Source: Motilibacter peucedani
GTDB taxonomy: Bacteria > Actinomycetota > Actinomycetes > Motilibacterales > Motilibacteraceae
Length of the DNA stretch: 64,000 nucleotides
Direction of reading: 5' to 3'
Assembly: GCF_003634695.1 (NCBI RefSeq)
Contig: NZ_RBWV01000011.1
Location: forward strand, 62,001 to 126,000
Part shown: positions 1 through 64,000 of the stretch, in pieces
Numbering within the stretch: the first letter of the stretch is position 1
How the letters are laid out: the number at the start of each line of letters is the position of its first letter
Translations under genes and position numbers: made by a program
Notes under the pieces: generated by a model
Seen by the model: only the letters and a program-made list of their open reading frames with translations
Told to the model about the DNA's origin: nothing
Databases searched by the model: none

Positions 1-1
1 G

Positions 2-628
2 GAGTTCCTGCGCCTGCAGGAGGAGATCCACAAGACGGTGGTCCTCGTGACCCACGACATCGACGAGGCCGTGCGGCTCGCCGACCGCATCGCGGTGCTC
101 TCGCAGGGCGGCAAGCTCGAGCAGTACGACGCGCCCGCCACCGTGCTCGGCGCGCCGGCCACCGACTTCGTCGCGTCCTTCGTCGGCGCCGACCGCGGGC
201 TCAAGCGGCTCTCGGTCACCGGCATCGCCGCCACCGACCTCGAGTCCCCGCCGGTCGTCTACGCCTCCGACAGCCTCGCCGCCGCCGAGGAGACGCTGCG
301 CGGCGAGGGCGCCGCCTGGGCGGTCTGCCTCGACGAGCGGGGGACGCTCAAGGGCTGGGTGGGCCTGCGTGACACGGCCGGCGGCGTCGCGACGGTGGGC
401 GAGGTCTGCCACCGCATGGAGGCGTGGGTGCCGGCCCGCGCGACGCTCAAGCAGGCGTTCCAGGAGATGCTCCAGCACGACGCCGGCTGGGTCGCGGTGC
501 TCGACGGCGACAGGTACGTCGGGGTGCTGACCCCGCGCACCCTCCACGAGGCGCTGCGACGCAGCGTCGACGCGGACGCCCTCGGCGTCCCCCTCGAGCA
601 CACCGAGGTCGACAACGTCCCGAGCTGA
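2..628 (+). CDS. Osmoprotectant ABC transporter ATP-binding protein (OpuCA/ProV type), 3' part
   Basis: The frame is open from base 2, so the start and the Walker A/B region lie outside the window. What remains begins just before the H-loop (VVLVTHDIDEA, typical of glycine betaine/carnitine/choline ATPases) and continues through the end of the nucleotide-binding domain (DFVASFVGADRG). A tandem CBS-like regulatory tail follows (about residues 85-185 of the fragment, ending in VGVLTPRTLHEAL). In OpuA/OpuC systems that tail senses ionic strength. The protein would power uptake of compatible solutes at the membrane. The permease and binding-protein genes are presumably upstream, since the next gene downstream is unrelated. 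Confidence 0.85.
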   Translation, partial: EFLRLQEEIHKTVVLVTHDIDEAVRLADRIAVLSQGGKLEQYDAPATVLGAPATDFVASFVGADRGLKRLSVTGIAATDLESPPVVYASDSLAAAEETLRGEGAAWAVCLDERGTLKGWVGLRDTAGGVATVGEVCHRMEAWVPARATLKQAFQEMLQHDAGWVAVLDGDRYVGVLTPRTLHEALRRSVDADALGVPLEHTEVDNVPS

Positions 629-700
629 GCGCTTCCGCTAGGGTCCCTCGCCGGCAGCAGGCCGGCAGCAGGCCGGGAACGGCGGTGGGGAGGAGCGCAG

Positions 701-1396
701 GTGCGGGTCGCGGTCGCCGGGGGTTCCGGCGTGGTCGGGCGGCTGGTCGTCGCCGAGCTCGCCCGGGGAGGCCACGACCCCGTCGTCGTGGCGAGGAGCG
801 CGGGCGTCGACCTGCTGACGGGCGCCGGGCTCGAGGGGGCCCTGACCGGGTGCACCGCCGTCGTCGACGTCTCGAACGTCGCGACGACGAGCGCACGGCG
901 CTCGCGGGCGTTCTTCGCCAGCGCCACCCGCCGCCTGCTCGACGCGGCGGCGGACGCCCGGGTCGAGCACGTGCTCCTGCTCTCGATCGTGGGCGTCGAC
1001 GAGGTCGACCTCGGCTACTACCAGGGCAAGCGGCTCCAGGAGCAGCTCGTGCGCCGCAGTCCGCTCCCCTGGACCGTGCTGCGGGCGACGCAGTTCCTGG
1101 AGTTCCCCGGCCAGGTGCTCGACCGCTCCAGCGGGCCCGTCGCCCTGGTCCCGCGCATGCGCAGCCAGCCGGTTGCAGCGCGGGAGGTCGCGGCGCACCT
1201 CGTGAGCCTCCTGGCGCAGCCGCCGGCGGGCGACGCAGTCGCGATCGCGGGCCCCGAGCAGCACGAGGTCGTCGACCTGGCCCGGGAGCTGCTCGAGGCG
1301 CGCGGCTCCCACCGCCGGGTGGTGCCCGTGCGACTGCCCGGGGCGGTGGGGAGGGGCCTCGCCGGCGGGATGCTGCTCCCCGCGGCGAGCACGTGA
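701..1396 (+). CDS. NmrA/SDR-like NAD(P)-binding protein, probable frameshift at 3' end
   Basis: A GTG start follows a strong GGGGAGGAG ribosome site. The N-terminus VAVAGGSGVVGRLVVAEL is an atypical SDR/NmrA Rossmann motif (GxxGxxG), and the middle matches NAD(P)H-binding proteins (YYQGKRLQEQLV, WTVLRATQF). The family binds NAD(P) and acts as a reductase or redox sensor; the substrate is unknown. After MLLP the frame ends in AAST-stop, whereas the +2-shifted frame continues RGEHVTGTTTWREFLRHEG to a stop at 1440, which looks like the natural family C-terminus. A one-base deletion near 1377-1383 (real or a sequence error) would explain this, giving a repaired gene of 701-1440. Confidence 0.75.
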   Translation: MRVAVAGGSGVVGRLVVAELARGGHDPVVVARSAGVDLLTGAGLEGALTGCTAVVDVSNVATTSARRSRAFFASATRRLLDAAADARVEHVLLLSIVGVDEVDLGYYQGKRLQEQLVRRSPLPWTVLRATQFLEFPGQVLDRSSGPVALVPRMRSQPVAAREVAAHLVSLLAQPPAGDAVAIAGPEQHEVVDLARELLEARGSHRRVVPVRLPGAVGRGLAGGMLLPAAST

Positions 1397-1451
1397 CGGG
1401 CACGACGACCTGGCGGGAGTTCCTGCGCCACGAGGGCTGACCGGGACTAGC

Positions 1452-1919
1452 GTGCGGGGCGTGTACTCGACGACGACGTCCCGGAGCGTCCGCGCCTCCC
1501 CGCGCGCGGTCTACGACGCGCTGCTCGACCCGCAGGCGGTGTCGCGCTGGCGGGTGCCCGAGGGCATGAGCGCGCACGTGCACGAGTTCGACGCCCGTGA
1601 GGGCGGCCGCTTCCGGGTGTCCCTGACCTACGCCTCCGGCTCGGCGCAGGGCAAGTCCGGAGAGCACACCGACACCTACTCCGGCCGCTTCGTGCGGCTG
1701 GTGCCGGACGAGCAGGTCGTCGAGGAGCTCGCGTTCGAGACCGACGACCCCGAGCTGGGCGCCACCATGACCATGACCACGACGCTGAGGGCCCACGACG
1801 GCCGCACCGAGGTGGTGCTCGTGCACGACGGCGTCCCGGACGCGGTGGCGCCCGCCGACAACGAGACGGGCACGCGGATGGCGCTCGACAACCTCGCCCG
1901 CCTGGTCGAGGGGCGCTGA
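1452..1919 (+). CDS. SRPBCC/AHSA1-family protein
   Basis: This 155-residue protein has the START-like helix-grip pattern of the AHSA1 (activator of Hsp90 ATPase C-terminal) family: TSRSVRASPRAVYDALLDPQAVSRWRVPEGM near the N-terminus, FDAREGGRFRVSLTY in the middle and the GTRMALDNLARLVEG terminal helix. These proteins form a hydrophobic ligand pocket; the ligand is not predictable. It begins 11 bases after the stop of the repaired NmrA-like gene, so the two are probably co-transcribed. A second GTG at 1461 is an alternative start. It faces the TMEM175 gene convergently with a 3-base gap. Confidence 0.8.
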   Translation: MRGVYSTTTSRSVRASPRAVYDALLDPQAVSRWRVPEGMSAHVHEFDAREGGRFRVSLTYASGSAQGKSGEHTDTYSGRFVRLVPDEQVVEELAFETDDPELGATMTMTTTLRAHDGRTEVVLVHDGVPDAVAPADNETGTRMALDNLARLVEGR

Positions 1920-1922
1920 GGC

Positions 1923-2513
1923 TCAGGCCGCCGGCGGCGTACGGGTCAGCACCCGCTCCACGCGCCGGTCGGGCACCAGCCAGAGCAGGGCGACCAGCAC
2001 GTACATCGCGACGCCCAGCCACCGGTCGACCAGCGTGAGCACCATGGCCGCGAGGTAGAACAGCGGCGACAGCTTGCCCTTGCGGTCGCGGCCGACCGCC
2101 ACGTGCAGCAGGGAGCCCGGCCCCTCGCAGCGGATGATCGACCACTGCAGCGCGTAGTAGGCCAGGGCCGCGGCGAGCAGCACCACGCCGTACGCCTCGG
2201 TCGGCACCGTCGCGAACGTGGTCTCCCCCATCCACCCGGTGGCGAACGGCACCAGCGAGAGCCAGAACAGCAGGTGCAGGTTGGCCCAGAGCACCAGGCC
2301 GTCGACGCGCTCGGTCGCCTGCAGCATGTGGTGGTGGTTGTTCCAGTAGATGCCCAGGTAGACGAAGCTCAGCGGGTAGCTCAGCAGCACCGGCAGCTCC
2401 TCGTGGAGCGAGGACCACGTCGGCTCCTCGGGCACGTGCAGCTCGAGGACCATGATCGTGATCAGGATGGCGATGACGCCGTCGCTGAACGCCTCGAGAC
2501 GCCCGGTGCGCAC
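1923..2513 (-). CDS. TMEM175-family (DUF1211) potassium channel-like membrane protein
   Basis: The protein opens with RTGRLEAFSDGVIAILITIMVLEL, carrying the RxxxFSDG signature of bacterial TMEM175 channels at the start of the first transmembrane helix. A run of hydrophobic segments follows (PVLLSYPLSFVYLGIYW with NNHHH, LLFWLSLVPFATGW, VVLLAAALAYYALQW, LFYLAAMVLTL, AMYVLVALLWLV), six in all. Bacterial TMEM175 proteins are K+-permeable channels lacking the P-loop selectivity filter. I chose the GTG at 2513 because it puts the signature about 5 residues in and leaves a 1-base gap after the upstream gene, suggesting translational coupling. About 196 residues, as usual for single-repeat members. 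Confidence 0.85.
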   Translation of the reverse strand: MRTGRLEAFSDGVIAILITIMVLELHVPEEPTWSSLHEELPVLLSYPLSFVYLGIYWNNHHHMLQATERVDGLVLWANLHLLFWLSLVPFATGWMGETTFATVPTEAYGVVLLAAALAYYALQWSIIRCEGPGSLLHVAVGRDRKGKLSPLFYLAAMVLTLVDRWLGVAMYVLVALLWLVPDRRVERVLTRTPPAA

Positions 2514-2514
2514 C

Positions 2515-2895
2515 TCAGGCCTCGGTGTCCGGGCGCTCGCGCGCTGCCGAGCGCTTGAGCTCCGCCACCCCCGCCGCGCCCAGCCCCGCGGCCGCCCCGC
2601 CGAACAGCACCGTCGCGACGAAGGCGGCCGTCCGCCGGGGCAGCACCGCCTCGAGCACGCGGAGGACGAGGACCGCCGCGGTGCCCAGGGAGAGCGCGCC
2701 CATGGCCCCGGCTCCGCCGAGCAGGGCCGCGCCCTTGCCCGCCCTGCGCGCACGGCCGGTCACCCTGCCGGTGAGCTCGTCGACGGTGCCGCGGACCTCG
2801 CTGCGGACCATGCCGCGCACGTCACCGGCCATGCCGAGCACGTCGCCGGCCATGCCGCGCAGGAAGCCGCCTGCGCCCGGGGAGTTGCCGCTCAT
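2515..2895 (-). CDS. Small membrane protein, putative actinobacterial holin-X/phage-holin-like family
   Basis: This 126-residue protein has a glycine/methionine-rich amphipathic N-terminus with repeated GMAGDV units, a helix SEVRGTVDELTGRVTGRARRAGKGAALLGGAG and two hydrophobic segments (GALSLGTAAVLVLRVLEAVL and AAFVATVLFGGAAAGLGAAGV). The layout resembles the actinobacterial phage-holin-superfamily (DUF1469-like) membrane proteins; a real holin role is unproven. The ATG at 2895 overlaps the stop of the YjbR gene (ATGA), and the TMEM175 gene starts one base after its stop. The three genes therefore form a compact operon. Confidence 0.6.
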   Translation of the reverse strand: MSGNSPGAGGFLRGMAGDVLGMAGDVRGMVRSEVRGTVDELTGRVTGRARRAGKGAALLGGAGAMGALSLGTAAVLVLRVLEAVLPRRTAAFVATVLFGGAAAGLGAAGVAELKRSAARERPDTEA

Positions 2896-3278
2896 GGGCC
2901 GATCCTGCCCGATCCGGGCCGCGGGCCGGCAGCCCCTCGCCCGGAGGAGAACTCGGCCGCCACCGTCTTCGGCACGCACAGCTCCCACGCCCCGACGAGC
3001 AGCTCGGCCGTCTCTTCGGGCTCCAGCGCGGCCATCCGGGCGCACAGCCAGGAGTACCTCATGTCGGAGGCCGGCGGCAGCAGGAAGACCTCCGGCCGGG
3101 TCGCGACCATCGACTCGCGCTCCGGCTCGGGGAAGCCGAAGCCCAGCACGGTCTCGTCGCGGCTCAGGGTCGCGAAGACGATGCGGCCGACGCGGAACTT
3201 CACCCGGTCGCGGACCAGCGCTTCGTAGGCCTGCGGCAGGCTCAGGGCCACGGCACGCACCTGCTCGACCGTGACCAC
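2892..3278 (-). CDS. MmcQ/YjbR-family DNA-binding-fold protein
   Basis: The 128 residues fit the YjbR/CyaY-like fold: VEQVRAVALSLPQAYEALVRDRVKFRVGRIVFATL at the N-terminus, an aspartate/glutamate-rich middle and the DMRYSWLCARMAAL segment before the terminal helix (EETAELLVGAWELCVPK). The molecular role of the family is unknown; members are usually annotated as MmcQ-like. The C-terminal 20 residues (GRGAAGPRPGSGRIGP) are a low-complexity extension reaching the stop that overlaps the holin-like gene. An in-frame second GTG lies close to the chosen GTG start. Confidence 0.8.
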   Translation of the reverse strand: MVTVEQVRAVALSLPQAYEALVRDRVKFRVGRIVFATLSRDETVLGFGFPEPERESMVATRPEVFLLPPASDMRYSWLCARMAALEPEETAELLVGAWELCVPKTVAAEFSSGRGAAGPRPGSGRIGP

Positions 3279-3285
3279 GGCGGGC

Positions 3286-3783
3286 TCAGCCGCGCTGGGA
3301 GGGGTCGTCGTCGTCCTCGGGCAGGCGGAGCACGCGCTCGAGCAGCAGCCCGGCGCCCACGACGAGCGCCGACGCCAGCGCCGTGGCCGCCGAGCCGATC
3401 AGGCGCGAGGTGCGCAGGTCGCTGTCGGAGCTGGGCAGCAGGAAGACGGCGTAGCCGGCGTAGGCACCGGCGAGCACCGCGCCCACCACGGCCGACGCCT
3501 TCGCGACCGCCACCGCGCGCGCCGCCGCGAGCAGCTCGACCGGCCGGGCGCCCGACGCGCCGGAGAGCCGCTGCCTCCAGGCGCGCGCCGAGACCAGCAG
3601 TCCCACGCCGACCAGGGCCAGGCCCACCGGCAGCGACCACGGGATGCCGAGCCACGCCTGGGTCAGGACGTCGATGCTGCGCGCGTCGAGGACGCGCAGC
3701 AGCGACCACACCGCGACGCCCGCCGCGACGGCTGACAGCACCACCGTGCGGGCGGAGGTGGGGCGTACGTGCTGGGAGCTCAC
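3286..3783 (-). CDS. DUF3180 membrane protein
   Basis: This 165-residue protein has four hydrophobic stretches (VVLSAVAAGVAVWSLLRVL, WSLPVGLALVGVGLLVSA, ASAVVGAVLAGAYAGYAVFLL, AATALASALVVGAGLLLERVL) and the conserved loop HxRPTSARTV near the N-terminus, matching DUF3180. The family is found almost only in actinobacteria, directly downstream of folK, as here; its function is unknown. The start overlaps the end of folB-folK by 4 bases. The acidic tail PEDDDDPSQRG is cytosolic if the usual topology holds. Confidence 0.85.
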   Translation of the reverse strand: MSSQHVRPTSARTVVLSAVAAGVAVWSLLRVLDARSIDVLTQAWLGIPWSLPVGLALVGVGLLVSARAWRQRLSGASGARPVELLAAARAVAVAKASAVVGAVLAGAYAGYAVFLLPSSDSDLRTSRLIGSAATALASALVVGAGLLLERVLRLPEDDDDPSQRG

Positions 3784-4685
3784 GGCGCCACCCCGACCAG
3801 CGGCGCGACCGGCACAGCGAGGGCCAGGTCGTCGCGCCGGCGCACGCCGGCGCGCTCGTCGTCAGGCAGGGCGGCGAGCAGCTCGGCGACACGCCCGTCG
3901 CGGCCCGGCAGCTGTGCGGAGGGAGCGAGCGCGGCCCACGGCGCCAGCACGAAGGCCCGCTCGTGCGCGCGGGGGTGCGGCAGCGTGAGCGCGGGGTCGG
4001 TGCTGGTCACACCCTCGACCGCGACGAGGTCGACGTCGAGGGTGCGGGCTCCCCAGCGCTCGGTGCGCTCGCGGCCGAACGACGCCTCGACGGCGTGGGC
4101 GTGGGCGAGCAGCGAAGCCGGCTCGAGCGCGGTGTCGAGCAGGACGACGGCGTTGAGGTAGTCGGGCTGCGGCCCGGCGCCCGGCAGCGTGAGGGCGGCG
4201 GTCTCGAAGACCGGGCTGACGGCGCGTACGGTGCCGGCCGCTCCCAGCGCCCACACCGCGCCCTGCAGCGCGGCCCGCCGGTCGCCGAGGTTGGCGCCGA
4301 GGGCGACGACGGCGCAGCGACTGGCGGCGCGCCGGATCCGGACCGTCACGTCGGTGAAGGGGACGGTGATGGGCGCCGACGGCTTGTGCACGGTCACCTC
4401 CACCGCCTGCACGAGCGGCTGCGCGAGGGCGTCGGCGGCGATGCGGTCGGCGAGCGACTCGATCAGGTCGAACGGCTCGCCGCCGATGCGCGCGACCACG
4501 GCCTCGGAGACGACGCCGTAGTTGACGGTGGCGGCGAGCTCGTCGGTGCGGCCTGCCGGCTCGAGGTCGACCTCGAGCACGACGTCGACGACGAAGTCCT
4601 GGCCCTGCTCGCGCTCGTGGGCGAAGACGCCGTGGCGGCCGAAGGCCCGCAGGCCGACGATCTCGATGCGGTCAGTCGTCGGCAC
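3780..4685 (-). CDS. folB/folK: Bifunctional dihydroneopterin aldolase / HPPK (FolB-FolK fusion)
   Basis: This is a fusion of 301 residues. Residues 1-120 are FolB (DRIEIVGLRAFGRHGVFAHEREQGQDFVVDVVLEV, VNYGVVSEAVV, FDLIESLADRIA), converting dihydroneopterin to 6-hydroxymethyl-dihydropterin. Residues about 127-280 are FolK (VALGANLGDRRAALQGAV, FGRERTERWGARTLDVDLVAV, LTLPHPRAHERAFVLAPW), which pyrophosphorylates that product before FolP uses it. The RWGARTLDxDL stretch is the pterin/ATP-binding HPPK signature. The start overlaps the end of the NTF2-like gene by 14 bases and sits in the folE-folP operon, so three steps of folate synthesis are co-transcribed. Confidence 0.93.
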   Translation of the reverse strand: MPTTDRIEIVGLRAFGRHGVFAHEREQGQDFVVDVVLEVDLEPAGRTDELAATVNYGVVSEAVVARIGGEPFDLIESLADRIAADALAQPLVQAVEVTVHKPSAPITVPFTDVTVRIRRAASRCAVVALGANLGDRRAALQGAVWALGAAGTVRAVSPVFETAALTLPGAGPQPDYLNAVVLLDTALEPASLLAHAHAVEASFGRERTERWGARTLDVDLVAVEGVTSTDPALTLPHPRAHERAFVLAPWAALAPSAQLPGRDGRVAELLAALPDDERAGVRRRDDLALAVPVAPLVGVAP

Positions 4686-5121
4686 TCTGCGCCCCCTCGT
4701 CGTCGTCGGCCTCGTCCGACGGCGTGCCCATCACCGGCGAGGAGTGGTGGAGCGCGACCCGCCAGCCGCCCGGCGTGCGGCGCAGCACCTTGGTCGACAC
4801 CGCCTGGGCGCCGACGAACCCCTCGGCCGCCCCCTCGGCGCCGGTGAGCAGGCTCTCGGAGCAGGTCACGACGGCGGTGTCGCCGGCGACCTGCACGTCG
4901 AGGTCGGTGAGGAAGAACTGGACGTAGGGAGTGCCGGCCATCACCACGGCCCACGACCGCAGCACCTGGCCGCGGCCGCGCACGGCCGGCCAGCCGGGGT
5001 GGACGCAGACGACGTCGTCGCTCTCGAGCCAGACCGCGCCCATGAGGTCGAGGTCGGCGGTCTCGATGGCGGTGTAGAGCGAGCGCGTGACCCGCTCGAC
5101 CAGCCGGGCGTCGTCAGCCAT
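4672..5121 (-). CDS. NTF2/SnoaL-like protein inside the folate operon
   Basis: This 149-residue protein has a cone-shaped SnoaL/NTF2 fold pattern: VERVTRSLYTAIETADLDLMGAVWLESDDVVCVHPGWPAVRGRGQVLRSW, then alternating strands (YVQFFLTDLDVQVAGDTAVVTC) and GGWRVALHHSSPV. The motif DDVVCVHPGWP is common to a nuclear-transport-factor-2 subfamily that actinobacteria encode between folP and folK. Its role is unknown; a folate-related or protective function is only inferred from context. The start overlaps the end of folP by 8 bases. The acidic C-terminus overlaps the folB start. Confidence 0.8.
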   Translation of the reverse strand: MADDARLVERVTRSLYTAIETADLDLMGAVWLESDDVVCVHPGWPAVRGRGQVLRSWAVVMAGTPYVQFFLTDLDVQVAGDTAVVTCSESLLTGAEGAAEGFVGAQAVSTKVLRRTPGGWRVALHHSSPVMGTPSDEADDDEGAQSADD

Positions 5122-5983
5122 GCAGGGCGCCCGCCCGGGCGGCGCGGGTCGCGCGGCCCACCTCGACGGCGGCGCGGTTGGCGCGCACGGAGTGGACGCG
5201 CACGCCCCACACGCCGGCCGCCGCGAGGAGCCCGGTGACGGCGACGGTCGCGGCCTCGCGCTCCTCGACCGGCGCGGGGACGCCGTCGGAGCCGCTGAGC
5301 AGCGCGCCGAGGAACCGCTTGCGGCTGGCACCGACGAGCACCGGGCGCCCCAGCGCCGCGAGCTGCTCGAGACCGGCGAGGACCGCCCAGTTGTGCTCGG
5401 CCCGCTTGGCGAAGCCGAGCCCCGGGTCGACGACCAGCTGGTCGGGGTCGAGCCCGGCAGCGACCAGGGCGTCGACGCGCTGGCCCAGCTCGGCGACGAC
5501 CTCGCCGACCACGTCGGCGTAGACCGCGCGCTCGTCCATCGAGGTGCTGTGGCCCCGCCAGTGCATGACGACGTAGGCGGCGCCGGCGTCGCGCGCGACC
5601 CGGGGCAGGTCGGTGTCGGCGAGCCCGCCGGAGACGTCGTTGACCAGGCACGCGCCGGCGGCCAGGGCCGCCTCGGCGGTCGTGGCGCGCATCGTGTCGA
5701 TGGAGACGGGTACGCCTGCGGCTACCAGCCCCTGCACCACCGGGAGCACCCGGCGCAGCTCCTCGTCGGCGTCGACGCGCGCCGCTCCGGGGCGCGTCGA
5801 CTCACCGCCGACGTCGACGAGGTCGGCGCCCTCGGCGACCAGGTCGAGCCCGTGGGCGACGGCCGCGCCGGGCTCGAGCCAGCGGCCGCCGTCGCTGAAG
5901 GAGTCGGGCGTCACGTTGACGACGCCCATGACCACGCAGCGGTCCAGGTCGAGGCCCGCCGGCAAGCCGCGGACCGAGGTCAC
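5114..5983 (-). CDS. folP: Dihydropteroate synthase
   Basis: FolP condenses 6-hydroxymethyl-dihydropterin pyrophosphate with p-aminobenzoate and is the sulfonamide target. Visible signatures are [12 protein letters not shown] (pABA loop), [43 protein letters not shown] and [11 protein letters not shown], in the order of the TIM barrel. I chose GTG at 5983 because it gives a standard 289-residue enzyme and overlaps the folE stop as GTGA; the open frame upstream is antisense-like read-through. It lies between folE and the NTF2-like gene in the operon. Confidence 0.95.
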
Positions 5984-6638
5984 CGGCTCAGGATGAGGCT
6001 CATCGCCTCGGCCCGGGTGGCGGGGTCGCGCAGCTGGCCGCGGACGGCGCTGGTGACGGTCTTCGAGCCGGGCTTGCGCACGCCGCGGGTGGTCATGCAG
6101 CTGTGCTCGGCCTCGATGACGACGATGACCCCGCGCGGGCGCAGCACCTCGGTCATCGCGTCGGCGACCTGGGTGGTCAGCCGCTCCTGCACCTGCAGGC
6201 GCCGGGCGAACACCTCGACCAGCCGGGCGATCTTGGACAGCCCGGTGATGCGGCCGTCCTCGGCCGGGATGTAGCCGACGTGCGCGACGCCGTAGAACGG
6301 CAGCAGGTGGTGCTCGCAGGCGCTGACCAGGGTGATGTCCTTGACGAGCACCATCTCGTCGTGCCCGAGGTCGAACGTCGTGGTGAGGACGTCCTCGGGC
6401 TGCTGCCACAGCCCGGCGAACAGCTCGCGGTAGGCCCGCGCCACCCGCGCCGGGGTCTCGCGGATGCCGTCGCGGTCGGGGTCCTCGCCGAGAGCGAGCA
6501 GCAGCTCGCGCACCGCCCGCTGCGCCCGCTCCTCGTCGTAGGGCGGGCGCGTCGGCGTGCCGTCGTAGGACGGACCGGTGGCCGCGGCCTGCACCGCCTC
6601 GGCGGCGGTGGCCCCGGTGCCGTCGACGCCGGTGCTCA

Positions 6639-6639
<1 letters not shown>
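5980..6639 (-). CDS. folE: GTP cyclohydrolase I
   Basis: FolE converts GTP to 7,8-dihydroneopterin triphosphate, the first step of folate synthesis. The 219 residues contain the conserved set: [13 protein letters not shown], the zinc motif [10 protein letters not shown] with [29 protein letters not shown] and the second zinc cysteine in [18 protein letters not shown] variable N-terminal 40 residues precede the catalytic core. The ATG overlaps the ftsH stop (TGATG) and the end overlaps folP, so it is translationally coupled on both sides. Confidence 0.96.
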
Positions 6640-8651
<2,012 letters not shown>

Positions 8652-8682
8652 CGAACCGGGGCGGGTGGCCCCGTCCCTCCTC
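8652..8682 (-). promoter_or_regulatory. Possible structured-spacer ribosome binding site of ftsH
   Basis: Reading toward ftsH, a strong purine tract GAGGAGGGA (8682-8674) lies too far from the ATG to be a normal Shine-Dalgarno. The gap is almost filled by a perfect 6-bp hairpin CGGGGC-CACCC-GCCCCG (8673-8657), then GTTCG and the ATG at 8651. Folding of the hairpin would bring the tract to about normal spacing. This is inference from sequence; the ATG may simply be weakly translated. Confidence 0.4.
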
Positions 8683-8815
8683 GAGACAGTGACGGTCTGG
8701 CATGCGACGGTACACCGCTGGTGAGGTGCGGCAACCGTACGCGCTGGTCAACGACCCGGTCGCGGCACCTGTTCCGCCGTTCCGCTCAGGGCGCAGAGAG
8801 GAGGGCCCGGGCGCC

Positions 8816-9367
8816 TCAGCGGTAGACGTGCGGCGCGAGCGTGCCGACGAACGGCAGGTTGCGGTAGCGCTCGGCGTAGTCGAGGCCGTAGCCGACGACG
8901 AACTCGTCGGGGATCTCGAAGCCGACGTAGCGCACGTCGACGTCGACCTTGGCGGCGTCGGGCTTGCGCAGCAGGGCGGCCACCTCGATCGAGGCGGGGC
9001 CCCGCGAGCGCAGGTTGGCCAGCAGCCACGAGAGGGTCAGGCCGGAGTCGATGATGTCCTCGACGACGAGCACGTGCAGGCCGGAGATGTCCTTGTCGAG
9101 GTCCTTGAGGATGCGGACCACGCCCGAGCTCTTGGTGCCCGAGCCGTAGGACGAGACCGCCATCCAGTCCATCTCGACGTGGCGGTCGAGCGCGCGCACC
9201 AGGTCGGCCATGACCATGACCGCGCCCTTGAGGACGCCGACGAGGAGCAGGTCGCGTCCTTCGTAGTCGGCGCTGATCCGGGCGGCCATGCCCGCGAGCC
9301 GCTCGTCGATCTGCTCCTTGGTGACGAGGATCTTCTCGAGGTCGTCGGCGACGGTGGCCTGGTCCAC
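8816..9367 (-). CDS. hpt: Hypoxanthine phosphoribosyltransferase
   Basis: The 183-residue enzyme salvages hypoxanthine (and usually guanine) with PRPP. The PRPP-binding signature is [59 protein letters not shown] and the C-terminal [20 protein letters not shown] are typical of HPRT. The GTG at 9367 is preceded by AAGGAG at good spacing. It sits between tilS and ftsH, the conserved bacterial order tilS-hpt-ftsH, with gaps of 53 and 164 bases; the larger gap before ftsH may hold its own promoter. Confidence 0.95.
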
Positions 9368-9420
9368 GGGTGGGGCTCCTTGCGGATCTGCGGGTCTGCG
9401 GGCGCCGGTCCGCGGGGGCG

Positions 9421-10380
9421 TCAGGACCGTGCGAACGTGAGCCTGCCACACGCCCGCGACGCCTCGACACCGCCCGGCAGCCCGACCGGGCCCTGGCCGT
9501 GCCACGCGCTCACCAGCGCCTCCAGGGCCGCGACGTGCCGGGCACCCATCGCTCCAGGGGCCGCCCCCTCCGCCAGCGCGAGCCGGTGCAGCACGCGGGT
9601 GCGGACCGCGCGCGGCAGCGCCGCGAGCGCGGCGACGTCGTACGCGTCGGGCACCTGCGCCGCCCACGCGTCCAGCGCGTCGGCGTCGTCGCGCAGCTGA
9701 GCGGCCGTGCGGGCCAGTGCAGCCGCGACACCCGGGCCGAGCGCGGCCTCGAGCGCGGGGAGCGCGTCGAGCCGCACGCGCACCCGTGCGTACCGGCGGT
9801 CGGCGTTGTGCGGGTCGTCCCAGGGCTGGAGACCCTGGGCCGCGCAGGCCTCGCGGGTCGTCGCGCGGGTGACCGGGAGCAGCGGGCGGTGCCACAGGTC
9901 GCGCACCGCCGCCATGCCCGAGAGCGAGCGGGCGCCGCTGCCGCGTGCCAGTCCGAGCAGGACGGTCTCGGCCTGGTCGTCGAGCGTGTGCCCGAGCGCG
10001 ACGGCAGCGGCGCCGAGCTCGGCGGCGCGGGCGCGGAGGGCCGCGTACCTCGCGTCGCGCGCGGCTCCCTCGGGGCCGCCGGGCCCGCTCACCTCGACCG
10101 CGCCGACCGCCACGTCGGCGATGCCGAGCGCCGCGAGCGCCTCCGCGGCGCGGGCGGCGACCGCGTCGGACCCCGCCTGCAGCCGGTGGTCGACGACCGC
10201 GGCGGCCACGCGCACGTCCCTGCGCGGGCCCTCGAACGCCAGCGCGGCCGCGAGCGCGAGGGAGTCGGCGCCACCGCTGCAGGCGGCGAGCACGGTCGAG
10301 CCCGGCGCCACGTGCGCGGCGAGGTGCTCCCTGACGGCGACCCGGACCGCCGCGACGGCCGGCGCGAGCCGACCACCCAC
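9421..10380 (-). CDS. tilS: tRNA(Ile)-lysidine synthase
   Basis: TilS modifies C34 of tRNA-Ile(CAU) to lysidine using lysine and ATP, making the tRNA read AUA. The PP-loop ATP pyrophosphatase signature SGGADSLAL is at residues 35-43, followed by [45 protein letters not shown] and WDDPHNAD with RYARVRVR, all canonical. At 319 residues it lacks the long C-terminal tRNA-binding domain of the E. coli enzyme, as is normal in actinobacteria. It starts 3 bases after the stop of the DUF2342 gene. Confidence 0.94.
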
Positions 10381-10383
10381 GGC

Positions 10384-11448
10384 TCAGGCCGTCCGCGCGA
10401 CCCAGGCGGCGGGGTCGGCGATCTCGTGCGGCAGCGGCAGCGTCTCGGGCGACTCCCAGACGCGGTTGAAGCCCTCCATGCCCACGCGCTCGAGCGCGCC
10501 GCGGACGAAGACGGCGCCGTCGCGGTACTGCCGCAGCTTGGCGTCCATGCCGAGCAGCGAGCGGGCGACCGACTGCTGGCGGGTCGGCTGGGTGCGCCGG
10601 CGCTGGAACTTCTCGCGGATCTGCTCGACCGAGGGCACCACCGCGGGGCCGACGCCGTCCATCACCACGTCGGCGTGGCCCTCGAGCAGCGACATGACCG
10701 CCGTGACGCGGGCCAGCGACTCCCGCTGCGCAGGCGTCTGCACCGCCTCCACCAGCGAGAGACCCTCCTTGCCGCGCACGGCGGCCGACACCGCGCGCAG
10801 GACCGCCCACAGCCGCCGCACGGCCGCGGCCGCGTCGAGCTCGACGTCGTCGACGAAGCCCTCGAGCTGGCCCAGCAGGTGCTCGCGCAGCCACGGGGCC
10901 ACGCCGAACTGCACGCGGTGGGTCTCCTCGTGCAGGCACACCCAGAGCCGGAAGTCGTGCGGGTCGACCTCGAGCTCGCGCTCGACCGTGACCACGTTGG
11001 GCGCCACGAGCAGCAGGCGGCCGGCCTCCTGCGGGCCGAAGACCTCGAACTGGCCGAGCACCTTGCCCGACATGAACGCCAGCAGGCCGCCGGCCTCGGC
11101 GCCGGTCAGGGCGCCGCCCACCAGGGCGGCCGCGGGCGTCGCGCCGGGGCCCTTGCGCTTGGCGGCGATCCGCTCGACGAGCGGGTCCATGACCGCCTCG
11201 AAGCCCGCGGCGTTGGCACGGATCCAGCCCTCGCGGTCGACGACCGCGACCGACGAGGCGCCGGCCGGCGCGACGAGGCCGGTGTGGGCGCGTACGTGCT
11301 CCTGCGCCGTGCGCGCCGCCCCGCGCAGCTCGCCGACCACCTCCGCGATCTCGCCGCGGCCCAGCTTCGGCGGGCGCGGGGAGAGCCGGACCGCGGCGGC
11401 CACCGCGAGGTCCCAGTCGACCGTGGGCACCGCGCTGGCTGACGTCAT
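10384..11448 (-). CDS. DUF2342 zinc-dependent metalloprotease-like protein
   Basis: The 354-residue protein belongs to the actinobacterial DUF2342 family (annotated as zinc-dependent metalloprotease or, historically, F420-biosynthesis-associated). The zinc motif [10 protein letters not shown] is an HExxH, about residue 177, and the downstream [12 protein letters not shown] supplies the likely third ligand, as in the family. Other hallmarks are [20 protein letters not shown] and [15 protein letters not shown]. Substrate unknown. The ATG at 11448 gives the family's usual length; the open frame extends further upstream without support. It is followed within 3 bases by tilS. Confidence 0.88.
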
Positions 11449-11470
11449 GGCGCCCACGCTACGTGGCGGG

Positions 11471-11635
11471 TCAGCGCAGCAGGGCCAGGAGTCCCGGGCC
11501 GACCAGCATGCCGGCGACGACCAGAGCCGTGCCGACGGCCTGGCGCCCCTTGACGAGCCCGGTGACCCCGGCCACGACGAGCAGCGCCGCCACCAGCGTG
11601 AGCAGCAGCTCACCCGTCCCCGCGCCCCGGACCAC
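11471..11635 (-). CDS. Small two-helix membrane protein (54 residues)
   Basis: Not recognised by family. GTG at 11635 is preceded by the purine tract GAGGGGGAG. The product is mostly hydrophobic: [20 protein letters not shown] and VGTALVVAGMLVGPGLLALL are two membrane helices separated by KGRQA, a hairpin topology. It lies between dacB and the DUF2342 gene, 11 bases after the dacB stop, so it is probably part of that transcript. It is hidden in the 3' end of a much longer spurious open frame antisense to dacB codons. Confidence 0.6.
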   Translation of the reverse strand: MVRGAGTGELLLTLVAALLVVAGVTGLVKGRQAVGTALVVAGMLVGPGLLALLR

Positions 11636-11646
11636 CGCGCTCCCCC

Positions 11647-13113
11647 TCAGCCCGCGCAGCCGCAGGCCGCGAGGGCCGCCGCCGCGGCGTCGAGCGCCGC
11701 ACGGGCCTCGAGCGTGCCGGTCGCGGGCACGGCGTCGGCCATGAACGCGAAGACGACCAGCCCTCCGTCGCGCCCCTGCGCGACGCCTGCGAGCGCGCTG
11801 ACGCCGGTGAGCGTGCCGGTCTTGGCGCGCACCTCGCCCCGGGCCGCTGCGGCCGGACCGCCGCGCGGGTAGCGGCCGGCGAGCGTGCCGGTGGCGCCGG
11901 CGACGGGGAGGCCGGTGAGCAGGGAGCGCAGCTCGGGGTGCTGCGGCGACGCCGCAGTCAGCAGGGTGCGCACGAGCGTCGTCGGCGGGATGCGCGAGCC
12001 GCGGGCCAGCCCGCTCGTGTCGAGCAGGTGGGCGCCCGTGACGGGCACGCCGAGCGCTCCGACTGCGGAGACGACCGCCGCCCCGGCGCCGGCCGAGTTC
12101 GCCGCCTGCCCCGCGGCGTGCGCCACCAGTCGGCCGAGCGCCTCGGCCAGGTCGTTGTCGCTCTGGGTCAGCATCCGCTCGACCAGGTCGCGGACCGGCG
12201 GCGACTGCACCTGCGCCAGCGCCCGGGCCGAGGGCGTGGCGCGGGTGCGGGTCACCGTCCCGACCGTCGCGACGTGACGGGTACGCAGCTGTGCTGCCAG
12301 CGCCCTCCCGGCGGCGAGCGCCGGGTCGGCGACGCGGGCGGGGGCACCGACGCGTACGCGGCCCTGGTCGACGCTGAGCGCCATGACGGGAGCGGCCTCG
12401 CCGCTCGGGACGTAGCCCTTGCCCCAGTCCGGGCTGATCGCCGGCGCGGCGAACAGCGAGTCGTCGACGTGGACGCTCACCGGGCGCCCGGCGGCGGCCT
12501 TCGCGACGCGGTCGGCGAGCACGTCGAGCCGCGCGTAGGAGGTGGCGTCGCCGCTGGGGTGCGCGCGGGTGTCGGCCGCCCCCGAGCGCAGGCTCGCGTC
12601 GCCCGCGCCGACGAGCACGACGTCGAGCGGCCCGCTGGTCCCCGTGGGCCCGGGGGTGCCTGCGCCGGCCGGCTCGTCGGTCACGACGCGGGTCGAGAGC
12701 CGGGTCTGCGGGCCGAGCACCTCGAGCGCGGCCACGGCGGTCAGCATCTTCGTGGTCGAGGCCGGCGTGTGGGGCGTGGTGCCAGCGCGGTCCAGCAGCG
12801 TCGTGCCGTCCGCGGCGAGCACCGTCGCGGCGACGGCCGTCCCGAGACGGCGAGCGGCGAGCGGGCCCGCCAGCGCGCGCGCCACGCCGGCGGCGGTGGC
12901 GCCGGAGACCGGGGCGGGCGGCAGGACGGGGGGCGGCTGGGAGGGAACGGCCGGCGGGGCGGAGGCCGCAGGCGTACCAGGCGGTGAGGTGGGTGGCTGC
13001 GGCGTCGCCGCGCCGACGTGCTGCGCGAGCAAGCCCGGCACGAGCAGCGCCAGCGCCACGACCGGCGCGACGACTCGCTTCCGGGCGACCCCGGCGACCA
13101 CCGGGGCGCGCAC
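11647..13113 (-). CDS. dacB: D-alanyl-D-alanine carboxypeptidase/endopeptidase (PBP4, DacB type)
   Basis: An exported penicillin-binding protein of the S13 family. A signal segment ([17 protein letters not shown], cleavage near GAA) leads into a Pro/Thr linker and then the catalytic domain with SxxK (ASTTKML), SDN (QSDNDLAE) and KTG (AKTGTL) in order, with the large insertion domain between the first two as expected. It trims peptidoglycan peptide stems. The start is uncertain: ATG 13170, GTG 13143, 13113 and 13101 are all in frame and none has a clear ribosome site. I prefer 13113 because the signal peptide n-region is then of normal length and the ppa promoter is left free. Confidence 0.85.
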
Positions 13114-13182
13114 AGCACGAGAGACTACCGACCACCGACGCACAGCCGTACGATCCCGATCCACCACCATCCCGGAGGACCC

Positions 13183-13674
13183 ATGGAGTTCGACGTCCTG
13201 GTTGAGATCCCTCGGGGGTCACGCAACAAGTACGAGGTCGACCACGAGACCGGTCGCATCAAGCTCGACCGCATGCTGTTCACCTCGACGCGCTACCCGC
13301 ACGACTACGGCTACATCGAGGGCACGCTCGGCGAGGACGGCGACCCGCTCGACGCGATGGTGCTGCTCGAGGAGCCGACGTTCCCCGGCTGCATCATCCG
13401 CTGCCGCGCGATCGGCATGTTCCGCATGACCGACGAGGCCGGCGGCGACGACAAGGTCATGTGCGTGGTCGCGGGCGACCCCCGCATGAACCACCTCAAG
13501 GACATCACCGACATGCCGGAGTTCGACCGGCTCGAGGTGCAGCACTTCTTCGAGGTCTACAAGGACCTCGAGCCCGGCAAGTCCGTCGAAGGCGCCACCT
13601 GGACCGGCCGCGACGAGGCCGAGGCCGAGATCACCAGCTCCCGCGAGCGCCTCGCCTCCTCCGGCGGCCACTGA
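13183..13674 (+). CDS. ppa: Inorganic pyrophosphatase
   Basis: A family I soluble pyrophosphatase of 163 residues. It contains [24 protein letters not shown], the metal-binding core [24 protein letters not shown] with the DxDPxD motif, [18 protein letters not shown] and the [12 protein letters not shown] stretch. It drives biosynthetic reactions by removing PPi. The ATG is preceded by GGAGGA at ideal spacing. A plausible -10 hexamer TACGAT at 13149-13154 is the likely promoter, sharing the divergent gap with dacB. Confidence 0.97.
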
Positions 13675-13689
13675 CCCCACCGGGGCGAC

Positions 13690-13775
13690 GTTGATCGCCC
13701 TAGCCGATCGAACTCGTGCCGGGCCCATGCAACTTGATGGGCCCGGCACGAGGTTGATCGGCCTAGCCGATCAAC
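13690..13775. repeat. Nested palindromes between ppa and the aldo/keto reductase (terminator or REP-like element)
   Basis: A perfect 16-bp stem CTCGTGCCGGGCCCAT (13713-13728) pairs with 13737-13752 across an 8-base loop. It is flanked on the right by a 9-bp palindrome GTTGATCGG-CCTAG-CCGATCAAC (13753-13775) and on the left by a degenerate copy (13690-13712). It lies between two convergent genes, so a bidirectional terminator role fits. The repeated GTTGATCG/CGATCAAC arms also resemble dispersed intergenic palindromes, but no second copy is in this window. Confidence 0.65.
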
Positions 13776-13782
13776 ATCGGCG

Positions 13783-14769
13783 TCACCAGCGGGAGTGCAC
13801 CTGGGGGCGGATGCGGGCGTCGTAGACGTCGCGGATGCGCGTACGCGTCGCGTCGTCGAGCGGCGGGAGCGCGGCCGCGGCGGCGTTGGAGCGGGCCTGG
13901 TCGGCGTTGCGGGCGCCGGGGATGACGACAGAGACGCCGGGCTGGTCGAGGATCCAGCGCAGGGCCAACTGCGCCGTCGTCGCACCCGACGGCGTCAGCG
14001 CCGCGATCTCCCGCGCCGCCTGCACGCCGGTCACGAAGTCGACCCCCGCGAAGGTCTCGCCGACGTCGAAGGCCTCGCCGTTGCGGTTGTAGGTGCGGTG
14101 GTCGTCGGCGCCGAACTCGGTGCTCTCGTCGTACTTGCCCGACAGCAGCCCGCTCGCCAGCGGCACCCGCGCGATGATCCCGACCCCGGCGGCGGCCGCG
14201 GCGGGCAGCAGCTCCTCGAGCGGCTTCTGCCGGAAGGCGTTGAGGATGACCTGGATCGTCGCGACGCCCGGGCGCTCCAGCGCCGTCTGCGCCTCGGCCA
14301 CCGTCTCGACCGACACGCCGTAGGCGGCGACCCGCTGCTCGGCGACCAGCGTGTCGAGCGCGTCGTAGACCGCGTCGGTCGAGTAGACCGCCGTGGGCGG
14401 GCAGTGCAGCTGCACGAGGTCGAGCACGTCGACGCCGAGGTTGGTGCGCGAGCGGTCGACCCAGCTGCGCAGGTTCTCGAGGGTGTAGGCCTCGGCCACG
14501 TGCGGGTCGGCCCGCCGCCCCGCCTTCGTGGCCACGAAGACGCCGCTGTCGGGACGCGCCTTCAGCAGCTTGCCGATGACGGTCTCGCTGCGCCCGTCGC
14601 CGTAGACGTCGGCGGTGTCGATGAAGGTGACACCCGCCTCCAGCGCCGCGTCGAGCGTCGCCAGGGCGTCCGACTCGTCCACCTCGCCCCAGTCCGCACC
14701 CAGCTGCCACGCACCGAGCCCCACGACACTGACCTGGCGCTGCGTGCGCCCGAGAGTCCTCTGTTCCAT
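13783..14769 (-). CDS. Aldo/keto reductase
   Basis: A 328-residue TIM-barrel NADPH oxidoreductase. Visible features are VGLGAWQLGADWGEVDESDALATLDAAL, FIDTADVYGDGRSE with the catalytic Asp/Tyr, VATKAGRR (catalytic Lys), VDLLDLVQLHCPP-type strand with the catalytic His (here VLDLVQLHCPP) and the cofactor site VIPGARNADQARSN near the C-terminus. The substrate is unknown; the closest general class is the AKR11/12-like plant-auxin-induced type. ATG 14769 gives the normal N-terminus MEQRTLGRT; an in-frame start farther upstream adds nothing conserved. Confidence 0.9.
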   Translation of the reverse strand: MEQRTLGRTQRQVSVVGLGAWQLGADWGEVDESDALATLDAALEAGVTFIDTADVYGDGRSETVIGKLLKARPDSGVFVATKAGRRADPHVAEAYTLENLRSWVDRSRTNLGVDVLDLVQLHCPPTAVYSTDAVYDALDTLVAEQRVAAYGVSVETVAEAQTALERPGVATIQVILNAFRQKPLEELLPAAAAAGVGIIARVPLASGLLSGKYDESTEFGADDHRTYNRNGEAFDVGETFAGVDFVTGVQAAREIAALTPSGATTAQLALRWILDQPGVSVVIPGARNADQARSNAAAAALPPLDDATRTRIRDVYDARIRPQVHSRW

Positions 14770-14831
14770 GCCGAGAAAAGTACGCGGCGCCTGCCTGCAA
14801 CCATCCGCCACCCTTCGTGCGTCCTACCTGC

Positions 14832-15401
14832 ATGCACCGACGCGTCCTGCTCGCCCCGCTGGCGGCGCTCCTGCTCGCCGCCCTCCCGGCCGCACCAGCG
14901 GCGGCCGCCTCCCCCGTGAGCGCCGACCTGCTGCCCGCGAACGTCGTCCCGACGTTCGGCGGGGGCAACCACTGGGTGGCCGCCGGCACAGCGCGTACGC
15001 AGCTGCGCGGCCCCTGCGTACCCCTGCTCCCGCGCGGGGTGACCGCCACGTCGGTCTTCCGCCTGCCGGGCGCCCCGGCGCCGGTGACCCGCGCGCTGCA
15101 GACCGTCGTCCAGCTGCCGACGATGCAGGCCACCGCACGGGCGCAGGCCGACGTGGCCCGGCGCGTAGCCGCCTGCCACAGCCGCGTCTTCCCGATGCGG
15201 AGCACGGCGGGCACCATGCTCTGGTCGACGGTGACGCCGATCCCCGGCAACGCCGACGAGGCGGTGTTCGGCTACATCGGCATCGCCCGCAAGGGCAACC
15301 GGATGACCGTCGTCTACTTCAGCCACGGCGGGCAGGACAGCGACTTCCCCGACGGCGTCTTCCAGCGCTGGCTGGCGAGAGCGCAAGCAGCCCTGGGCTG
15401 A
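14832..15401 (+). CDS. Secreted protein of unknown function
   Basis: ATG 14832 begins a clear Sec signal peptide (HRRVLLAPLAALLLAALPAAPAAAAS, cleavage after the AAA run), giving a mature domain of about 160 residues. It is rich in strands and contains two cysteines (RGPCVPLLPRG and VAACHSRVF) that could form a disulfide. The end TVVYFSHGGQDSDFPDGVFQRWLARA resembles lipoprotein/sensor-domain families of actinobacteria (PknH/LpqN-like), but I do not claim membership. It is divergent from the aldo/keto reductase and 22 bases upstream of thyX. Confidence 0.65.
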   Translation: MHRRVLLAPLAALLLAALPAAPAAAASPVSADLLPANVVPTFGGGNHWVAAGTARTQLRGPCVPLLPRGVTATSVFRLPGAPAPVTRALQTVVQLPTMQATARAQADVARRVAACHSRVFPMRSTAGTMLWSTVTPIPGNADEAVFGYIGIARKGNRMTVVYFSHGGQDSDFPDGVFQRWLARAQAALG

Positions 15402-15423
15402 GCCTCGGCTAGGCTCCCCGCTC

Positions 15424-16212
15424 GTGCGCGACGTCTCCCCCGAGGTCTTCCTGATCGCCCGACCGCAGATCGACTGGGCCGAGGTGGAGCGCTACCTCAC
15501 AGCCGTGCACGGCGAGGCCTGGCTCGAGCGCGTCCGCGGCGAGTCCGCTCCCGACGGCGAGCGGCTCGTCGAGTTCATGGGCCGGATGTGCTACCGCAGC
15601 TGGTCGCCCGGGCTGAACCCCAACGTGACCAAGGTGCGCGAGGACTCCACCGAGTACCTCCGCAACATCCTGCGCAGCGCGCACGGCAGCGTGCTCGAGC
15701 ACGCGACGTACTCCTTCGTGTTCGCCGGCGTGAGCCGCGTCTTCACCCACGAGCTGGTCCGCCACCGAGCCGGAGCGGCGATCAGCCAGGAGTCGCTGCG
15801 CTACGTGCGCCTCGCCGACATCCCGTTCGAGCACCCGGACTTCGTGCGCGCGGACCCCGAGCTGCTGGCCCGCGCCAACGAGCTGATCGCCTCGATGGAG
15901 AGCTTCCAGGAGCTGGTCGTCGACCGCACCGGCATCGCCGGCGAGGGCGTCGACTTCCACACCAAGAAGACGGTCACGAGCGCGGCCCGCCGCTACGCCC
16001 CCGACGGCGTCGCGACGACCATCGGGTGGAGCGTCAACATCCGCGCGCTGCGCCACGTCATCGCCATGCGCACCGACCCCGGCGCGGAGGAGGAGATCCG
16101 CCGGGTGTTCGACGCCGTCGCGACCGTGATGCAGCGCGAGCTGCCTGCGCTGCTCGGCGACTTCGTGCGCCGCGACGACGGCAGCTGGGTGCCTGAGTTC
16201 TCGAAGGTCTGA
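15424..16212 (+). CDS. thyX: FAD-dependent thymidylate synthase
   Basis: ThyX makes dTMP from dUMP using methylene-tetrahydrofolate, NADPH and FAD. The 262 residues include SVLEHATYSFVFAGVSRVFTHELVRHRAGAAISQES split over the FAD/dUMP site, plus IGWSVNIRALRHVIAMR near the end. The signature reads RHRAGAAISQESLRY: eight residues separate RHR from the serine where the textbook motif has seven, a variant I associate with the longer actinobacterial ThyX subgroup. GTG start; the ribosome site is weak and the gene begins 22 bases after the secreted-protein stop. It links to the folate genes functionally, not by operon. Confidence 0.93.
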   Translation: MRDVSPEVFLIARPQIDWAEVERYLTAVHGEAWLERVRGESAPDGERLVEFMGRMCYRSWSPGLNPNVTKVREDSTEYLRNILRSAHGSVLEHATYSFVFAGVSRVFTHELVRHRAGAAISQESLRYVRLADIPFEHPDFVRADPELLARANELIASMESFQELVVDRTGIAGEGVDFHTKKTVTSAARRYAPDGVATTIGWSVNIRALRHVIAMRTDPGAEEEIRRVFDAVATVMQRELPALLGDFVRRDDGSWVPEFSKV

Positions 16213-16220
16213 GCCAGGTA

Positions 16221-16241
16221 CGCGCCGCGGCCGCCGGCGCG
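16221..16241. terminator. Hairpin between convergent thyX and marR-like genes
   Basis: A 7-bp GC stem CGCGCCG/CGGCGCG with a 7-base loop lies in the 33-base gap between the two convergent stops. No U-tract is present, as is usual in high-GC actinobacteria. Confidence 0.45.
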
Positions 16242-16245
16242 GAGC

Positions 16246-16698
16246 TCAGGGCCCGTCGACCAGCGGGGTCTTGAAGAGCACGTTGAGCCGGGCCAGCAGG
16301 CGGGCGAGCTGCTCGGCGTCGCCGGAGTCCCACTCGCGCAGCATCTGCTGGAACCGCTCGCGCCGCGCGGTGCGCATGCGCTCCATCCGCTGCTCACCCT
16401 CGCTCGTCAGGCAGAAGAACGCGGCGCGCGCGTCGCTGGGGTCGGGACGGCGCTCGACGAGGCCGAGCTCCTCGAGCAGGCGCACCTGGCGGCTCACCGT
16501 GGGCTTGCCGATGCCGTAGTAGTCGGCCAGGTCGGTGCCCCGGGCGCCGCCGTCGTCGGCGATCCGGATGAGCAGGCCGTAGGCGTCGGCCTCCAGCTCG
16601 GGGTGCACGGCCCGGGCGAAGTCCTTGGAGATGGCGCGCGCCCGGCGCAGGAACAGCGCGATCTCGCGCTCGAGCTCTTCGTAGACGTCCTGGCCCAT
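16246..16698 (-). CDS. MarR-family transcriptional regulator
   Basis: A 150-residue winged-helix protein: helix ELEREIALFLRRARAISKDFARAVHPEL, recognition region GTDLADYYGIGKPTVSRQVRLLEELGLVERRPDPSDARAAFFCLTSEGEQ and a C-terminal dimerisation helix. An AGGAGG ribosome site precedes the ATG, and the gene starts 9 bases after the receiver gene, so it is the last gene of the phosphatase-kinase-receiver operon. This suggests it belongs to the same response, perhaps sensing an effector directly. Ligand and targets are unknown. Confidence 0.88.
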   Translation of the reverse strand: MGQDVYEELEREIALFLRRARAISKDFARAVHPELEADAYGLLIRIADDGGARGTDLADYYGIGKPTVSRQVRLLEELGLVERRPDPSDARAAFFCLTSEGEQRMERMRTARRERFQQMLREWDSGDAEQLARLLARLNVLFKTPLVDGP

Positions 16699-16707
16699 CG
16701 TCGCCTC

Positions 16708-17163
16708 CTAGTGCCGCGGCAGCTTGACGACGCTCACGAAGAAGTCGTCGATCTGGCGGACCACGGCGATGAACCGCTCGAAGTCGACCGGCTTCGTGAC
16801 GTAGGCGTTGGCGTGCAGGGAGTAGGACCTGACGACGTCCTCCTGCGCCTCCGACGTGGTGAGCACGACCACCGGGATCGTGCGCAGCGCCGGGTCGTTC
16901 TTGATCTCGCTGAGGACCTCGCGGCCGTCCTTGCGGGGCAGGTTGAGGTCGAGCAGGATCAGGTCGGGGGTCGGGGCGTCGGCGTAGTCGCCCTCGCGGC
17001 GCAGGAACTCGAGCGCCTTCGCGCCGTCGCTCACGACGTGGAGGTTGTTGGCGACCTTGTTGTCCTCGAAGGCCTCGCGCGTCATCAGCACGTCGCCGGG
17101 GTCGTCCTCCACCAGCAGGACGTCGATGGGCGTGGGCACTGCCCGGGTCAGGTCGTCGCTCAC
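16708..17163 (-). CDS. Single-domain response regulator (Rcp1-like)
   Basis: A 151-residue receiver with no output domain. The acidic pair is in [18 protein letters not shown], the phospho-acceptor Asp in [18 protein letters not shown], the Thr in [12 protein letters not shown] and the Lys in [11 protein letters not shown]. Rcp1-type receivers relay phosphate from CHASE/phytochrome-like kinases. GTG 17163 overlaps the histidine-kinase stop as GTGA, so this is very likely the kinase's partner. The open frame extends upstream, but that part reads antisense to the kinase C-terminus and has no conserved sequence. Confidence 0.9.
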
Positions 17164-18788
17164 GCACGTGCTCCTTCGTCGACAGGGGCGGCCGCCCCTG
17201 GCTCGTCCTGCGCCGGCAGCCGCTCGGCCACCACCGGCAGCGTCCACCGCACGGTGGTGCCCGGCTGGTCCTCGCGCGGCTCGATCCAGATCTCGCCGCC
17301 GTGGAACTCGACGATCCGGCGGCAGAGCGCGAGACCGATGCCGGTGCCTTCGTACTCCTCCTTGGGGTGCAGCCGCTGGAAGATCACGAAGACGCGCTCA
17401 GCGTACTGCTGCTCGATGCCGATCCCGTTGTCCGAGCAGCAGAACTCGAAGGCGCCCTCGAGCTCGCGGACGCCGATGTGGACGGTCGGCGCCACGTCGG
17501 GGCGGCGGAACTTGACCGCGTTGCCGATGAGGTTCTGCAGCAGCTGCGTGAGCAGCGAGGCCTCGCCGGTGACGGTGGGCAACGGGTCGGCGGTGACGCT
17601 GGCTCCGCTGTCGGCGAGCGCGGCGTCGAGGTTGCGCAGGGCGAGGCCGAGGCAGGTGTCGAGGGCCACCGGCGCCGTGCCCGCGCTCATCCGGCCGACG
17701 CGCGAGAACGCCAGCAGGTCGTTGATGAGCTGCTGCATGCGCTTGGCGCCGTCGACGGCGAACCCGATGTACTGGTCGGCGCGGTCGTCGAGCTGGCCGC
17801 CGTAGCGCTTCTGCAGCAGCTGGCAGAAGCTGGCCACCTTGCGCAGCGGCTCCTGCAGGTCGTGGGAGGCGACGTAGGCGAACTGCTCGAGGTCGCGGTT
17901 GGAGCGCGCGAGGTCGTCGGCCTGCTGCTCGAGCTGCTGGCGCCCGGCCTCGAGCTCCTCGCCGGCGCGGCGCACCTCGTCGAGCCGGCTGACGAGCGCG
18001 CGGCGCATGGCCTCGACGTCGCGGCCGAGCGACTCGACCTCGGGCGGGCCGCTGGCGACGACCGCGTGCTCCAGGTCGCCGCCGCGCACGGCGCGGGTCT
18101 CCTCGGCCAGCCGGTCGAGCGGGCGCACGACCCACCGCAGCAGCGCCAGCCACACCGAGACGGCGAGCACCGCCACGACGAGCAGAGCGGCGACGACGAG
18201 AGCGAAGAGCATCCGGGTCTCGGAGTCGAGGGTGCGGCGCGCCTCGGCACGCCGCTGCGCCAGCGTGTCGAGGTAGCCGGCGTAGGTGACGCGCACCCGG
18301 TCGAACAGGGACTTGCCGCGCAGGATGTCGTCGTCGCCGATGCTGCGGGGACCGGAGCGCTGCACCTCGGCTATCGCAGGCTGCGCCCACTGCTCGTACC
18401 AGGTCCTGGCGGACGCCGCCGCCGTCGTGTAGGACGCCTTGAGCTCGGGCTCGCGCTCGAGGATCCGCTGCACCTGCTGGGACTCGTCGCGCAGCCTCGG
18501 CGACTGCAGGGACTGCAGCGGCTGGAGGGTGCTGCGGTCACCGGTGAGCGCGTAGCCACGCACAGCGGTCTCGGCGTCGAGCAGGGCGGCGAACCCGTCT
18601 GTGCCCGACCGGATGACCAGGAAGTAGTCGCTGACGACGCGGTGCTGGGTGCTCCTCGTCTTGGCGAGCAGCAGGGCTGCGCCGGCGAGCAGCCCCACGA
18701 GCACCAGCCCCACGACCACCAGCAGCGCCGTGAGCCGGCGGCGCAGGGTCCACGACGTACGCCGCGGCGAGGTCCCGACCGCGCTCAC
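17160..18788 (-). CDS. CHASE3-domain sensor histidine kinase
   Basis: A 542-residue membrane kinase. Order: transmembrane helix [23 protein letters not shown] (about 17-40), a CHASE3 sensor ([27 protein letters not shown]), a second helix [28 protein letters not shown], a coiled coil, HisKA with the phospho-His in [16 protein letters not shown], and HATPase_c with the N box [16 protein letters not shown] and [23 protein letters not shown]3 senses an unknown external cue. It overlaps the upstream phosphatase gene and the downstream receiver by 4 bases each, which fits stoichiometric expression. Confidence 0.93.
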
Positions 18789-20005
18789 CCGGCCTCCGCC
18801 GCGTGCTCCACCAGCACGAGCGCCACGTCGTCGGACAGGTCGCCGCCGTGCAGGGCGCGAGCCTTCGCGATGAGGTCGTCGAGCAGCTCGCCGGAGCGCG
18901 CGTAGGACGGGCTCGCCTGCGCGAGCGTCAGCAGGCCCGGCACACCGAGGCGGTCGCGCCCGCTGTCGCGGCCCGAGCCCTCGTCGACGTGGCCCTCGAC
19001 GATGCCGTCGGTGAACAGCACCAGGCGCCAGCCCGGCTCGAGGGTCACCGGCCGGCTGCCCCAGACGACGCCCGGCAGCACGCCGAGCGCCGGGCCCACC
19101 ATCTCGTCGGGCAGCTGCTCGGGGACGCCGGCGAGCAGCAGCGGCGCCGGGTGCCCGGCGAGGAACATGCGCGCGCTGCGCCGGTCGGGATCGACGACCA
19201 GCATGCAGACCGTGGCGAAGACCTCGTCGCTGCGCCGCTCGCGCACGAGGACGTCCTCGAGCACGGGGAGCAGCGAGTCGGAGGCCCGGCCGGAGAGCAC
19301 CAGGGTGCGCCACGCGATGCGCAGGCACACGCCCAGCGCCGCCTCGTCGGGGCCGTGGCCGGCGACGTCGCCGATGAGCAGGTAGAGGGTTCCGTCGTCG
19401 GTCTCGACCACGTCGTAGAAGTCGCCGCCGAGCACCGCCTCGCGCCCCGGCCGGTAGCGCGGCGTGACCCTGATCGAGGGGTCGGAGACCTCGGGGTGGG
19501 GCAGCAGGCCGCGCTCGAGCCGCGCGTTCTCCGCCGCGCGCGCCTGGGAGAGGTAGAGCGCCCGGGTCTGCTCGTCGGCGCGCTTGCGCTCGATGGCGTA
19601 GCGGATGGCCCGCCACAGCAGCGGGCCGTCGACCTGGTTCTTGGCGAGGTAGTCCTGCGCGCCCGCGGCAGCGGCGGCGACGCCGCGGTGCTCGTCGGCG
19701 TGGCCGGTCAGGCAGAGCACCGCCGCGCGGCCCGCGACCTCCAGGACCGCGCGCAGCGCGTCGAGCCCCTGCGCGTCGGGCAGGCCGAGGTCGAGCAGCA
19801 CGCAGTCGAGCCTGGTGCCGCTGTCCTGGGCCTCGAGCAGCGCGCGGCGCGCCAGCGCCACGGTGCCCACGACCTCGATGACCACGGCGGCCGGGTCGTC
19901 GGCGAGCAGCTCGGTCACCAGGAAGGCGTCGCCCGGGTCGTCCTCGACGAGCAGGACGCGCAGGGCGCGCGGCGGAGCCTGCGCGACCACCAGCGTCTCG
20001 TCCAC
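18785..20005 (-). CDS. Receiver-PP2C (SpoIIE/RsbU-type) phosphatase
   Basis: About 406 residues: an N-terminal receiver ([18 protein letters not shown], phospho-Asp in DCVLLDLGLPDAQGL, Lys in DYLAKNQVDG), a linker helix (IRYAIERKRADEQTRALYLSQ), then a SpoIIE phosphatase with metal-binding Asp in LGGDFYDVVETDDGTLYLLIGDVAGHGPDEAAL and LFTDGIVEG. Such proteins dephosphorylate anti-sigma-factor antagonists, so the operon may feed a partner-switching stress response. GTG 20005 places the receiver about 14 residues in; an ATG at 20071 is an alternative. It heads the four-gene minus-strand operon. Confidence 0.88.
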   Translation of the reverse strand: MDETLVVAQAPPRALRVLLVEDDPGDAFLVTELLADDPAAVVIEVVGTVALARRALLEAQDSGTRLDCVLLDLGLPDAQGLDALRAVLEVAGRAAVLCLTGHADEHRGVAAAAAGAQDYLAKNQVDGPLLWRAIRYAIERKRADEQTRALYLSQARAAENARLERGLLPHPEVSDPSIRVTPRYRPGREAVLGGDFYDVVETDDGTLYLLIGDVAGHGPDEAALGVCLRIAWRTLVLSGRASDSLLPVLEDVLVRERRSDEVFATVCMLVVDPDRRSARMFLAGHPAPLLLAGVPEQLPDEMVGPALGVLPGVVWGSRPVTLEPGWRLVLFTDGIVEGHVDEGSGRDSGRDRLGVPGLLTLAQASPSYARSGELLDDLIAKARALHGGDLSDDVALVLVEHAAEAG

Positions 20006-20128
20006 CAGGCTCCGATCCCTGCCCCGAGCCGCACCGCCCGGATAGCGGTGGGCCACCCGTCCGGGCGCCATGATCCTAGTTGCTGCAGGCGAGGGCCGGC
20101 GGTGCGGGCCCACCACTATCGTGCACGC

Positions 20129-20557
20129 GTGCGCGCGACTCGATCAGGCCCTGGGGTCGCAGTGGTCGTGCTCGGCGTGCTGGCGGGGCTGGCGGGGCTG
20201 GCCGGCTGCGGTGGCGCTGAGCAGGCGACCGCCGCGGAGCTCTGCGCCTCGGTGCACCAGCTGCACGTATCCGCCACGACGCTGGCCCCCCAGCTGGCCG
20301 CCGTCGACGAGGCCGGCCGGCGCACGCTGTCCTACTCGCTGGCCGAGGACGTCGAGTCGGCGCGCGAGATCTCGGCGCGCCAGGCGGCGGGCCGGCGCGA
20401 GACCGCCTCGCCCGCGATCGGGGCGGGCGACGCGGCGGTGGTCGCCCTGCGTACCCCTGGCTCCGCGGACTGGCCGGGCGCGCTCACCCGACTGGCCGCC
20501 ACCAGCGCAGCGGTGACCGGTGCGCTGGGCTGCGCCGCTGCTGCACCGTCCGGGTGA
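20129..20557 (+). CDS. Small lipoprotein of unknown function
   Basis: GTG 20129 opens a lipoprotein signal: VAVVVLGVLAGLAGLAGC with the lipobox LAGC, so the mature protein is lipid-anchored outside the membrane. The 120-residue mature part is helical and Ala-rich (ELCASVHQLHVSATTLAPQLAAVDEAGRRTLSYSLAEDVESAREI) and ends in TSAAVTGALGCAAA. No family recognised. It is divergent from the phosphatase gene, and a strong hairpin follows its stop. Confidence 0.65.
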   Translation: MRATRSGPGVAVVVLGVLAGLAGLAGCGGAEQATAAELCASVHQLHVSATTLAPQLAAVDEAGRRTLSYSLAEDVESAREISARQAAGRRETASPAIGAGDAAVVALRTPGSADWPGALTRLAATSAAVTGALGCAAAAPSG

Positions 20558-20560
20558 ACG

Positions 20561-20593
20561 CCGACGGCCGGGCCTCAGGGGCCCGGCCGTCGG
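20561..20593. terminator. Strong GC hairpin between convergent genes
   Basis: A 14-bp perfect stem CCGACGGCCGGGCC / GGCCCGGCCGTCGG closes a 5-base loop (TCAGG) and begins 3 bases after the lipoprotein stop. It probably terminates that gene and, read in reverse, the PRC-barrel gene. Confidence 0.75.
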
Positions 20594-20687
20594 TTCCGAA
20601 GCATCTCCTCGGAGCGGCAGGGCTTCCGGCTCGTGGAGGGGACGGAAGCGCTGCCGCTACGGGTGTCTGGCCTTCCAGACGCTGCGC

Positions 20688-21671
20688 TCAGCGCAGGTCG
20701 TCGGTGCCCGCGGTGGTCCCGCCGGTCGCGCGGGTCTCGGTGCCCTCGTCGAGGTCGATGCGCTCCTTGCGGACCTCGCCGCTCACGGTCTCCTCGTGGG
20801 TCTCGGACTCGGTCTCGAGGCGTACGCGCTCGACCGGCACCGTCTCGGTGGTGACCACCGGGCGCTGCGTGGTGAGGACGACCTCGTGCTCCTCCTCGGA
20901 GATGTCCGGGCCGGAGGTCGCCTGGTCGATGTTCGACGCGTCGACGGGCTCGGTCACGAGGCGCGCGTGCTCGGTGGTGACCGGGACGGTGACCGTCTGC
21001 TGCTCGGTCTCGACCCACTTGCGCAGGCGGGCGCGCCCTGCCTGCACGGTCTCGACACCGGCGCGCAGGTGCTCCTCGGAGCGGGTCATCGCGTCGTCGG
21101 TGGTGGGGCCGGAGGTGTCGTAGCCGGTCGTGCCGGTGGTGCCCGCAGCGCTCGTCGTGGCGGCGGTCTCGGCGCGCGCCGCGTCGCCGGCGTAGGAGGC
21201 GTCACCAGCGGTCTCGTACGCGGTGGTGCCCGACGCCGTCGTGGTGCCCGTCGTCGCGCTGTCGAAGCTGCTGTCGGTCGTCGTGGTGCCCGTGGTCACG
21301 CCCGAGGTGGTGCCGGCCGCGAGGCCGCTCTCGTAGCCCTCGCCGCGGACGCCGCTGCGCGAGAGGCCGTAGTAGGAGTAGAGCTGCTCCTCCTCGGACT
21401 CGGACAGGTGCCCGCCCTCGGGGTCGACGTTGGGGGCGTCCTTGATCTGGTCCTTGCCGAACGGCACGGTCAGGCCGTCGTCGGACACGGTGCCGTCGGC
21501 CACGGGCACGAAGCTCTCGTGCGTGCCGAAGAGGCCGGTGTGGACGGTGACCCACTCGGGACGTCCGGTCTCGTCGTCGACGAAGATCTGCCCGATCTTG
21601 CCGATCTTCTCGTTGCCGCTGCCGTACAGCGTGCTGCCGATCACTGAGCGTGCCTGGTCCTGCGTGAACAT
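20688..21671 (-). CDS. PRC-barrel and DUF2382 stress-type protein
   Basis: A 327-residue cytosolic protein. Residues 1-75 form a PRC barrel (QARSVIGSTLYGSGNEKIGKIGQIFVDDETGRPEWVTVHTGLFG), a Thr/Gly/Ala-rich disordered linker covers about 100-190 (many TTGTTT-like repeats) and the C-terminus is DUF2382 (EEHLRAGVETVQAGRARLRKWVETEQQTV, then SEEEHEVVLTTQRPVV). This architecture is common in radiation- and osmotic-stress induced proteins; its molecular role is unknown. The ATG has an ideal GAAGGAGAACGC ribosome site. Upstream on the same strand GTTT-N15-GGGCAC loosely resembles a SigB-type promoter. Confidence 0.9.
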   Translation of the reverse strand: MFTQDQARSVIGSTLYGSGNEKIGKIGQIFVDDETGRPEWVTVHTGLFGTHESFVPVADGTVSDDGLTVPFGKDQIKDAPNVDPEGGHLSESEEEQLYSYYGLSRSGVRGEGYESGLAAGTTSGVTTGTTTTDSSFDSATTGTTTASGTTAYETAGDASYAGDAARAETAATTSAAGTTGTTGYDTSGPTTDDAMTRSEEHLRAGVETVQAGRARLRKWVETEQQTVTVPVTTEHARLVTEPVDASNIDQATSGPDISEEEHEVVLTTQRPVVTTETVPVERVRLETESETHEETVSGEVRKERIDLDEGTETRATGGTTAGTDDLR

Positions 21672-21810
21672 GCGTTCTCCTTCGGTCGGCCGGTTTCTCT
21701 CCGTCACGGAGGGTGCCCTCACCGAAGATCACAAAACGGTCACAGCAGACAGGATCCGCGGATCGCGACCGGGCGGACATCAGCCTCGAGGAGACGTACG
21801 CTCCCTGCTC

Positions 21811-22485
21811 GTGTCCCACCTCGCGCCGTCGCTCGCCCTGGCCGCCGTCGCCGCGGCCGCCTCCTTCGCAGCCGCTGGAGCGGCCGCTGAGGCGGTGCCC
21901 TCGCCCCGTCCGGTGACCAGCGCCGCCCCGGCGCCGACCGTCGCGGCCGCCGACCTGCCGGGCAGCGGCTGGACCCGCAGCCCGGACGTCGTGCCGGCCG
22001 GGTTCCCGGCGCAGCTGCAGGCCTGCGTCGGCACGCGCCCGGTCGAGCGGCGGCTGCGCTGGTCGGCCGGCCCGTCCTTCGCCCGCCAGAGCGGCAGCGC
22101 CAGCCAGGTGGTGCTGAGCCGCACCGCCCCGCTGCCGGCCCGGGCGTCGAGGGCGCTGTCCACCGCGTACGCCGGGCGCCTGCGCACCTGCGTCCGCGAG
22201 GTCCTGCTGCCCGCGGTGGCGCGCAGCGCCAGCTTCGACACCGCTGCCGCGGTCGTGCGCGCGGTCCCCGTGCCGGCCGGAGCCGGGTGGTCGGCTGCGG
22301 CAGCGCAGCTGCGCCTGCCGCTGGCCGGCGACTACGACGGTGCCGTCGTCGTGCAGGTCGCCTTCGTCACCGGCCGCACCCGCGCGACCGGTGTCGCGGT
22401 GACGGGCAGCGCGGGGCTCTCGACCGCAGCGCTGCGCCGGGTCGTCGCCCGGGTGGGCGCCCGCCTGGCCGCCGCGCAGGAGTAG
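21811..22485 (+). CDS. Secreted protein of unknown function (about 224 residues)
   Basis: GTG 21811 starts a signal peptide (SHLAPSLALAAVAAAASFAAAGAAAEA), followed by a short Ala/Pro linker and a domain starting ADLPGSGWTRSPDVVPAGFPAQLQACVGT. Two cysteines (QACVGT, LRTCVRE) may pair. The pattern of a short exported domain ending in AALRRVVARVGARL resembles PknH-like/LpqN sensor domains, but this is a weak likeness. Convergent with the PLP enzyme gene, 12 bases away. A GAGGAG tract lies about 18 bases upstream, a little far. Confidence 0.6.
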   Translation: MSHLAPSLALAAVAAAASFAAAGAAAEAVPSPRPVTSAAPAPTVAAADLPGSGWTRSPDVVPAGFPAQLQACVGTRPVERRLRWSAGPSFARQSGSASQVVLSRTAPLPARASRALSTAYAGRLRTCVREVLLPAVARSASFDTAAAVVRAVPVPAGAGWSAAAAQLRLPLAGDYDGAVVVQVAFVTGRTRATGVAVTGSAGLSTAALRRVVARVGARLAAAQE

Positions 22486-22497
22486 CGCGGCAGCCGC

Positions 22498-23760
22498 TCA
22501 GGGCACCGCTGCGTACGCCGCGGGCACGCCGCGCGACACCCGGCCGGCGCGTACGTCGTCGACCGCTGCGCGCAGCGCCGCCAGCAGGTCATCGACGACC
22601 TCGCGGTGGTAGGGCGAGAGCATCAGGTGCAGGCCGCCGGGCTGGCGGTCGAGCCACCAGCGGCGCTCCTCGAGCGCGTCGGCGACCGCGCCGAGGTCGA
22701 GCTCGCTGCTGCCGATCTCGAGCACCGAGAGGTCCGGCGCGACCGTGGGCGCGAGGTCCGCGATGCCGGCCAGCCCGGCGAGCAGCCGGTCGCGCGCGTC
22801 GCGGACCGAGCGGGCGAGCCGGAGGTAGCCCTCCTCCCCCAGCCCGTGCAGCGCCGCCCACGCGCCGGCGATCGGCGGGGCGGGCCGGGTGCCGGCCGTC
22901 GTGGACGAGCCGTAGAGCCCGCCGCCCCAGACGTCGTCGTCGACCCACCACTGCGCGCGGTAGTGCGCCGGGTCGCGCCACAGCAGCGCCGACGCGCCCT
23001 TGAAGGAGTAGCCGTACTTGTGGATGTCGGCGCTGATGCTGGTCACGCCCTCGACTCGGAAGTCCCACGGCGCCACCGGCTCGCCGATGCGCTCCCAGAA
23101 CGGCAGCAGCAGCCCGCCGAGGCACGCGTCGACGTGGCACAGGATGCCCGCGTCCCGCGCGACGGCCGCCACGGCGGGCACGTCGTCGACCACGCCGTAG
23201 GGGTAGTTGGGCGCCGAGGCCACGACCAGGATCGTGTCCTCGTCGACGGCGGCGGCCAGGGCCTCGACGTCGACCCGGCGGTCGGCACGCACCGGGACGC
23301 GCTCCTGCCGCACCCCGAGCAGGTGGCAGGCCTTCGCGAACGCCGGGTGCGCGGTGCGCCCGGTCACGATGCGGGGCGACGCGATGCCGCGGCCGCGCGC
23401 GACCTCGCGGGCGACGTAGACGGCGAGGAAGATGGACTCGGTGCCCCCGCTCGTGAGGCCACCGGCTCCCGGCGTGCCGTGGAGGAGCCCCGCGACGATG
23501 TCGGCGGCCTCGCGCTCCATGCGTGCCAGCGACGGGAACCTGCGCGGGTTCAGGGCGTTCTCGGCGAGGTACTCGCGGCTGACCGCCGCGAGCAGCTCCT
23601 CGAGCTCGGGCGAGCCGGGGTGGTAGACGAGGCTGAAGATGCGCCCTTCTCGCCAGGGCGCGTCGTCGGCTCGCCGCTCGAAGACCGTGCGCAGCAGCTC
23701 GTCGCGGGGGACGCCCCGGGCCGGCAGCACCGCCGCCGGCCTGGTGGCCTGCAGGGTCAC
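22498..23760 (-). CDS. PLP-dependent decarboxylase/sphingosine-1-phosphate-lyase-like enzyme
   Basis: A fold-type I PLP enzyme of 420 residues. The active-site lysine lies in SADIHKYGYSFKGASALLW, the cofactor aspartate in LCHVDACLGGLLLPF and the PLP-phosphate site in LTSGGTESIFLAVYVARE; this set is typical of the S1P-lyase branch of group II decarboxylases. Such enzymes cleave or decarboxylate amino-compounds. It is the last gene of the tauD-ssuD transcript (GTGA overlap with ssuD), so a sulfonated amine or amino acid is a reasonable substrate guess. No S1P-lyase membrane anchor is visible, so it should be soluble. Confidence 0.85.
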   Translation of the reverse strand: MTLQATRPAAVLPARGVPRDELLRTVFERRADDAPWREGRIFSLVYHPGSPELEELLAAVSREYLAENALNPRRFPSLARMEREAADIVAGLLHGTPGAGGLTSGGTESIFLAVYVAREVARGRGIASPRIVTGRTAHPAFAKACHLLGVRQERVPVRADRRVDVEALAAAVDEDTILVVASAPNYPYGVVDDVPAVAAVARDAGILCHVDACLGGLLLPFWERIGEPVAPWDFRVEGVTSISADIHKYGYSFKGASALLWRDPAHYRAQWWVDDDVWGGGLYGSSTTAGTRPAPPIAGAWAALHGLGEEGYLRLARSVRDARDRLLAGLAGIADLAPTVAPDLSVLEIGSSELDLGAVADALEERRWWLDRQPGGLHLMLSPYHREVVDDLLAALRAAVDDVRAGRVSRGVPAAYAAVP

Positions 23761-24842
23761 GCCGGCACCGCCGCGCGGTCGAGCAGGGGCAGCACCTGCT
23801 CGCCCACCCGCCACGCCTCTTCGAGGTGCGGCCAGCCGGAGAGGATGACCTCGTCGAAGCCGATCTCCTCGTACTCCGCGAGCCGCTCGGCCACCTGCTC
23901 GTGCGAGCCGACGAGGGCGGTCGCCGCCCCCTCGCGCACCAGTCCGACCCCGGCCCACAGGTTGGGCGAGACCTCGAGGTCCGCCGCCGTGCCGCCGTGC
24001 AGGCTCGCCATGCGGGCCTGGCCGACGGAGTCCATCCGCGCGAATCGCGCCTGCGCGTCGCGGACCGCCTCCGGCGACATGCCCTCGAGCAGGCGGTCGG
24101 CCTCGCGCCACGCCTCCTCGGGGGTGTCGCGGGAGATCACGTGGAGCCGGATGCCGAAGGACAGGCTGCGGCCCTCGCGCTCGGCCGCCTCGCGCATCCG
24201 CTCGACGCGCGGGCGCACGAGTGCGGGCGGTTCGCCCCACGTGAGGTACGTGTCGGCCCGTCGCGCCGCCACCGCCTCGGCCGCGGGGGAGGCGCCGCCG
24301 AAGTAGATGCGCGGCGGCACCTCCACCGGCTCGAGCAGACCACCGCGTTCCACTGTGAAGTGCTCGCCCGCGTGGTCGAAGCGCTCTCCCGACCAGCACT
24401 GCGAGAGGACGTCGAGGAACTCGTCGGTGACGGCGTAGCGCGCGTCGTGGTCGAGCGGGTCGCCGTAGGCACGCTGCTCGGCGGGGTCGCCGCCGGTCAC
24501 GACGTTGAGCCGCAGGCGGCCGCCCGTCATGCGCTGGAAGGTCGCCGCCTGCTGGGCGAGCAGCGTCGGCAGCACGAAGCCGGGTCGGAAGGCGACGAGG
24601 AACTCGATCCGCGAGGTGTGCTGCGCCACGCTCGCGCACAGGATCCAGGGGTCCTCGCACGCGGCACCGACCGGCGTCAGCACCGCCTCGAAGCCGACGG
24701 CCTCGGCGGCACGGGCCACCTGCGACAGGTAGTCGACGCTGGGCCGCCGCGCGACCGCCGCGGAGCTCGAACCCTCGCGCACCGTGGCCGAGCCGACGTG
24801 CCGCCCGTCGCCGCGCGAGGGCAGGAACCAGTGCACCCTCAC
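23757..24842 (-). CDS. ssuD: FMNH2-dependent alkanesulfonate monooxygenase
   Basis: This 361-residue luciferase-like monooxygenase matches SsuD along its length: RVHWFLPSRGDGRHVG at the start, VGAACEDPWILCASVAQHTSRIEFLVAFRPGF, LNVVTGGDPAEQRAYG, DTYLTWGEPPALV, FGIRLHVISRDT, ARMDSVGQARMASLHGG, SPNLWAGVGLVREGAATALVG and LSGWPHLEEAWRVGE. SsuD releases sulfite from alkanesulfonates, using FMNH2 from a separate reductase; no ssuE-like reductase is seen nearby. GTG 24842 overlaps the tauD stop. The family is normally about 380 residues, so this one is slightly short at the C-terminus. Confidence 0.93.
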   Translation of the reverse strand: MRVHWFLPSRGDGRHVGSATVREGSSSAAVARRPSVDYLSQVARAAEAVGFEAVLTPVGAACEDPWILCASVAQHTSRIEFLVAFRPGFVLPTLLAQQAATFQRMTGGRLRLNVVTGGDPAEQRAYGDPLDHDARYAVTDEFLDVLSQCWSGERFDHAGEHFTVERGGLLEPVEVPPRIYFGGASPAAEAVAARRADTYLTWGEPPALVRPRVERMREAAEREGRSLSFGIRLHVISRDTPEEAWREADRLLEGMSPEAVRDAQARFARMDSVGQARMASLHGGTAADLEVSPNLWAGVGLVREGAATALVGSHEQVAERLAEYEEIGFDEVILSGWPHLEEAWRVGEQVLPLLDRAAVPA

Positions 24843-25741
24843 GACGCGAGCACCGGGCTCGGGCCAACGGGGACGTCGCCCTGCAGCGTGATGCGGTGCA
24901 TCACGCGACGGGCGTCGCCGTAGTCGCGGTTGGCGTAGTGCAGGGTGCTGCGGTTGTCCCACATCGCGAGATCTCCCTCGCGCCACCGGTGCCGCACGAT
25001 GTGCTCGGGCTTGGTGATGTGGGCGTACAGCAGGTCGAGGATGCCGCGGCTCTCCGCCTCCGAGACGCCCACGATGTGGGACGTGAAGCCCGGGTTGACG
25101 AAGAGCCCCTTGCGCCCGCTCTCGGGGTGCACGCGCACGACCGGGTGCTCGACCGGGTCGAGGGAGCGCACGCGTTCGCCGTCCCACACGCTGCCCTCGC
25201 CCTTCTGCCGCTGGGCGAGGTAGTAGCCGAACTCGCGGGAGCCGTCGTGCACCGCGGTGAGCTGGTCGACCAGCTGCTGGACCGGCGTCGACAGCGAGTC
25301 GTAGGCGGCCTGAGTGTCGGCCCACTGGGTGTCGCCACCGCTCGGCGGCAGCTGCACCGCCCGCAGGATCGAGCCGAGCGGCGGGCGGCGCACGAACGTC
25401 ACGTCGGTGTGCCACACGTCGGCGAACCCGTTGTCGGCGCTGTCGAGGGCGTAGATCTCCGGGTGCGCGTCGTCGAGCCCCGGCACGACCGGGTGGGAGG
25501 CGGTGAGTCCTCCGAGCCGGTTGCCGAGGGCGACCTGGCTGTCGGGGTCGAGCGATTGGAACCGGAAGAAGAGCACCTTGTGCTCGACGAGGGCCGACCG
25601 CACCGCGCTCAGCTCGTCGTCGCTGGCGTCCGCGAGGTCGAGCCCGCGCACCTCGGCGCCGATGTGCGGCCCGAGCAGGTCGAAGTCGAGGGCCGCGGGC
25701 CCGGCGGCCGTCGGGCGGGGGTGTGGCAGGACGGTGGACAT
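24839..25741 (-). CDS. tauD: TauD/TfdA-type 2-oxoglutarate-dependent sulfonate dioxygenase
   Basis: A 300-residue Fe(II)/2OG dioxygenase. The facial triad is visible as WHTDVTF (His-x-Asp) and the distal His in ARRVMHRITLQGD, with the 2OG-binding Arg just after it; GAEVRGLDLADASDDEL and KVLFFRFQSLDP are typical of TauD. It oxygenates the carbon next to a sulfonate (taurine or related), releasing sulfite. The ATG at 25741 has a TTGGAG ribosome site; longer upstream reading frames cover the leader-peptide region and are not coding. It heads the minus-strand sulfonate operon, 71 bases after the leader peptide. Confidence 0.92.
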   Translation of the reverse strand: MSTVLPHPRPTAAGPAALDFDLLGPHIGAEVRGLDLADASDDELSAVRSALVEHKVLFFRFQSLDPDSQVALGNRLGGLTASHPVVPGLDDAHPEIYALDSADNGFADVWHTDVTFVRRPPLGSILRAVQLPPSGGDTQWADTQAAYDSLSTPVQQLVDQLTAVHDGSREFGYYLAQRQKGEGSVWDGERVRSLDPVEHPVVRVHPESGRKGLFVNPGFTSHIVGVSEAESRGILDLLYAHITKPEHIVRHRWREGDLAMWDNRSTLHYANRDYGDARRVMHRITLQGDVPVGPSPVLAS

Positions 25742-25812
25742 GCGGCAGCTCCAAGCGCGGGGGTGTGCACGGCAGTGGTCTGAGGTGGACTGCGGGCGCG
25801 CGGAGCGCTCGC

Positions 25813-25893
25813 TCAGTCGACGTGGGGACAGGCCGAGGAGGTCCGGCGCCCCAGGTCGAGGAACCGACGCGACACCAGTCGTGCTCGCTGCAC
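25813..25893 (-). CDS. Leader peptide of the sulfur-responsive actinobacterial type (upstream of tauD)
   Basis: A 26-residue ORF starting with GTG 25893, preceded by the excellent ribosome site GGAGGAGG. It contains LVSRRFLDLGRRTSSAC, which matches the pattern of actinobacterial putative leader peptides found in front of sulfur and cysteine genes (consensus like VSRRHVDLxRxxSxxC). The single Cys codon near the end would make ribosome progress depend on charged tRNA-Cys, as known for cysteine attenuators in mycobacteria. The tauD start lies 71 bases downstream. Control by cysteine supply is inference. Confidence 0.7.
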   Translation of the reverse strand: MQRARLVSRRFLDLGRRTSSACPHVD

Positions 25894-25965
25894 AGGAACT
25901 CCTCCTCCCCACCTCGCGCCGCCGGTCGCCCGCGACGTCTCTTCCACCGGGTCGCGGCGTGCGGC

Positions 25966-26001
25966 TTGACAGGCCGCCCCGCGTTGTGGACCATTCCTAT
26001 C
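25966..26001 (+). promoter_or_regulatory. Candidate promoter of the ssuABC leader transcript
   Basis: A consensus -35 TTGACA occupies 25966-25971. Seventeen to eighteen bases later comes GACCATT (25989-25995), a weak -10, which would place transcription start at or next to the ATG of the leader peptide (26002). The leader would then be on a leaderless mRNA, as described for mycobacterial cysteine attenuators. The divergent tauD promoter must share this 108-base gap. Confidence 0.45.
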
Positions 26002-26088
26002 ATGTTTGAGGGCTTCAGCGGAACGTCGCGCCGACACGTGGACCTCGTCCGCGTCGCCGGCGGCATCTGTTCGCGCCACCGCGCCTAG
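26002..26088 (+). CDS. Leader peptide of the sulfur-responsive actinobacterial type (upstream of ssuA)
   Basis: A 28-residue ORF from ATG 26002 with the core RRHVDLVRVAGGICSRHR. The RRHVDLxRV...C pattern is that of actinobacterial leader peptides preceding sulfonate/sulfate transporters and cysteine genes. There is no Shine-Dalgarno site ahead of it, consistent with leaderless translation from the promoter just upstream. One Cys codon (TGT, otherwise rare at this GC content) lies 6 codons before the stop. It mirrors the minus-strand leader of the divergent operon, so both operons may be attenuated by the same signal. Confidence 0.72.
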   Translation: MFEGFSGTSRRHVDLVRVAGGICSRHRA

Positions 26089-26271
26089 CCCTCCGCATCC
26101 CCCGCCCGGTCCGTCCCGGTGCGGCGCGCCGACCGCTCGAGACCCTTCGACGCCGGCCCTCGGACCGTCTGTGCATCGGTGCACGACCACGTCCCTCCCT
26201 GGCTCAGCCACCACGCGCCGGACCACCGGGTCCCGGTGTCACGCTCCCCTTCCTCCTTGGAGAAGCTCCAC
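26089..26271 (+). promoter_or_regulatory. 183-base untranslated region between leader peptide and ssuA
   Basis: No coding potential. It holds a short hairpin GTGCA-TCGG-TGCAC (26171-26184) and a stronger self-complementary element CACCGGG-T-CCCGGTG (26224-26238) about 33 bases before the ssuA ATG. A TTGGAG ribosome site lies just before ssuA. The length and the two structures fit an attenuator, but a classical terminator with a T-run is absent. Confidence 0.45.
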
Positions 26272-27363
26272 ATGCGCTCCCACGCCCCCCTGCGCCGCCT
26301 GTCCCTGCTGACGGCGGCCTCCACCGCACTGGCCCTCACGGCCGCGTGCGGGAGCAGCGACTCCTCGAGCTCCGCGGCGAGCGGCACCTCGCCCGCCGGC
26401 TCCGGCGGCGGCAAGCTCACGCTCGGCATCGGCTACTTCCAGGGCGCCGCGCTCGGCCCCGAGTCCATCATCTCGGCCAATCCCGAGCTCGCGGCCAAGG
26501 TGCCCGCCACCTTCAAGCTGACTCCGATGGGCAGCGGCGTCGCCGGACTCGCCGAGCTGCGCGGCGGCGCCTTCCCCGTCGCCTCCGGCGTCGGCAACCC
26601 CCCGGTCGTCGGCGCCATCGCCACCGGCACGCCGATCAAGGTCATCTACGCCGAGAGCTTCGACGCCGCCCAGCTCGTGGTGCCCACGAGCATCAAGGCC
26701 GACGCCGACCTGGCCGGCAAGACCATCGGAGACCTCAACGGCTCCTCCGAGGACTTCGAGCTGCGCGGATGGATCTCGACCAAGGGCCTGACCGACAAGG
26801 TCAAGGTCGTCGGCTTCCCGAGCGAGGCGGCGGCGGGCGCCGCCTACAAGGCGGGCAAGATCGACGCGGCCTACGTCGAGCTGCCGCAGGCCTATGACAT
26901 CCTCAAGAAGGGCGGCGCGCGCACCGTCGTCACCGCCCAGCAGATCGCCGAGCTCGGCTTCCCGTCGCTCAACGTCCTGGTGGTCACCGAGGACTTCGCC
27001 TCGAAGCACGCCGACGTCGTGCAGTCCCTGGTCTGCCAGGCGATGAAGGGCCTCACCGCGGTCAAGGGTGCGAACGCCGAGACGGTCATCACCAACGGCG
27101 CCAAGCTCGTGGGCGCCGCGCCCGCCGACGCCATCGCGGCCACCAAGGCGCTTCCCTTCGTCTCGAACGAGACCCAGCTGTCGTGGTTCAAGGACGACGG
27201 TGGCGACGTCTCCACGGGCAAGATCCTCAAGGCCTACAAGCTCAGCGCGGACTTCCTCAAGGCGCAGGGCCGCGTGCAGAAGATCCCGACGGACGCCGAG
27301 ATCGCCTCGCACATCGACCCGAGCTTCGTCGAGAAGGCCGTCGCCGACGGTTGCGACAAGTGA
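26272..27363 (+). CDS. ssuA: Sulfonate/aliphatic-sulfonate ABC transporter substrate-binding lipoprotein
   Basis: A 363-residue binding protein with a lipoprotein signal (LSLLTAASTALALTAACGSSDSS; lipobox TAAC) and a Ser/Gly linker. The SsuA/NMT1-type fold follows: LTLGIGYFQGAALG, ELRGGAFPVASGVGNPPVV, IKVIYAESFDAAQLVV, DLAGKTIGDLNGSSEDFELRGWI. It captures the sulfonate outside the membrane. The position, followed directly by the ATPase and permease, supports this; the exact ligand is not predictable. GTGA overlap with ssuB. Confidence 0.88.
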   Translation: MRSHAPLRRLSLLTAASTALALTAACGSSDSSSSAASGTSPAGSGGGKLTLGIGYFQGAALGPESIISANPELAAKVPATFKLTPMGSGVAGLAELRGGAFPVASGVGNPPVVGAIATGTPIKVIYAESFDAAQLVVPTSIKADADLAGKTIGDLNGSSEDFELRGWISTKGLTDKVKVVGFPSEAAAGAAYKAGKIDAAYVELPQAYDILKKGGARTVVTAQQIAELGFPSLNVLVVTEDFASKHADVVQSLVCQAMKGLTAVKGANAETVITNGAKLVGAAPADAIAATKALPFVSNETQLSWFKDDGGDVSTGKILKAYKLSADFLKAQGRVQKIPTDAEIASHIDPSFVEKAVADGCDK

Positions 27364-28181
27364 GCACCGACCAGATCGGCGCGACGCCGGCCCTCGGGTC
27401 CTCGACCCTGGCGGTGCCCGCAGTCGAGGTGCGCGGGGTGAGCAAGAGCTTCCGCGGGCGCAAGCGTCGCGGCGACGCGCGGCTGGCGCTCGACGGCTTC
27501 GACCTCACGGTGCAGCAGGGCGAGTTCGTCTGCCTGCTCGGCCCTTCGGGCTGCGGCAAGTCGACGCTGCTCAACCTGCTCGCCGGCTTCAGCACCCCCG
27601 ACGCCGGTGAGGTCCGGGTCGCGGGCGAGCCGGTGCGCGGGCCCGGTCCTGACCGGGGGGTGCTCTTCCAGTCGCCGATGCTCTTCCCGTGGGCGACCGT
27701 GATGGGCAACGTGCTCTACGGCCCGCGGGCGCGCCGCCAGCTCGACGACGACGTACGCGCCGCAGCCACCGAGCTGCTGCGTACCGTCGGCCTCGCCGAC
27801 CACGCCGACGCCTACCCGCACGAGCTCTCGGGGGGCATGCGCCACCGCGCCGCGTTCGCCCGGGTGCTGATCAACAAGCCGAAGCTGCTGCTGATGGACG
27901 AGCCGTTCGCCGCGCTCGACGCCATCACCCGGGCTGCGATGCAGCGGTTCCTGCTCGACCTGTGGCAGGTGCAGCGCACCACCATCGTGTTCGTCACCCA
28001 CGACGTCGAGGAGGCGGTCCTGCTGTCCGACCGCGTCGTCGTGATGTCGGGGAGCCCGGGCCACAGCCGGGCGGAGTTCCCCGTCGAGCTGCCGAGGCCG
28101 CGGTCCTACGAGGACGCCGACACGCTCGAGTTCGTGGCCGCCAAGCGACGGATCCGCTCCGTCCTCAACACGGAGGTCTGA
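27360..28181 (+). CDS. ssuB: Sulfonate ABC transporter ATP-binding protein
   Basis: A 273-residue ATPase of the nitrate/sulfonate/taurine class. Walker A is GPSGCGKSTLLNLLAG, the Q-loop VLFQSPMLFPWATV, the signature ELSGGMRHRAAFARVL, Walker B LLLMDEPFAALDAITR and the H-loop IVFVTHDVEEAVLLSDRVVVM. The signature LSGGMRHR (usually LSGGMRQR) is a small deviation. GTG start overlaps the ssuA stop; the ssuC start follows one base after its stop. Confidence 0.93.
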   Translation: MSTDQIGATPALGSSTLAVPAVEVRGVSKSFRGRKRRGDARLALDGFDLTVQQGEFVCLLGPSGCGKSTLLNLLAGFSTPDAGEVRVAGEPVRGPGPDRGVLFQSPMLFPWATVMGNVLYGPRARRQLDDDVRAAATELLRTVGLADHADAYPHELSGGMRHRAAFARVLINKPKLLLMDEPFAALDAITRAAMQRFLLDLWQVQRTTIVFVTHDVEEAVLLSDRVVVMSGSPGHSRAEFPVELPRPRSYEDADTLEFVAAKRRIRSVLNTEV

Positions 28182-28182
28182 C

Positions 28183-29076
28183 ATGACGACAGACACGGGC
28201 CGGACCACGGAGACCACGGGAACCACTCAGGGCATCCCACGGCCGCTGGTCGCGACCGGCGGCGCGGCGTCCCCGCTGCTCGCCGTCGCGCCACGCACGC
28301 ACGACCGCCGCCGGCGCGCCCGCAGGCTGGGCACCGGCTTCGTCGGCGTCCTCGCCGTCCTGGCGGTGTGGCAGGTGCTGGCGCTCGCGCTGGACGACGA
28401 GGTCGTGCTGCCGACGGTGCAGGAGACGGCCCGCCAGTTCTGGCAGTACATGTCCGACCGCTACCCGGGCAACGGCAACACCCTCTGGCAGGACGCGCTC
28501 ATCTCGACCGCGCGCATCCTCGCCGGCTTCGCGGTGGGCTCGCTGGTCGGCATCGCGGTCGGCGCCGTCATGTCGAGCAACCGGGTGGTGCGTGACCTCG
28601 TCGACCCGCTCATCGAGCTGACCCGGCCGCTGCCCCCGCTCGCGTTCATCCCGCTGTTCATCGTGTGGTTCGGCATCGGGGAGCGCTCGAAGTTCGCGTT
28701 GATCCTCGTGGGCGTCGTGCCGACCGTCATCATCGCGACCGTCAGCGCGCTCGACGCGGTGCCCAGGGAGCTCGAGATGGCCAGTCGCGCGCTGGGCGCC
28801 TCGCACGCGCACACCCTCGTCTTCGTGCGCATGCGCGCGGCGCTGCCCGGCATCCTCACCGGCATGCGGCTGGCGATGGGCGGTGCGTGGACGAGCATCG
28901 TGGCGGTCGAGATGATCGCCGCCACCAGCGGTGTCGGCTTCCTCATCGTGCAGGCCGGCAACTACCTGCAGACGCCCATCCTGCTCAGCGGCATCGTGAC
29001 GATCTCGCTGCTCGGCATCGCGCTCGACGGCGTGCTGCGCCTGCTCGGCCGGTTCACCGACCCGAGCTCGCGGTGA
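28183..29076 (+). CDS. ssuC: Sulfonate ABC transporter permease
   Basis: A 297-residue membrane protein of the binding-protein-dependent transport family. A long charged cytosolic N-terminus (about 45 residues) precedes the first helix (GTGFVGVLAVLAVWQVLALAL). The EAA loop is in RELEMASRALGASHAHTLVFVRMRAALPGILTGMRLAMGGAW and further helices include LIVQAGNYLQTPILLSGIVTISLLGIALDGVL. It pairs with SsuB. Its stop overlaps the start of the next PLP-enzyme gene, so that gene belongs to the same transcript. Confidence 0.92.
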   Translation: MTTDTGRTTETTGTTQGIPRPLVATGGAASPLLAVAPRTHDRRRRARRLGTGFVGVLAVLAVWQVLALALDDEVVLPTVQETARQFWQYMSDRYPGNGNTLWQDALISTARILAGFAVGSLVGIAVGAVMSSNRVVRDLVDPLIELTRPLPPLAFIPLFIVWFGIGERSKFALILVGVVPTVIIATVSALDAVPRELEMASRALGASHAHTLVFVRMRAALPGILTGMRLAMGGAWTSIVAVEMIAATSGVGFLIVQAGNYLQTPILLSGIVTISLLGIALDGVLRLLGRFTDPSSR

Positions 29077-30248
29077 GCGGCAGCCTGCTCGCCGGGCTCG
29101 CCTGCGCCCGGTGCGGCAAGCCCTACGACGCCGACGTGTTGCAGGGCCGCTGCGCGGACGACGGTGCGACGCTGCTGCCGCAGTACGACCTGTCGCCGGG
29201 CGCCGTCGACCGCGACGCCGTGGCGGCGCGCCCGGCCGACCTGTGGCGCTGGACCGAGCTGCTGCCGCTGCGGCACCCCGGCCCGCCGGCGCTGTCGCTC
29301 GGGGAGGCTGCGACGCCGCTGGTCACGCTGCGGCGCACGAGCGAGCGGCTCGGCGTCGAGGTGCTGCTCAAGGACGAGAGCCCACTGCCCGGCACGACGT
29401 TCAAGGCGCGCGGTGCCGCCGTGGCCCTGGCCCGGGCGATCGAGCTCGGCATCCCGGGCGTCGTCCTCCCCACCGCCGGGAACGCCGGCGGCACGTGGGC
29501 GCTCTACGCCGCCCGAGCCGGGGTCCCGGCCGCGGTCGTCATGGCCGAGTCGGCTCCACTCGTGAACCAGGCCGAGGTGCTGACCGCGGGCGCCGAGCTC
29601 CACCTGGTGCCAGGCACCCTGGCCGAGGCCGGGGCACGGGCCCGCGAGCTGGCGGCCGAGCGCGGGTGGTTCCTGGCCGCGACCTTCGGCGAGCCCTACC
29701 GCGTCGACGGAAAGAAGACCGCCTGGCTCGAGGTCTTCCACGACCTCGGCTGGCGGTGGCCCGGCACCGTGGTCTTCCCCGTCGGCGGCGGCGTCGGTCT
29801 GGTGGCCGCCTCCGAGGCCGTCGAGCAGGCGCAGGCCCTGGGCTGGGCCGGCGACGGTCCCCGCCTGGTGGCGGTGCAGTCCGAGGACTGCGCGCCGCTG
29901 GTGCGCGCCTGGGACGCGGGCGGGAGCGAGGTGGCGCGGTGGGAGGGTGTGCCGCGTACGGTCGCAGCGGGTCTGCGCGTGACCGCGCCGAGCGAGGGCT
30001 GGCTGGTGCTCGAGCGAGTGCGCCGCAGCGGCGGCACGGTGCTCGGCGCCTCGGAGGGCGACGTCCTGGACGCGGTCTCGCGGCTCGCCCGCGAGGAGGG
30101 CGTCTACGCCTCCCCTGAAGGAGCAGCGACGCTCGTCGCAGCCGAGCGGCTGGCCGCCCGGGGCGAGCTGGAGGAGCCGGTGGTCCTCTACCAGACGGCC
30201 AGCGCGGCGAAGTACCCCGAGGCGCTGCGCCCGGTGCCGGCCCGCTGA
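29073..30248 (+). CDS. Threonine-synthase-like PLP enzyme (possible cysteate synthase-type)
   Basis: A fold-type II PLP enzyme of 391 residues. It has a threonine-synthase-like N-terminal zinc-ribbon remnant (CARCGKPYDADVLQGRCADDG; the fourth Cys is replaced by Asp), the PLP lysine in LPGTTFKARGAAVALARA, LPTAGNAGGTWALYAARAG and the glycine loop VVFPVGGGVGL. The chromosomal thrC is normally beside hom and thrB; here the gene is the last member of the ssuABC transcript (GTGA overlap). Paralogues of ThrC include cysteate synthase, which uses sulfite, so a sulfur-linked role is attractive but unproven. Plain threonine synthase remains possible. Confidence 0.82.
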   Translation: MSGSLLAGLACARCGKPYDADVLQGRCADDGATLLPQYDLSPGAVDRDAVAARPADLWRWTELLPLRHPGPPALSLGEAATPLVTLRRTSERLGVEVLLKDESPLPGTTFKARGAAVALARAIELGIPGVVLPTAGNAGGTWALYAARAGVPAAVVMAESAPLVNQAEVLTAGAELHLVPGTLAEAGARARELAAERGWFLAATFGEPYRVDGKKTAWLEVFHDLGWRWPGTVVFPVGGGVGLVAASEAVEQAQALGWAGDGPRLVAVQSEDCAPLVRAWDAGGSEVARWEGVPRTVAAGLRVTAPSEGWLVLERVRRSGGTVLGASEGDVLDAVSRLAREEGVYASPEGAATLVAAERLAARGELEEPVVLYQTASAAKYPEALRPVPAR

Positions 30249-30491
30249 GCGCGGGACGTCGCGTCCGACCGCAGCAAGCGCGTACGCGTCGTCGTGACGG
30301 TCGACGGCGGTTGCACCTGCAGCACGACGACCGGCGTGATGGGTGGGCGCTGCCTGCGACGTCTCCCGCGACGACGATGCCGACGTCGGTGCCGCCGGTC
30401 GCCTCGAGGGACGTTCGGAAGGTGGTCACGGGCAAGTGCTGCTGCAGGGGCACGGTGGACGGAAGGCTTCCCGCGCGGGCATCCTCGTCCC

Positions 30492-33260
30492 ATGATCGCG
30501 TCAGACGGCTCGCGGCTCGTCGGGCGCGACGAGGTGGTCGACGTCCTGCGCGCCCGGCTGAGCAGCTCGAGCGGAGCCGGGGGCTCGGTCGGGCTCACCG
30601 GCGAGCCGGGCGCGGGCAAGAGCGCGGTGCAGGCGCACCTGGCCGACCTCGCGAGGGCGGCAGGGGCGACCGTCCTCGGCGCCCGCGGCAGCTCGTCGGA
30701 GAGCCACCTGCCCTACGCCGCGCTGCACCAGGTGCTGTCCCCGCTTCTCGGGCGGGCGCCGGAGCTGCCCGCCCCGCAGCGCACTGCGCTGCTCGCGAGC
30801 TTCGGGCTCGCGGACGCTCCAGAGGTCAACCCGTTCTTCACCTCGCTGGCGGCGCTCGAGCTCCTCGTCGACGCCGCGGGCGCCGCGCCGGTGCTCGTCT
30901 GCCTCGACGACCTGCAGTGGATGGACCGCCCGTCGGTCGACGCGCTGGCCTTCGTGGCCCGGCGCATCGCCGACGAGCGCGTCCTGCTGCTCTCGAGCGC
31001 GCACACCGAGTCGACGCTGCTCGGCGACGAGCGCACGACCACGTGGGTGCGGCTCGGCGGGCTCTCGGAGGCCGACGCCCACGAGCTGGTGCTGCGGCGC
31101 GCCCCGGCGCTCGAGCCGGAGCTGCGCGCCCGCGTGGTGGAGCTGGCCGGCGGCAACCCGCTCGCCCTGGTCGAGCTGGCGCGCTCGGCCCAGGACCCGG
31201 CGAGGGAGTGGAGCGAGCTCGAGCTTCCCCTGACCGGCCGGCTCGAGCGCGCCTACCTCGCCCGGGCCGACGAGCTGGACGCGCCCGCGCGGGCCGTCCT
31301 CGACGTGGCGGCGCTCGACGACGGCGACGACCTCGCGCCGGTCCTGGCAGCGGCCGCCCTGGTCGCCGGCCAGGACGTCGGTCCGGGGGCCGCGGTGCCC
31401 GCGCGCGAGCTCGCGCTGCTCACGGTCGCCGGCACGACGTACGCCGTGGCGCACCCGCTCGTCCGGTCCGCGCTGCGCCGCGCCATGCCGGCGCAGCGGC
31501 GCGGGGAGGTGCACGCGGCGCTCGCGACGGTCCTCGGGGCCCACCCCGAGCGGGCTGTCTGGCACCGCGCCAGCTCGGTGCCCGGCCGCGACGAGCAGGT
31601 CGCCTCGGAGCTGGAGCAGGTGGCCGGCGAGGCGCGGCGCCGCGGGGCGTACGCGACCGCCGCCTCGACCCTCGAGCGCGCGGCCGAGCTCAGCCCCGAC
31701 CCGCAGGACGAGGCGGCCCGGCTCATCAGCGCCGCCGAGCTCGGCTACCAGCTCGGGAGGTACGCACAGGTCGAGCAGGTGACCGCGCGCACGGCAGGGA
31801 TGTCGCTGCGGCCGCGCGACCGGTCGCGGCTCGCCTGGCTGGCCGGCGCGTTCCACGACGGGGCGACGAGCGAGCCGGCCGAGGTCCGCCACCTGGTCGA
31901 GCTGGCCCGACTGGCCACCAGCCAGGACGACCTCGACCTGGCCATGCAGCTGCTGTTCGGTGCCGCGCGGCGGGTCTGGTGGCGCGACCCCGGCGCGGCC
32001 GTGCGCCGCGACATCGTCGGCGCCGCGCGCGACGTGCCCCTGCCAGCGGGCGACCCGCGACTGCTGGCGGTGCTCGGGCTGACAGAGTCCCTCGAGCTCA
32101 GCGCACCGGTGCTGCAGGCGCTCGACGCGCTGCCGGGCGACGCGGCCGGACGCGCCGACATCGCCGGGCTGCTCGGCATCGCCGCCTTCTGCGCCGGCGA
32201 CTTCGTCCGCGCCGAGTCGTTCCTGACCGTCGCGGTGTCCGGGCTCCGGGCCGACGGCCGGCTGAGCCTGCTCGCGGAGGCGCTCGCCATCCGGTCCTGG
32301 GCGGAGATCAACCTCGGCATCTTCGACGCGGCACGGTCGGCGGACGAGGGGGCGCGGCTGGCGGAGGAGACCGGCCAGCGCGTGTGGGCCGGCACGGCGG
32401 AGCTGGCGGCCGCCTTCATCGACGCGGTCGGCGGGCGCTGGCGCGGCTCGTCACCCCTGCTCGCCCGGGCCGAGCAGACCGCGCTCCAGCTCCCGAACGC
32501 CAGCTCCTCGCTGCTCGCCGGCGCGCAGCTGGTGCGCGGCGTGGGAGAGCTGGCCGCAGACCGGCCGGCACAGGCCTACGGCGAGCTGCTCCGGGTGTTC
32601 GCGCCCACGGACCCGGCTTTCCAACGGGTGCAGCAGCTCTGGACCGTCGGCTACCTCGCCGAGGCTGCGGTGCGCAGCGGCGCCCGCCCGGAGGCGAGGG
32701 CGACCCTGGCCGCCGTCGACGAGCTCGCCGACGGGTCCACCGCGGGCGGCACACGCATCGCCCTGGAGTACTCCCGGGCCGTGCTCGCCGACGAGGCGAC
32801 CGCGGACGGGCTCTTCAGGGATGCGCTGGCAGGCGCGGCGCAGGGGTTCCCGTGGCACCACGCGCGGCTGCAGCTGGCCCACGGCTCGTGGCTGCGGCGA
32901 CAGCGGCGCGTGACCGAGTCGCGGGAGCCGCTGCGTACGGCTCGCAGTGCCTTCGACGCGCTCGGCGCGCAGCCGTGGGCCCTGCGCGCCGACCAGGAGC
33001 TGCGCGCCACCGGAGAGCGCGGCTGGCGACCGACGACCAGCGAGCGCGAGCGGCTCTCCCCGCAGGAGGCGCAGATCGCCGCGCTGGCTGCGCGCGGCCT
33101 GTCGAACCGGGAGATCGCCCAGCGGCTGTTCCTGTCGCACCGCACGGTCGGCTCGCACCTCTACCGCATCTTCCCCAAGCTCGGCATCACCAGCCGGCAC
33201 CAGCTCGCCGGCGTGCTCACCGGCCCGGTGCCCGCTGCGCAGATGCAGTCGTCCGACTGA
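30492..33260 (+). CDS. Large AAA-ATPase LuxR-family transcriptional regulator
   Basis: A 922-residue LAL-type regulator. Walker A is TGEPGAGKSAV (about residue 38), Walker B PVLVCLDDLQWMDRPSV (about 140), then a long helical TPR-like middle and a C-terminal LuxR/GerE HTH (LSPQEAQIAALAARGLSNREIAQRLFLSHRTVGSHLYRIFPKLGITSR split at about residues 855-905). LAL regulators sense small ligands and switch on nearby metabolic genes. No ribosome site is obvious at ATG 30492. The 243-base gap upstream holds no gene I can support. It may control the hydrolase/SDR pair downstream. Confidence 0.92.
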   Translation: MIASDGSRLVGRDEVVDVLRARLSSSSGAGGSVGLTGEPGAGKSAVQAHLADLARAAGATVLGARGSSSESHLPYAALHQVLSPLLGRAPELPAPQRTALLASFGLADAPEVNPFFTSLAALELLVDAAGAAPVLVCLDDLQWMDRPSVDALAFVARRIADERVLLLSSAHTESTLLGDERTTTWVRLGGLSEADAHELVLRRAPALEPELRARVVELAGGNPLALVELARSAQDPAREWSELELPLTGRLERAYLARADELDAPARAVLDVAALDDGDDLAPVLAAAALVAGQDVGPGAAVPARELALLTVAGTTYAVAHPLVRSALRRAMPAQRRGEVHAALATVLGAHPERAVWHRASSVPGRDEQVASELEQVAGEARRRGAYATAASTLERAAELSPDPQDEAARLISAAELGYQLGRYAQVEQVTARTAGMSLRPRDRSRLAWLAGAFHDGATSEPAEVRHLVELARLATSQDDLDLAMQLLFGAARRVWWRDPGAAVRRDIVGAARDVPLPAGDPRLLAVLGLTESLELSAPVLQALDALPGDAAGRADIAGLLGIAAFCAGDFVRAESFLTVAVSGLRADGRLSLLAEALAIRSWAEINLGIFDAARSADEGARLAEETGQRVWAGTAELAAAFIDAVGGRWRGSSPLLARAEQTALQLPNASSSLLAGAQLVRGVGELAADRPAQAYGELLRVFAPTDPAFQRVQQLWTVGYLAEAAVRSGARPEARATLAAVDELADGSTAGGTRIALEYSRAVLADEATADGLFRDALAGAAQGFPWHHARLQLAHGSWLRRQRRVTESREPLRTARSAFDALGAQPWALRADQELRATGERGWRPTTSERERLSPQEAQIAALAARGLSNREIAQRLFLSHRTVGSHLYRIFPKLGITSRHQLAGVLTGPVPAAQMQSSD

Positions 33261-33341
33261 AGCGCGGCAGGCCCTCTGCTCCCTAGCGTCCGGTGCACGG
33301 CGGCGCGCACCGGTGCTGCCGCACGAGCGAGGGAGACGACC

Positions 33342-34133
33342 GTGGGCACGTCCGTCATGTTCATCCACGGGCTGTGGCTGCACGCCACGTCCTGGGAGCC
33401 GTGGATGGCGCGGTTCCGCGACGAGGGCTACGAGGTGCAGGCGCCGGGGTGGCCCGGTGACCGCGAGACCGTCGAGGAGTCGCGGCAGCACGCCGACGAG
33501 ATCGCCGACCACGGCATCGACGACGTGGTCGACCACTTCGCCGAGATCATCCGCGGGCTGCCGGAGCCGCCCGTGCTCGTCGGGCACTCGTTCGGCGGGA
33601 TGATCGCGCAGAAGCTGCTGGGCAGGGACCTCGGCAAGGCGGCCGTCGCGATCGACGCGGCGCAGATCAAGGGGGTGCTGCCCGTGCCGCTCTCGGCGCT
33701 GCGCGCGACCCTGCCGGTCTTCAAGAACCCGGCCAACAAGCACCGGGCGGTGTCGCTCACCGCCGAGCAGTTCCGCTACGCCTTCGCCAACGCGGTGTCC
33801 GAGGAGGAGTCCGACGAGCTCTACGCGCGGTGGACGATCCCGGCGCCGGGCAAGCCGCTCTTCGAGGCGGCTGCGTCGAACTTCAGCCCGCACTCCCCCG
33901 CTGCCGTCGACACCGCCAACTCCGGCCGCGGGCCGCTCCTGCTGATCGCGAGCGGCAAGGACCACACCGTGCCGGAGTCGGTGACCCGCTCGACGCTCAA
34001 GCAGTACAGGCACTCCGACGCCGTGACCGACCTGCACACGTTCCCCGACAAGGGCCACTCGCTGACCATCGACTCCGGCTGGGGCGAGGTCGCCGACACC
34101 TGCCTGGCGTGGCTGCGGGGGCAGTCGCTGTGA
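33342..34133 (+). CDS. Alpha/beta hydrolase
   Basis: A 263-residue hydrolase: oxyanion region VMFIHGLWLHATSWEPW, nucleophile elbow VGHSFGGMIAQKLL with the catalytic Ser, the acid probably in LLLIASGKDHTVP and the His in FPDKGHSLTID. Substrate unknown; the FIHGLWLH start is typical of esterase/epoxide-hydrolase-like members. It is preceded by the purine-rich stretch GAGGGAGACGA. Its stop overlaps the GTG of the next SDR gene, so the two are coupled. Confidence 0.88.
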   Translation: MGTSVMFIHGLWLHATSWEPWMARFRDEGYEVQAPGWPGDRETVEESRQHADEIADHGIDDVVDHFAEIIRGLPEPPVLVGHSFGGMIAQKLLGRDLGKAAVAIDAAQIKGVLPVPLSALRATLPVFKNPANKHRAVSLTAEQFRYAFANAVSEEESDELYARWTIPAPGKPLFEAAASNFSPHSPAAVDTANSGRGPLLLIASGKDHTVPESVTRSTLKQYRHSDAVTDLHTFPDKGHSLTIDSGWGEVADTCLAWLRGQSL

Positions 34134-34918
34134 AGCTCGAGCTGGACGGCAGGACGGCCGTCGTGACAGGAGCCAGCAAGGGCATCGGCCTGGCCATCGC
34201 CCGCGCGCTGCGCGAGGAGGGCGTACGCGTGGCCGCGGGCGCCCTCCACGGCTCGGCCGAGCTGACGGCCCTGGTCGACGGCGGCGACGCTCTCGCCGTG
34301 CTCACGGACCTGACCACCGCGTCGGGGTGCCAGGAGCTCGTCGACGCGGCCGTGGACCGCTTCGGCGGCATCGACGTGGTGGTCAACAACGTCGGCGGGG
34401 TGCACCCGCGCACCGAGGGCTTCGCCGCCGTGACCGACGACGACTGGCAGTGGGCGCTCGAGGTCAACCTGATGTCCGCGGTCCGCGCGACGCGGGCGGC
34501 CCTGCCGCACCTCGTCGCGGCCGCGCCGTCCACCATCGTGACGGTCTGCTCGGTCAACGCGGCCCTGCCCGACCCCGGCGTCATCGACTACAGCGCGGCC
34601 AAGGCGGCGCTGCGCAGCTTCTGCAAGTCGCTGTCCAAGGAGCTCGGGCCAGCCGGTGTCCGCGTCAACACCGTCAGCCCGGGCCCGGTCGAGACGGCGT
34701 TGTGGCTCGGCGCCGGCGGGGTGGCCGAGACCCTGAGCGCGGCCCAGGGCGTCGACCCCGCTGCCGTGCGCAACGCGGCCGTCGCCGGCACGCCGACCCA
34801 GCGCTTCACCCGCCCCGACGAAGTGGCTCAGGTGGTCTTGCTGCTCGCCTCATCCACGGCCGGCAACATCACCGGCGCCGACGTGCTGATCGACGGTGGC
34901 ATGGTCACGACGATGTGA
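34130..34918 (+). CDS. SDR-family oxidoreductase
   Basis: A 262-residue classical short-chain dehydrogenase: TGASKGIG nucleotide motif, NNVGG (NNAG-type), the catalytic Ser in TVCSVNAALPDPGVIDYSAAKAAL with YxxxK, VNTVSPGPVET, and the terminal GADVLIDGGM. It uses NAD(P)H to interconvert an alcohol and carbonyl; substrate unknown. Coupled to the alpha/beta hydrolase by a GTGA overlap, which suggests a two-step degradation or detoxification. Convergent with the NHL-repeat gene, 15 bases away. Confidence 0.9.
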   Translation: MKLELDGRTAVVTGASKGIGLAIARALREEGVRVAAGALHGSAELTALVDGGDALAVLTDLTTASGCQELVDAAVDRFGGIDVVVNNVGGVHPRTEGFAAVTDDDWQWALEVNLMSAVRATRAALPHLVAAAPSTIVTVCSVNAALPDPGVIDYSAAKAALRSFCKSLSKELGPAGVRVNTVSPGPVETALWLGAGGVAETLSAAQGVDPAAVRNAAVAGTPTQRFTRPDEVAQVVLLLASSTAGNITGADVLIDGGMVTTM

Positions 34919-34933
34919 GCCCCTTCTGCCGCG

Positions 34934-36448
34934 TCAGAGCGTGATGAGGATCGTCCTCGTGGTGCGCTTGCCCGTGGCCGTAGCCGTGACGACCAGCTGG
35001 TAGCGGCCGTGCGGCACGGGCTTGCCGCGCAACTTCTTGTTCCAGCGCAGCAGCACGGTGCCCTTGTGCGCGCGGACGCTGCCGACGCGTACGGGTGTGG
35101 CTGCCTTCCTGCCTCGCACGGGCGCACGTCGCACCGAGAGCGTGACCGTCGCGGCCCGGTCGAGGACGGCGCGGACGGTGACCGTCCGCGCCGCCAGCAC
35201 CGAGCGGCAGGCGGCCTTCTTCGACACGGCGCACACGCGTACGCCGGGAGGCGTCGACGGCGGCTGCCGGGGAGTGGTCTGCGGTGGCGTCGGTGCAGGC
35301 GGCGCTGCCGGCGGGACAGCCGGCGGCGCTGGCGGCGCCGAAGCGGGGGGCGCCTGCGGCGGAGGGTCCTGGGCGGGAGGCTTCGCGGGGGCCAGCAGCG
35401 GGCCGAACGCGCCACCGTCGAGAACCACCCGGCCGACGGCGTTGGCGCCACGGTCGACGAACCACAGGTTGCCGTCGGCGCCGAAGGTGAAGTCGGTGAG
35501 CGTGTAGCCGTTGAACGTCGCCGTCGACACCCCGGTCAGGGAGCCGTCCGCCTCGATCCGGGCGAGGGTCGGACCGCTGGCGAGGTTGAGCAGGAAGTAG
35601 AGCCGCCCGTCGGGTCCGAGGCGCAGCGCGCGGGGCAGCGTGTCGCTGGGCAGGCCGAGCTGCCGCAGGTCGGTGATGTGCGGGGTGCCTTGCGCGTCGA
35701 GGTGGCCCAGCGCGCCGCCGAACGCCGGCGAGAACGTCGCGCCGGGGTCGAACATCGTGAACCACAGCCGCTGCTGGCCGTCGAAGCCGATGGACGTGAC
35801 GTCGTAGACCGTCGGGTTGGCCGTGGGGACGTTGACCTGGTGGCCGGCAGCGTCGATGTGCTTGAGGTAGCTGCCTCCGTCGCCGTACCACGCCGTACCG
35901 TCAGGTGCCAGGGCGATCGGCGCCGGGGAGAGGTAGCTCGCCGAGAAGTCGTCGAAGGACCCGTCGGCGCCGATGTGGTCGACGTCGCTCCCACCCAGGG
36001 TCGTCGCCCAGACGCCGCCACCGGCAGCAGGTGCGAGGTTGCGGACCTGCTCGTTGACGTAGGCGACGTGGCCTCCGCCCTGCCCCGGCGTGTAGTGCCA
36101 GACGTCGGTGCCGAAGTCCTTGACGAACCACAGCGATCCACCTGACGAGACGAGCTCGTCGGGGCCGCTGCCCGTGACGGTCGAGTCGTCAGGGACCTCG
36201 AGCTCACTGACGTCACCACCAGTGGTGATGCGGCCGAGCCGGTAGCCGTAGGGCTCCGACCACCAGAGCGCGCCGTCGGGGCCGGCGGCGATGTGCTCGA
36301 CGCGCGAGTCCGCGGTCGGGATGGTCCACACGTTGACCGACACCGCGGAGGCCGACGTGGTGGCGGAGGCAGGCGACGCGGAGCCGAACGCGAGCCCTAG
36401 CAAGGCGGCGGACAGGAGACAGGTGCCCCGGGTCTTGGTCGTCGTCAC
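34934..36448 (-). CDS. Secreted NHL/beta-propeller (virginiamycin-B-lyase-like) protein
   Basis: A 504-residue exported protein: signal peptide CLLSAALLGLAFGSASPASA, then six or more propeller repeats with the motif of Vgb/streptogramin lyase proteins (HIAAGPDGALWWSEPYGYRLGRI, IALAPDGTAWYGDGG, LRLGPDGRLYFLL, FTFGADGNLWFVDRGANAVGRV). A Pro/Ala-rich linker (about residues 375-415) connects to a C-terminal Ig-like domain (VRVCAVSKKAACRSVLAARTVTV...YQLVVTATATGK). The lyase His residues cannot be confirmed, so enzymatic activity is uncertain; a surface adhesion or sensor role is equally possible. Confidence 0.75.
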   Translation of the reverse strand: MTTTKTRGTCLLSAALLGLAFGSASPASATTSASAVSVNVWTIPTADSRVEHIAAGPDGALWWSEPYGYRLGRITTGGDVSELEVPDDSTVTGSGPDELVSSGGSLWFVKDFGTDVWHYTPGQGGGHVAYVNEQVRNLAPAAGGGVWATTLGGSDVDHIGADGSFDDFSASYLSPAPIALAPDGTAWYGDGGSYLKHIDAAGHQVNVPTANPTVYDVTSIGFDGQQRLWFTMFDPGATFSPAFGGALGHLDAQGTPHITDLRQLGLPSDTLPRALRLGPDGRLYFLLNLASGPTLARIEADGSLTGVSTATFNGYTLTDFTFGADGNLWFVDRGANAVGRVVLDGGAFGPLLAPAKPPAQDPPPQAPPASAPPAPPAVPPAAPPAPTPPQTTPRQPPSTPPGVRVCAVSKKAACRSVLAARTVTVRAVLDRAATVTLSVRRAPVRGRKAATPVRVGSVRAHKGTVLLRWNKKLRGKPVPHGRYQLVVTATATGKRTTRTILITL

Positions 36449-36545
36449 GGGACGCCACCCTAGGGAAGCAGTCGCGGGTCGCACCAGCCCTCGAGGGCAG
36501 ACGTCTCGTCGTCCACGAGGATGTCCGGGCGGGCACACTCGCTGC

Positions 36546-36986
36546 ATGGACGACCTCGTGCGCGCCGAGCTGCTCTCGCTGTTCGACCACGCCTGGCAAC
36601 GCTTCACCACTCGACTCGACGGGCTCACCGACGACGAGCTGGTCTGGACTCCGACGCGAGACGCCCGCATCAGTCTTGCCTGGCGGTTGGAGCACATCGG
36701 CCAGGTGCTCACGGAGAGCCGCAACTGGACGTGGCTCGGCGCAGCTCCACCCCGCGCCGTGAGGCGGAGCTTCGGAACGGCGAGCGACGCCCGGGCTGCG
36801 CTGGACGCCGCGTACGCGGGCTGGCGGGCACTGCTGTCGTCCGTCGACGACCTGGGGGCTGCCGTCGGACCGGCTGCGGGTGCCTATGCGCACTCGACCC
36901 GGCTCTCGTTCGTGCTGCACGTCGCGGACGAGCTGGTGCACCACTGCGCGGAGGCGGCGATGCTGCGGGACCTCTACGCCGGCTGA
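36546..36986 (+). CDS. DinB-family protein
   Basis: A 146-residue four-helix-bundle protein of the DinB/YfiT type. Three histidines in the expected places form the metal site: LAWRLEHIGQVL, SFVLHVADELVHHCAEAAMLRDLY. Such proteins bind Ni/Zn and often act as bacillithiol- or mycothiol-dependent transferases; which substrate is unknown. Divergent from the NHL gene; no ribosome site stands out. Confidence 0.82.
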   Translation: MDDLVRAELLSLFDHAWQRFTTRLDGLTDDELVWTPTRDARISLAWRLEHIGQVLTESRNWTWLGAAPPRAVRRSFGTASDARAALDAAYAGWRALLSSVDDLGAAVGPAAGAYAHSTRLSFVLHVADELVHHCAEAAMLRDLYAG

Positions 36987-36992
36987 CCCGGC

Positions 36993-37733
36993 TCAGGGCC
37001 GCCCGAGGACGCAGAACTCGTTGCCCTCGGGGTCGGCCATCACGGCCCACGGCACGTCACCCTGCCCGACGTCGGCGTTGGCGGCACCGAGCTCCAGGAG
37101 CCGGGCCACCTCCGCCGGCTTGGCGTCGACCGGGTCCGGCAGCAGGTCGACGTGCGCGTGCGAGGCGAGCGTCGCGGGCAGGTGCGACGAGCCGACGAGC
37201 TCGAGGCACGGCCCCGCCCCCGTGCTCGCGCGCAGCAGGACCCGCTCGCCCGACTCCGCCACGACCCACCCGAGAGCGTCGGACCAGAAGGCGGCCAGCA
37301 CCTGCGGGTCGGCGCACTCGACGACCAGTGCGGCGATCGGCCCCGTGCGGTCGTGGTCCTGCGGTGCCAGCACGCAGAACGCGCCGCCTTCAGGGTCGGC
37401 GAGCACCGTACGGCAGCCGTCGTCGGTCGTCCCGACGACTGTCGCGCCGAGCCCCTGCACCCGGGCGAGCAGCTCGGAGTGGTGGTCTCCAGAGGTCGTC
37501 GCGAGCTCGAGGTGCAGCCGGGTGCGCACCGCCTCGAGGTCTGGCACGGGCACGAGGTCGATGGTCAGCGTGTCGGGCACCGGCCAGCTGGCGTCGGCCG
37601 GGACGACGCTCGTGACGCCCGGCTCGCTGTCGTCGACGACCCACCCGAGCGCGCCGGCCCAGAACCGGCCGAGCGCAGCGTCGGAGCTGGCCTTGATGTT
37701 CACCTGGACCGGCCGCAGCGTCACGCCGCCCAC
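36993..37733 (-). CDS. VOC-family protein with two glyoxalase-like domains
   Basis: About 246 residues containing a duplicated vicinal-oxygen-chelate module: first VNIKASSDAALGRFWAGALGWVVDD...LADPEGGAFCVLAP, second LVVECADPQVLAAFWSDALGWVVAESGERV...VMADPEGNEFCVLG. The DPEGNEFCVL ending is typical of the family. Activity is unknown; many such proteins give antibiotic or aldehyde tolerance, and some are non-catalytic. GTG 37724 is an alternative start. Convergent with dinB, 6 bases apart. Confidence 0.85.
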   Translation of the reverse strand: MGGVTLRPVQVNIKASSDAALGRFWAGALGWVVDDSEPGVTSVVPADASWPVPDTLTIDLVPVPDLEAVRTRLHLELATTSGDHHSELLARVQGLGATVVGTTDDGCRTVLADPEGGAFCVLAPQDHDRTGPIAALVVECADPQVLAAFWSDALGWVVAESGERVLLRASTGAGPCLELVGSSHLPATLASHAHVDLLPDPVDAKPAEVARLLELGAANADVGQGDVPWAVMADPEGNEFCVLGRP

Positions 37734-37790
37734 CGTAGGACCCTTCCCGCGACCTGCGCGAGCGAGATCCGCAGGGGGTAGCGTGCACAG

Positions 37791-38597
37791 GTGCCCGAGG
37801 GTGACAGCGTATGGCGGGTGGCGCGACGGCTCGACGCCCGGCTGGGCGGGCGGACGGTCGTGCGGTCCGACTTCCGCGTACCCCGCTTCGCGACCGCCGA
37901 CCTCAGCGGCCGCCAGGTGCTCGGCACCGACACGCACGGGAAGCACCTGCTGACCCGCCTGAGCGGCGGCTTGACGCTGCACACGCACCTGCGCATGGAC
38001 GGGTCGTGGACGGTGCTCGCACCCGACAAGCGGCTGCCGCGCAGGGTGCATCCCCACGTACGCGTGCAGCTGGTCCTCGACGACGGCCAGCAGGCGTTCG
38101 CGGTGAAGATGCCGCTCGTCGAGCTGCTCAAGACCTCGGACGAGCACTCGGTCGTCGGGCACCTCGGACCTGACCCGCTGCGCGCGGACTGGGACGCCGA
38201 GGAAGCCGTACGCCGCCTGGCCTCCGTCCCCGACCGCCCGGTCGTCGCCGCACTGCTCGACCAGCGCTGCATCGCGGGGCTGGGCAACCTGTGGGTCAAC
38301 GAGACGTGCTTCCTGCGCGGCTACGACCCGTGGACGCCGGTGTCGCTCGTCGACCTGCCCGCGACCGTGGACCTGGCCGCCCGGATGCTGCGGCACTCCG
38401 CCGACCACCCGGAGGCGGCGATGGTGACGACCGGCTCGACACGCCGCGGCGAGCAGCACTGGGTCGCCGGCCGGGCCGGCCGCCCGTGCCTGCGCTGCGG
38501 CACGACGGTGCGCGTGGTGGCCGAGGTGCCCGGTGACCCGGAGCGGCGGCGTACGTGGTGGTGCCCCAGCTGCCAGCCGCCGCGCCGCTCCGGCTGA
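37791..38597 (+). CDS. nei: Formamidopyrimidine-DNA glycosylase/endonuclease VIII family (Nei2-like)
   Basis: A 268-residue base-excision-repair glycosylase. The N-terminus PEGDSVWRVARRLDARLGG provides the catalytic Pro2/Glu3; HGKHLLTRLSGGLTLHTHLRMDGSW is the second conserved block; the helix-two-turn-helix is at GLGNLWVNETCFLRGYDPW; a C-terminal zinc finger is visible (CLRCGTT...WWCPSCQ). It removes oxidised pyrimidines and nicks the DNA. It resembles mycobacterial Nei2 more than Fpg. Divergent from the VOC gene. Confidence 0.92.
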   Translation: MPEGDSVWRVARRLDARLGGRTVVRSDFRVPRFATADLSGRQVLGTDTHGKHLLTRLSGGLTLHTHLRMDGSWTVLAPDKRLPRRVHPHVRVQLVLDDGQQAFAVKMPLVELLKTSDEHSVVGHLGPDPLRADWDAEEAVRRLASVPDRPVVAALLDQRCIAGLGNLWVNETCFLRGYDPWTPVSLVDLPATVDLAARMLRHSADHPEAAMVTTGSTRRGEQHWVAGRAGRPCLRCGTTVRVVAEVPGDPERRRTWWCPSCQPPRRSG

Positions 38598-38613
38598 GGA
38601 CCGGAGCGCGGCG

Positions 38614-38838
38614 TCAGGGCAGGCGCTGGCCGGTGGCGCCGGTCGCGGTCCCGTCCTGGGTGGTGCCGCGGGCCTCGATCATGAGGATGCGGGTGCCGAG
38701 CTCGGCGCGGGGCCGGTGGCGCACGCCCTGCGGGACCGTGAAGACGTCCATCGGACCGAGGCTGACGGTCCGGTCGGGCAGCTCGAGTTCCATGCGCCCG
38801 CTGAGGACCACGAAGATCTCGTCTGCACGTTGCGGGGT
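38614..38838 (-). pseudogene. Truncated cupin-domain gene (C-terminal half only)
   Basis: The frame between stops reads RADEIFVVLSGRMELELP...LGPMDVFTVPQGVRHRP...TRILMIEARG, the second half of a small cupin. The expected N-terminal half with the metal-binding His/Glu strand (like WHxHxxxDE) is missing: an in-frame TGA lies at 38839-38841, six codons before ADEIF, and no matching sequence is found upstream in other frames. The nearest start codon is a GTG inside the barrel (38811). It looks like a 5'-deleted remnant after the neighbouring SnoaL-like gene moved in. Confidence 0.7.
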
Positions 38839-38868
38839 TCAGCCGTGGGTCGAGCATCCCCCGCGGCG

Positions 38869-39303
38869 CTAGCGTCCGGGCGGCGAGTGGTCGGCCGCGC
38901 GGGCGAGCTGCCGCTCGAGCGCCTCCAGGTCGAGCAGCGACCACACCTGCACGATGCGCCTGTCCTCGAAGCGGTAGAAGACGTGCTCGGTGAAGACGAT
39001 CCGCTCCCCCGTCGGCTCGAGCCCGCGGAACGTCTCGGCCGGGGTGCAGTCGAACCGGAGCACGCAGGCAACGTGGTCCTCGCCGGTGACCAGCAGCCGC
39101 ACGTCATAGACGAGGTCGGGGATGCGGCGCACGTCGTCCTCGAGCAGCGCTCGGTAGTCCCGCAGCGTCATCGGGGCGTCGTTGTAGACGAGCTCGTCGG
39201 CGACGTAGGCCGGCAGGTCGTCGAAGCGCCGCTCGTCGAGAGCAGCGATGTAGTCGCGGTAGTGCTGCTCGAGAGATGCGCCGGGCGGCGTCGCGTCGTC
39301 CAT
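38869..39303 (-). CDS. SnoaL-like/ester-cyclase-type NTF2-fold protein
   Basis: A 144-residue protein with the SnoaL pattern: HYRDYIAALDERRFDDLPAYVADELVYNDAPMTLRDYRALLEDDVRRIPDL split across helix 1 and the loop, then strands VACVLRFDCTPAETF and the terminal RRIVQVWSLLDLEALERQL. Members are polyketide cyclases or unknown enzymes. Substrate not predictable. It is divergent from the small membrane protein; the two share the operator-like dyads at 39327-39372. Confidence 0.8.
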   Translation of the reverse strand: MDDATPPGASLEQHYRDYIAALDERRFDDLPAYVADELVYNDAPMTLRDYRALLEDDVRRIPDLVYDVRLLVTGEDHVACVLRFDCTPAETFRGLEPTGERIVFTEHVFYRFEDRRIVQVWSLLDLEALERQLARAADHSPPGR

Positions 39304-39326
39304 GACGGCACTCTGCCACGGCGACC

Positions 39327-39372
39327 GTCAACTCGGTCTTGACAGCTGGGCAGTCGTCAAGCCAACCTTGAC
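39327..39372. promoter_or_regulatory. Two tandem dyads GTCAA-N7-TTGAC (candidate operators)
   Basis: Two identical-layout 17-bp dyads: GTCAA-CTCGGTC-TTGAC (39327-39343) and GTCAA-GCCAACC-TTGAC (39356-39372), 29 bp centre to centre, the second ending 2 bp before the ATG of the small membrane protein. Identical arms with unrelated spacers are what one expects from a dimeric HTH protein, and the next operon member encodes one. Confidence 0.6.
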
Positions 39373-39374
39373 AC

Positions 39375-39635
39375 ATGGCACGTACGCACCTCTCCCAGCC
39401 GCTCGTCCAGGTCCTCGCGGTGTCGCTCACCTTCGTCGTGCTCGGCGGTCTCGTCGGCGTCGTCAGCGACGGCGACGTCGTCGACTCGGTCGCCGGCTTC
39501 GTCTGCGGCGTTGCCGCCGTCATCGCCGTGGGCTGCGTGGTCTGCCTGGCGCTGCAGCGTCGCGCGGCGAGGGCTGCACGCGACCGGCAGGTGCTCGACG
39601 ACCTCGAGCCGCTGCGCTCCCCGCACCAGCCGTGA
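39375..39635 (+). CDS. Small membrane protein (86 residues)
   Basis: No family recognised. Two hydrophobic segments, VQVLAVSLTFVVLGGLVGVV and VAGFVCGVAAVIAVGCVVCLAL, are separated by SDGDVVDS; a basic tail (QRRAARAARDRQVLDD) follows. The ATG is almost at the downstream end of the second dyad, so no room exists for a ribosome site and the mRNA may be leaderless. Its stop overlaps the GTG of the HTH gene (GTGA), coupling the two proteins. Confidence 0.6.
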   Translation: MARTHLSQPLVQVLAVSLTFVVLGGLVGVVSDGDVVDSVAGFVCGVAAVIAVGCVVCLALQRRAARAARDRQVLDDLEPLRSPHQP

Positions 39636-40249
39636 CGGCACCCGTCGGGTCCGGCGCGCCGGCACCGGACCTCACCGCCGACGAGGCGGCAGCCGTCCGC
39701 GACGCCGTGGCGGAGGCGGTGCTCGGTACGCCGTCCGGCCTCCGCGACGCGCTCGAGAACGACCCCGACGCGTACCTCCGGCTGGTGGCCGCCAGCCGCG
39801 TCGCGGCCGAGCAGACCAGCCAGCTGCTGCGCGAGTCGGTCGCCGGCGCCCGGGCCGCCGGCCACAGCTGGGACACGCTCGGTCGCCTGCTCGGGGTGAG
39901 CAAGCAGGCTGCGCAGCAGCGTTTCGCCGCCGCGGCACCGGACCCCGGTGACCCTGGTCCCCACGAGCGCCGGGTCCTCACGCCGCTCACCGCGTTCGAC
40001 GAGATGTCGGTGCTGGAGCGCGAGGGGCGCGCCGGGTGGCACGTCGTGAGCTACGGCCCCCTCTACCACGTGGTCGAGGCCTCGAGCACGCCGTGGGAGC
40101 ACCGCCGGGTGCCGTGGGCGGTGGGCCGGCGCGCCCGCTGGGAGGCCGGGGGTTGGCAGCAGGTGCCCGGCCCGTCGTTCCCGTGGTCGTACTGGAAGCG
40201 GCCGGTGCGAAGGGACGGATCTGACCGTCCTCAGGGCGAGTCGTCGTGA
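39632..40249 (+). CDS. Small HTH regulator with C-terminal tryptophan-rich domain
   Basis: A 205-residue protein. An N-terminal helical region (AAAVRDAVAEAVLG, ASRVAAEQTSQLLRESVAGARAAG) leads to an HTH (SWDTLGRLLGVSKQAAQQRFAAA, about residues 78-100), as in a group of small actinobacterial regulators with the LGVSKQAAQQRF signature. The C-terminal 90 residues (GWHVVSYGPLYHVVEASSTPWEHRRVPWAVGRRARWEAGGWQQVPGPSFPW) are unusually rich in Trp and Tyr and could bind a ligand or the partner membrane protein. It is the probable reader of the two upstream dyads. Confidence 0.65.
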   Translation: MTAPVGSGAPAPDLTADEAAAVRDAVAEAVLGTPSGLRDALENDPDAYLRLVAASRVAAEQTSQLLRESVAGARAAGHSWDTLGRLLGVSKQAAQQRFAAAAPDPGDPGPHERRVLTPLTAFDEMSVLEREGRAGWHVVSYGPLYHVVEASSTPWEHRRVPWAVGRRARWEAGGWQQVPGPSFPWSYWKRPVRRDGSDRPQGESS

Positions 40250-40253
40250 GAGC

Positions 40254-40541
40254 TTGGAGACTCGTCGTGCCGACACCATCCAGATCGCGGGCTCGCTCGT
40301 GCTCCTCGCAGCACTTCTCGCAGCTCTGACGGGCCGGCTCGAGCAGTCGTCCTACGCCTACCTCGCCGCCAACGCGCTCGGCTCCGGAGTCCTCGCGGGA
40401 AGTGCGGTCTTCTCGCAGGAGTGAGGATTCCTGCTCCTGGAGGGCGTCTGGGCACTGGTCTCGGCCCTCTCGATCGGGCGCAAGCTCCGAGGTGCCCGGC
40501 CGAGTGCGGCCCACGAGACCACGAACCTGCGGAACCGGTGA
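40254..40541 (+). pseudogene. CBU_0592-like membrane protein gene interrupted by TGA
   Basis: The translation runs TIQIAGSLVLLAALLAALTG, SSYAYLAANALGSGVLAGSAVFSQE, then a TGA at 40422-40424, then GFLLLEGVWALVSALSIGRKLRG to a stop at 40539-40541. This is the CBU_0592 small membrane domain, where the family normally has SQEWGFLLLEGVWAL: the stop sits exactly at the conserved Trp (TGG to TGA). One base change thus explains the break. The start is uncertain (TTG 40254 is in frame). It may be a genuine nonsense mutation or a sequence error. Confidence 0.65.
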
Positions 40542-40585
40542 ACCTGCGGCCGACGAGTCCCGTCGCCGACTACCGTCACAGCACC

Positions 40586-41131
40586 ATGAGCCGGATCACG
40601 CTGCAGTCCCACGTCACGCTCGACGGCGTCATCGAGTCGCCGCCAGAGGCTCTCCTGCCCTGGATCAGCAAGGAGGGGCAGCAGGATTCCCTCGCCCTCG
40701 CCCTCGCCGCTGACGCGCTGCTCCTCGGACGGGCCACGTGGCAGTCGCTCGGGCCGGCGTGGCGCGAGCAGTCCGGGCCCATGGCCGAGCGGCTCAACTC
40801 GATGCCGAAGTACGTCGTGACCTCGACCCTGAGGTCGTTCGAGGGATGGGCGAACTCCTCCGGCGTCCGCTACGACGACGTCGCAGGGTTGCGCGAGCAG
40901 AGCGACCTTCTGGTCTACGGCTGCGGATCGCTCGCTCGGGACCTGCTCCGCGACGGACTGCTCGACGAGCTGCACCTCAACATGACCCCGGTGGTGGCAG
41001 GCGGTGGGCGACGCCTCTTCGACGAACCGACGAGCCTGCTGACGCTGGACTTCGTCGAGACGCGGACCTATCCGACGGGAGCTATCCACCTCGTCTGCCG
41101 GCCGCGCGAGGTGGACGCCGCGAGCAGCTGA
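40586..41131 (+). CDS. Dihydrofolate reductase-like (RibD C-terminal) protein
   Basis: A 181-residue protein of the DHFR-like RibD_C family: ITLQSHVTLDGVIESPPE at the N-terminus, ADALLLGRATWQSLGPAW, MPKYVVTSTLRSFEGWANS, DLLVYGCGSLARDLLRDGLLDELHLNMTPVVAGGGRRLF, ending in the usual strand. These NADPH-dependent proteins are of unknown substrate and are unlikely to replace true DHFR. Start ATG 40586 is preceded by no clear ribosome site. Confidence 0.85.
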   Translation: MSRITLQSHVTLDGVIESPPEALLPWISKEGQQDSLALALAADALLLGRATWQSLGPAWREQSGPMAERLNSMPKYVVTSTLRSFEGWANSSGVRYDDVAGLREQSDLLVYGCGSLARDLLRDGLLDELHLNMTPVVAGGGRRLFDEPTSLLTLDFVETRTYPTGAIHLVCRPREVDAASS

Positions 41132-41147
41132 CCGCAAGGACCACCGC

Positions 41148-41636
41148 TCACTGTCTGCGTCGCCACAGCCGCCATCGTGACTGCCTACGCCGCCGGTGGG
41201 TGTCCTCCAGCGGTTCGATGGCCACGCACCCGTTGACCGAGGACCTCCAATCCTGTGCCTCGGTCACCGTCAGCTCCGCGCAGATCGACCGGCCCGAGTC
41301 GTCCATGGACGCCAGTAGGCCCGGGCCGTCGCCGTGGATCTCGACGCAGATCGACCAGGCCGCGTAGACGCGGAGCGCGTCCATCAGAGCAGGGTCCGTC
41401 GGATCGACCTCGATCATCCCGATCCGGCGCGCCGTTCGATCCTGATCCTGGATGACGCGCTCGGCGGCGGCCACGTCAGCCGGCAGGTCGCGCCAATCAC
41501 TCACAGGGTCCACGTACACACGACGGGCAAGTGGAGCCACTACGTCCAGCAGTGCGGCGCACACCGCCGTAGCCGCAGGGCGCGTCAAGCCCTCGCTCGC
41601 GACGGTGTACGTGCGCCGATGCTCCGTGTGTTCCAC
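41148..41636 (-). CDS. Hypothetical protein (162 residues)
   Basis: No family recognised. The N-terminus is HTEHRRTYTVASEGLTRPAATAVCAALLDVVAPLARRVYVDPVSDWRDLP (helix and strand pattern split over 50 residues), the middle is acidic (VEIHGDGPGLLASMDDSGRSICAEL) and the C-terminus is strongly basic (RRRRQSRWRLWRRRQ), possibly nucleic-acid or membrane binding. Codon use matches neighbours, with GC-rich third positions, so it is likely real. GTG start without a strong ribosome site. Confidence 0.5.
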   Translation of the reverse strand: MEHTEHRRTYTVASEGLTRPAATAVCAALLDVVAPLARRVYVDPVSDWRDLPADVAAAERVIQDQDRTARRIGMIEVDPTDPALMDALRVYAAWSICVEIHGDGPGLLASMDDSGRSICAELTVTEAQDWRSSVNGCVAIEPLEDTHRRRRQSRWRLWRRRQ

Positions 41637-41704
41637 CCGTGCATCGTCTCCCAGTCGGGCGGGGAGCCGCTCAACGTTGTGCGGGCGCAGCAGCCAGGCG
41701 TTTC

Positions 41705-41764
41705 GTCAGCATGTGTTGACGCCGATCGACCCCGGACCTACCGTGGTCGTCAGCACATGCTGAC
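41705..41764. promoter_or_regulatory. Two dyads around GTCAGCA/TGCTGAC (candidate autoregulatory operators)
   Basis: Site 1, 41705-41720: GTCAGCA-TG-TGTTGAC (6 of 7 arm positions match). Site 2, 41749-41764: GTCAGCA-CA-TGCTGAC, perfect 7-bp arms. They lie 44 bp apart centre to centre, just ahead of and over the candidate ATG of the next HTH gene. The GTCA/TGAC half-site is shared with the dyads at 39327-39372, which precede a related HTH gene. Confidence 0.6.
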
Positions 41765-42023
41765 GACGGGAGTACGAGTCGTGGAGGTGAGGTCCTTGGT
41801 GGCGCTCGCACAGGCAGCTGGCGACGACGACCCCCGGGCAGCGCTGCGGGCAGCCGCAGAGCTGCGGCGGGAGACCGAGCGGCTGGAGGCACAGCTGGTC
41901 CGCCGAGCACGCAACGCTGGACTGTCATGGGCGGAGGTCGCAGGGCAGCTCGGAGTCACGAAGCAGTCGGTGCACCGCAAGTACGGCGGTGGTGGCGTCC
42001 TCCGGCTCGGTCGACAGCCCTAG
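41757..42023 (+). CDS. Small HTH regulator (88 residues)
   Basis: A helical stretch (ALRAAAELRRETERLEAQLVRRARNAG) precedes an HTH (LSWAEVAGQLGVTKQSVHRKYG) closely similar to the HTH of the 205-residue regulator at 39.6-40.2 kb. ATG 41757 lies inside the second dyad; a GTG at 41781 with a GGGAG ribosome site is a plausible alternative. Its TAG stop overlaps the stop of the convergent HNH gene. Proteins of this layout appear to be stand-alone DNA-binding modules; the target is inferred to be its own promoter. Confidence 0.6.
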   Translation: MLTTGVRVVEVRSLVALAQAAGDDDPRAALRAAAELRRETERLEAQLVRRARNAGLSWAEVAGQLGVTKQSVHRKYGGGGVLRLGRQP

Positions 42024-43390
42024 CTGTCGTCGGGACCGAAGGGCAGGGGGAGGGTGGCGCCGGGGTTGCGGTCGATGGCGTGGACCGCGGGTGCGGGTGG
42101 TCCGCCTCTCGGTGAGCAGATCTGGAAGAGGCCTGGTCTGTGGGGGTCGGGTTCGATGGTCCAGCCGTCGTCGTGGACGAGGTGGTGGCAGCGTTCGCAG
42201 AGCAGGACCTCGTTGGGCACCTCGGTGGGCCCGTGGTCGCGGGCCCAGTGCCGGACGTGGTGGGCCTGGACGTTGAGGTTGGTGCAGCCGGGGGTGATGC
42301 ACCCGCCGTCCCGGACCCACAGCGCCTTGACGTGGGAGCGGGGCGCGAGCCGGGACTCGCGCCCGAGCGCGAGCGGCTCGCCCCACTCGCTGACGATGAC
42401 CGGCGTGAGCTGGCAGGCGCAGGTCAGGCGTGCGAGCGCGGCGGGCCCGAACGCCCGGCCGACCAGGGCGGCGAGCCCGCTCGCCGCGAGCCCGGCCGCC
42501 GCCGCCGCTGCCGCGGCGCTCCCGCCGGCGGTGCTCTCAGAGATGTCTGACCGTTGGCCCTTGCCCGACAGTTCGCCGCGCAGGGTGGGCAGGTCGAGCA
42601 CGAGGGAGACGTGCGGGGCGATCCCACCGACGGTGGGCGCGTTCCCGGTGGCGAGGGCGGTGCCGGCGAGCTGGACGAGCGCGTCGGCGGTGCGCTGGCC
42701 CTTGGTGCGCGGGTCGGGGGTGCCATCGGGCAGCGGTTGGCGGCCGGAGAACGCGTCGAACGCGGCCTTGACCAGCACGCCGTCGGCCGGGTCGAGCAAC
42801 CCGCTCAGGCTCCACGTCCCGTCGAACCCGGGGGTGATGTTCACGTGCCGGGCGGCGCGCTGGCGTTCGGCGCGTTCAGTGGCCGTCTCGTCGGGGTCGA
42901 CGACCTGGACGAGCCGGTCGACGGCGAGGCGGAGCTGGTCCGCGCTGGAGCGGCGAGCCAGCTCGAGCAGCGTGGACTCGGCCTCCTCCATGGTCGTGCC
43001 GACCCGGGCCCGGCCGCGGGTGAGCGCGTCGACGTGCGCCGCCTCGATCTCCGCTGACGCAAGGGCAGTCGCGGTGCCCGGCAGCTCGGTCAGGGTGCGA
43101 GCCCGGGCCAGCCGGGCGCGGGCGGCGCGCGGGTCGAGGCGGAGGTGGTGCCGGAGCCAGGCCGCAGTGTTGGGGGCGGCGTCGAGCCGGTAGGCCTCCC
43201 GGACATCGACCGCGGTCAGCGTCTGCGCTTCGAGCGCGTCGAGCCGCGCGCGGACCGCCGCCAGGTGCTTCAGCCGCGCCAACAGCCCTTCGGAGGTGAC
43301 CGAGCCGACCACGTCACCGTCGCCGGACAGCAGGGTGTCGAGGGTGTCGGTCATCGACTCCCACGCCTGCTGCTCGGCTGCTGCGATCAC
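42020..43390 (-). CDS. DUF222/HNH endonuclease-family protein
   Basis: A 456-residue protein from GTG 43390: the actinobacterial DUF222 domain (LDALEAQTLTAVDVREAYRLDAAPNTAAWLRHHLRLDPRAARARLARA split across residues 35-80, then ADGVLVKAAFDAF), an Ala-rich linker, and a C-terminal HNH nuclease module with VRDGGCITPGCTNLNVQAHHVRHW and LLCERCHHLVHDDGW. These proteins occur in many copies in actinobacteria, frequently with 13E12-repeat sequences, and their role is unknown. An ATG at 43501 would add 37 residues. It is probably not part of an intein or a restriction system here. Confidence 0.82.
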   Translation of the reverse strand: MIAAAEQQAWESMTDTLDTLLSGDGDVVGSVTSEGLLARLKHLAAVRARLDALEAQTLTAVDVREAYRLDAAPNTAAWLRHHLRLDPRAARARLARARTLTELPGTATALASAEIEAAHVDALTRGRARVGTTMEEAESTLLELARRSSADQLRLAVDRLVQVVDPDETATERAERQRAARHVNITPGFDGTWSLSGLLDPADGVLVKAAFDAFSGRQPLPDGTPDPRTKGQRTADALVQLAGTALATGNAPTVGGIAPHVSLVLDLPTLRGELSGKGQRSDISESTAGGSAAAAAAAAGLAASGLAALVGRAFGPAALARLTCACQLTPVIVSEWGEPLALGRESRLAPRSHVKALWVRDGGCITPGCTNLNVQAHHVRHWARDHGPTEVPNEVLLCERCHHLVHDDGWTIEPDPHRPGLFQICSPRGGPPAPAVHAIDRNPGATLPLPFGPDDS

Positions 43391-43627
43391 ATTCCAGAAC
43401 CTACAAGCCACCACTGACAGAGTCGCCTCACAGACCAGGAACCCTCTAGCAGCAGGCACTTCGACCCGCAGAGTGTCATGAACCAGCTGAGCGGTAGTCA
43501 TGGCATGCACAGCACAGTGGCACTCAGTGGTAACTGGCTCTGTGCAACATGGAGCGTACGGGCCCGACGCACGACCGGTTCGTGAGCAGTTGCATCCCTT
43601 ACGCAGGCACAAGTCCTTGGTCTCGGC

Positions 43628-43914
43628 ATGACTCCACTGCGCAGCAGCCAAGTGGCGTCCGCCGCCGGCGTCAACGTCCAGACGCTGAGGCACTACGAGC
43701 GTCGCGGACTGCTCGCCGAGCCGCGGCGCAGCCTTGGCGACCACTGGCTTTCGCACTCGTCGTCGCCGTCGCGACCGTGTGTGCGGTCGTGCTCCGTCGC
43801 CGTCCGGGCCGGCGCGCCGCACCGCCTACGACCGGCGACGGTGAGCGTCAGTCACCGGCCGACCTGGGGATGCCGCTCGCTCCGACGGCGGGCAGCCGAT
43901 CCTTGAGGCCCTGA
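43628..43914 (+). pseudogene. MerR-type HTH fragment joined to a membrane-protein tail
   Basis: The frame from 43628 starts as a perfect MerR N-terminus (LRSSQVASAAGVNVQTLRHYERRGLLAEPRRSLGDHW) and then becomes meaningless at about 43742, after some 38 residues; the MerR wing and effector domain are missing. From there another frame gives a transmembrane helix LAFALVVAVATVCAVVLRRRPGR up to a stop at 43912-43914. This looks like a deletion junction between two former genes. The rest of the 580-base interval 43391-43970 contains no other supportable gene. Confidence 0.6.
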
Positions 43915-43970
43915 GCGAACGCGTCTCCCACGTCTTCCGCTCCGCGCTGCTGGTCGGCCAGACTGGCGCC

Positions 43971-44825
43971 GTGGAGCAGCACGAGTTCGGCGCGGCGGTG
44001 CGCCACCTGCGCGAGAGCACTGCGCCGGAGTCCGTCGGACTGCCGGCCGGTGGCCGACGCACACGAGGCTTGCGGCGCGAGGAGCTCGGTGAGCTCGCGG
44101 GGATGTCGGCCGACTACGTACGCCGCCTCGAGCAGGGCCGCAGCCACCCGTCGGCCGGCGTGGTCAAGGCCATCGCGCGCGGCCTCCGGGTCGGGCGCGG
44201 CGACTACGAGCGGCTGTGCGCCCTCGCGGGGTACGCCGCTTCGGACGGCACGGTGCCCACCCAGATGGGTCCTGGCGCGACGAGGCTTCTGGAGCGGTTC
44301 TCCGACACCCCGATGTTCGTCTCCGACGCGGCGATGAACCTCGTCGCCGTCAACAGCGCGTTCCTCGCCCTCGGTCACTGGGACCTGCCGGGCGACCCGT
44401 GGGACTGGAACATCGCCTGGCGGACCTTCGTCGACCCGTTCGAGTCGTTCCAGCAGTCGGCGGCGGACGCGGACGACCACCAGGCCGTCCTGGTGACCCA
44501 GCTGCGCAACGCACTGCTGCGCTATCCCGGCGACGCCGCGCTGGCCGCTCTGGTCGACGAGCTGCGCACCCGAAGCCGCCGGTTCGACGCCCTGTGGCGC
44601 GCCCCCCGGCCGGTCCAGGCATTCGAGAGCAGCGCCACCTTCGTCCGGCCGCGCGGCGAGTCCGTGACGCTCGTCGGCAACCTGCTGGCGATCCCCGGCG
44701 AGGACCTCGCCGCGCTGATGCTCACGGCGGCCCCGCGCTCGGACGACGCCGCGCGCCTGGCCGAGCTGGTCAGCGAGGCCGACGGCTCGACCGTCGTGAA
44801 GGTGGGCCAACTCGGCCCAGGATGA
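43971..44825 (+). CDS. XRE-family HTH regulator with MmyB-like C-terminal domain
   Basis: A 284-residue regulator. N-terminal HTH: VRHLRESTAPESVGLPAGGRRTRGLRREELGELAGMSADYVRRLEQGRSHPS split over residues 10-60, with the RGLRREE motif of MmyB-like regulators. C-terminal PAS-like ligand domain: LLERFSDTPMFVSDAAMNLVAVN, FVDPFESFQQSA and so on. MmyB-like proteins bind fatty-acid-like ligands and repress oxidoreductase genes next door. A 17-bp dyad (44844-44860) lies between it and the oxidoreductase pair. GTG start. Confidence 0.87.
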   Translation: MEQHEFGAAVRHLRESTAPESVGLPAGGRRTRGLRREELGELAGMSADYVRRLEQGRSHPSAGVVKAIARGLRVGRGDYERLCALAGYAASDGTVPTQMGPGATRLLERFSDTPMFVSDAAMNLVAVNSAFLALGHWDLPGDPWDWNIAWRTFVDPFESFQQSAADADDHQAVLVTQLRNALLRYPGDAALAALVDELRTRSRRFDALWRAPRPVQAFESSATFVRPRGESVTLVGNLLAIPGEDLAALMLTAAPRSDDAARLAELVSEADGSTVVKVGQLGPG

Positions 44826-44843
44826 CCGCGTCGAGACCTGCCA

Positions 44844-44860
44844 GGTTGGGTTCACCAACC
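44844..44860. promoter_or_regulatory. Dyad GGTTGG-GTTCA-CCAACC (candidate operator of the MmyB-like regulator)
   Basis: Perfect 6-bp arms separated by 5 bases, located 18 bp after the regulator stop and 24 bp before the start of the NADP-dependent oxidoreductase gene. Position and symmetry suggest a repressor site controlling the two oxidoreductase genes. Confidence 0.5.
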
Positions 44861-44883
44861 CCGACACGAGAGCAGGTCAGGCG

Positions 44884-45831
44884 ATGAAGGCAGTACGTTT
44901 CCACCAGTACGGCGGTCCTGAGGTCCTGGCGTTCGAGGACGCCGAGCAGCCCACCCCCGGCGCCGGGCAGGTCCGCATCCGGGTCGCCGCCACGTCGTTC
45001 AACGGCGTCGACGCCAACATCCGCGCCGGCTCCATGCAGGGACCGATCCCGGTCCAGCTGCCGCACATCCCGGGCATCGACGTGGCCGGGACGGTCGACG
45101 CGCTCGGTGCCGGCGTCGACACCGTCGCGGTCGGCGACGAGGTCGTCGGCTTCCTGCCGATGACCGAGGACGGGGCGGCGGCCGAGTACGTGCTGGCGCC
45201 GGCCGAGGTGCTGACCGGGGCGCCGAAGGGCGTCCCGCTGACCGACGCGGCGGCGCTGCCGATCGTCGGACTGACCGCGTGGCAGGCGCTCTTCGACCAC
45301 GGCGGCCTGACCGCCGGGCAGCGGGTCCTCGTCAACGGCGGCGGCGGAGCGGTCGGCGGCTACGCCGTGCAGCTCGCGAAGGAGGCCGGCGCCCACGTCA
45401 TCGCGGTCGCGGGGGCGAGCAGCGGCGTACGCGCCAGGGCTGCCGGCGCCGACGAGGTCGTCGACCACACCACCACGGAGGTGACGGCAGCGGTGACCGA
45501 GCCGGTCGACCTCGTCCTCAACCTCGCGCCCGTGACGCCCGACCAGCTGGCGGCGCTCCTGGCGCTGGTCCGCGACGGCGGCCGCCTCGTCAACACGACG
45601 GTCTGGATGCCGGCGCCGTCCGACGAGGCGCGCGGTGTGCGCGGCATCGACCTCTACGTCCGCAGCGACGCCGACCAGCTCGCCGACCTGGTCGCCCGCG
45701 TGAGCACCGGCGAGCTGCACATCGACGTCGCTGAGCGCGTCGCGCTGGCCGACCTCCCCGCGCTCCACGCCCGGGCCGCCGCCGGCGAGCTCCCCGGCAA
45801 GGTCGTCGTCGTCGCCCCCACCGCCAGCTGA
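44884..45831 (+). CDS. NADP-dependent quinone oxidoreductase-like (zinc-free MDR)
   Basis: A 315-residue medium-chain reductase without zinc ligands: KAVRFHQYGGPEVLAFEDAEQPTPGAGQVRIRVAATSFNGVDANIRAG at the N-terminus (split), then IPGIDVAGTVDALG, the nucleotide motif LVNGGGGAVGGYAVQLAKEAG and the C-terminal HARAAAGELPGKVVV. These enzymes reduce quinones or alpha,beta-unsaturated carbonyls with NADPH. It forms a unit with the NmrA-like gene 17 bases downstream, both probably under the MmyB-like regulator. The start follows no strong ribosome site. Confidence 0.9.
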   Translation: MKAVRFHQYGGPEVLAFEDAEQPTPGAGQVRIRVAATSFNGVDANIRAGSMQGPIPVQLPHIPGIDVAGTVDALGAGVDTVAVGDEVVGFLPMTEDGAAAEYVLAPAEVLTGAPKGVPLTDAAALPIVGLTAWQALFDHGGLTAGQRVLVNGGGGAVGGYAVQLAKEAGAHVIAVAGASSGVRARAAGADEVVDHTTTEVTAAVTEPVDLVLNLAPVTPDQLAALLALVRDGGRLVNTTVWMPAPSDEARGVRGIDLYVRSDADQLADLVARVSTGELHIDVAERVALADLPALHARAAAGELPGKVVVVAPTAS

Positions 45832-45848
45832 CCCAGAGAGGACATCGC

Positions 45849-46787
45849 ATGCCCGTCCAGCAGATCGTCACCGTCATCGGCGCGACCGGCACCCAGGGCG
45901 GCGCGGTGGCGCGCGCCCTCCTGGCCGACGGCACCTTCGCCGTGCGGGCAGTGACCCGCGACGCCACCTCGGCCAAGGCGCAGGCCCTGGCCGAGGGCGG
46001 CGCCGAGGTCGTCGAGGCGACCCTCGAGGACCAGGACAGCCTCCGCAAGGCCTTCGACGGCGCCTACGGCGCCTACCTCGTGACGCCGTTCTGGGAGCAC
46101 CGGTCCCCCGCGCGCGAGATCGACGAGGTGCGCAACCTCATCGGCGCCGCGCAGGCGGCGCAGATGCAGCACGTGCTGTGGTCGACGCTCGAGGACACCC
46201 GCGAGGTCATCGCGGACGACGACGACCGGATGCCGGTCCTCGGCGGCGACTACCGGGTGCCCCACTTCGACGTCAAGGGCGGCACTGCCGACGGCCTGTT
46301 CGCCGCCTCCGGTCTGTCGGTGACCTACCTGCTGATGTCGTTCTACTGGGACCAGCTCCTGGGCGATCTCAAGCCGCAGCGGGACCCGGACGGCGTCCTT
46401 GCCCTGCACCTGCCCGTCGGAGACGCTCCCGTCGCCGGCGTCGCCTCCGACGACATCGGCAGGTTCGTACTGCAGGTCCTGGAGCAGCCCGGCGACACCA
46501 TCGGCGCGACGGTCCCTGTGGTCAGCGACATCCTGACCGGCGAGCAGATGGCGGCTGCCTTCAGCACGGTGCTCGGCGAGCAGGTGGCCTACCGACCCCT
46601 CACGGCTGAGCAGTTCCGCGGCTCCGGGTTCCCGAGCGCCGACGAGCTCGGCAACATGTTCCAGTACTACGCGGAGTTCCCCGAGTCCTACAGCGGTCGC
46701 CGGGCCGTGGACAGCAGTGCCGCAGTCAACCCGCAGCGTTCGACGCTCACCGACTTCCTGGCCACCCACCGCAGGCAGCTCGCTTGA
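45849..46787 (+). CDS. NmrA/HSCARG-like NAD(P)-binding protein
   Basis: A 312-residue NmrA-family protein: IVTVIGATGTQGGAVARALLADG (NADP motif GxxGxxG), VVEATLEDQDSLRKAFDGAYGAYLVTPFWEH, LWSTLEDTREVI, YFDVKG-type Lys (here PHFDVKGG), VTYLLMSFYWDQLL. HSCARG-like proteins sense the NADPH/NADP ratio or act as azoreductase-like enzymes. Ribosome site GAGAGGA precedes the ATG. The end overlaps the convergent grpB-like gene by 41 bases. Paralogous in type to the protein at 0.7 kb but longer and intact. Confidence 0.88.
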   Translation: MPVQQIVTVIGATGTQGGAVARALLADGTFAVRAVTRDATSAKAQALAEGGAEVVEATLEDQDSLRKAFDGAYGAYLVTPFWEHRSPAREIDEVRNLIGAAQAAQMQHVLWSTLEDTREVIADDDDRMPVLGGDYRVPHFDVKGGTADGLFAASGLSVTYLLMSFYWDQLLGDLKPQRDPDGVLALHLPVGDAPVAGVASDDIGRFVLQVLEQPGDTIGATVPVVSDILTGEQMAAAFSTVLGEQVAYRPLTAEQFRGSGFPSADELGNMFQYYAEFPESYSGRRAVDSSAAVNPQRSTLTDFLATHRRQLA

Positions 46788-47319
46788 TCTCCTCGATGAC
46801 TGCAGTCTTGGCGTCGGCGTAGGCGTTCATGTCATCCCACTCCCGGCTCAGCAGGGTCCGCTTCGTGCTCTCGTAGAGGGCACGGTCCTCCTCGTGCGAG
46901 CGCAGGTGGTCGCGGAGGAGCAGGTACTCGCCCACCGCGGCGTCACCCCGGCCGTAGACGTGCACGTGCACGTCGCGCGCCGGGGTGCGCACGAGGCGGT
47001 GGCCCGGCTCGCGCACCCGGAGCACGTAGCCCGCTGCCAGCAGGGCGTCCAGGTAGTCCTCCTCGGCGGTGATGTCGTCGACCGCGACGACGATGTCGAC
47101 GATCGGCTTCGCCGCGAGGCCGGGTACGGCAGTCGACCCGATGTGCTCGACGTCGACATCCGCTGGTGCCAGGGCACGTCGGATGCGCCGCTCGTGCTCG
47201 CGGTAGACCACGGGCCAGCGCTCGTCGTAGTCGCGCAGCTGGAGCCGGAGCGGCTCGACACCACCCACCAGCTCGACGGTCGTGACGTCAGGACGGCGCG
47301 GCGTACGGCTGTCGTGCAC
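46747..47319 (-). CDS. GrpB/UPF0157 nucleotidyltransferase-like protein
   Basis: A 190-residue protein of the UPF0157/GrpB family: VELVGGVEPLRLQLRDYDERWPVVYREHERRIRRAL, DVEHIGSTAVPGLAAKPIVDIVVAV (the family core HxGSTAVPGLxAKPxxD, a nucleotidyltransferase-like GS motif), RDVHVHVYGRGDAAVGEYLLLRDHLR. Function unknown. Family proteins sometimes help tRNA or coenzyme A-related metabolism. GTG start; convergent with the NmrA gene and overlapping it by 41 bases. Confidence 0.88.
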   Translation of the reverse strand: MHDSRTPRRPDVTTVELVGGVEPLRLQLRDYDERWPVVYREHERRIRRALAPADVDVEHIGSTAVPGLAAKPIVDIVVAVDDITAEEDYLDALLAAGYVLRVREPGHRLVRTPARDVHVHVYGRGDAAVGEYLLLRDHLRSHEEDRALYESTKRTLLSREWDDMNAYADAKTAVIEEIKRAACGGWPGSR

Positions 47320-47349
47320 CGCGCCATCCTGGCACTGTCGGTCGGTGGC

Positions 47350-48648
47350 TCAGACCAGCCCCAGCCCGCGGCGCCCGGTCTCGTTGAGGTCCTCGGGCCG
47401 GAAGCGGTTGGGCCAGCTCTTCTCGTAGTCCTCCGCGGGGAAGTCGCTGGGGCTGGCGCCGGTGAGGAACGCCTCACGCACGTGGGCTGCGTAGGCCTCG
47501 TTGCGGGGGCACCAAGGCGCGGCCGGGATGTACATGACGTTGCCCCAGCCCTGCTGGTCGGTGACCGGGTCGACGCCGTGGATCATGTCGCGGTGCCACC
47601 AGACGCTGTCACCGGCCTGAACGTCAGGGATGCCGCAGACGGCCTGCATGAGCAGGGGGTGCCACTTCTCGTTGGCCGGGAAGACCTTGTTGACGGTGAC
47701 GCCGCACATGTCGTCGTCCGGGACGTCGGAGAGCAGCGGACGCAGCATGAGGTATGCCATGGCCTCAGGGATCGGCACGGTGTGCAGGACGCCCTGGTCG
47801 TGGGCCATGTCTGACAGCGCAGTCCAGCCCTGGAAGGTGCGGAACGCCGAGCACATCGTCGTGCCCGGGAACTGTGGACCGACGGTACGGTGCGCCGCGT
47901 CCCACGGGTCGTACTGCTCAACCGTGCCGTCGAACACGTGCCTGAACGCCAGCTGGTTCTCCTCGGTCATCCACAGGTCGAGGGTGCCGGGGTCGAGGTG
48001 GGTGCCGAGCCCGCCGGAGTCGGCGCCCGGCGGGCGGCGGCGGATGCGGTCGGGGTAGAGCGAGTCGCGGTCCGCGTCGAACCACTGCACACCTTCGGAC
48101 TCGCTGGTCCACTGGGCGTTCAGCAAGCTCTGCACGCGAGCCATGCGCTCGCTCTGGCGTGCCTGCATCTGCGCGGGTGACCAGTAGATGGGGTAGATCT
48201 CGGGCCTCGAGCCGACACTGCCGAAGAAGTCGTCGCCGGGGCCGCGATAGTCCTTGAAGAAGGCGTTGCTCTCGACGTAGTCGAGGATGCCCCGATCCCA
48301 GGCGAGTGCCTGCTCTCGCGGGAAGTGGCCACGCACGACCACGCAACCGCGCCGGTACAGGAGGTCGAGCTGCTCGGGCGAGACGGTGCCGGCCTCGATG
48401 TCCGCGTAGTCGATGACCGGCCAGACCTGCTCGCCCCGCGCCTTGGCCGCAGCGATCTCCTCGACCCGCTCGCGCAGTCGCTCCTCCACGACGGCGAAGA
48501 CCTGCTCCACCGTGCGACCGGACGCCTCGATCCGCGCTCGCAACGCCACCTTGACCTCCCGGATCGCGCCGGGGAGGTCGTCCGGCGTCGTCTCCCAGTG
48601 CGGCAGCGCCGGCAGGGCGTCGGTAGGCGGTGTCTCGGTGACGGTCAT
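47350..48648 (-). CDS. DUF1479 (YbiU-like) iron/2-oxoglutarate oxygenase-like protein
   Basis: A 432-residue protein of the DUF1479 family, as E. coli YbiU. The likely metal site is GTHLDPGTLDLW (His-x-Asp) and WHRDMIHGVDP with the distal His. Also conserved: CVVVRGHFPREQALAWD, YWSPAQMQARQSERMARVQSLLNAQW, AFRTFQGWTALSDMA. Substrate unknown; relatives of YbiU are inferred oxygenases of small organic acids. Divergent from a ROK regulator with which it shares an inverted operator pair. The ribosome site is a GGAGGAGC tract before ATG 48648. Confidence 0.85.
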   Translation of the reverse strand: MTVTETPPTDALPALPHWETTPDDLPGAIREVKVALRARIEASGRTVEQVFAVVEERLRERVEEIAAAKARGEQVWPVIDYADIEAGTVSPEQLDLLYRRGCVVVRGHFPREQALAWDRGILDYVESNAFFKDYRGPGDDFFGSVGSRPEIYPIYWSPAQMQARQSERMARVQSLLNAQWTSESEGVQWFDADRDSLYPDRIRRRPPGADSGGLGTHLDPGTLDLWMTEENQLAFRHVFDGTVEQYDPWDAAHRTVGPQFPGTTMCSAFRTFQGWTALSDMAHDQGVLHTVPIPEAMAYLMLRPLLSDVPDDDMCGVTVNKVFPANEKWHPLLMQAVCGIPDVQAGDSVWWHRDMIHGVDPVTDQQGWGNVMYIPAAPWCPRNEAYAAHVREAFLTGASPSDFPAEDYEKSWPNRFRPEDLNETGRRGLGLV

Positions 48649-48661
48649 CAGGAGCTCCTCC

Positions 48662-48724
48662 AGTTAGGACTCTTTACTGGTCCAACCGTAGCCGGTGCCG
48701 ACGTTCCAGGCAAGAGTCCTGACT
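48662..48724. promoter_or_regulatory. Inverted operator pair AAGAGTCCTRACT between DUF1479 and ROK genes
   Basis: AAGAGTCCTGACT runs rightward at 48712-48724, and its near-perfect copy AAGAGTCCTAACT runs leftward at 48674-48662; 12 of 13 positions agree and the centres are 50 bp apart. Each copy points to the gene it precedes. Such symmetry suggests that the ROK protein represses both its own gene and the oxygenase gene. Confidence 0.65.
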
Positions 48725-48735
48725 AGACTCCCTCC

Positions 48736-49875
48736 GTGTCTGCGACCAAGCCCTCGCTGGCGCTGCTGCGGTCGCTCAGCGACGAGCACGTGCTGCACGC
48801 TGTGATGACGGGCGGCGCGGCGACGCGGGCCCAGCTGGCCACCGCCACGGGCCTGTCGAAGCCGACGGTGTCCCAGAGCGTGCAGCGCCTCGCTGACGCC
48901 GGCGTGCTGCGCGACACCGGCGACCGCACCACAGGTCGCGGCGGCGTGGGCGTCTACTACGCGCTCGCTGACGAGCTGGGCACGGCCCTGGCCGTCAGCA
49001 TCGCGCCGGGCTCGGTCGTGGTGGAGTCGCTCGACGCGTACGGCCACGTCCTGCGCACGACGAGCACGCCTCTCACCCACCCCGTCGGACCGGACGAGGT
49101 GGCTCGAGGGCTGGCCTCGGCAGCCGGCCGCGCGAGCGTCGGCCTGGCTCCCGTACGCACGGTGTCGGTCAGCGCCGCCGACCCGGTCGACCGGACGTCA
49201 GGGCGCCTGGTGCACCTGCCTGACGCACCTTTCCTCGTCGGCGAGCTCGACCCGGTAGCCGTCCTGAGCGACGTGGCGGCAGGCGCAGTGGTGACCGTCG
49301 ACAACGACGTCAACTGGGCCGCTCGGGCCGAGCGCGACGCGCGCACCGGCGCCGAGGCCCAGGACTTCGTCTACCTCTACCTCGGTGAGGGCGTCGGCCT
49401 CGGGGTGGTGAGCGACGGAGAGGTACGCCGTGGTTTCCGCGGCTTCGCAGGTGAGGTCGCGCACGTCGTCACCACCGGGCCCGACGGCTCAGCCATGGCG
49501 TTCACCGAAGTGTTCCGGGACCTGGACCTGCGCCTGCCGGACTCCAGCGCGATCGATGTCACCGCCCTCGTGGCGATCGTCCACGCTGGAGGCGGAGGAG
49601 ACAGGGGGGTCACCCGCTCCCTCGGGCGGGCCGTGGCCGGAGTCGTGGCTGCCGCCGTCGCCCTGCTCGACCCTGCCTGGGTCGTGGTCGGCGGGCCGTG
49701 GGGCAGTGACGAGGCCGTCTTCCGCGCCCTCGGCGAGCACGTGCGACGGCTGACACGGCCGGTGACGTTCGAGCGCGCGCGCCAGGTCCGCGACGCGTCC
49801 CTCACTGGCGCCCGTCACCAGGCCCTCGCCGACCTCCGCGCCGGCATCGTCGCGGAGGCGGCTGCCAGGGACTGA
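48736..49875 (+). CDS. ROK-family transcriptional regulator
   Basis: A 379-residue regulator: winged HTH (AATRAQLATATGLSKPTVSQSVQRLADAGVLRDTG) followed by the ROK fold (VVTVDNDVNWAARAERDA, FVYLYLGEGVGLGVVSDGEVRRGFRGFAGEVAHV). The usual CxCGxxGC zinc motif after GExxH is absent (GEVAHVVTTGPDGSAMAF), so it is unlikely to be a sugar kinase and may recognise a different ligand from the usual NagC/Mlc effectors. It probably controls the divergent DUF1479 gene. GTG start. Confidence 0.87.
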   Translation: MSATKPSLALLRSLSDEHVLHAVMTGGAATRAQLATATGLSKPTVSQSVQRLADAGVLRDTGDRTTGRGGVGVYYALADELGTALAVSIAPGSVVVESLDAYGHVLRTTSTPLTHPVGPDEVARGLASAAGRASVGLAPVRTVSVSAADPVDRTSGRLVHLPDAPFLVGELDPVAVLSDVAAGAVVTVDNDVNWAARAERDARTGAEAQDFVYLYLGEGVGLGVVSDGEVRRGFRGFAGEVAHVVTTGPDGSAMAFTEVFRDLDLRLPDSSAIDVTALVAIVHAGGGGDRGVTRSLGRAVAGVVAAAVALLDPAWVVVGGPWGSDEAVFRALGEHVRRLTRPVTFERARQVRDASLTGARHQALADLRAGIVAEAAARD

Positions 49876-49905
49876 GCGACCTCCGCCCCGCCCTGCCGAC
49901 CGGAG

Positions 49906-50565
49906 CTACTGACCCAGGTTCGTGAGCAGGCTGACGGCGACCGCGATCACCACCGTCCCGAACAGGTAGGAGAGCAGGGCGTGGCCCAGGCCCACCTTGC
50001 GCAGCCCGCGGCTGGTGAACCCGTCGTCGGCCACCGCGTACGACATCCCGACCGTGAACGCGAGGTAGGCGAAGTCGCTGTAGGCGGGCGGGTCCTCCTG
50101 CGAGAAGTCGATGCCGCCGTCGCCACCGGCGAAGTAGAGGCGTGCGTACTTCAGTGCGAAGACGGTGTTGACCAGCGCCCAGGACACGATGGCGTCGAGG
50201 ACGCATAGCAGGACGGTCACCACCCCGACCGCGTCGTGCCGGGCCGCGCCGACCAAGGCCTGCACGACCGCGGCGAGGCTGGCGACTGCTGCCGCGAGGA
50301 CCATGCCGTCGGTGGCTCGGGTGCTGCCCTCGTCCTCGGCCAGGCGCTTCGTGCCCCGGTGGTCCTGCGGCCAGCTGATCCGCCACACCCACACCAGCAC
50401 CGCAGAGGCGCCACTGCCCCAGCCCACCAGGACGGCGAGCTGGGGCAGACCGAGCGCTGCCACGACCGCGCCCACCACGACCCCGCCCGCGAGCGACAGC
50501 AACAGCCGGCGGGAGGACAGGATCCGGCGCCCCGACGTGCGTGGCCGCTCCCGGACGTAGCTCAC
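49906..50565 (-). CDS. DUF1345 membrane protein
   Basis: A 219-residue protein with five hydrophobic helices: LLLSLAGGVVVGAVVAALGL, LAVLVGWGSGASAVLVWVWR, VLAAAVASLAAVVQALVG, VVTVLLCVLDAIVSWALVNTVFALKYARLYF and GTVVIAVAVSLLTNLG. The motif FSQEDPPAYSDFAYLAFTVGMSYAVAD is the DUF1345 signature. The function is unknown. GTG 50565 overlaps the stop of the DJ-1 gene, so it is the last gene of the dehydrogenase-DJ-1 operon and may be a membrane partner. Confidence 0.87.
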   Translation of the reverse strand: MSYVRERPRTSGRRILSSRRLLLSLAGGVVVGAVVAALGLPQLAVLVGWGSGASAVLVWVWRISWPQDHRGTKRLAEDEGSTRATDGMVLAAAVASLAAVVQALVGAARHDAVGVVTVLLCVLDAIVSWALVNTVFALKYARLYFAGGDGGIDFSQEDPPAYSDFAYLAFTVGMSYAVADDGFTSRGLRKVGLGHALLSYLFGTVVIAVAVSLLTNLGQ

Positions 50566-51110
50566 GCGCGCTCCGCGAACTCCTGCACGATGCGGTCGCA
50601 GAAGGCCGGCAGGTCGTCGGGCGACCGGCTCGTGGTGATGTTCCCGTCGGTGACGACCGGCTCGTCGACGACCTCCGCCCCGGCGTTGTGCAGGTCGGTG
50701 CGCAGGCTGGGGAAGGAGGTCAGCCGACGACCGCTGACCACGCCGGCCTCGACCAGCGACCACGGTCCGTGGCAGATCGAGGCGACGGGCTTGCCTGACT
50801 CGACGAAGCTCCGCACGAACTGGACTGCTGTGGGCTCCATCCGCAGCTTGTCCGGGTTCACCGTGCCTCCTGGCAGGAGCAGGGCGTCGTACTCGTCCAC
50901 GGACGCACTGCCCACAAGCCGATCGACGCCGAAGCTGCCCGCGTCCTCGAGGTCGTTGTTCCGCGCCGCTACCTCGCCGTCCCTGATCGACAGGACCTCC
51001 GTGCTCGCCCCTGCGTCGTCGAGCGCTCGACGAGGCTCCTCCAGCTCGACGCGTTCCACACCGTCGGCTGCCAGGATGGCGACACGCCGGCCTTCCAACC
51101 GCCCAGCCAT
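50562..51110 (-). CDS. DJ-1/PfpI-family protein (class I glutamine amidotransferase-like)
   Basis: A 182-residue PfpI/DJ-1 protein: RRVAILAADGVERVELEEPRRALDDAG, DALLLPGGTVNPDKLR, and the nucleophile elbow ASICHGPWSLVEAG with the catalytic Cys. Members act as stress-protective deglycases, glyoxalases or proteases on methylglyoxal-type damage. It starts directly behind the formaldehyde-dehydrogenase-like gene, which supports aldehyde or glyoxal detoxification. A paralogue is at 59.6 kb. Confidence 0.9.
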   Translation of the reverse strand: MAGRLEGRRVAILAADGVERVELEEPRRALDDAGASTEVLSIRDGEVAARNNDLEDAGSFGVDRLVGSASVDEYDALLLPGGTVNPDKLRMEPTAVQFVRSFVESGKPVASICHGPWSLVEAGVVSGRRLTSFPSLRTDLHNAGAEVVDEPVVTDGNITTSRSPDDLPAFCDRIVQEFAERA

Positions 51111-52265
51111 TCAGGCGCCTGACATCTGGGGCTTGAGGACGACCTTCGTCCAGCCGTCGTCGCGGTTGTCGAAGTGCTCGTAGGCCTCCGGGGCCCGCTC
51201 GAGCGGCAGCTGGTGGCTGACGATGAAGGAGGGTTCCGCCTTCCCGGCGGCGATCAGGTCGCGCAGCTGGCGGTTGTACTTCTTCACCGGTGCCTGCCCG
51301 CTCCCGATGTGCTGGCCCTTGAACCAGAACATGCCGTAGTCGAAGGCGAGCTTGCCCTGCTTGGCCAGCTCGTCCTTGCCGCCGGGGTCCTGCGGCACGA
51401 AGACACCGACGTTGCCGATCCTGCCCGTGAAGCGCACGGACGCGACGAGCCGGTTCATCGTCTGGTTCGGCTGCTCCTCGCCGTCAGGCTCGTGCGCCTG
51501 GTAGCCGACGCACTCGCAGCCGTTGTCGGCTCCGAGCCCCATCGTCTGGTCGAGCACGGCCTGGACAGGGTCGACCTTCGAGTCGTCGATGGCGATGGCG
51601 CCGATGGACTCGGCCAGGCGCAGCCGGTCGGGGTGCCGGTCCACCACCATCACCTTGCTGGCTCCCCGGATGGTCGCCGAGAGCGCTGCCATCAGCCCGA
51701 CCGGGCCGGCGCCGTAGATGACCGTCTGGTCCCCGGGCTGCACACCGGCCAGTTCGGTGGCGTGGTATCCGGTGGGGAAGATGTCAGCCAGCATCACGTA
51801 GTCCGCGGACTTCTCGTCGGCGTCCTCCCCCAGGCGCAGGCAGTTGAAGTCACCCCACGGCACGCGCAGCAGCTCCGCCTGCCCCCCTGCCCAGGGGCCC
51901 ATGTCGGCGAACCCGTAGGCGGCGCCGGCCCACTCCTTCTTCGGCTGTGCGGTCAGGCAGTAGTTGGTGAGCCCTCGTTCACAGTTCTTGCAGTGCCCAC
52001 AAGCGATGTTGAACGGAAGGACGACGTGGTCGCCGACCTGGACCTTGTCCACGCCGTCGCCGACCGCGATGACCTCGCCCATGTTCTCGTGCCCGAACCA
52101 GCGACCGGCCTCGAAGTCGGTCCGGCCCTCGTACATGTGCAGGTCCGAACCGCAGATGTTGGTCGTGGTGATCCGCACCAGGACATCGGTCGAGCGCTCG
52201 ATGCGGGCATCGGGCACGTCCTGGACGCTGACCTTGCGCGGGCCCTCGTAGACGACTGCTCTCAT
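51111..52265 (-). CDS. Zinc-dependent alcohol dehydrogenase, glutathione-independent formaldehyde-dehydrogenase-like
   Basis: A 384-residue MDR enzyme. Catalytic zinc: NICGSDLHMYEG and WFGHENMGEV; structural zinc: CGHCKNCERGLTNYC; NAD-binding YGAGPVGLMAALSATIRGASKVMVVDRHPDRL. The long C-terminal insertion (ECVGYQAHEPDGEEQPNQTMNRLV) is characteristic of glutathione-independent formaldehyde dehydrogenases (PFDH). It probably oxidises formaldehyde or related aldehydes, or dismutates them with bound NAD. First gene of the operon with DJ-1 and DUF1345; a 24-bp dyad lies 95 bp upstream. Confidence 0.92.
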   Translation of the reverse strand: MRAVVYEGPRKVSVQDVPDARIERSTDVLVRITTTNICGSDLHMYEGRTDFEAGRWFGHENMGEVIAVGDGVDKVQVGDHVVLPFNIACGHCKNCERGLTNYCLTAQPKKEWAGAAYGFADMGPWAGGQAELLRVPWGDFNCLRLGEDADEKSADYVMLADIFPTGYHATELAGVQPGDQTVIYGAGPVGLMAALSATIRGASKVMVVDRHPDRLRLAESIGAIAIDDSKVDPVQAVLDQTMGLGADNGCECVGYQAHEPDGEEQPNQTMNRLVASVRFTGRIGNVGVFVPQDPGGKDELAKQGKLAFDYGMFWFKGQHIGSGQAPVKKYNRQLRDLIAAGKAEPSFIVSHQLPLERAPEAYEHFDNRDDGWTKVVLKPQMSGA

Positions 52266-52348
52266 GCTGTGACCTCGCTCTGCGGAGGTGTCGCCGGTCC
52301 TTGTGCCGACGGCGGTGTCCTCATCTGACACCGGGCGCGAGCAGCGGC

Positions 52349-52372
52349 GGTATCGGCAGACCTGCCCATCCC
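52349..52372. promoter_or_regulatory. 24-bp dyad, copy A (arms GGTATCGGCAG / CTGCCCATCCC)
   Basis: Two 11-bp arms around a 2-base AC centre; 9 of 11 arm positions are symmetric. Centre is 95 bp upstream of the formaldehyde-dehydrogenase start and 54 bp upstream of the DUF2254 start, so it lies in a divergent promoter region. It matches copies B and C closely. Confidence 0.65.
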
Positions 52373-52413
52373 GCGGGCGGCGGGCCCTTCGTCGGACGGG
52401 GTAGTCCCCTCGC

Positions 52414-53744
52414 ATGACCTTGTTGCGACTGCAGCGCTTCGTCCGCACCAGCATGTGGCTCCGTCCGCTCGGCTGCCTGGGGGCAGGCGTCCTGGCCGCC
52501 GTCGCCACGCTCGCCTGGACCGTGCGACGGACTACGGGCTCGTCCCGCAGAGCGTGACCGGGACACCGTCCGACGCGCAGACGATCCTCTCGTCCTTCGC
52601 CACGGCGATGGTGTCGCTGACCTCGCTCGTCCTCACGGTCACGCTGGTGGCGGTCCAGCTGGCGATGGGCCAGTTCTCGCCCCGCATCGTCGGAGCACTG
52701 CTGGCAGACCGCTGGAGCCAGCTGGCGAGCGGCCTGTTCGGCGCGAGCTTCGTGGTCGCGGTGCTGACCCTCAGGGAGATCCACGACTCCGGGGACGGGA
52801 CGGTCCCAGGTGTCTCGGTGCTGCTGTCCTACGCGCTCATGCTCGCGAGCATCGTGGTCCTGGTGCTCTACGTGCACCACGCCGGCCAGGGCCTGCGCGT
52901 CGCGGGGCTGATCGACCTCGTGGGCGACCGCACCAGGGAGATCATCGTCCGGACGCACGGCGACCCACCGGCCACCAGCGCCACGGACGTGATCGCCGCC
53001 CCTGAGCCCGGCAACGTGACGCGCGTCGACCGCGCGGCGCTGGTCGCCGCCGCCCGACGAGCCGACTGCCTGCTGGAGCTGGTGCCCGTGGTGGGCGACT
53101 TCGTCGTCGGCGGTGCCCCGCTGCTCCGCGTGCACCAGCGGCCCGGCTGGGCGGGTGCCGGCGCGCCGGGACGCATCGGTGCTGCGGAGCTCACCCGTCA
53201 CGTCCTCCTCGGCGGAGAGCGGGTGCACACCGAGGACCTGGCGTACGGGTTCCGCAAGCTCGTCGACATCGCCGTGCGGTCCGTCGCGCAGCCGTTCAAC
53301 GACCCGACGACGGCGGTCCAGGCGCTGCACCGGTTGCACGACCCCCTGCGCCAGCTGGCCCCCCGCCCCCTCCCGGGCGGTGAGCACCGGGACGAGGACG
53401 GCGTCGTGCGCCTGGTCGAGCGGGTCATGAGCTGGGACGGCTACGTGCGGTTGGCGTTCGACGAGGTCCGCCTGGCCGGGGCGTCGGAACCACAGGTCAC
53501 CAGGAGGATCTGCGCCGCGCTCGACGACCTCAGGAGCGTCGCACCGCCGCACCGGCAGGAACCGTTGGAGCGTCAGCTCCGCCTGCTTGAGGCGGCTGTC
53601 CGCCGCACCTACGAGGACGAGGAGGACGCAGTCGCAGCGCTCACCCCGGACACCGAGGGCATCGGGTCAGGAGCAGACGTCACCGTGGCGGCTACGCAGA
53701 CGGACGGAACACCGCACGGACGCACCCGTCCTCCTTCTCCTTGA
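52414..53744 (+). pseudogene. DUF2254 membrane protein gene with frameshift
   Basis: The natural start is ATG 52414, in a frame reading RLQRFVRTSMWLRPLGCLGAGVLAAVATLAWTV, a typical DUF2254 N-terminus, but that frame ends in about 14 more codons. From about 52515 the frame one base over carries the rest of the family: DRATDYGLVPQSVTGTPSDAQTILSSFATAM, LVLTVTLVAVQLAMGQFSPRIV, ASFVVAVLTLREIHD and a soluble tail up to 53744. A single deleted base between about 52515 and 52530 would restore one gene of about 440 residues. Family function unknown. The 3' end overlaps the convergent dehydrogenase by 53 bases. Confidence 0.72.
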
Positions 53745-54867
53745 ACATCCGGTAGCCCTTCGGACCCTCGTCGAGGGACATGACGTGCGTGGCGAGGTGC
53801 TCGGTCTTCACCTCGTCCCGGCTCATGCGCTCGAGGATCTCTGGGATGTAGCGGTGCCCGTGCTGCTGGGCGCCGCGCAGGGTCAGGGCCTTGTTCATGA
53901 CCGCACCGAGCGGGAACTTGTCCACGAGACCGGCGAAGACGCCCAGCGTGAACACCGTCCCTCCCTTGCGACAGGCGCAGATCGCCTCACGGACCGCCGT
54001 CGGCCGGTCGGTCTGCAGCCGCATCTGCTGCTTGACCATGTCGTAGGCGAACTGCGGTCCCGGGCTGTGCGCCTCCATCCCCACGGCCTCGATGCAGACG
54101 TCGGGGCCTCTTCCGCCGGTCAGCTCACGGAGCTCGGCAGGGACGTCGACCTGCTCGTAGTGCAAGGTCTCCGCGCCGATGTGCGCGCGTACCTGCGCCA
54201 GGCGGTTGTCGAACCGGTCGATGACCACGACCCGCTCGGCGCCCTTGAGCACGGCCGCGCGCGCTGCCATCTGCCCGACTCCACCGGCCCCCCACACCGC
54301 GACGACGTCACCTGGCTGGACGCCGGCCTGGTCGGCGCCGGTCCAGCCGGTGGGCGCGGCGTCGGAGGCGAAGAGCGCCCGCTCGTCGGACACGCCGTCG
54401 GGGATGGCGAAGGCGCCCTGGTCCGCGTACGGCACGCGGATGTAGGGAGCGTGGCTGCCCGCCCACCCGCCCAGCGCGTGCGAGTACCCGTAGCACCCGC
54501 CGATCGCCTGGCCCCACAGCGCCTCGGTGATCCCGGGGTTGGGGTTGCCGTTGTCGCACAGGGACCACAGCCCCTGCCGGCAGTACCAGCACTGCCCGCA
54601 GCTGGTGAAGGAGACCACGACCACGCGGTCCCCGACCCGGTGCTTGGTCACGGCTCGGCCGACCTCGGCGACGGTGCCCATGAACTCGTGCCCCAGCACG
54701 TCCCCCGCCCGCATCGCCGGGATGTAGCCGCCCATCAGGTGCAGGTCGGAGCCGCAGGTCGCGGAGAGCCCCACCTGGACGATCATGTCGTGGTCGTTGT
54801 GGATCGTGGGTTCGGGCACGTCCTCGACGCCGATCTCGTTGACCCCCCGCCACGTCACGGCCTTCAC
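53692..54867 (-). CDS. Zinc-dependent alcohol dehydrogenase (paralogue 2)
   Basis: A 391-residue MDR enzyme: KAVTWRGVNEIGVEDVPEPTI, catalytic zinc ATCGSDLHLMGGYIPAM and GHEFMGTV, structural zinc SCGQCWYCRQGLWSLC, NAD site WGAGGVGQMAARAAVLKGAERVVVIDRFDNRL, then the FDH-type insertion MVKQQMRLQTDRPTAVREAI. It is closest in type to paralogue 3 (57.2 kb). GTG 54867 overlaps the stop of the 161-residue gene, so it is translated with it. Substrate is probably an aldehyde or small alcohol. Confidence 0.92.
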   Translation of the reverse strand: MKAVTWRGVNEIGVEDVPEPTIHNDHDMIVQVGLSATCGSDLHLMGGYIPAMRAGDVLGHEFMGTVAEVGRAVTKHRVGDRVVVVSFTSCGQCWYCRQGLWSLCDNGNPNPGITEALWGQAIGGCYGYSHALGGWAGSHAPYIRVPYADQGAFAIPDGVSDERALFASDAAPTGWTGADQAGVQPGDVVAVWGAGGVGQMAARAAVLKGAERVVVIDRFDNRLAQVRAHIGAETLHYEQVDVPAELRELTGGRGPDVCIEAVGMEAHSPGPQFAYDMVKQQMRLQTDRPTAVREAICACRKGGTVFTLGVFAGLVDKFPLGAVMNKALTLRGAQQHGHRYIPEILERMSRDEVKTEHLATHVMSLDEGPKGYRMFKEKEDGCVRAVFRPSA

Positions 54868-55349
54868 CGCACACCCGCCTTCGGGGCCACCCTGGTCCAC
54901 GCCTCGAGCAGCAGGCCTCCGGGGGTGGCAGTCCGCCTGCCGTGCGGCACCGGGTCCACGGCGAGGACCTCACCCACCTCGACGACCTGCTTGGCCTGGC
55001 GCAGCGCACTCCGCACGTCGGCCTGCGGGTCGTGGCCGCTCAAGCGGCTCAGGGCTCCCGACGACCCGCGGTCACGAAGCCGTGCCGCCAGCTCGGTGCC
55101 CTTGCCGCCGGGCGCCGGGCGGACCCGGACCTCGACCCGGTCACCCAGCTCGGCCAACGGTGCCGGCAGGTGCGCCGTGTCGAGCGCGGCCTGCTCGCAG
55201 AAGACGGTCACCGCGAGCCAGCCGGAGGCCGGCTGTCCCGGACCGGCGGCTCTCGCGCCGGACGGGTCGATGGCCGAGCGCACCTGGCGCACGACGGTGC
55301 CGCCGGCGCGGGCTGCGAGTGAGGCCACGCCCCCTACGGCGGACGTCAT
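54864..55349 (-). CDS. Unknown protein (161 residues) paired with dehydrogenase 2; possible SRPBCC relative
   Basis: No family recognised with confidence. It contains a GDRVEVRVRPAPGGKGTELAARL stretch that resembles GEVRFVPAPGARGTEVHVRL of the SRPBCC protein paired with dehydrogenase 3 (56.7 kb), so it may be a diverged relative. The N-terminal 30 residues are Ala/Val-rich (SAVGGVASLAARAGGTVVRQVRSAI). Translationally coupled to dehydrogenase 2 (GTGA overlap), which suggests a partner or helper role, perhaps substrate delivery. Confidence 0.6.
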   Translation of the reverse strand: MTSAVGGVASLAARAGGTVVRQVRSAIDPSGARAAGPGQPASGWLAVTVFCEQAALDTAHLPAPLAELGDRVEVRVRPAPGGKGTELAARLRDRGSSGALSRLSGHDPQADVRSALRQAKQVVEVGEVLAVDPVPHGRRTATPGGLLLEAWTRVAPKAGVR

Positions 55350-55399
55350 GCCGCACCACCCGCGGACGTCACAAGTGCTCCGTCGAGGTCTCGTGCCAT
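55346..55399 (-). CDS. Possible 17-residue leader ORF before the 161-residue gene
   Basis: ATG 55399 has a very good ribosome site (AGGAGCACGAG) and the ORF MARDLDGALVTSAGGAA ends in a TGA overlapping the ATG of the 161-residue gene (ATGA). It may be a translational-coupling leader or the trace of a degraded gene. The product itself shows no motif, so the reality of the peptide is uncertain. Confidence 0.35.
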   Translation of the reverse strand: MARDLDGALVTSAGGAA

Positions 55400-55481
55400 C
55401 TCGTGCTCCTGTCGCCGGCTCGACGACGGCGCCGGGCGCGACGCCGTCCACGTCCATCGGACACCCGTGCCGCGCGCCGGT

Positions 55482-55505
55482 GGTATGGGCAGACCTGCCG
55501 ATACC
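55482..55505. promoter_or_regulatory. 24-bp dyad, copy B (arms GGTATGGGCAG / CTGCCGATACC)
   Basis: The most symmetric copy: 10 of 11 arm positions pair, with the same AC centre as copy A. It lies between the 161-residue/dehydrogenase-2 operon (centre 94 bp from ATG 55399) and the GAF-LuxR regulator (88 bp from GTG 55582), so it could serve both divergent units. Confidence 0.7.
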
Positions 55506-55581
55506 ACGACCGCGCGGTTCCCTTGCAGGAGTGCGCGTGGCACGGTCGCAGTGTCGGTACGCAGCAGCTACGGAGGCCAGC

Positions 55582-56601
55582 GTGAGTGCACAACGTGCAG
55601 ACGTGAGCGCGCTGCGGGTCGAGATGCAGCACGTCGCCGCCGAGCCGGCTCCCGCCGACGTCCGGGCCGCGCAGGTGCTCGACGCACTGCGACGCGTGCT
55701 GCCGTTCGACGCGGGCTGGCTGGCCGTGCGCGACCCCGAGCGGCGGTGCCACACGCCGCTGGCCACGGTCGGCTCCGCAGACCCCCTGCGTCGCTACTTC
55801 CGCACACCGGAGGCCGACACCGAGGTCGAGCAGCTCGGCCTCAACCGCGAGCGCGGGCCGATGCTGACCAGCGACATCCCGGTCCCCCTCCCCGAGCTGA
55901 AGGCATGGGGGGAGCACCTGCTGCCGGCCGGGTTCCGCAGCGGTCTGGCCGTAGGGCTGTTCACCTCCGGCGGCCGGCATGTGGGCTTCCTGAGCCTGTT
56001 GAGCGACGACGAGCAGGGGCTGGACTCGAGGGACCGGCGCATCGTCGCTGTCGTCAGCTCGCTCGTCGCCGACGGGCTCGACCGGGCCGGGGAGATCGCC
56101 GAGACGGCGCGCGTGGTGGAGGCGGCTGCCGCCGGGGTCGTGCTGACCCGCGGGGGCGACGTCCTGCCCCTCCCGGGGCTGAGAGAGGACCGCCTGCTGG
56201 CCCGGGGCTCCCGCGTCCTCGTGGCCGCGGAGCGCGAGCTGGCCGCGGGCGGTCCGCGTACGAGCTTCCTCGCAGCCACCGGAGTCGAGAGCGAGCTCCT
56301 CGTCCGCGTCACCGCGGTCCAGTGCGCGGTCCCGCACCTCGACCACCTCGTCGCTGCGGTGCTCCTCTCCCCGCCCGGCGACCAGCGCGCACTGGGCCCG
56401 CTGGAGCTGCGGGTGCTCGGGCTGGTGGTCGACGGGACGACGTCGGTCCCGGCCATCGCGGCTGAGCTCGGCGTGAGCGCCGACCGGGTCGCCGAGGCGC
56501 TGGACGCGGCCCTGCTCGCCCTGTCGGCGGCCGACCTCCCGGCCGCGGCGGCACGGGCGCTGCGCACGGGGCTGCGGATCCCTCCGATGCTGCGCGACTG
56601 A
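55582..56601 (+). CDS. GAF-domain LuxR-family regulator, intact paralogue
   Basis: A 339-residue protein. N-terminus (about 30-190): GAF-like sensor (LDALRRVLPFDAGWLAVRDPERRCHTPLATVGSADPLRRYF split, then GRHVGFLSLLSDD). C-terminus: LuxR HTH (LGPLELRVLGLVVDGTTSVPAIAAELGVSADRVAEALDAALLAL). The HTH is atypical: the usual T/SxREXEVL start is PLELRVL and the recognition helix is degenerate. It resembles the interrupted paralogue at 58.6 kb in length and order. GTG 55582 has a good GGAGG ribosome site. It probably controls the surrounding dehydrogenase genes. Confidence 0.82.
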   Translation: MSAQRADVSALRVEMQHVAAEPAPADVRAAQVLDALRRVLPFDAGWLAVRDPERRCHTPLATVGSADPLRRYFRTPEADTEVEQLGLNRERGPMLTSDIPVPLPELKAWGEHLLPAGFRSGLAVGLFTSGGRHVGFLSLLSDDEQGLDSRDRRIVAVVSSLVADGLDRAGEIAETARVVEAAAAGVVLTRGGDVLPLPGLREDRLLARGSRVLVAAERELAAGGPRTSFLAATGVESELLVRVTAVQCAVPHLDHLVAAVLLSPPGDQRALGPLELRVLGLVVDGTTSVPAIAAELGVSADRVAEALDAALLALSAADLPAAAARALRTGLRIPPMLRD

Positions 56602-56615
56602 GGTCGGGCACCGCC

Positions 56616-56639
56616 GGGATCGGTCGTTCTGCCGATGGC
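56616..56639. promoter_or_regulatory. 24-bp dyad, copy C (weaker; arms GGGATCGGTCG / CTGCCGATGGC)
   Basis: The right arm CTGCCGAT matches copy B exactly; the left arm is 8 of 11 to copy A. Centre is about 86 bp upstream of the SRPBCC start (56714), the same distance class as the other copies. Confidence 0.5.
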
Positions 56640-56713
56640 GCATGACCTGCGCAGCGCGATGTGCTGCTGTGCGCAGCCCTCACCGGACCCGTCGGAAGGA
56701 GAGCAGGACCGCG

Positions 56714-57253
56714 ATGGAACTGACCTCGGCCACGACCGTCACCAGGACACCGGAGGAGGTGTACGCCTTCTGGCAGCAGCTCGAGCAGCTGCCGTCGTTC
56801 ATGGCGCACCTCGATGACGTGCGCCGGACAGGACCCGGCCGCAGCCACTGGAAGGCCAACGCGCCCTTCGGTCGAGTCGTCGAGTGGGACGCCGAGACCA
56901 TCGACGACGTCCCTGGCCAGCGCATCGCCTGGCGCTCCCTCGAAGGTGCCGACGTCCCCAACTCCGGTGAGGTGCGCTTCGTGCCGGCGCCGGGCGCCCG
57001 GGGCACCGAGGTGCACGTGAGGCTGAGCTACGAGGTGCCGGGCGGCGCGCTCGGCAGGGCCGCGGCGAAGTACTTCGGCGAGGAGCCCTCCCAGCAGCTC
57101 GACGACGACCTGCGCCGCTTCAAGCAGGTGATGGAGACCGGTGAAGTGGTCCGCAGCGACGGGGCGCCCAGGGGCAAGCAGGCCCGCGAGGAGTTCCCTC
57201 AGCACCCCGCCCGCCCGCTCAGCGACGACGAGCGCAAGGAGGTCCTGGCGTGA
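56714..57253 (+). CDS. SRPBCC-family protein (cyclase/dehydrase-like)
   Basis: A 179-residue START-like protein: SATTVTRTPEEVYAFWQQLEQLPSFMAHLDDVRRTG, VVEWDAETIDDVPGQRIAWRSL, GEVRFVPAPGARGTEVHVRLSYE, ending with a helix (DDDLRRFKQVMETGEV) and an acidic/basic tail. The type is frequently next to zinc-dependent alcohol dehydrogenases in actinobacteria. Its stop overlaps the GTG of dehydrogenase 3. The role is unknown; ligand binding or scaffold for the dehydrogenase is inference. ATG preceded by an AGGAGAGCAGG tract. Confidence 0.87.
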   Translation: MELTSATTVTRTPEEVYAFWQQLEQLPSFMAHLDDVRRTGPGRSHWKANAPFGRVVEWDAETIDDVPGQRIAWRSLEGADVPNSGEVRFVPAPGARGTEVHVRLSYEVPGGALGRAAAKYFGEEPSQQLDDDLRRFKQVMETGEVVRSDGAPRGKQAREEFPQHPARPLSDDERKEVLA

Positions 57254-58425
57254 AGGCCAACTGCTGGATGAGCGCGAACGAGGTCGAGGTCCAGGAGGTC
57301 CCGGACCCGACGATCCTGAACAGCCGCGACGCGATCGTCAAGATCACCAGGACGGCGATCTGCGGCTCCGACCTGCACCTGCTCGACGGCTACGTGCCGA
57401 CGATGCAAGAGGGCGACGTCATGGGCCACGAGTTCATGGGCGAGGTGGTCGAGGTCGGGCCCGGGGTCGCCGGCGACAAGCTCCGCGTGGGCGACCGGGT
57501 CGTCGTGCCGTTCCCCATCGGGTGCGGCGCCTGCTACGCCTGCCAGCACGAGCTGTGGTCCTGCTGCGAGAACACCAACCCGAACGCGGGCATCGCCGAG
57601 AAGATGTTCGGCCACCCCGTGGCGGGCATCTACGGCTACTCGCACCTCACCGGTGGCTTCGCCGGCGGCCAGGCGGAGTACGCGCGTGTGGTCTTCGCGG
57701 ACGTCAACCCGCTGAGGATCGAGTCGGACCTCACCGACGAGCAGGTGCTCTTCCTCTCCGACATCCTGCCGACGGGCTACATGGGTGCTGAGATGTGCGA
57801 CATCACCGACGGGGACGTGGTCGCCGTGTGGGGCGCCGGGCCGGTCGGGCAGTTCGCCATGGACAGCGCCCGGTTGCTGGGAGCGGCGAGGGTGATCGTC
57901 ATCGACGACGTGGCGTACCGGTTGGAGATGGCGGCGTCGCAGGGCTACGACACGATCGACTTCTCGGACACCGACGTGCGCTCGGCGCTGCTCGAGCTGA
58001 CCGGCGGCCGCGGGCCCGACAAGTGCATCGACGCGGTCGGCCTCGAGGCCACCCACGGCGCTGCGCACGTGAACCTCTACGACCGGGCCAAGCAGGCCGT
58101 CCGCTCGGAGACGGACCGGCCGCACGCCCTGCGCCAGGCGATCACCTCGTGCCGCAGCGGCGGCATCGTCTCGGTGATCGGCGTCTACGGCGGCTTCGTC
58201 GACAAGTTCCCGGCCGGCTCGTGGATGAACCGGGCCCTGACGCTGAGGACGGGCCAGTGCCACGTGCAGCGGTACATGCGTCCCCTGCTCCAGCGCATCG
58301 AGCGCGGCGAGATCGACCCCACGCGGATCATCACCCACCGCCTGCCGCTGTCCGAGGCGCCGCACGGCTACGACATCTTCAAGAACAAGGAGGAGGGCTG
58401 CGAGAAGGTCGTCCTGACGCCCTGA
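57250..58425 (+). CDS. Zinc-dependent alcohol dehydrogenase (paralogue 3), formaldehyde-dehydrogenase-like
   Basis: A 391-residue MDR enzyme: KANCWMSANEVEVQEVPDPTILNSRDAIV, catalytic zinc AICGSDLHLLDGYVPTM and GHEFMGEV, structural zinc GCGACYACQHELWSCC, NAD site WGAGPVGQFAMDSARLLGAARVIVIDDVAYRL, and the FDH-type insertion YDRAKQAVRSETDRPHALRQAI. It is of the same type as paralogue 2, suggesting duplication of a partner-plus-dehydrogenase unit. Substrate likely an aldehyde. Confidence 0.92.
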   Translation: MKANCWMSANEVEVQEVPDPTILNSRDAIVKITRTAICGSDLHLLDGYVPTMQEGDVMGHEFMGEVVEVGPGVAGDKLRVGDRVVVPFPIGCGACYACQHELWSCCENTNPNAGIAEKMFGHPVAGIYGYSHLTGGFAGGQAEYARVVFADVNPLRIESDLTDEQVLFLSDILPTGYMGAEMCDITDGDVVAVWGAGPVGQFAMDSARLLGAARVIVIDDVAYRLEMAASQGYDTIDFSDTDVRSALLELTGGRGPDKCIDAVGLEATHGAAHVNLYDRAKQAVRSETDRPHALRQAITSCRSGGIVSVIGVYGGFVDKFPAGSWMNRALTLRTGQCHVQRYMRPLLQRIERGEIDPTRIITHRLPLSEAPHGYDIFKNKEEGCEKVVLTP

Positions 58426-58489
58426 TGTCGCGATCCCGGGACGCCGCACCTCTGGTCAGGACCGGTCGGGTTGCGAGACCGCACCGAAG

Positions 58490-58499
58490 GGTATATACC
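58490..58499. promoter_or_regulatory. Perfect 10-bp palindrome GGTATATACC
   Basis: The palindrome consists of the outer parts of the 24-bp dyad (GGTAT and ATACC) joined directly. Its centre is about 91 bp before GTG 58586 of the interrupted LuxR gene, the same distance as the other dyads, so it may be a shortened version or a coincidence. Confidence 0.4.
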
Positions 58500-58585
58500 G
58501 CCCGGTCGAGAACACGGCCCCCGCCGAAGAGCGCTGAGCGTGTCGTCCACGACGCGGCAGCGTCGATCGGACGGGGAGGATCCTC

Positions 58586-59596
58586 GTGAGCCTGGGAAGC
58601 GCAGAGCTGGCCGATCTCGCCGCCTCGACGTGCGCGCCTGGCGACAGGGCGCTCAGCATGCTGGAGAGCCTCCGCCGTCGCGTGCCCTTCGACGCCGCAT
58701 GGCTGGCGCTCGCCGACCCCGGCAGCAGCGTCGGCTACGCCTCGCTGGCCAGCGTGGACCTGCCGCAGGGCACCGAGCGCTACCTCCTGGGTCCCCGGAT
58801 GGCGCACGACATCGAGCAGACGGGGACCAACCGTGCGCGCCCCCCGCTGAGCCCGTCCGACCTGCCCTATCCCGCTGAGACGCTGCCGACCTGGGCCGAG
58901 TGCCTCCACCCGGCGGGCTTCCACGAAGCGCTGGCCGTCGCCCTCTTCGACGGCCAGCGCCATGTTGGGTTCCTCGCGCTGCTGTCGGAAGCCACGCGAC
59001 CACCCGACGCGGCGGTGCGGCGCGAGCTGCAGCAGCTCACCCCCCTGCTGACCCGAGGTGCGGACCCGATGCGACCGCTGGCCGCGGCTGCACGGGTGGT
59101 CGGCGGTGCAGCCGCCGGCATCGCCCTGTGCTGCAGCGGCGCGCAGCTGCCAGTCCCAGGACTTCCGGACGACGCGCTGCTCGTGGACGGCTCACCCGTC
59201 GTGACGATCGCGCGCTCGTGAATGGAGGACGGTCAGGTCTACGCGTCGTTCCTGTGGCCGCTCGGCGGCCGGCACGCTCCTGACGGGCACGTGCGGGTGA
59301 CCGTCCTCGGCAGCGCCGAGCACGAGTCGACGAGCCTGCTGGGGACGGTGGTCCTCTCGCCGGCGAACCACCTGCGCGGACTCACTCCTCGCGAACTGGA
59401 GGTCCTCGGGCTGCTCATCGACGGCCGCTCGAACGCGCAGATCGCCCGCGCGCTCGTCGTCGCCCAGCGCACGGTCGCGGCGCACCTGGAGCACATCCTC
59501 GCCAAGCTGGGGGCGCCGAGCCGGACGCTGGCAGCCGTACGCGCGACCCGTGAGGGTCTGTACGTGCCAGCGTCCCCGCTGCCCCGCCGGGCGTGA
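58586..59596 (+). pseudogene. GAF-LuxR regulator interrupted by an in-frame TGA
   Basis: Read through, the gene is 337 codons including the stop, versus 340 in the paralogue at 55.6 kb, with the same GAF order (ESLRRRVPFDAAWLALADPGSSVGYASL, GQRHVGFLALLSE). It ends in a canonical LuxR HTH (LTPRELEVLGLLIDGRSNAQIARALVVAQRTVAAHLEHILAKLG split). A TGA at 59219-59221 splits it; the next codon is an ATG, TGAATG, with no ribosome site. GTG 58586 has GGGGAGGA. It may be a nonsense mutation, a sequence error, or a split sensor/effector by termination-reinitiation. Confidence 0.72.
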
Positions 59597-59634
59597 GCCC
59601 GGTCGGCACGACACCCGGTCACGAAGGAGACGAC

Positions 59635-60345
59635 ATGCTCAGCAGGCGCAGGCTCAAGGGCAGGCGGATCGCTGCCCTGGCAGCCGACGGCTTCGAGAAG
59701 GTGGAGCTGCTCGTCCCGCTGCGGGCCCTCGAGGCCGCCGGAGCCGAGGTCGACGTCGTGTCCCTGCGGCGCGGACGCATCCGTGGGGTCAACCTGCACA
59801 TGCCCGCGAGCCGGGTCCGCGTGGACGAGGTGCTCGGGCGAGCCGACCCCGAGGACTACGACGGGCTGCTGCTCCCCGGCGGCTTCATCAACCCCGACCT
59901 GTTGAGGCAGTCCGCCCATGCTCGCGAGTTCGTCCGCGGGTTCGCCGTGCGCGACAAGCCCATCGCCACCCTCTGCCACGGTCCGTGGGTGCTGGCGTCC
60001 GCGGGCTTCCTGACGGGGCGGACCCTCACGTCGTGGCCCGGCATCCGTGACGACCTGGTCAACGCCGGCGCCACCTGGCTAGACCAGGAGCTGGTGCGGG
60101 ACGGCAACCTCACGACGAGCAGAGGACCGCAGGACATGGCCGCGTTCGTCCGCGGCATGCTCGACGCCTTCGCGAACGAGCCGGCGACGCCTCCTCCACC
60201 TCGCGAGTCCGACCGGCAGCCCGAGGAGCCCGTGGGGTGGGCCGTTGCGGCGTTGCGCTGGTCCCCCAAGCCGTCGACCGCCGCCGCGGCGGGCATCGGC
60301 GTGGCCGCTGCCGTCCACCGTGCTCTGCGCGGCTCGGCGGGGTAG
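59635..60345 (+). CDS. DJ-1/PfpI-family protein with C-terminal extension
   Basis: A 236-residue protein: RRIAALAADGFEKVELLVPLRALEAAGAEVDVVSL, DGLLLPGGFINPDLLR, and the nucleophile elbow ATLCHGPWVLASAG with the catalytic Cys. It is similar to the DJ-1 at 50.6 kb but has about 50 more residues (PPPPRESDRQPEEPVGWAVAALRW, then AAAAGIGVAAAVHRAL), a proline linker and a hydrophobic helix that may anchor it. The AAGGAG ribosome site marks ATG 59635. Likely stress role against carbonyl damage. Confidence 0.87.
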   Translation: MLSRRRLKGRRIAALAADGFEKVELLVPLRALEAAGAEVDVVSLRRGRIRGVNLHMPASRVRVDEVLGRADPEDYDGLLLPGGFINPDLLRQSAHAREFVRGFAVRDKPIATLCHGPWVLASAGFLTGRTLTSWPGIRDDLVNAGATWLDQELVRDGNLTTSRGPQDMAAFVRGMLDAFANEPATPPPPRESDRQPEEPVGWAVAALRWSPKPSTAAAAGIGVAAAVHRALRGSAG

Positions 60346-60830
60346 TAGGGAACGAGCCTGGGCAAGGGGCGCGTGGCGGAGGTGCTCGACACACGTCAGT
60401 CGACCGTCGGCGAGCCACACGTGCAGCTCGACCGAACGTTGCGCGTACTCGCTCTCCGCCAGCCCGCCCCGCGGCTCGTGGACCTCCGGGTCGGGCATAC
60501 GCCGACGCGGGTCTGGGCACCGCCTGTGCCGCGACCTGACCCTTCGTCCTCCGAGGTCGCTGAGCCGGGCCGCGAGCATGGCGCTCACAGTGGTCAGACG
60601 ACGCACGGTCGCGTGGCACGCGCATGGTCCTACAGCCATCCTGCGCAGTCACCTGCGACCTCCTCGTGGCCCCGCGACATGACGTTGCAGACAGCCAGCG
60701 CCGCGTCCGGAGCGCCAGAGAGAGATTCGAAAGACCTGGGCCCGGTTGTCGATCCGGCGGCAAGGTGTTCGTCGTCGCTGGTGACGGAGCCGGACAGGCC
60801 GGCCCGCGACCCAGTGCAGGAGGCAGTTCC
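60346..60830. other. 485-base intergenic region without a supportable gene
   Basis: Open frames exist on both strands (for example from 60373 rightward and 60639 leftward), but their products are Arg/Ala/Pro-rich, lack domains and show no ribosome site. No repeat or hairpin stands out. The YCII ribosome site GGAGGC is at the right edge. Confidence 0.5.
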
Positions 60831-61187
60831 ATGGCCAAGTACGCGATCCTCATCTACGAAGACCCGGCCTTCTACACGGACGCGTCGCCCGAGGCGTGGA
60901 GCGCGGTGCTCGACGCGCACAATGCGTTCGCCAAGCAGGTCTTCGAGCTCGGCGGGTCCATCGAGGGCGGGGCGGCGCTCGCACCCACGACGACAGCCAC
61001 CACGCTCAAGGGTGGCGGCACTGTGACGGACGGCCCGTTCGTCGAGACCAAGGAGGCCCTCGGCGGCTTCTACATCGTCGAGGCGCGCGACCTCGACCAC
61101 GCCGTCGAGATCGCCACGCAGTGCCCGGCCCCCGGTGGCGGCGTCGAGGTCCGCCCGGTCGTGGACCCGACGACGAACCCGTTCTGA
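60831..61187 (+). CDS. YCII-related (DGPF-domain) protein
   Basis: A 118-residue YCII-domain protein: KYAILIYEDPAFYTDASPEAWSAVLDAHNAFAKQV, VTDGPFVETKEALGGFYIVEARDLDHAVEIA and the terminal GGGVEVRPVVDPTTNPF. The DGPF motif is at the centre. It forms a pair with the ECF42 sigma factor immediately downstream, a fixed combination in actinobacteria where the YCII protein is thought to be part of the signal system. ATG has an AGGAGGC ribosome site. Confidence 0.93.
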   Translation: MAKYAILIYEDPAFYTDASPEAWSAVLDAHNAFAKQVFELGGSIEGGAALAPTTTATTLKGGGTVTDGPFVETKEALGGFYIVEARDLDHAVEIATQCPAPGGGVEVRPVVDPTTNPF

Positions 61188-62500
61188 ACGCTCCCGGCGA
61201 CGAGCCGACCGCGTCCGCCACGCAGGCGGACGCGGTCGCTGCCGCGCTCGCGCAGGCCCACCGCTCCGAGTGGGCCTTCGTGCTGTCCGCCACCGTGCGC
61301 GTCGCGGGCGACCTCGACCTCGCGGAGGAGTGCGCGCAGGAGGCGTACGTCCGCGCACTGCAGGCCTGGGCCCGCGACGGCGTGCCGGAGCGGCCCGGCG
61401 CGTGGCTGACCACGGCGGCGCGGAACCAGGCGCTCGACCGGTTGCGACGCGAGGTCACCCTCCGGCGCAAGCTCCCGCTGCTGGTGGAGCCGGCGACCGT
61501 CGATCCGCCCGACCCCGCCGAGCTCGACCGGCTCGACGACGCGGTGCCGGACGACCGGCTCCGGCTGGTGTTCACCTGCTGCCACCCCGCCCTCGCCCCC
61601 GAGGCCCGCGTCGCCCTCACCCTGCGCCTGGTCTGCGGCGTTCCCACGCCCGACGTCGCACGGGCCTTCCTGGTGGCCGAGCCGACGATGGCGGCACGGA
61701 TCACCCGCGCGAAGAAGAAGATCTCCGCAGCGCGGATCCCCTACCGCGTCCCCAGCCGGGCGGAGCTGCCCGAGCGACTGGACAGCGTGCTCACCGCCGT
61801 CCACCTGCTGTACAGCACCGGCCACACGGCCGGCGAGGGGGACGCGCTCGTCCGCGAGGACCTCTGCGACCGGGCCCTGCACCTCGCGCGCACCCTCGCC
61901 GCGCTGCTGCCCGAGCAGGCCGAGACCCGCGGCCTGCTGGGACTGCTGCTCCTCACCGACGCGCGCCGGGCGACCCGTACCGACGAGCAGGGCAGGCTCA
62001 TCCTGCTCGCCGACCAGGACCGGACGCGCTGGGACCAGCGCGCGGTCCTGGAGGGGCTCACCGTGACGGCAGGGGCGCTGGCGTCCGGCCCACCTGGGCG
62101 GTTCACCCTGCAGGCGGCGATCGCCGGCGTGCACGCGATCGCTCCATCTCTGCAGCGGACGGACTGGCCGCGGGTCGTGCACCTCTACGACCGGCTGCTG
62201 ATGGTGTGCGACACCCCGGTGGTCGCGCTCAACAGGGCCGCCGCCGTGGCGTTCGCCGACGGTCCGGCCGCCGCCCTGCCGCTCCTCGACGAGCTGGCGA
62301 CCGACCCGCGGCTCGCCGACTACCCCTACCTGCCTGCCACCCGCGCCGACCTGCTGCGCCGACTCGGCGACACCGCCGGCGCAGCTCAGTCGTACCGGCG
62401 CGCGATCGAGCTCACAGCGAACGCCGCGGAGCGCGCCTTCCTCGAGCGACGCCTGGCCGAGGTCGACCGCGCCGCCGGCGCCGACCCCATGCCCGGTTGA
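61184..62500 (+). CDS. ECF42-type RNA polymerase sigma factor
   Basis: About 438 residues: sigma region 2 (WAFVLSATVRVAGDLDLAEECAQEAYVRALQAWARDGVPERPGAWLTTAARNQALDRLRRE split), region 4 (RVALTLRLVCGVPTPDVARAFLVAEPTMAARITRAKKKI), then a long C-terminal TPR-like extension (about residues 190-438: VLTAVHLLYSTGHTAGEGD to RRAIELTANAAERAFLERRLAEVD). This is the ECF42 layout, always next to a YCII gene. The likely start is CTG 61184, overlapping the YCII stop as CTGA; no ATG or GTG is available before the conserved region. CTG is uncommon but fits. Confidence 0.88.
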   Translation: MNAPGDEPTASATQADAVAAALAQAHRSEWAFVLSATVRVAGDLDLAEECAQEAYVRALQAWARDGVPERPGAWLTTAARNQALDRLRREVTLRRKLPLLVEPATVDPPDPAELDRLDDAVPDDRLRLVFTCCHPALAPEARVALTLRLVCGVPTPDVARAFLVAEPTMAARITRAKKKISAARIPYRVPSRAELPERLDSVLTAVHLLYSTGHTAGEGDALVREDLCDRALHLARTLAALLPEQAETRGLLGLLLLTDARRATRTDEQGRLILLADQDRTRWDQRAVLEGLTVTAGALASGPPGRFTLQAAIAGVHAIAPSLQRTDWPRVVHLYDRLLMVCDTPVVALNRAAAVAFADGPAAALPLLDELATDPRLADYPYLPATRADLLRRLGDTAGAAQSYRRAIELTANAAERAFLERRLAEVDRAAGADPMPG

Positions 62501-62630
62501 GTCCAGCTGGTTCTGCGGTCCCCAGGCCTCGCGGCGGGCCGCGCGAGACCCCGCTCGACCGGCTCGCGTGGCATCTCCTCACAGATTCCGTCGAGGTGCT
62601 GACCAGGGGAACATCAGGGACGATCCGGAC

Positions 62631-63818
62631 GTGCCCCTGCTGCCTGCTCCCCCGACCGGTCGCGACGGCGTCGTGGACTGGGTGCGCGAGCACCTGGGCC
62701 ACCTGAGCTGCGACGACGTACGGCCCTCGAGCATCCGGGGAGGGCAGGCGGCAGCGGACGAAGCGCTGGCGGCTCTCGACGTGACGGGGTACGCGCCACG
62801 TCGCAGCACCGTGCTGCCGGCCGGGTCACGTGGGGCGAGCAGGCTCTCGCCCTACATCCGGCACGGATTGCTCGACCTTCCGACCGTGTGGCACGCGGTC
62901 GAGCACGCCCCCGCTCGTGATCGCGGGAAGTTCCGCGACGAGCTGCTGTGGCAGGAGTACTCCCGCCACTTGTACGCCCGTGTCGGCAGGGCGACGAACC
63001 GGCCCCTGCGCTTCGGGCCGCCGCGGGTCGACGAGCCCTGGGGCAAGGAGCCCTGGCCGGAGGAGATGGCGTGCATGGCTGCGACGACGGCCGAGCTGCA
63101 CGAGGACGGCTGGCTGGTGAACCAGACCCGCATGTGGCTCAGCTCGCAGTACTCCGTCCGCGCCGGTGGGGACTGGCGGGAGGGCGCGCAGGAGATGTAC
63201 CGCCACCTGCTCGACGGGTCTCCAGCTGCGAACCGGCTGGGCTGGCAGTGGACCGTCGGCACCGGGACGGGCAAGGTCTACGGCTTCAGCCGGTGGCAGG
63301 TCGAGAAGCGTGCGCCAGGGCTGTGCCGTTCATGCTCGCTCGAGCGGGCCTGTCCCGTGCAGGACTGGCCGACGGCGCAGGCAGGACCGCGCGTCAGTGC
63401 CCCCGAAGGACTGCGCGGCGGGGTGACCGACGGCGGTCCCGAGGAGCCCGTGGTCAGCGGTGAGGCGGACGCCGTCTGGCTGACGGGAGAGTCGCTCGGG
63501 GACCGCGACCCCGCGCGGCACGCACGCCCGGACCTGCCCACGGTGTTCGTCTTCGACGAGCCGCTGCTCGCCAGGCTCCGGCTGTCCGGCAAGCGGCTCG
63601 TCTTCCTCGCCGAGACGCTGGCCGAGCTCGGCGCAGAGGTTCGGCTGGGCGACCCGGTCGTCGAGCTGCAGGGGCGGCGGCTCGCCACCACGTGGACGTA
63701 CGTGCCGGGCTGGACGGTACGCAGCCGCCGCCTCGAGGTCGTCGCGACGTACCCGTGGCCCTGGCTGCGTCGCCCGGGTGCCGGCTCACTGCAGTCGTTC
63801 AGTGCGTGGGTGCGATGA
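62631..63818 (+). CDS. Photolyase/cryptochrome-family protein with apparently permuted domain order
   Basis: About 395 residues. The N-terminal two thirds match the FAD-binding domain ([103 protein letters not shown]). The C-terminal third ([60 protein letters not shown] split) resembles the alpha/beta photolyase domain that normally comes first. A short Cys cluster ([14 protein letters not shown]) sits between. It may repair DNA or act as a light sensor. A GTG at 62568 is an alternative start. Coupled by ATGA to the next gene. Confidence 0.75.
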
Positions 63819-64000
63819 GCGCCGGCGACACGAAGCCGTGCGCCGCCTGCGGGCGCACCATCACCTGGCGCAAGAAGTGGGCGCGGGACTGGGAATCCGT
63901 GCGCTACTGCTCCGGGTCGTGCAGACGCGCGAAGGTGTCCGCCACCGACCGTGCCCTCGAGGCGTCCATCCTGCGGTTGCTGGCCACCCGTCCCGTCGGT
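63815..64000 (+). CDS. DUF2256/DUF3253 protein, 5' part
   Basis: ATG 63815 overlaps the photolyase-family stop (ATGA). The visible 62 residues begin with a zinc-finger DUF2256 module ([30 protein letters not shown]; Cys pairs CxxC and CxxxC) and continue into DUF3253 ([16 protein letters not shown]). The reading frame is open at the window edge. DUF2256 is regularly found next to cryptochrome/photolyase genes, so it is probably an accessory zinc-finger protein of the same system. The stop is outside the window. Confidence 0.85.

Follow-up and report, generated by a model that had tools for sequence, protein, structure and literature searches.

Paired leader ORFs with a position-specific UGU cysteine codon between divergent sulfonate operons of Motilibacter peucedani

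Introduction

What is the role of two short open reading frames (ORFs) that lie back to back in the gap between two divergent sulfonate operons? We read both from the sequence of a 64,000-nucleotide stretch of the Motilibacter peucedani genome (contig NZ_RBWV01000011.1, positions 62,001 to 126,000), here called the window. The original prediction took them for sulfur-type leader peptides, one per operon, each sensing cysteine supply through a single Cys codon and together forming a compact dual sensor.

Results

Two leader ORFs in one gap

Both ORFs are present exactly as predicted (Table 1), as is the strong Shine-Dalgarno sequence (SD) claimed for the minus leader, and the idea of one sulfur-type leader per operon is supported by a profile match for the plus leader, by leaders at orthologous genes and by genome pattern matches. 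Each peptide carries the core RRxxDLxR, its only Cys six residues past the last core Arg and a stop soon after, and a same-strand sulfur gene follows, namely tauD after 71 nt for the minus leader and the binding-protein gene after 183 nt for the plus leader.

Table 1 Features of the gap and its flanking operons, in window coordinates.
Feature	Position	Strand	Description	Support
SsuD-like FMNH2-dependent alkanesulfonate monooxygenase	23757-24836	-		TIGR03565, 442 bits, under equivalog cut-off of 518
tauD, TauD/TfdA-family dioxygenase	24839-25741	-	First gene of minus operon	PF02668, E 5e-67
Candidate Rho loading site	25742-25812	-	C-over-G stretch, minus leader to tauD, 71 nt	Skew +0.35
Minus-leader invariant Cys codon	25828-25830	-	TGT	Genome pattern match; TGT in 118/120 leaders here
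Minus leader ORF	25893-25813	-	(GTG)QRARLVSRRFLDLGRRTSSACPHVD = MQRARLVSRRFLDLGRRTSSACPHVD, 26 aa, GTG start	Genome pattern match; leaders at tauD orthologues
Minus-leader Shine-Dalgarno	25910-25899	-	GGGGAGGAGGAG, 5 nt before GTG	Like arrangement in L071
Plus-leader candidate promoter	25966-26000	+	TTGACA 25966-25971; weak -10 near 25988-25994	Read from sequence
Plus leader ORF	26002-26088	+	MFEGFSGTSRRHVDLVRVAGGICSRHRA, 28 aa	NF042934 match; orthologous leaders in L107-L111
Plus-leader invariant Cys codon	26068-26070	+	TGT (R8+6)	TGT in 118/120 leaders here
Candidate Rho loading site	26089-26271	+	C-over-G stretch, plus leader to binding-protein gene, 183 nt	Skew +0.31
SsuA/TauA-like sulfonate-binding protein	26272-27363	+	First gene of plus operon	TIGR01728, E 2e-19, under cut-off
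ABC transporter ATPase and permease (TauBC/SsuBC-like)	27366-29076	+		Profile matches

The plus leader matches NF042934 (putative leader peptide, cis_reg_atten) at 32.1 bits (E 6e-8), above the cut-off of 27; the minus leader reaches 10.5 bits, under the same cut-off, and was assigned to the leaders on its position, motif and codon, without membership of NF042934. Against the mycobacterial Cys-rich models NF042933 and NF042936, with a cut-off of 45 bits, the best scores were 20.7 and 12.5 bits. The window shares with NF042934 the RRHVDLxR core, a Cys close to the C-terminal end and the short ORF before sulfur genes, but it places a leader before each of two divergent sulfonate operons, one of them under the model's cut-off.

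Cysteine-rich leaderless short ORFs are known in mycobacteria (Shell 2015, PMC4633059; reportedly also Canestrari 2020). Both they and the window leaders are Cys-coding leaders before sulfur genes, and leaders of the mycobacterial type in our sample (f4) share the core and have TGT at the position of the window cysteine. The window leaders, however, have one Cys and no Cys tract. Unlike the mycobacterial kind, the minus leader is not leaderless, because it has its own SD. Promoters and transcript starts are readings of the sequence alone; for the plus leader, a consensus scan did not call the candidate promoter, and a plus transcript starting near the ATG would be leaderless. The gap would then hold two leaders of different initiation type.

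A class-wide leader family

Leaders of the RRxxDLxR type were found in 180 of 297 sampled genomes at E 1e-4. They are widespread in the class and stand ahead of many sulfur genes, the downstream genes of the family being largely for rhodanese, TauD, sulfite reductase, PAPS reductase, sulfatase or a Cys/Met PLP enzyme.

Two further kinds of downstream gene were observed. Nineteen leaders from nine families (L112, L114-L117, L120, L210 and others) precede a protein cluster with a DUF4395 representative, and this placement suggests a role in sulfur metabolism for the cluster. At L105, L106, L170 and L209 the leader stands ahead of a sodium:dicarboxylate symporter family gene, possibly a transporter of cystine or another sulfur compound.

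One cysteine codon is UGU

We compared 123 unique leaders, chosen by peptide and not by codon. Six residues past the last core Arg (R8+6), they use TGT 118 times and TGC twice, in 30 lineages, whereas the Cys codons of neighbouring genes are TGT in 240 cases and TGC in 1776 (~12% TGT). Leader cysteines at most positions are TGC, like the neighbouring genes. With poly-Cys leaders set aside, the TGT:TGC counts are 106:2 at R8+6 versus 17:119 for other leader cysteines (Fisher p 8e-48); such values overstate independence because many sequences are related, yet the rule still holds in ~30 lineages. Leaders with several cysteines also have TGT at R8+6, and both window leaders obey the rule.

In a second sample, a DNA pattern open to TGT or TGC run on 394 genomes, 145 of 150 matches listed were TGT by eye count, and four of the five TGC matches were one repeated, unrelated-looking sequence; the two samples are not fully independent because they share genomes. 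The few true exceptions in the first sample are L199 (TGC), L083 (TGC at R8+6 with TGT adjoining), L027 and L032 (TGT one codon later) and L138. This last leader, on the minus strand near 2831, has TGA at the invariant place (MSRRHIDLLRVCSAI then stop); it may have decayed, or it may be a variant that uses a stop codon.

The single Cys codon that was predicted as the sensing point is thus strongly supported by the position-specific TGT. Bacteria as a rule read UGU and UGC with one tRNA-Cys, so simple sensing of Cys-tRNA leaves the preference for UGU unexplained. RNA folding was considered as the cause and rejected: an in-silico U-to-C change at the invariant codon has little effect on the folding energy (-0.24 kcal/mol) or on SD accessibility (+0.01). 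Decoding, or a signal that folding misses, is therefore the likelier cause. In 112 of 118 leaders a pyrimidine directly follows the invariant TGT, across Arg, Pro, Leu and Cys residues, which hints at a nucleotide-level context. We tentatively propose, as a serious possibility that falls somewhat short of probable, that the whole actinobacterial leader family reads one specific UGU and not Cys codons generally, either through wobble decoding of UGU, which tRNA-Cys would read slowly or in a modification-dependent way, or through a UGU-plus-pyrimidine RNA signal, at a set distance from the nascent RRxxDLxR and the Rho loading stretch. No earlier report of the codon rule was found in the literature, of which a minor part of the subscription papers was covered; the rule is new here and testable for the whole family.

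C-rich stretches behind the leaders and the route of control

Rho binds C-rich, G-poor stretches, and candidates of this kind lie behind both window leaders. Across 106 leader-to-gene gaps the C-G skew is +0.21, versus +0.03 in 281 control 5' regions with gene starts from a simple caller (p 3e-27). C outnumbers G between leader stop and gene in 95% of cases, versus 56% of controls, and the skew steps up at the leader stop; this skew is indirect evidence for Rho. In 90 of 117 leaders the Cys codon precedes the stop by 3 to 5 codons, so a ribosome paused there would sit at the edge of the C-rich stretch. These gaps have less structure than control regions. A consensus scan found no intrinsic terminator behind the leaders, where folds are no better than those of shuffled sequences, in contrast to classical terminator/antiterminator attenuators, and a search for known RNA families found none at the locus. 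As in Rho-dependent attenuators, the window has a C-rich, G-poor stretch, here a putative loading site, behind each leader.

In E. coli tnaC, tryptophan is sensed by nascent-chain arrest at the leader stop codon. The window leaders would resemble tnaC in that the ribosome would stall close to the end of the leader, next to a stretch usable by Rho. Seliverstov et al. 2005 (PMC1262725) proposed Rho for the cys leaders of mycobacteria and named tnaC as an analogue, on the basis of non-conserved motifs and with evidence that they called weak; our skew counts strengthen this proposal. Their predicted leaders and those of the window share a short ORF with one or more Cys codons near the stop and no terminator; theirs, unlike ours, have runs of Cys codons and stand before cys operons or cbs.

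On balance, the leaders probably, though by no means securely, act in cis in a cysteine-responsive attenuation, with a ribosome stall at UGU and a favoured Rho step. With a few codons left to the stop, a ribosome on the leader would come to the one special Cys codon, UGU, and would pause there when Cys-tRNA is short. The paused ribosome would cover the start of the C-rich stretch, by analogy with tnaC, so that Rho could not load and RNA polymerase would run on into tauD-ssuD or the transporter genes. With plentiful cysteine the ribosome would finish and leave, and Rho would end transcription. We infer the stalling, the Cys-tRNA signal, Rho as effector and the sign of the response; that stalling would raise expression, and by what route, is taken from published mycobacterial work.

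The same pause could instead act on translation, by opening an mRNA structure that keeps the SD of tauD, or that of the binding-protein gene, out of reach, with no termination of transcription. Such translational attenuation is reported for the cysteine leaders of M. smegmatis (cited in PMC13236596), and SDs behind leaders are less accessible than those of control genes, whose starts come from a simple caller (0.226 versus 0.342, p 1e-5), both gene SDs in the window being predicted almost fully paired. Of 76 loci, 22 gain more than 0.1 in SD accessibility when a region near the Cys codon is masked, and 4 lose as much. However, across the family this effect is weak and broad, with no centre at the Cys codon, and a mask placed there opened the SD for neither window leader. 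Anti-SD 5-mers are scarce in the gaps (20 versus 29.9 expected), a depletion that also led us to reject the idea that the gap is C-rich in order to sequester the SD, and translational attenuation leaves the skew step at the leader stop unexplained. We regard it as a possible but somewhat doubtful account. Because anti-SD words are depleted and the mask is inert for the window leaders, Rho, in a tnaC-like geometry, is more likely than SD unmasking as the output step, without certainty.

A second alternative is that RRxxDLxR acts in the exit tunnel as a nascent chain, and that a small molecule or the cysteine state, not merely uncharged tRNA, makes the ribosome arrest at the Cys codon. At R1 and R8 of the core, Arg is found in 100% of leaders and is written with five different codons at each, so selection acts at the peptide level; the core-to-Cys distance, fixed in 120 of 123 leaders, is likewise stricter than a count of codons would need. 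The core also varies elsewhere, though (RL and RI; A, H, T or F in third place), and a nascent chain is blind to the difference between UGU and UGC, yet UGU is selected. Nascent-chain arrest seems rather unlikely.

Conservation of the leaders and of their pairing

A DNA pattern of RRxxDLxR, 4-6 codons and TGT has five matches in the 4.19-Mb genome, two of which are the window pair, and the reversed control pattern has one, from which roughly 6e-5 chance matches are expected in the window gap. Of the other three, L001 precedes a luciferase-type monooxygenase gene, L004 a gene for a Cys/Met PLP enzyme and L003 one for a member of a protein cluster with a rhodanese representative.

The tauD orthologues of Geodermatophilus, Modestobacter, Pseudonocardia, Rhodococcus, Antrihabitans and several MAG loci likewise have a leader at the same place. 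L060, L070 and L071 are among the loci with a leader ahead of tauD, and that of L071, a Frankiales MAG, shares GGGAGGAGGAG and the GTG start with the minus leader. At orthologous binding-protein genes in other families, L107-L111 have leaders (for example VMIEFRGTRRRHVDLGHVTSASCPVTMC and MTGFRGTRRRHVDLGRVTNMMCCAARR) that resemble the plus leader beyond the core. That the minus peptide is a chance ORF, within a normal 5' region or an extended tauD frame, is very improbable: its low NF042934 score, a tauD frame that stays open to GTG 25912 and three syntenic gaps with no tauD-side leader would fit this, but it is among only five pattern matches genome-wide, tauD orthologues have leaders, it has TGT at the invariant place and a strong SD of its own, and tauD has its own SD and an ATG at 25741 that agrees with the usual TauD start.

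Those syntenic gaps (L107, L108 and L110) have the tauD and binding-protein operons divergent, as in the window, and a leader on the binding-protein side only, so each leader is conserved but the pair itself is not. In the host's own order, the locus was found in this genome only.

The mirror layout is not unique either, because divergent pairs recur. L121, L131 and L153 have back-to-back leaders; sulfite reductase flanks one of them and, if the contig extends far enough, PAPS reductase or chelatase genes flank the other. L236 has a divergent pair with a membrane-protein gene on the plus side. At these loci, as in the window, each operon has its own RRxxDLxR leader and the two leaders lie back to back; the window differs in serving sulfonate use. 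Divergent leaders are a recurring way of wiring sulfur operons. The proposal of a special compact dual sensor was thus overstated, given these pairs at other sulfur loci and the one-sided syntenic gaps; moreover, each would control in cis the transcript that carries it.

Further features of the sulfonate loci

A PALP-family gene (29100-30248, plus strand) lies 3' of the window transporter genes; L071, which has the same set of sulfonate genes, carries a PALP gene next to them on the opposite strand. An element resembling ATTCCTAT/ATAGGAAT is present at the promoter regions of sulfonate operons, at 25993-26000 in the window and in L107-L110, L093 and L071, and also in L020, L035, L040, L041, L044 and L055, near 2250-2370. 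Among 122 leader upstream regions it was absent before the other, non-sulfonate leaders and occurred in five, versus 0.23 expected, all five at sulfonate loci. The element might be an operator, which would add a transcriptional layer of control.

Follow-up and report, generated by a model that had tools for sequence, protein, structure and literature searches.

A conserved dyad before carbonyl-detoxification genes of actinomycetes as the probable operator of a GAF-LuxR activator

Here, we report that a palindromic element in a 64,000-nucleotide stretch of the Motilibacter peucedani genome (the window) is probably the operator of GAF-LuxR2, a LuxR/NarL-type one-component protein that would act as a class II activator of a carbonyl-detoxification and protein-repair regulon. 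A GAF-LuxR2 dimer is predicted to bind the 24-bp dyad, whose centre is approximately 44 bp before the inferred start of transcription; there it would stand in for a missing -35 hexamer and recruit RNA polymerase to a weak -10 element. Within the window (Table 1), the predicted targets are the units FDH1-DJ1a-DUF1345 (dyad A), SRPBCC-like-FDH2 (dyad B) and probably SRPBCC-FDH3 (variant site C). Outside it, they would include ABM genes, an aldo/keto reductase, DJ1b (whose relative in G001 is 80% identical and has its own dyad) and possibly a DUF308-DnaK-GrpE-DnaJ-HspR-ClpB-thioredoxin operon. Such a regulon would serve to remove toxic carbonyl compounds and to mend damaged protein, and carbonyl or desiccation stress may be the signal.

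Table 1. Genes and predicted regulatory elements of the region (window coordinates)
Feature	Coordinates	Strand	Remarks
DUF1345 membrane protein	49906-50568	-	PF07077; last gene of the FDH1 unit
DJ1a, DJ-1/PfpI/YhbO-type protein	50562-51110	-	Pfam PF01965; TIGR01382 above cut-off
FDH1, zinc ADH	51111-52265	-	Pfam; akin to glutathione-independent formaldehyde dehydrogenase (4jlw, 1kol)
-10-like hexamer TCAGAT	52323-52328	-	23 nt past dyad A core; inferred promoter
Dyad A	52349-52372	-	Core 52352-52369; predicted activator site of FDH1-DJ1a-DUF1345; conserved before FDH1 orthologues
DUF2254 gene	52414-53744	+	Pfam; 5' part frameshifted here, open in G001
FDH2, zinc ADH	53692-54870	-	Pfam; TIGR02819 153.9 bits, below cut-off
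SRPBCC-like, truncated SRPBCC relative	54864-55349	-	hhalign probability 97.9% to SRPBCC; no Pfam match
-10-like hexamer TCCGAT	55456-55461	-	23 nt past dyad B core
Dyad B	55482-55505	-	Core 55485-55502; predicted activator site of the SRPBCC-like/FDH2 unit
GAF-LuxR1	55582-56601	+	Paralogue with GAF domain; no recognisable Pfam HTH
Site C, variant dyad	56616-56639	+	Core 56619-56636, ATCGGTCGTTCTGCCGAT
SRPBCC protein	56714-57253	+	PF03364/PF10604
FDH3, zinc ADH	57250-58425	+	Pfam; TIGR02819 192.7 bits, below cut-off
GAF-LuxR2, candidate activator	58586-59596	+	N part 58586-59221, HTH part 59222-59596
DJ1b, second DJ-1/PfpI protein	59635-60345	+	Pfam

A preliminary description of this region had listed these genes, and Pfam confirmed DUF1345, the two DJ-1/PfpI proteins, three zinc alcohol dehydrogenases (ADHs), DUF2254, SRPBCC and the GAF domain of GAF-LuxR1 (GAF_2, 5.5e-9); a "possible relative" of SRPBCC turned out to be a truncated one. 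The best NCBIfam family of FDH1-3 is TIGR02819 (glutathione-independent formaldehyde dehydrogenase; PDB 1kol, 4jlw), yet their scores (328, 153.9 and 192.7 bits, respectively) are far below the equivalog cut-off of 636.95; FDH1 matches structure 4jlw at 1.1e-86. Both DJ-1 proteins score above the TIGR01382 cut-off (149.5 and 151.4 bits versus 139.05). Judged from the enzyme families only, an aldehyde or electrophile may be the inducer.

The dyad had been proposed as the 24-bp pattern GGTATSGGCAG-N2-CTGCCSATACC, which we refined to an 18-bp core, ATSGGCA-N4-TGCCSAT. Dyads A and B are indeed present, with one and zero mismatches to the 24-bp pattern, respectively (A has an exact core), and shuffled window sequence gave 0.00 such matches. 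Across the whole genome, the 24-bp pattern occurred at only three places with up to three mismatches (A, B and C17:9790, the last with three), and the reversed-pattern control gave no match, which rejects random scatter; apart from A and B, the genome contains no near-perfect copy. A supposed weaker copy at 56616 (site C) is a conserved site, although it follows a variant pattern (zero mismatches for ATCGGTCGTTCTGCCGAT) and not the 24-bp one. In the window, the variant pattern matched four times at up to two mismatches (A, B, C and one at 6672) against 0.09 expected. Site C is kept ahead of the same SRPBCC gene in G001, L053, L059 and L067, and has no clear -10-like hexamer at the usual offset. 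On the other hand, the sequence at 58490 (D, GGTATATACC), previously considered a shortened copy, was rejected as a motif member: the CGGCA core is missing, and no D-like sequence was seen in 251 bases spanning the upstream region and the beginning of the G001 orthologue. It is rare in the GC-rich window (0.02 expected at up to one mismatch), and GAF-LuxR2 may use it as an AT-rich promoter element. Four of the five spacings given earlier agree with our measurements from centre to start codon (A to FDH1, 95.5 bp; B to GAF-LuxR1, 88.5 bp; C to SRPBCC, 86.5 bp; D to GAF-LuxR2, 91.5 bp). The fifth (94 bp, from B) is the distance to a 17-codon ORF (55399-55346) overlapping the start of the SRPBCC-like gene, whose own start is 144.5 bp from dyad B.

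Across actinomycetes, the refined motif was intergenic at 45 of 46 sites, even though 87.1% of bases are genic. A dyad with no more than one mismatch was found within 300 bp of FDH1 orthologues in 10 of 14 Geodermatophilaceae and 18 of 19 members of another set, the two sets sharing genomes; in 21 of 29 dyad-bearing cases it lay 82-99 bp before the gene. Among the 14 Geodermatophilaceae orthologues, the upstream dyad was exact in nine and had one mismatch in one and two mismatches in two, and none was present in the remaining two (L128 and L129). None of the 16 FDH1 paralogues examined (58-64% identity, among 28 listed) was preceded by a dyad. In GAF-LuxR loci, 34 core sites (up to one mismatch) were detected in 25 of 35 loci versus 0-1 per permuted half-site (25 permutations), adjacency being partly by construction as this locus set was seeded with GAF-LuxR. 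By our own count, 15 of 19 core matches in eight genomes were within about 25 kb of GAF-LuxR. In several genera, FDH1 and GAF-LuxR are divergent genes with the dyad between them. Sites were also found ahead of ABM, aldo/keto reductase and DJ-1 genes, and possibly of the DnaK-ClpB operon. By these counts, actinomycetes of many genera keep the dyad in front of orthologous enzyme genes, and the sites cluster around the island.

Individual loci varied. In L182, whose 9.4 kb contain no FDH1, a one-mismatch dyad lies 81.5 bp ahead of the GAF-LuxR gene; in L180, the only site is a variant one upstream of FDH1, and it has no -10 element. No dyad was found at L177, L183 and L185, or, at up to two mismatches, at L179 (G296), which contains GAF-LuxR and the operon. 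For the one-mismatch sites of G002, no related genes were recognised by eye among the called neighbouring genes. Motif matches in G006, G012 and G036 were taken as chance. Of these three loci only that of G006 was read by eye; its ORFs are ABC-transporter-like and IMP-dehydrogenase-like. A class-wide scan with the 24-mer at three mismatches was discarded as too noisy (matches in at least 112 of 393 genomes).

The arrangement of the sites is directional. By an offset rule that was picked after viewing the aligned FDH1 promoters, 28 of 38 enzyme-facing sides versus 0 of 34 other sides have a -10-like hexamer at offset 23-25, and other offsets gave only 0-1. The offset of the hexamer of dyad A recurs in most aligned FDH1 orthologue promoters, and the hexamer was also present in L174 and L178, which were fetched afterwards; beyond FDH1, it was found on only 7 of 14 enzyme-facing sides. 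Thus, the earlier suggestion that each dyad controls both flanking units was rejected for the counted sites. The aligned promoters have no recognisable -35 hexamer and a weak -10. Since the -10-like hexamer occurs at one fixed offset on the enzyme side, the dyad appears to occupy the -35 place like a class II activator site; the spacing fits such promoters, in which the operator is at about -42 and a -35 hexamer is absent.

A repressor dimer lying over the -35 region, blocking the promoter until released by a signal, could cover the same position, but we consider this rather unlikely because no recognisable -35 hexamer is left beside the weak -10, a combination typical of promoters that depend on an activator, and because the spacing from dyad to -10 is fixed. 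In addition, DosR and NarL, relatives of the GAF-LuxR2 HTH, are activators at sites of such placement. That the dyads are just repeats or RNA hairpins with no role in regulation is hardly credible: they are near-perfect palindromes, but they occur in few copies per genome, at conserved positions before orthologous genes and upstream of the -10-like element, hence outside the inferred transcript.

Evidence for the identity of the regulator came from two surveys that were not seeded with GAF-LuxR. Among 76 Geodermatophilaceae, 13 of the 14 genomes with an exact dyad carry both GAF-LuxR and FDH1, and only 1 of 62 genomes lacking an FDH1 orthologue has the dyad (Fisher p = 2e-10 and 1e-12, kinship ignored). 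The GAF-LuxR count involved judgement, as G439 was included on two fragments (132 and 113 bits) and G415 and G404 (131 and 119 bits, near full length) were left out; two other ways of counting gave p values of 2e-9 to 5e-9, again with kinship ignored. G442, G445 and G474 have GAF-LuxR without FDH1, and no exact dyad. In the class-wide sample of 393 genomes, the bare core was found in 35, GAF-LuxR (E ≤ 1e-40) in 13 and both in four (Fisher p = 0.02), with the core adjoining GAF-LuxR in three of these four; most occurrences of the bare core in this sample appear to be chance. By these measures, the dyad tracks the GAF-LuxR gene in one family and, more weakly, class-wide. Considering that the dyad precedes detoxification and repair genes in many soil actinobacteria and that the regulator gene co-occurs with it, these genes are probably switched on together.

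The preliminary description had assigned all units to one regulator, perhaps the GAF-LuxR pair. That one regulator serves several units is well supported by the conserved dyads; D and the second flank of the counted dyads fell away. Of the pair, GAF-LuxR2 is the likely regulator. Its C-terminal part contains a GerE HTH (PF00196; 1.5e-17 for the window fragment, 4.1e-16 for G001) similar to VraR, DosR and NarL, with DosR chains among the best profile matches. GAF-LuxR1 has no Pfam HTH match, and two residues that never vary among GAF-LuxR2 proteins are missing from it. The GAF part of GAF-LuxR2 has no Pfam match of its own in either the window or G001, and is so named on the basis of full-length alignment with GAF-LuxR1.

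It is unlikely that the dyad is the activator site of a different LuxR/NarL-type protein, such as a DevR/OsdR-like response regulator, with GAF-LuxR2 as a mere member of the island. OsdR of Streptomyces and DevR/DosR of Mycobacterium control dormancy regulons and share the LuxR/NarL-type HTH, and at least five LuxR-type profile matches, mostly to the HTH part among the matches listed, occur in each of the 76 Geodermatophilaceae. However, the exact dyad tracks GAF-LuxR and FDH1 and is missing from 62 of these genomes, all of which have LuxR-type HTH proteins. According to the accessible text on the OsdR regulon (PMC5069765), OsdR sites lie 81-158 bp before start codons of stress genes, including a zinc ADH unit, as here, and the consensus AGGGCCGATCGGCCCT is similar to our motif in the inner half-site; the outer half-site differs (ATC here versus AGG), so that the dyad departs from the consensus. 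Several OsdR targets in that text are universal stress proteins, in contrast to the carbonyl-detoxification and protein-repair genes found here. Moreover, OsdR and DevR are two-component response regulators, whereas GAF-LuxR2 has a GAF-like domain, and neither GAF-LuxR1 nor GAF-LuxR2 has a Pfam match to a receiver domain.

Binding of the dyad by a LysR-type protein encoded beside GAF-LuxR is very improbable. Ten loci, 9 of the 27 dyad loci among them, have a conserved LysR gene (66-69% identity to the L038 gene) adjacent to GAF-LuxR or divergent from it, but this gene is missing from the locus stretches of the other 18 dyad loci, including those of Cellulomonas, Kineococcus and Nocardioides. 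LysR proteins follow the site rule T-N11-A, and the even centre of the dyad allows no symmetric site of this kind.

GAF-LuxR2, the regulator that we favour, resembles LuxR solos and GAF/PAS one-component activators in having an N-terminal sensor-like domain and a C-terminal GerE HTH; unlike quorum-sensing LuxR proteins, neither GAF-LuxR1 nor GAF-LuxR2 has a Pfam match to the autoinducer-binding domain. Tentatively, these data may point to an undescribed, patchily distributed one-component regulon of actinomycetes, in which a GAF-like sensor fused to a NarL-type HTH would directly perceive a small molecule that signals protein or carbonyl damage and, via one dyad, jointly induce zinc dehydrogenases, DJ-1 deglycases, SRPBCC proteins, aldo/keto reductases and the DnaK-ClpB operon, with the degenerate-HTH paralogue tuning the response. 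No description of the system or motif was found in literature on these genes and proteins, the DUFs and GAF-LuxR. The sole match to the 14- and 18-mer motif strings was a C. elegans study whose accessible text contains one 14-mer once, and a survey of LuxR proteins from actinobacteria (PMC3466318) does not use the word GAF in its accessible main text. Our proposal provides a large set of "orphan" stress genes (formaldehyde-dehydrogenase-like, DJ-1, SRPBCC, DUF1345 and DUF2254) with a defined operator, a predicted promoter layout and a putative sensor. These genes are shared by actinobacteria from soil and elsewhere (for example, Geodermatophilus, Blastococcus, Kineococcus and Cellulomonas), and the question of their signal thereby becomes directly testable.

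In the window, GAF-LuxR2 consists of two ORFs in one frame, split by a TGA codon (59219-59221); the G001 gene has no such stop. As the regulator is interrupted here, switching may be defective in this strain, or the separate HTH fragment of 124 residues may do the work. The dN/dS values relative to G001 (approximately 0.3 for both halves of GAF-LuxR2, 0.4 for GAF-LuxR1 and 0.1 for FDH1) are compatible with either a recent pseudogene or a working split. A Foldseek search with the G001 GAF-LuxR2 model (pLDDT 88.8) gave no hint of a ligand; its matches, among them LuxR proteins and sensor modules of phytochromes, had low TM-scores.

Here, a GAF-LuxR profile scan (one genome per species) retrieved 35 loci, including those of Geodermatophilaceae, Pseudonocardia, Nocardioides, Aeromicrobium, Cellulomonas, Kineococcus, Intrasporangiaceae, Amnibacterium and others. 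The gene order FDH1-DJ1a-SRPBCC-like-FDH2-DUF1345 (from our own gene caller and blastp) is common to many of them, often divergent from GAF-LuxR. With at most one mismatch, the 18-bp core of the dyad, ATSGGCA-N4-TGCCSAT, occurred 34 times in 25 of the 35 loci, compared with 0-1 occurrences for each of 25 permuted half-sites. When L029-L032 were added (39 loci; S-degenerate core, at most one mismatch), 45 of 46 sites were intergenic, while genic bases made up 87.1% (binomial P 3.5e-39, computed ignoring relatedness). The consensus was sharpened by eye to CGGTATCGGCA-N4-TGCCGATACCG, with a spacer that is often GACA, GACC or GATC. In a second dyad form, ATSGGTCGNNCTGCCGAT, the half-site nearer the promoter is retained. 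Site C belongs to this type, and its position before the SRPBCC gene is conserved in G001 (the sister species), L053, L059 and L067.

Random scatter of the motif over the genome, for which the preliminary description had proposed a whole-genome scan, was not observed. In eight GAF-LuxR-bearing genomes, the core (at most one mismatch) gave 19 matches against 3 in all for the reversed controls, and 15 of the 19 lay within ~25 kb of GAF-LuxR by our count. Similarly, 17 of 21 exact cores in Geodermatophilaceae were within ~25 kb of GAF-LuxR or FDH1 (counted from positions).

Among 76 Geodermatophilaceae genomes, the exact core was present in 14 (reversed control, 0), FDH1 orthologues (≥80% identity) in 14 and a GAF-LuxR gene, full or broken, in 17 by our reading, which includes G439 (two fragments; 132 and 113 bits) and leaves out G415 and G404 despite near full-length matches (131 and 119 bits). 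Both genes are carried by 13 of the 14 exact-dyad genomes, and neither by G426. In G433 both genes occur but no exact dyad, and in G442, G445 and G474 neither an FDH1 orthologue nor an exact dyad accompanies GAF-LuxR; a one-mismatch dyad lies ~1 kb from GAF-LuxR in G442. Over the 76 genomes and with no phylogeny correction, the Fisher p for the dyad was 2e-10 with GAF-LuxR (2e-9 with G415 and G404 counted, 5e-9 without G439) and 1e-12 with FDH1.

The exact dyad of a genome is not always located at FDH1. In front of the 14 FDH1 orthologues we found nine exact dyads, one with one mismatch, two with two mismatches and none in two cases (L128, L129). No dyad was present upstream of FDH1 paralogues (58-64% identity; 0 of the 16 examined among 28), where the best matches had 3-6 mismatches. 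For the FDH1 genes of G001 and the 35 GAF-LuxR loci, a set that shares some genomes with the Geodermatophilaceae one, 18 of 19 had a dyad with at most one mismatch. The distance from the centre of such dyads to the called FDH1 start, window included, was 82-99 bp in 21 of 29 rows (range 58.5-127.5); the value of 58.5 bp in L053 is due to a differing called start, the same gene in L116 giving 91.5 bp.

Alignment of 28 FDH1 promoters on the dyad revealed a conserved hexamer (TGCAAT, TGTAAT, TCAGAT or similar) 23 nt past the core, and no -35 hexamer apart from the dyad edge. Using a rule picked after viewing this alignment (T...AT or TA...T), a hexamer at offset 23-25 was found on 28 of 38 enzyme-facing sides vs 0 of 34 other sides, with 0-1 at other offsets; this count omits sites without a listed enzyme gene within 260 bp, including those facing only DUF2254 or GAF-LuxR. 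Outside FDH1, the hexamer was present on 7 of 14 enzyme-facing sides. If it is a -10 element, the dyad would be centred near -44, where class II activators bind. The earlier proposal that each dyad serves both flanking units was not supported for dyads A and B, as the GAF-LuxR1 and DUF2254 sides in the window lack a -10-like element; on this evidence, dyad A would serve FDH1 and dyad B the SRPBCC-like/FDH2 unit. A similar hexamer occurs on some DUF2254-facing sides elsewhere (e.g. in L068 and at a G001 variant site). For site C, no hexamer stands out at this offset. A 17-codon ORF was also noticed, whose start is 94.5 bp from dyad B and whose stop overlaps the SRPBCC-like gene start (ATGA).

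In a class-wide sample of 393 genomes, 35 had the exact core, 13 had GAF-LuxR (E≤1e-40) and four had both (p 0.02); the core adjoins island genes in G000 (the genome carrying the window), G001 and G201, and is on another contig in G279. Most of the class-wide exact cores listed have other centres and are presumably chance matches. Twelve GAF-LuxR regions of this sample were examined for dyads. In L174 the operon is complete and comes with an exact dyad and the -10-like hexamer; L178 has a one-mismatch dyad 91.5 bp before FDH1, also with the hexamer. In L182, whose GAF-LuxR is divergent and whose examined stretch has no FDH1, a one-mismatch dyad lacking the hexamer precedes the GAF-LuxR gene itself by 81.5 bp. 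The hexamer is also missing at a variant site in L180, located 124.5 bp before FDH1; two-mismatch sites were found before GAF-LuxR in L176 and distant from island genes in L175. The examined regions of L177, L179, L183 and L185 have no dyad, and L179 nonetheless has the operon. Two-mismatch sites in L181 and L184 (the latter 57.5 bp before its GAF-LuxR gene) were not counted.

Dyads A and B, reported in the preliminary description, are beyond chance (0.00 expected in shuffles). The window covers positions 62001-126000 of contig C11 in G000, which its relatives mark as an actinomycete. In the whole G000 genome (4.19 Mb, 17 contigs), the 24-bp pattern with up to three mismatches has three copies and the exact core five.

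Coordinates of the dyads and related features in G000 (window positions unless a contig is named)
Feature	Position	Remark
Island	49906-60345
Dyad A	52349-52372	24-bp copy; exact core
DUF2254 frameshift	52414-52554	5' end, vs G001
17-codon ORF	55346-55399	minus strand
Dyad B	55482-55505	24-bp copy; exact core
GAF-LuxR1	55582-56601
Site C	56616-56639	variant dyad
GAF-LuxR2	58586-59596
In-frame TGA	59219-59221	in GAF-LuxR2
YCII-domain and sigma-70-family genes	60831-62500	just past island
Third 24-bp copy	C17:9790
Exact core	C17:9793
Exact core	C17:10198
Exact core	C13:417283

The copies outside the window have stress genes nearby as well. Two ABM-family paralogues start 67.5 bp after C17:10198 and C13:417283 (both starts set by us from the common N-terminus), and the latter copy heads an ABM-aldo/keto reductase pair. 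The core at C17:9793 faces, on the minus strand, DUF308-DnaK-GrpE-DnaJ-HspR-ClpB-thioredoxin-UBP-thioredoxin reductase (DUF308 and reductase named by Pfam, the remaining genes by eye), with a -10-like hexamer at the usual offset and the called DUF308 start ~295 bp away. This pattern, a dyad with a -10-like element facing a DUF308-DnaK-GrpE-DnaJ-HspR-ClpB-Trx operon, was noted for C17:9793 and L031, and a whole or partial DnaK-ClpB operon is in the same examined stretch as GAF-LuxR2 in L038, L039, L044, L045, L055 and L059. The three exact cores of G001 stand 107.5 bp before FDH1, 89.5 bp before an aldo/keto reductase and 117.5 bp before DJ1b (the last measured to the ATG at L030 9288; the gene caller placed the start further in). 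DJ1b is inside the island in the window genome, and its G001 relative is located elsewhere with its own dyad.

GAF-LuxR2, the candidate activator, has an HTH that shows strong conservation between genera; in profile comparison, VraR, DosR and NarL are among the closest relatives of this HTH with a solved structure. The recognition-helix residues H302 and H305 (G001 numbering) are invariant in 13 GAF-LuxR2-type proteins and missing from all eight GAF-LuxR1-type proteins examined (window, L029, L035, L036, L037, L042, L050 and L051), some of which retain other helix residues (an R-T pair in L036 and L051, a glutamate in L029). Thus, the GAF-LuxR pair previously suggested as the regulator is unlikely to bind as such, and GAF-LuxR1 could act as a modulator. 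The inner half-core of the dyad is also found in the OsdR consensus, AGGGCCGATCGGCCCT (PMC5069765), which fits an HTH of the LuxR/NarL type. Of 27 dyad loci, 9 have a LysR gene next to GAF-LuxR, and the examined stretch of the remaining loci has none. A conserved LysR gene divergent from or near GAF-LuxR was noticed in L037, L038, L042, L044, L045, L046, L050, L051, L053 and L067.

In the window strain, GAF-LuxR2 is split by an in-frame TGA with an ATG directly after it, and the G001 orthologue has no such stop; dN/dS vs G001 is near 0.3 for each half. Judging from these reading frames, the strain may be damaged at both GAF-LuxR2 and the frameshifted DUF2254 gene, and the lesions may represent assembly error, a pseudogene or a working split. 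Split or partial GAF-LuxR2 matches also occur in G403, G433, G439, G465 (L037) and G474, where decay, recoding or assembly error may be responsible.

Pfam agreed with the gene list first proposed for the island (DUF1345, two DJ-1/PfpI, three zinc alcohol dehydrogenases, DUF2254 and SRPBCC), and the possible SRPBCC relative, which has no Pfam match, was borne out by a profile match to the island SRPBCC family (probability 97.9%). Pfam detected a GAF domain in GAF-LuxR1 and a GerE HTH in GAF-LuxR2; the GAF part of the latter has no Pfam match of its own and is named from its alignment with GAF-LuxR1. The nearest family of FDH1-3 is glutathione-independent formaldehyde dehydrogenase, but their scores lie far under the family cut-off; both DJ-1/PfpI proteins score over theirs.

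LuxR-type activator regulons are a known kind of system, and as far as the literature searched shows, the present member is undescribed: no description of the motif or of such a GAF-LuxR regulon was found in a search that took in few subscription papers. A gene set in which dehydrogenases would share one site with aldo/keto reductases, DJ-1 and perhaps DnaK-ClpB is most economically interpreted as a response to carbonyl and protein damage. Published backing for this is indirect and at the level of gene families: on drying, Curtobacterium induces transcripts for aldo/keto reductases, a glutathione-independent formaldehyde dehydrogenase and LuxR proteins (PMC12029717). Just past the island lie a YCII-domain gene and a sigma-70-family gene with DUF6596.
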